This document shows, piece after piece, positions 1 through 10,000 of a stretch of 10,000 bases of DNA. The notes beneath the pieces were generated by a model. That model had not been told where the DNA came from. It saw only the letters and a program-made list of their open reading frames with translations, and ran no database searches. The DNA is taken from positions 1-10,000 of the forward strand of contig JAIWNK010000137.1 in NCBI GenBank assembly GCA_020216845.1. Reading direction: 5' to 3'. The translations under genes were made by a program, and so were the position numbers. The DNA comes from Anaerolinea sp. (GTDB lineage: Bacteria > Chloroflexota > Anaerolineae > Anaerolineales > Anaerolineaceae). Positions within the stretch are counted from its first letter, which is position 1. Each line of letters starts with the position of its first letter.

Positions 1-791
1 ACCTCATTCCAAGCCTCATCGCCCTGCGCGATCAATTGCAGCAGCAACACCAATTCGTCACACCGGTGCGCATTGGCGCCGCCGGTGGCATTGGCAGCCC
101 AGCCGCGGCATTGGCCGCCTTCAGCCTGGGGGCCGCCTATGTTGTCACCGGTTCGATTAACCAGGCCTGCATCGAATCAGGCGCATCGGAACACACCCGC
201 AAGCTGCTCTCGCAGGTGGAAATGACCGACGTAACCATGGCGCCCGCTGCTGATATGTTTGAAATGGGCGTCAAGGTACAGGTGCTCAAACGCGGCACCA
301 TGTTTGCCATGCGTGCCGGTCGGCTATATGAACTCTACACCCGCTACAACTCGATTGAAGAGCTCCCCGCCGAAGAGCGCGAAAAGCTGGAACGCACCAT
401 CTTCCGCCGCAACCTGGACGAGGTGTGGGAAGATACAGCGCGCTTCTTCCAGCAACGCGACCCGCGTCAAATTGAGCGCGCCCTAAAAGACCCGCACCAA
501 AAAATGGCCCTCATCTTCCGCTGGTATTTGGGGCTGTCTTCGCGCTGGTCCAATCAGGGCGAAGTCGGGCGCGAAATGGATTACCAAATCTGGTGCGGGC
601 CCAGCATGGGCGCCTTCAACGATTGGGTACGCGGTAGCTACCTGGAAGCCATTGAAAACCGGCGCGTGGCCGATGTGGCGCAGCAGTTAATGCGAGGAAC
701 GGCATATCTACAGCGGATCGAAATACTCAAAAGCCAGGGCATTCCACTTCCTGCATCCCTGCGTGTCTTTCCCATCCGTCCCTTGCACTAA
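1..791 (+). CDS. pfaD: PfaD-family trans-acting enoyl reductase (C-terminal part, 5' end outside window)
   Basis: The frame is open from the first complete codon (position 3) to TAA at 789-791, giving about 262 residues, so the start lies left of the window; a TTG at 36 is not a credible start because homologous-looking sequence continues upstream of it. The visible part has the glycine-rich FMN-phosphate-binding region of the nitronate monooxygenase/2-nitropropane dioxygenase-like TIM barrel (GAAGGIGSP at 75-101, VTGSINQ at 144-164). It then has the C-terminal extension typical of PfaD: DVTMAPAADMFEMGVKVQVL, RWYLGLSSRW, DYQIWCGPSMGAFNDWVRG. In PUFA synthases PfaD is a flavin enoyl reductase acting in trans on ACP-bound enoyl chains. 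That fits here because the neighbouring megasynthase has KR and DH but no ER. It is convergent to the synthase/PPTase unit and overlaps the PPTase stop by 4 bp. The family call is firm; the exact substrate is unknown. Confidence 0.93.
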   Translation, partial: LIPSLIALRDQLQQQHQFVTPVRIGAAGGIGSPAAALAAFSLGAAYVVTGSINQACIESGASEHTRKLLSQVEMTDVTMAPAADMFEMGVKVQVLKRGTMFAMRAGRLYELYTRYNSIEELPAEEREKLERTIFRRNLDEVWEDTARFFQQRDPRQIERALKDPHQKMALIFRWYLGLSSRWSNQGEVGREMDYQIWCGPSMGAFNDWVRGSYLEAIENRRVADVAQQLMRGTAYLQRIEILKSQGIPLPASLRVFPIRPLH

Positions 792-1492
792 TCAGCAATC
801 CAACGCCGCCAATGGATCTCTTGCAGCGCCGCCCCACACCAGGCGGCGCTGAAGATTTTTTGCCCTTCGCAGCGCATCCATGCCAACCAAACCTGTTCAT
901 CTTGCAAGGGGCCACGCACAGGCAAGCGCGTCCAGTCTCCACCTTCCAGTGTTGGCAACGCCAAAACCTCAACCGCGCGCGTATCCAGGCGCAAACCAGT
1001 TTGCAGGGCTTTCAACATTGCTTCTTTCACACTCCACAAACAACTCAAGGCCACATCTTTTTGTTCAGCCTCCGCAACCAAATGCTGCTCAGCCGGTGTG
1101 AAATAATCAGCTGCAAAGGCCGCACTATGAGCTTCGACGCGCTCTAAATCCACGCCCAAGTGCCCACTGCTTGCTTGCGTCCAGGCGACCAGCGCCCCAC
1201 CATCTCGATGACTGATTGAAAGGCAGCCAGGCAATCGCTCCCCCGCCAACCTTACCTGCGGCACACCAACAGGAGAGTTTTCAATCGAGAGGGCGGACAA
1301 TGGCAAATTCGCCATCTGTGGCAAAACGCGCCGCAACAGCTGTTTTGCTGCCCAGCGTCCTAACAGCCACTCTGCCCGCCGCCGCTCAAAGCGCAGTTGA
1401 GCGAGATGTGCCCGCTCCACATCCGAAAGGCAGTTGCTGTCGAGGCTGGCCAGGCCAGCCTCGACAAACATCCACTCAAACCAAACCGGCAT
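788..1492 (-). CDS. Sfp-type 4'-phosphopantetheinyl transferase
   Basis: A protein of 234 aa that transfers the phosphopantetheine arm of CoA to carrier proteins, presumably the two ACPs of the adjacent synthase. Visible family motifs are RRRAEWLLGRWAAK (residues 37-50), SISHRDGG (92-99, the CoA/phosphate loop with His95), the Mg-binding GVDLE (113-117, Asp115 and Glu117) and WSVKEAMLKAL (153-163, Lys156 and Glu157). The length is normal for the Sfp/EntD/Gsp group. I chose ATG at 1492-1490 because it lies one base after the synthase stop codon (TGA-C-ATG) and directly precedes recognisable N-terminal sequence. The longer frame to 1606 would overlap the synthase by more than 100 bases with unrelated sequence. 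There is no strong Shine-Dalgarno site in front of it, which suggests translation coupled to the synthase. The stop TAG (790-788) overlaps the convergent pfaD stop. Confidence 0.93.
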   Translation of the reverse strand: MPVWFEWMFVEAGLASLDSNCLSDVERAHLAQLRFERRRAEWLLGRWAAKQLLRRVLPQMANLPLSALSIENSPVGVPQVRLAGERLPGCLSISHRDGGALVAWTQASSGHLGVDLERVEAHSAAFAADYFTPAEQHLVAEAEQKDVALSCLWSVKEAMLKALQTGLRLDTRAVEVLALPTLEGGDWTRLPVRGPLQDEQVWLAWMRCEGQKIFSAAWCGAALQEIHWRRWIAD

Positions 1493-1493
1493 G

Positions 1494-4400
1494 TCAATTC
1501 GCTGAAACCAGCGGTTGCAACAAACTACGCAAAGCCGGGTCAATTGCCTCCGGCAGCTCTGCTGTGCGATAATCGCACAATTCCAGGTACACCTGCCCGC
1601 CTTCATCTAGCACACGCGCATCGAAGAACAAACGGCCTTGTGCATCGTGACGAGGATACACTTCTGCATAGACAGGGGTGCCTTTTGCCGCACGCACCGG
1701 GTACAATGACAACCGACCGATCGCACTTGGCAAAGCCAAAACACCGGTTGCCCCCGCCTGCCACAATCCAGCGGTCTGCAAACACAGCTCCAGCAATAGC
1801 GGGTTGGTCAGCAAATTGGTTTCATCCGTCAGTGGCGGCAAAGCCGGGTTCAAACGCCCCAACAACCCCTCGCCACTGCGCTGCACCGCCTCCAGCACCT
1901 GAAACGCCGGCCCGTGGAAGTACAACCGATAAACTTGTTCAGACCCCAAGGTATAGTCCCCATTCCAGTGCGGCGCATGCGCCAATTGCAATGGCTCTGA
2001 TGCATCCAATGCCAGATGAACCTTGCCGCTGAAATGGGTTTGCACCTCCGCCTGACCCTGCCAACGCGACTGTGTCGATTCAAGCGTCACGTAAGCCGTC
2101 AACCCTTCTGCCTCAGCGCGAATTTGCGCCTTCCAGGTGATGCGGCGCGCCTCGTTGCGATAGAACTTAAGCGGCGCCAGGAATTGGATATCTTCCAGGC
2201 CGACAACCTGCAACTGCTTCCCCGAGCTCCCCAATGCAGAGGCAATGTGTTGCGCTGCAACTGAAAAACCTTCAATTCCCATCACGCCCGGCAAAAGCGG
2301 TGTGCCATTCATGGCATGATCTTTCAAGAAAGCCTGTCCATTGGGGTCAAGCTCAGCTTCCAGCCAGATGAATTGCTCGGCATCATAATGCGTCAGCCGA
2401 CTGAACATGATATGCTTAGGGTTGCCTTCTGTCAGGGCACGGTTGGCCTTCTCCAGGTCTAACCCGCCCTCCAGCTTGCGGCCCGCTTCTTCCAGCAGCC
2501 CCAACGCCCCGGCCAACACAACCTCTCCGCTTTGTACACCGTGCACCAATTCTTGATAGACCAGGGGCGCAGCCTCCTGCGGAGAAAGTAATTCCACCCC
2601 CGCGCGCTGCATCAGCTTGGGCAGCGAGCCGCGACTCGCCATGCCAACTTCGCCCCAGGCGCCCCAATCCAGCGTCACAACTTTCATGTTCGGGGCAGTG
2701 TTGCGGAAATGCAACGCCATGCGGGCCAGCAAATCATTGGCGGCGCTATAATCCGTCTGACCAGCATTGCCAAACCGCCCAGCAACCGAGCCAAACAAGA
2801 CCATTGCCCGCGGCATAGAAGATGCCGCTCTGAGCGCCTTATAGAGATTGAACAGACCAGTCGCCTTGATGGCCAGGGTCGCCACAAACTCTTCCAAAGG
2901 CTTCGATTCAATCTTGCGACTGCGCTCAACACCCGCAGCATGAAGCAAGACATCCACCCGCCCTTCAGCAGCCACAATCTCCGTCACCACCTTACGGACA
3001 GACTCAGCTTGCTGCACATCGCACACGCGGTAAACAGCTCGCCCGCCCAACTGCTCAATTTCCTTCACCAAGTCCAACACAGCTGCAGCTCGTTCTAGCC
3101 CAGCCAGTGCCTGTTCGACCTGCACCGGCGTTGGCTTGCCCATCCGCTCAATCAAAGCTGTGCGCAATCCATTGCGATCGCGTCGCAGCCATTCCACATC
3201 TTCAAGATCCTCTGGCAAAGCGGTGCGCCCCAACAGGTAGAAACACCCTTGCGTACGCCGCGCCAGGTCGCGCAGAATGGGCACCGTGATGCCGCCCGAA
3301 CCGCCACTGACAAGGAAGACCGGCTTGTCTCCCAAGTCAAACAGCTCTTGTGACAAGGCCTGTTCCAGGGTTGCCACACCAAAGCGCTGCTCACCGCGCC
3401 AGCCGACTTCCACTGCCCCGGCATCGTTCAGCGTCTCTTCCAACAAACGGGCAGCTATTTGCGCGTCGGGCAAATCCTCGCCAAAATCCACCACCTTGAC
3501 GAAACAGCCAGGGCGCTCACGTCCCAACGCCTTGACCAGCCCCGAAACAACCCCACCCAGCGCGTCGGTCGCCCCTTCTGCCCCATAACCATGCAGCCCA
3601 CCCAGGCGGGTTGCCGCAACCACAAAGCGCAGCTGCGGAAATGCACGCGACAAATGATAGAGCGGCAGCGTGCGCTGCTCCAGCGCAGCTTGCCAGGCAG
3701 CATCATCCATCTCCGCCCAATTGGGTTCAGCTTTGAGTGCCGTCAGGTCATACACACCATGCGGCGGCGTAAGGGATGGCTGCTCCAAATGGTGCCCAAC
3801 CTGCTCCGGTGACAGCAACGTCACCTTGACGGAACGGGCGCGCAGGCGACGCGCCAGCGAAGCCGCCACCTTGCCCTGATCCGAGATGATCCATACCACC
3901 GTCTCGGCGTCCAACACCACATCCGTTGGCAAATACAAATCCAACCGTCCGCGCAACACCGGCACAGGCACACGCCGCCGCACAGTACGATGCGCTTGCG
4001 CTTTCTGCTCAGGGGCATGCTGTTCTTCAGCCGTCGGCTTCGGTTGCTCAGCTGCCTTCGCAAGCATTTCTTCAACAAAATCCACCACCCGCGCCAACGT
4101 GTTGTAATCCGCAAGGCGCAAATCCTCGCGACGCGGAATACCATAATAGGTGCGCACTTCAGCAAACATCTCCGCCTGCTTGACAGTATCAATGCCCAGG
4201 TCGGCTTCCAGATCCAGCCCCATATCCAACATCTCTGGCGGATAACCGGTTTTTTGGCTGACCACCGCCAACACCTTCTGGCAAATCGCATCCCGGTCCA
4301 CCGCACCCTGAGCAGCTACGGGCGAGGCAGCTTCTTGCACCGTCGCAGCTGCAGTAGGTTCTTCCACGGCCACAGCAGCCATCGCAAACGCCGCAGGCGC

Positions 4401-7400
4401 TTGTGCCGCCACAACCGGGGTGGGCTCTTGCACCGTCACAGCCGGAACAAACGTTTCGGCAACAGCTTCCGCCGGCTGATCCACCTGAGCAAGGTTGCCA
4501 AGTCCATCCTGAACGAACGCCATCACCTTGCGCAATGTGTTGTAATCGGCAAGGCGCAAGTCTTCACGGCGAGGGATATTGTAGTGCTGCCGAATGGTTG
4601 CGAACAACTCAGCTTGTTTGACCGTATCAATGCCCAAATCCGCTTCCAAATCCAAATCCGGGTCAAGCATATCCGCCGCATAGCCGGTCTTTTCACTGAC
4701 CTGTGCCAGCACAAACTGACGGATTTCCTCGAATGTTGCACTTGTTGAAGTCGTTTGTTCAACGCTTGCAGCAGGGGCAACCTGCTCAGGCTCATCCTGA
4801 GGAACAGGGGCAAACCAACATGGCCCTTGCCCGAACTGCCAGGTACTGCGCGCCGGCGTTCGAACCGGCGGGCCATCATGGCGCACGCGCAAGGTATGCT
4901 GCACTACCTCCAGGGTTGCCTGCTCATAGCCAGACACATCCGCCAGCCAGCGTTGATACACCTCCGGCACAACGCGTTGCGGCTGCCCCGGAATGGCACG
5001 CAGCAACAACATGGCAATCTGCGAGCCAAAGCCAGCGCCCAAACGCAATGCATAGCGCAGCGCCGCCGGTCCGCCGCGCGAAAGATTCAAATTGCCCAGC
5101 TCTGGATCCGGCTCAAACGCATCGTCATAGTGTGCAATCGGCGGCACGCGCCCCAACTGCAACGCCTTGACGGCCAACACGTCCTCAATGCCAACCGCCA
5201 TAGCATGGCCCGTAAATCCCTTGGTATTGGCAACAATGATCTCATGGGCATGTTCACCAAATGTATGTCGCAAAGCATGAATTTCTGCTGCGGCAGAGCC
5301 GCCGCGCGCTGGCGTATAGGTCTCATGCGAGATAAACACACCCTTGGCAGCCACCTGCTCAGGTCGCACGCCAAACCGCGCCTCAGCTTGTTGCAGCAAT
5401 CGTTCCATCACCTCGCTGACATGCTGAACATCCAATCGGGTGGCATGAAAAGCGCTGTTAGCAATCTGACTGGCCAGGATCTCGCAAATGCCGGTCATGC
5501 CGCGTTCACGCAAAGCATCCTGCGCCTCTACCACCAAAGCAGCCGCCCCCATGCCCATCACCATTCCATTGCGACGACGGTCAAACGGCAAAACCGCCTT
5601 ACGTAGCTCCGCCTCGGTTGTCGTTGCGCCTGAAGCCAACAGACCTCCGCCCACCCACGGGGCAAGCGGGCCACTGTTGACATCATCCGCGGCGATAACA
5701 ACCACGCGACGGCAGCGGCCAGAGCGCACCCAATCTTCGGCCAACGCAATCGCCTGCGTTGTTGTTGCACAAGCGGCATTCACCGCTGTGTTGGGCCCAC
5801 GCGCGCCAATCTGCTCAGCAAACTGTGCATGGCCCATGGATAGAATCCGGAAGACAAAGCGTCGGTCAAGGTGATAATCCATCTCTGCCCGCTGCGCCTG
5901 CAAAACCTCAAGGCGCGCCCGCAAAGCCGGATGCGCTGCCTCCGGTAGCGTGCTCAAAAGCGCTTGCAGTTCAGCAATCTGCGCCTCCACCTGCCGAAAA
6001 GCATAATAGCGATCCGCCTCCTCTGCCATCCGGTTCAAGCCCGGGAAAGCGGAAGCAAAAATCACGCCCGTCTCATCGGCCAACGCCTCGGGCAACTTCC
6101 ACCGATCGGGCAATAACGTGCCGCGGCTTGTCTGCCGATAAGCCATCACCAACGGAATGCCTGCATCACGCAGGGCATCAATCCCGGCTGCCATGGCCAA
6201 CAAGGTCGTAATATCGCAGGCGTCCATGCGCTCCTCAGGGAAGCCAAATTCTTGCCCCGGGTCAAAGTAACCGCGCTGACCAGCAAGCTGAATCGTCTGA
6301 TCCAATCCTTCAATCGGCAACCATTGTGCACCTGCTTCGCTCTTCTCCAGGCGGGTAATGCGCCGGTCTAAAATTGCCTGACGGCTTGCTTCTGGCAAAG
6401 GCTCAATGAGCATCTCGCCATTCAACAACCGTTCAATGTTATCGTCCGAAAACACCTGCCGCTCTCGTCCCGGAAGGCCCAAAGCCGCACCGCTGATCAC
6501 CACCGAACCGCGAACGCCCTGCCCCATCGGGGCAACCGGCACAGGTTGTGCCACCGTTGCAGCTTCAACTGCCGTCGTCGTTGGCTTAGCCTGAACCGTT
6601 CCTGCAGGCGCAGAAACTTCAACCGGAAGAGAATCACCGCCTTGGGGCATTGCTTGTCGCCCAACCCCCGCGGCCAACAAGCCGCACAAAGCCTCGTTGA
6701 AGCTTGCCACCGCGCCCTTGCGGGGATGATTGGTCGCCAACAAACGCACCTCGCGCCCCTTGAGAATATCTGTTGCCAGCGCGTTCAACACCCGCTTGGG
6801 GCCAATCTCAACGAACACGCGTGCCCCCAAAGCATACATCGTCTCAATGCCTTTGACAAATTGCACCGGCGAGGCTACCTGCTGCCCAAGCAATTCTAAC
6901 ATTGCCATCCGCTCCGAAGGGTACACCTCCCCCGTCACATTGGCAATCACCGGAATGCGCGGCTGGGTAAGGCTCATCCGCCCAATCACCTGCTTGAGCG
7001 GCTCAGAAGCAGAAGCCACAATTTGAGTGTGAAACGCGTGCGAAACGGGAATCTGCGTTGCCTGATACCCTGCCGCCTCAAAAGCCTGCAAAGCCGCCCG
7101 CAACCCCGGCGTGCTGCCACCCACCACACACTGCAATGGGCTATTTACATTGGCAATCACCACATATTCCGGAATGGATTGCAGAATCCGTTCTACTTCT
7201 GCAAGGGGCGCCGAAACAGCCACCATCCCGCCAGGGTCACCAACCGAAACCTTCTTCATCTCCTGAGCGCGGGCGCTCACAATTTCCAATGCCTCATGGA
7301 ATTGCAATACACCGGCTGCCACAAGCGCAGCATATTCGCCCAGGCTGTGACCAATGACCATATCGGGCCGATATCCATACTTTTCCATCAAACGCAAAAG

Positions 7401-9437
7401 CGCCACATTGGCCGTCAGCATTGCCGGTTGGGTAATCGTCGTATCACGCAAAGCCGCCTCAGCTGCCTTCAATGCCTCGGGATCGCCATCCACATAAATA
7501 TAGCTTGTCAGCGAACGGCCAAAAATAGGCGTCATGATTTCATCAGCTTCGCGAAAAGTCTCAGCCACCAATGGCTCCGCTTCACACAGGTCCTTGAGCA
7601 TATTGACATACTGTGAGCCCTGCCCAGGGAAGAGGAAAGCCAACTTGCCCGGCGTGCCACTACCGCGCTGAATGCCCTGTGCCGTCAACGCCGGCCAGGC
7701 AACTTCATTGCCGCTCTCCAAGGCGCGCAGCGCCTTTTCTGCCCGGGCAATCAATTCTTTGCCGTCCTCGAAATCAATAGCCAAGCGCTGCGGCTGAGCG
7801 AGCGCCTCAGCACTCGGCAACATACGTTCGGGCAATTGCCCCTGACGGGCCAACTGCAACGCTGCCGATAACGCATCTTTCAATTCCGCCACCGTGGATG
7901 CACCAAGGAACAACAACCCATTCAAAGGCCTTTGCGCCATCTGTTCCTGCACTTGCGCCGGTTGCGTCTCACGCGCCGGCAACGACACCCCCGGGAAAGA
8001 AGCCTGCGGCTGCGTCAGCAACCCCGGCACCCATTCTTCCAACACGACATGAAAATTCGTCCCGCCAAAGCCAAAGGCGCTCACACCGGCCCGGCGAATC
8101 TCGCCCGGTGCGTTTTGCCAGGGTTGCGCCTCGGTATTGACATAAAACGGTAAATGCTCAAAATCAATTTGTGGGTTCGGCTTATGAAAATTAGCCGAAG
8201 GCGGCAAAGTCCGCTCGGCCAATGCATAGACCGCCTTCAACAGTCCCGCAGCACCCGCCGCACTTTTCAGGTGACCGATGTTGGATTTGACAGACCCCAT
8301 CGCCACGCTATGAACCGGCAGCCCCAGCCCACCGAACACAGCTTGCAGGCTTGCAACTTCGGTCACATCACCAACTCGCGTCGAAGTACCGTGCGCCTCA
8401 ATCAACCCAACCGAAGCAGGCGACACAGCCGCGTTCTTCCAGGCACGCTCCACCGCGCGCTGTTGCCCGGCCGGGTTGGGTGCCGTGATGCCCTTGCCTT
8501 TGCCATCACTACTGCTGCCAATGCCACGAATGACCGCATAAATACGGTCGCCATCCCGTTCCGCATCCACAAGGCGCTTAAGCAAAAAGATTGCCGCACC
8601 TTCACCCATCACAAAACCGTTTGCGCCTTCTGCAAAAGGACGCGAACCATCCGGGCTGAGCGCGCCAATCTTGCTAAACTTGACAAAGCCCTCCACGCTC
8701 ATGTTGCGGTCCACGCCACCGGTCAAGACCGCATCAAACGCGTGCGTCACAAGCCCGTCTACCGCCGCCTGCAAAGCCGCCAGGCTAGAAGCACAAGCCG
8801 CATCGGTAACAAAATTCGGCCCATAAAAATTGAACACATTTGCAATCCGCCCAGCAATAACATTGCCCAACTCCCCCGGCATGGTATCTTCCGTAATGGG
8901 GGGAATGTCGCGAGCAAATTGTGCCTGCATCTGTTGCTGCAAAGCCTGTTGCACCGACGCGGGCAAACTGCGAAACACATCCAAATTGCCCAACGTATCC
9001 AAAAAGTCCGGCAAGTGAATGCGCAAACTGGTGCGGTAATGATTTTCGCCACCCAAGGCATTGCCCAAAATCACCGCCACCCGACTCGGGTCCAAACTGC
9101 GCTGCGGATACCCATAATCCAGCAACGCCTGACGGGCGGCAGCAATGCCCCATTGCTGACTTTCATCCATCACCGCCAACACACTCGGCGGAATGGGGAT
9201 GCCCCATTGCAACGGGGTAAACTCAAAGTCCTGTACCCAGGCGCCAATTTTAGAATACGTCTTATCCGGCACCTTAGGGTCTGGATCGTAATACAAGTCA
9301 CTGCGCCAGCGCTGCGGGGGAACTTCGCGAATAGAATAACGAGCAGCAAGGACGTTCTCCCAGAAACGCCGGGCATTGGGAGCATCGGGCAAAATTGCCC
9401 CGAGGCCAACAATTGCAACCGCTTTGGGGTCGTACAT
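1494..9437 (-). CDS. Giant iterative lipid/polyketide synthase, KS-AT-KS'-ACP-ACP-KR-DH
   Basis: A protein of 2647 aa (residues counted from the ATG at 9437). KS1 is about 4-467: Cys215 in DAACASS, His349 in EAHGTST, His389 in KSNIGH. AT is about 598-897: FPGQGSQ at 603, Ser698 in GHSLGEY, and SHAFH at 799-803, which in this family points to malonyl-CoA. A second, divergent KS spans about 977-1482: Cys1223 in NAACATT, His1371 in SHETYTP, His1411 in NTKGFTGH. Two ACPs follow (about 1567-1647 and 1714-1794), both with LGIDTVKQAE. KR is about 1835-2312, with a structural half and then GGSGGI at 2045-2050, Ser2217, Tyr2230 and Asn2234. A double-hotdog DH closes the protein (about 2352-2647): His2374 in HxxxGxxxxP, HGPAF at 2508, Glu2550 in ExxxQ. 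No ER, methyltransferase or thioesterase is visible; ER is probably supplied by PfaD. The start at Met9 of the longest frame is preferred because AGGAGAA lies 7 bases before it. The layout resembles fused PfaA/PfaC-like secondary-lipid synthases; the product is unknown. Confidence 0.92.
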   Translation of the reverse strand: MYDPKAVAIVGLGAILPDAPNARRFWENVLAARYSIREVPPQRWRSDLYYDPDPKVPDKTYSKIGAWVQDFEFTPLQWGIPIPPSVLAVMDESQQWGIAAARQALLDYGYPQRSLDPSRVAVILGNALGGENHYRTSLRIHLPDFLDTLGNLDVFRSLPASVQQALQQQMQAQFARDIPPITEDTMPGELGNVIAGRIANVFNFYGPNFVTDAACASSLAALQAAVDGLVTHAFDAVLTGGVDRNMSVEGFVKFSKIGALSPDGSRPFAEGANGFVMGEGAAIFLLKRLVDAERDGDRIYAVIRGIGSSSDGKGKGITAPNPAGQQRAVERAWKNAAVSPASVGLIEAHGTSTRVGDVTEVASLQAVFGGLGLPVHSVAMGSVKSNIGHLKSAAGAAGLLKAVYALAERTLPPSANFHKPNPQIDFEHLPFYVNTEAQPWQNAPGEIRRAGVSAFGFGGTNFHVVLEEWVPGLLTQPQASFPGVSLPARETQPAQVQEQMAQRPLNGLLFLGASTVAELKDALSAALQLARQGQLPERMLPSAEALAQPQRLAIDFEDGKELIARAEKALRALESGNEVAWPALTAQGIQRGSGTPGKLAFLFPGQGSQYVNMLKDLCEAEPLVAETFREADEIMTPIFGRSLTSYIYVDGDPEALKAAEAALRDTTITQPAMLTANVALLRLMEKYGYRPDMVIGHSLGEYAALVAAGVLQFHEALEIVSARAQEMKKVSVGDPGGMVAVSAPLAEVERILQSIPEYVVIANVNSPLQCVVGGSTPGLRAALQAFEAAGYQATQIPVSHAFHTQIVASASEPLKQVIGRMSLTQPRIPVIANVTGEVYPSERMAMLELLGQQVASPVQFVKGIETMYALGARVFVEIGPKRVLNALATDILKGREVRLLATNHPRKGAVASFNEALCGLLAAGVGRQAMPQGGDSLPVEVSAPAGTVQAKPTTTAVEAATVAQPVPVAPMGQGVRGSVVISGAALGLPGRERQVFSDDNIERLLNGEMLIEPLPEASRQAILDRRITRLEKSEAGAQWLPIEGLDQTIQLAGQRGYFDPGQEFGFPEERMDACDITTLLAMAAGIDALRDAGIPLVMAYRQTSRGTLLPDRWKLPEALADETGVIFASAFPGLNRMAEEADRYYAFRQVEAQIAELQALLSTLPEAAHPALRARLEVLQAQRAEMDYHLDRRFVFRILSMGHAQFAEQIGARGPNTAVNAACATTTQAIALAEDWVRSGRCRRVVVIAADDVNSGPLAPWVGGGLLASGATTTEAELRKAVLPFDRRRNGMVMGMGAAALVVEAQDALRERGMTGICEILASQIANSAFHATRLDVQHVSEVMERLLQQAEARFGVRPEQVAAKGVFISHETYTPARGGSAAAEIHALRHTFGEHAHEIIVANTKGFTGHAMAVGIEDVLAVKALQLGRVPPIAHYDDAFEPDPELGNLNLSRGGPAALRYALRLGAGFGSQIAMLLLRAIPGQPQRVVPEVYQRWLADVSGYEQATLEVVQHTLRVRHDGPPVRTPARSTWQFGQGPCWFAPVPQDEPEQVAPAASVEQTTSTSATFEEIRQFVLAQVSEKTGYAADMLDPDLDLEADLGIDTVKQAELFATIRQHYNIPRREDLRLADYNTLRKVMAFVQDGLGNLAQVDQPAEAVAETFVPAVTVQEPTPVVAAQAPAAFAMAAVAVEEPTAAATVQEAASPVAAQGAVDRDAICQKVLAVVSQKTGYPPEMLDMGLDLEADLGIDTVKQAEMFAEVRTYYGIPRREDLRLADYNTLARVVDFVEEMLAKAAEQPKPTAEEQHAPEQKAQAHRTVRRRVPVPVLRGRLDLYLPTDVVLDAETVVWIISDQGKVAASLARRLRARSVKVTLLSPEQVGHHLEQPSLTPPHGVYDLTALKAEPNWAEMDDAAWQAALEQRTLPLYHLSRAFPQLRFVVAATRLGGLHGYGAEGATDALGGVVSGLVKALGRERPGCFVKVVDFGEDLPDAQIAARLLEETLNDAGAVEVGWRGEQRFGVATLEQALSQELFDLGDKPVFLVSGGSGGITVPILRDLARRTQGCFYLLGRTALPEDLEDVEWLRRDRNGLRTALIERMGKPTPVQVEQALAGLERAAAVLDLVKEIEQLGGRAVYRVCDVQQAESVRKVVTEIVAAEGRVDVLLHAAGVERSRKIESKPLEEFVATLAIKATGLFNLYKALRAASSMPRAMVLFGSVAGRFGNAGQTDYSAANDLLARMALHFRNTAPNMKVVTLDWGAWGEVGMASRGSLPKLMQRAGVELLSPQEAAPLVYQELVHGVQSGEVVLAGALGLLEEAGRKLEGGLDLEKANRALTEGNPKHIMFSRLTHYDAEQFIWLEAELDPNGQAFLKDHAMNGTPLLPGVMGIEGFSVAAQHIASALGSSGKQLQVVGLEDIQFLAPLKFYRNEARRITWKAQIRAEAEGLTAYVTLESTQSRWQGQAEVQTHFSGKVHLALDASEPLQLAHAPHWNGDYTLGSEQVYRLYFHGPAFQVLEAVQRSGEGLLGRLNPALPPLTDETNLLTNPLLLELCLQTAGLWQAGATGVLALPSAIGRLSLYPVRAAKGTPVYAEVYPRHDAQGRLFFDARVLDEGGQVYLELCDYRTAELPEAIDPALRSLLQPLVSAN
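4056..4739 (-). repeat. Tandem acyl-carrier-protein domains with Ala/Pro/Val-rich linker
   Basis: Two ACP copies lie inside the synthase at 4497-4739 (first) and 4056-4298 (second). By eye, a 61-residue core beginning at KTGY and ending at the last helix differs at only 16 positions, including the shared stretches LDLEADLGIDTVKQAE and IPRREDLRLADYNTL. The DNA is also visibly similar, which suggests duplication or homogenisation. The copies are joined by a flexible linker (about 4299-4496) rich in Ala, Val, Pro and Glu. Tandem ACPs are a hallmark of PUFA-type synthases, where copy number affects yield. Both copies encode Thr (ACG at 4625-4623, ACT at 4187-4185) where the Ser that carries phosphopantetheine normally sits. 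Confidence 0.88.
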
Positions 9438-9444
9438 AGTTGTC

Positions 9445-9451
9445 TTCTCCT
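9445..9451 (-). promoter_or_regulatory. Ribosome binding site deciding the synthase start
   Basis: The minus strand reads AGGAGAA followed by 7 bases and ATG (9437-9435). This near-consensus Shine-Dalgarno site lies inside the reading frame of the longer candidate starting at 9461, which itself has no purine-rich site upstream. The start at 9437 is therefore favoured; it also begins MYDPKAVAIVGLG, close to the usual KS N-terminus. Confidence 0.8.
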
Positions 9452-9503
9452 GAACAATCATGGCTCAGGCAAAAACTGCCTGGCAACGGCTTAAAGCAAC
9501 ACG

Positions 9504-9536
9504 AAAAACAGCGCGCCTCATGACACCATGAGCGCG
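9504..9536 (-). terminator. Probable intrinsic terminator or leader attenuator upstream of the synthase
   Basis: On the minus strand a stem is formed by 9536-9527 and 9522-9512, with a GTGT loop and one bulged base. The inner six pairs are CATGAG/CTCATG and four further G-C pairs lie below the bulge. It is followed three bases later by TTTTT (9508-9504). The shape fits a rho-independent terminator for transcripts arriving from the gene ending at 9641. Because it lies only about 65 bases before the synthase start, it could instead regulate the synthase as an attenuator if the promoter is further upstream. Confidence 0.5.
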
Positions 9537-9586
9537 GATACAGTTGTTTCGGTTGTCTTGCCGCAAAACTCTATTCGTAATAACAC

Positions 9587-9615
9587 ACTGCGGGCGTAGA
9601 AGTTACGCCCGCAGT
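9587..9615 (-). terminator. Strong hairpin after the right-edge gene, possible terminator
   Basis: This is a perfect 12-bp inverted repeat (ACTGCGGGCGTA / TACGCCCGCAGT) with a 5-base loop, GC-rich and starting 25 bases after the stop of the minus-strand gene at 9641. On the minus strand it is followed by GTGTTATTACG, which is T-containing but lacks a clean T-run, so it may terminate poorly, protect an RNA 3' end, or act together with the second hairpin at 9504-9536. Confidence 0.5.
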
Positions 9616-9640
9616 CGGATGAAAAACGACAAACGGTAAT

Positions 9641-10000
9641 TCAACGGCCTGGAATAGCAGCCTCAAGCTCCATCAGGCTTGTTTTCAACTGCGGCACCTG
9701 ACCGCGCGCGGCCTGAACCGTCAAAGCCTGAATACTGGCTTGCAGCCCGGCAAGCTGCGGCCCACCGTGTGCGGCAAGGCTGGCATTTGCATTAGCCGCC
9801 AACTGTGCCAGCGTGTTTAATTCTGCGGGCGAAATTTTTTGATCGGTCAACGCAACTTTCATCTCCTGAACATAGCTGCGCACGCTTGCCAAAGCTTCCA
9901 CTCGATTCGAAGCAACCGCGTTCGGCTGCACAGAAAGCACCTGCTTCTCACGCATCTGAAGTTGTTCTTGAACGGCAGACAGCCACCCTTGTGACTTGAC
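9641..10000 (-). CDS. Hypothetical Ala/Gln/Leu-rich helical protein (C-terminal part, 5' end probably outside window)
   Basis: The frame stops at TGA (9643-9641) and is open without interruption to the right edge, so at least 119 codons are visible. An ATG at 9955 would give 104 aa, but it lacks a good ribosome binding site and similar helix-prone sequence (SAVQEQLQ) continues upstream. The gene therefore probably starts outside the window. The visible part is dominated by Ala, Leu, Gln and Glu with few aromatic residues, no membrane span and no recognisable catalytic motif. It looks like two or three amphipathic helices broken by Gly/Pro (ISPAELN, AAHGGPQ), ending AAIPGR. I do not recognise the family. 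It lies upstream of the synthase on the same strand but is separated from it by two hairpins, so a functional link is not shown. Confidence 0.55.
   Translation of the reverse strand, partial: VKSQGWLSAVQEQLQMREKQVLSVQPNAVASNRVEALASVRSYVQEMKVALTDQKISPAELNTLAQLAANANASLAAHGGPQLAGLQASIQALTVQAARGQVPQLKTSLMELEAAIPGR

Follow-up and report, generated by a model that had tools for sequence, protein, structure and literature searches.

Serine as the attachment residue of the phosphopantetheine arm is treated as a defining feature of carrier proteins, and annotation and engineering alike rely on it. The window, by which we mean the whole stretch of 10,000 nucleotides analysed here, encodes a type I synthase in which both ACP domains have Thr in the place of this Ser, and the question raised by the locus is whether the arm sits on Thr or whether chains are carried elsewhere. 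Our main reading, to which we give a probability of about 0.8, is that Thr carries the phosphopantetheine arm. The observations that bear on it are the letters themselves, their conservation, the predicted fold and the place of Thr within it, the catalytic motifs, the linkage of the genes, and the replacement of Ser and Thr for one another at the same column.

Organization of the locus

The window corresponds to contig C1 in a metagenome-assembled genome (MAG; G000) of 1.83 Mb that is 76% complete. On the reverse strand, an open reading frame without internal stop (1494..9461) encodes a synthase of 2655 amino acids with the layout KS-AT-KS'-ACP-ACP-KR-DH, and the Pfam profiles for KS, AT, PP-binding, KR and PS-DH all score over their cut-offs. 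The motifs of the KS, AT, KS', KR and DH domains are all present: KS1 (8187..9422) has its Cys (DAACASS) and both His motifs, the AT (6717..7637) has GHSLGE, the KR (2652..3317) has the Tyr motif GQTDYSAAN, and the PKS-type DH (1542..2369) has HxxxGxxxxP. The second KS-like domain (KS'; 4782..6374, limits approximate), also matched by Pfam, lies in the position of a CLF and keeps a Cys (NAACATT) and two His motifs. ACP1 (4512..4715) is matched by PF00550, while ACP2 (4077..4277, limits approximate), which has no separate PF00550 listing, was recognised by alignment with ACP1 and by a custom profile with the attachment site masked, and was modelled by AlphaFold with a pLDDT of 92.7.

Directly downstream on the same strand, a frame at 788..1606 encodes a Sfp-type phosphopantetheinyl transferase (PPTase), identified by the PF01648 profile, its fold and its catalytic residues. 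Its true start is probably the ATG at 1492, one base past the synthase stop TGA (1496-1494). On the forward strand, 3..791 encodes the C-terminal portion of an enoyl reductase of the PfaD type, truncated at the window edge, and its end faces the PPTase gene on the opposite strand. This fragment matches positions 204-442 of the 444 in TIGR02814 with 385.8 bits, under the cut-off of 449.25 probably because the gene is cut by the window edge. The synthase shares 65% identity (best segment) with that of Anaerolinea thermolimosa, and its KS shares 76% identity with a KS of Bellilinea caldifistulae, which makes the genome Anaerolineaceae-like. Other contigs of the same genome hold a second, short PPTase (C88) and one further carrier (C47) with Ser in the motif WDSL; besides this one, no carrier was detected outside the synthase in the 76% of the genome that is available.

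Threonine at the attachment position of both ACPs

Both ACPs contain DLEADLGIDTVKQAE, with Thr where carriers have the phosphopantetheine Ser. Translation of the reading frame 9461-1494 confirms the two Thr codons that an earlier note on this DNA had read; they encode Thr1613 in ACP1 (codon ACG, 4625-4623, reverse strand) and Thr1759 in ACP2 (codon ACT, 4187-4185, reverse strand). PF00550 reports a single stretch in the synthase, at ACP1, with 42.0 bits against a cut-off of 20.8. The domains combine a profile score over cut-off and a predicted four-helix fold with Thr, in both copies, at the N-terminus of helix II, where the family has Ser. When aligned by profile with ACPs of solved structure, and likewise in the AlphaFold model, Thr falls at the start of this helix; in the ACP2 construct, Thr is residue 40, the first residue of a helix spanning 40-54 (pLDDT 92.7).

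A conserved Ser elsewhere in the ACP domain was not found among 616 aligned motif rows. The hydroxyl residues present in 602 of the 616 rows were solely the Thr of the site and a Tyr 19 residues upstream, and the nearest upstream Ser-rich column (-24) has Ser in 156 rows. The 14 rows excluded from the 616 were regular-expression matches that lie outside an ACP context and carry Asp, Glu, Asn, Ala or Lys in place of Thr.

Conservation among bacterial relatives

A search with the ACP region returned Thr in 602 of 602 motif matches from 121 proteins (from the best 120 of 4991 proteins listed); four of these matches are the window's own records (P0001, P0009). The search words had been drawn from ACPs and so favoured Thr, and the search was therefore repeated from the KS region. 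Among 108 further proteins obtained in this way (from the best 120 of 8000), the custom profile with masked attachment site found ACPs in 94, and 262 of their 264 copies have Thr, two have Lys and none has Ser. The two Lys copies are decaying and have lost much of the motif, and the 14 proteins without a profile match are either cut short or distant PKSs perhaps missed by the Thr-based profile. Ser is absent from all 868 ACPs matched by the masked profile (among the matches listed), and it lies one base change away. Judged from these alignments, Thr at the site is a family trait, far beyond chance.

Source names of the Thr proteins include Chloroflexota, Acidobacteria, Elusimicrobia, Binatia and Saprospiraceae, further Thermoanaerobaculia, Korobacteraceae and Chloroploca, and also marine archaea. 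The suspicion that Thr is a conserved feature of the subfamily was therefore right, extending as it does over several bacterial phyla and marine archaea; the homologues have Thr nearly throughout the alignment, with neither a different conserved Ser nor a majority of Ser at this column. The synthase of the cultured Anaerolinea thermolimosa also has Thr. A sequencing or assembly artefact, which might be considered for a window from a 76% complete MAG, was rejected: two different Thr codons are used, and the same letter recurs in hundreds of other proteins, that of A. thermolimosa among them, so that the chance of an artefact is negligible.

Within the window's phylum, Thr motifs occur in 9 and Ser motifs (DSIK) in 9 of 301 genomes, counts that are based on exact codon patterns and hence are underestimates. 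Three genomes have both, with a Thr array and a Ser array at different loci. Excluded from these counts were a DSVK match in G054, whose frame is not ACP-like, and isolated matches with any other letter than these two, which were regarded as coincidental (control matches: 4 in total).

Exchange of serine and threonine at the same column

Both residues are found at the attachment column of archaeal synthases, where 68 genomes (67 carrier-positive genomes and G414) have Thr in 62 cases and Ser in 6. The Ser-type archaeal synthases share the KQAE motif, reading GIDSIKQAE, or GVDSVKQAE in G399. In a tree of the KR-DH region they do not form one clade (p-AU 0.0105, a support somewhat weakened by an earlier tree that had shown the grouping before the test and by the long branch of L129). 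All of 200 bootstrap trees need two changes, and at least three changes between Ser and Thr are needed once bacterial Ser synthases are included. On the archaeal tree, the attachment residue appears to have switched between Ser and Thr at least twice.

The copies within an array agree in all 80 loci that have two or more of them. A third protein sample, drawn with the KS (best 120 of 7432), has Thr in 81 proteins, Ser in 26 and both in none; 11 of its 118 proteins, again either cut short or perhaps too distant for the Thr-based profile, gave no ACP profile match, and three weak matches of 12-16 bits, with Ala or Asp and located around residues 1042-1098, were excluded. The next residue follows the same division. 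Across the protein sets, the residue after Thr is Val in 1006 cases and Ile in a single one, and Ser is followed by Ile in 52 of 52 cases; among the loci, the exception to this pairing is L129, in which both copies read Ser-Val. The methyl group gained at the site seems to be given back at the next residue, a position that matters for Sfp compatibility according to a passage in PMC11744666.

These patterns bear on a reading compatible with ours, in which Thr is the site but the change is neutral and the PPTase takes Ser and Thr alike, without specialisation. Related archaeal synthases that share the gene pair do have Ser in some cases and Thr in others. A neutral change, however, sits uneasily with the lack of Ser in the 868 matched ACPs (among the matches listed), where one base change would be sufficient, with the lack of any mixed array in the 80 loci, and with the near-absolute pairing of Thr with Val and Ser with Ile.

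Co-occurrence of transferase and synthase in marine archaea

Marine archaea are not known to build their membrane lipids from fatty acids. Relatives of the synthase were found in MAGs named 'Euryarchaeota' (L005-L007), and close relatives of these archaeal proteins carry the names Poseidoniales, Thalassarchaeaceae and Marine Group II. We examined 116 genomes, an even draw from the class and mostly in many contigs, and found the PPTase in 70 and the carrier in 67; 64 have both, 43 have neither and nine are discordant, so that genomes without the synthase as a rule have no PPTase either. In eight of the nine, the locus lies at a contig end. The three carrier-only genomes are G312, whose PPTase was found with a custom profile, G338, with a cut PPTase at a contig end, and G352, also at a contig end. 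In the six PPTase-only genomes, the frame adjoining the PPTase runs off the contig end, or, in G391, off the examined stretch, which stops 162 bases before that end. Of the 70 PPTase-positive genomes, all have a single PPTase except G416, which has a second match. Among the matches listed, one further carrier gene is that of G373, a 2356-aa frame located on a different contig, which gives no match to the Thr-family profile (L165). The three carriers of G306, on a contig of 2.06 Mb, all have Thr.

Ten archaeal genomes, eight of them Thr-type, were searched with PF00550 up to an E-value of 10. No carrier over cut-off was found outside the synthase, and the best other match was partial, with E = 0.017. 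Each of the ten has one PPTase, which the Thr-type genomes keep beside the synthase. In 14 control genomes, PF00550 was matched in 11 and PF01648 in 10. A hidden Ser carrier in the Thr archaea was rejected on the same search, given that nothing else passed the cut-off. Unless the PPTase modifies Thr, its retention in genomes with no detectable carriers but Thr ones would be difficult to account for.

The same genomes make it improbable that the Thr ACPs stay apo and play a structural role, with chains on CoA or on another carrier. Ser is used by every described carrier, as is also the wording of a passage in PMC4103896, and this would speak for such a role. Against it, eight Thr-type genomes hold no other carrier over cut-off (E up to 10) and one PPTase each, beside the synthase; decaying copies lose much of the motif; and the window's synthase has the motifs of KS, AT, KR and DH.

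A further proposal, compatible with Thr as the attachment residue, would supply a reason for it: Thr might insulate the synthase from the housekeeping AcpS and from Ser carriers in the same cell. The second, short PPTase and the Ser carrier of the window's genome fit this, as do the three genomes in which Thr and Ser arrays coexist. Thr is also used, however, by archaea where no second PPTase or Ser carrier was detected, and insulation therefore cannot be what keeps Thr there. We consider it rather unlikely.

The transferase partner

The window PPTase has the GxDxE and W..KE...K motifs, and its best match is the Sfp-CoA-PCP structure 4mrt; profile (PF01648), fold and catalytic residues all place it among the Sfp-type enzymes. 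At columns 187, 198 and 206 of this protein, the residues of 5 Ser-linked and 47 Thr-linked archaeal enzymes do not overlap; column 206, for example, is Ser in all 5 of the former and in none of the 47 latter. These columns are a lead only, since the division fails for 7 Ser-linked against 58 Thr-linked enzymes, rests on two or three independent switches and came from a scan of 258 profile positions. A single PPTase residue diagnostic of Thr or Ser was rejected, as no column separates all 7 from all 58.

The PPTases of G222 and G260 comprise a short (139-aa) AcpS-like enzyme and a Thr-linked one, with no others, and the Ser arrays of both genomes have no PPTase in the stretch examined beside them. 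The Thr-linked enzyme may also serve Ser there, or the short one may serve the Ser array. Both the lack of a separating column and these two genomes would suit a PPTase indifferent to the residue; weighed against the conservation and pairing described above, a neutral change is less likely than not.

Proposed mechanism

Returning to Thr as the attachment residue, the simplest reading of the sequences is that it is modified by the synthase's own Sfp-type PPTase. Both ACPs would be genuine carriers, with 4'-phosphopantetheine on the side-chain oxygen of Thr and not of Ser. The PPTase encoded directly downstream would transfer the arm from CoA to Thr, the arm would then shuttle the chain between KS, AT, KR and DH, and the adjacent PfaD-type reductase would act in trans. 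We infer the modification of Thr, its assignment to this PPTase and the order of the chemistry. The earlier note had weighed modification of Thr by the neighbouring enzyme against carriage of chains elsewhere, and the former is favoured by the linkage of PPTase and synthase in archaea and by the interchange of Ser and Thr at this column. We also hold it fairly likely that a whole PUFA-synthase-like megaenzyme lineage, in bacteria and marine archaea, carries its arm on Thr with a co-encoded PPTase tuned to Thr, with more than one Thr/Ser switch in its history and, as a rule, compensation by Ile to Val next door.

Replacement of Ser by Thr or Cys in spinach ACP-I abolished function, according to a passage in PMC9310384, which indicates that an ordinary ACP does not easily make use of Thr. 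Other points that speak against the Thr reading are the lack of a separating PPTase column, the arrays of G222 and G260, the Ser-Val copies of L129, the further carrier of G373 and the second PPTase match of G416.

If true, natural carrier proteins without serine attachment would be known for the first time, and the Ser rule would have to be revised for a Thr carrier that comes with its own transferase. Such proteins would allow residue choice by PPTases to be studied in a natural setting, and would supply engineering and labelling with a carrier/PPTase pair that may be orthogonal. The data also suggest that Thr ACPs, including those of the marine archaeal synthase, are active where annotators could call them dead.

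Comparison with known systems

The type R secondary lipid synthase cluster of Shulse and Allen (2011) has a pfaA-like KS-MAT-CLF-ACP(3-6)-KR gene followed by a PPTase gene, is known from Chloroflexi, Acidobacteria and Elusimicrobia, and has an unknown product, as described in the main text of PMC3098273. That text does not contain the words 'serine' or 'threonine', and Thr is not described in it. The window resembles this published description in having KS-MAT-CLF-ACP-KR in one gene with the PPTase gene downstream, and differs from it in its two ACPs (3-6 in type R), its DH and the Cys kept in KS'. We call the synthase type-R-like, without assigning it to the cluster. Among the 121 proteins selected by their ACPs (from the best 120 of 4991), 118 have 3 to 6 copies, one has 7 and two have 2, and both two-ACP proteins are the window's own.

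PfaA proteins of PUFA synthases have tandem ACPs with a ...GYP...DLEADLGID motif, which is also present in two PfaA-like loci with Ser, L024 and L025. The window shares with PfaA the tandem ACPs, this motif, the order KS-AT-ACPn-KR and the PfaD and PPTase partners, but it has Thr-Val-Lys-Gln where L024 and L025 have Ser-Ile-Lys-Arg, and its score against TIGR02813 (953.4 bits) is below the cut-off of 1010.1.

The PPTase is like other Sfp-type (group II) enzymes in its fold and in GxDxE and W..KE...K, and unlike the usual ones in that, in the closely examined Thr archaea, its sole detectable partner is a Thr carrier. A full-text literature search, mostly outside subscription journals, returned no description of a Thr carrier or of phosphopantetheinyl threonine. 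Carrier and PPTase both have ordinary folds here; what sets the system apart is the replacement of one supposedly universal residue.

From the class of marine archaea that includes genome G303, 116 genomes were sampled; roughly 60% of them have the megaenzyme (the synthase with its ACP array), its PPTase or both, and the remaining genomes have neither. A search for the enoyl reductase PfaD at two loci of synthase relatives in 'Euryarchaeota' MAGs, L006 and L007, found none. At the window edge, a small open frame on the minus strand (9641-10000) runs off the sequence, and Pfam and NCBIfam gave zero matches to it at E 0.001.

In two proteins from the KS-selected set of synthase relatives, the last ACP copy carries Lys at the attachment site (P0168, residue 2006; P0177, residue 1859), and much of the motif has disappeared. 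These copies are decaying, and they show in nature what a carrier looks like as it dies out.

At L129 (genome G399), in the PPTase encoded next to a Ser-type archaeal synthase, the histidine of the SISH motif is replaced by Thr (SIST). At L139 (G416), a single contig holds two PPTase-like frames close to a Thr synthase.

Weak ACP-like matches occur in three archaeal proteins at a position comparable to that of an additional Thr ACP in the Anaerolinea thermolimosa locus (L003:10893-11147). The latter lies far upstream of the other three ACPs, apparently between AT and KS', whereas the window synthase is without this additional upstream Thr ACP.
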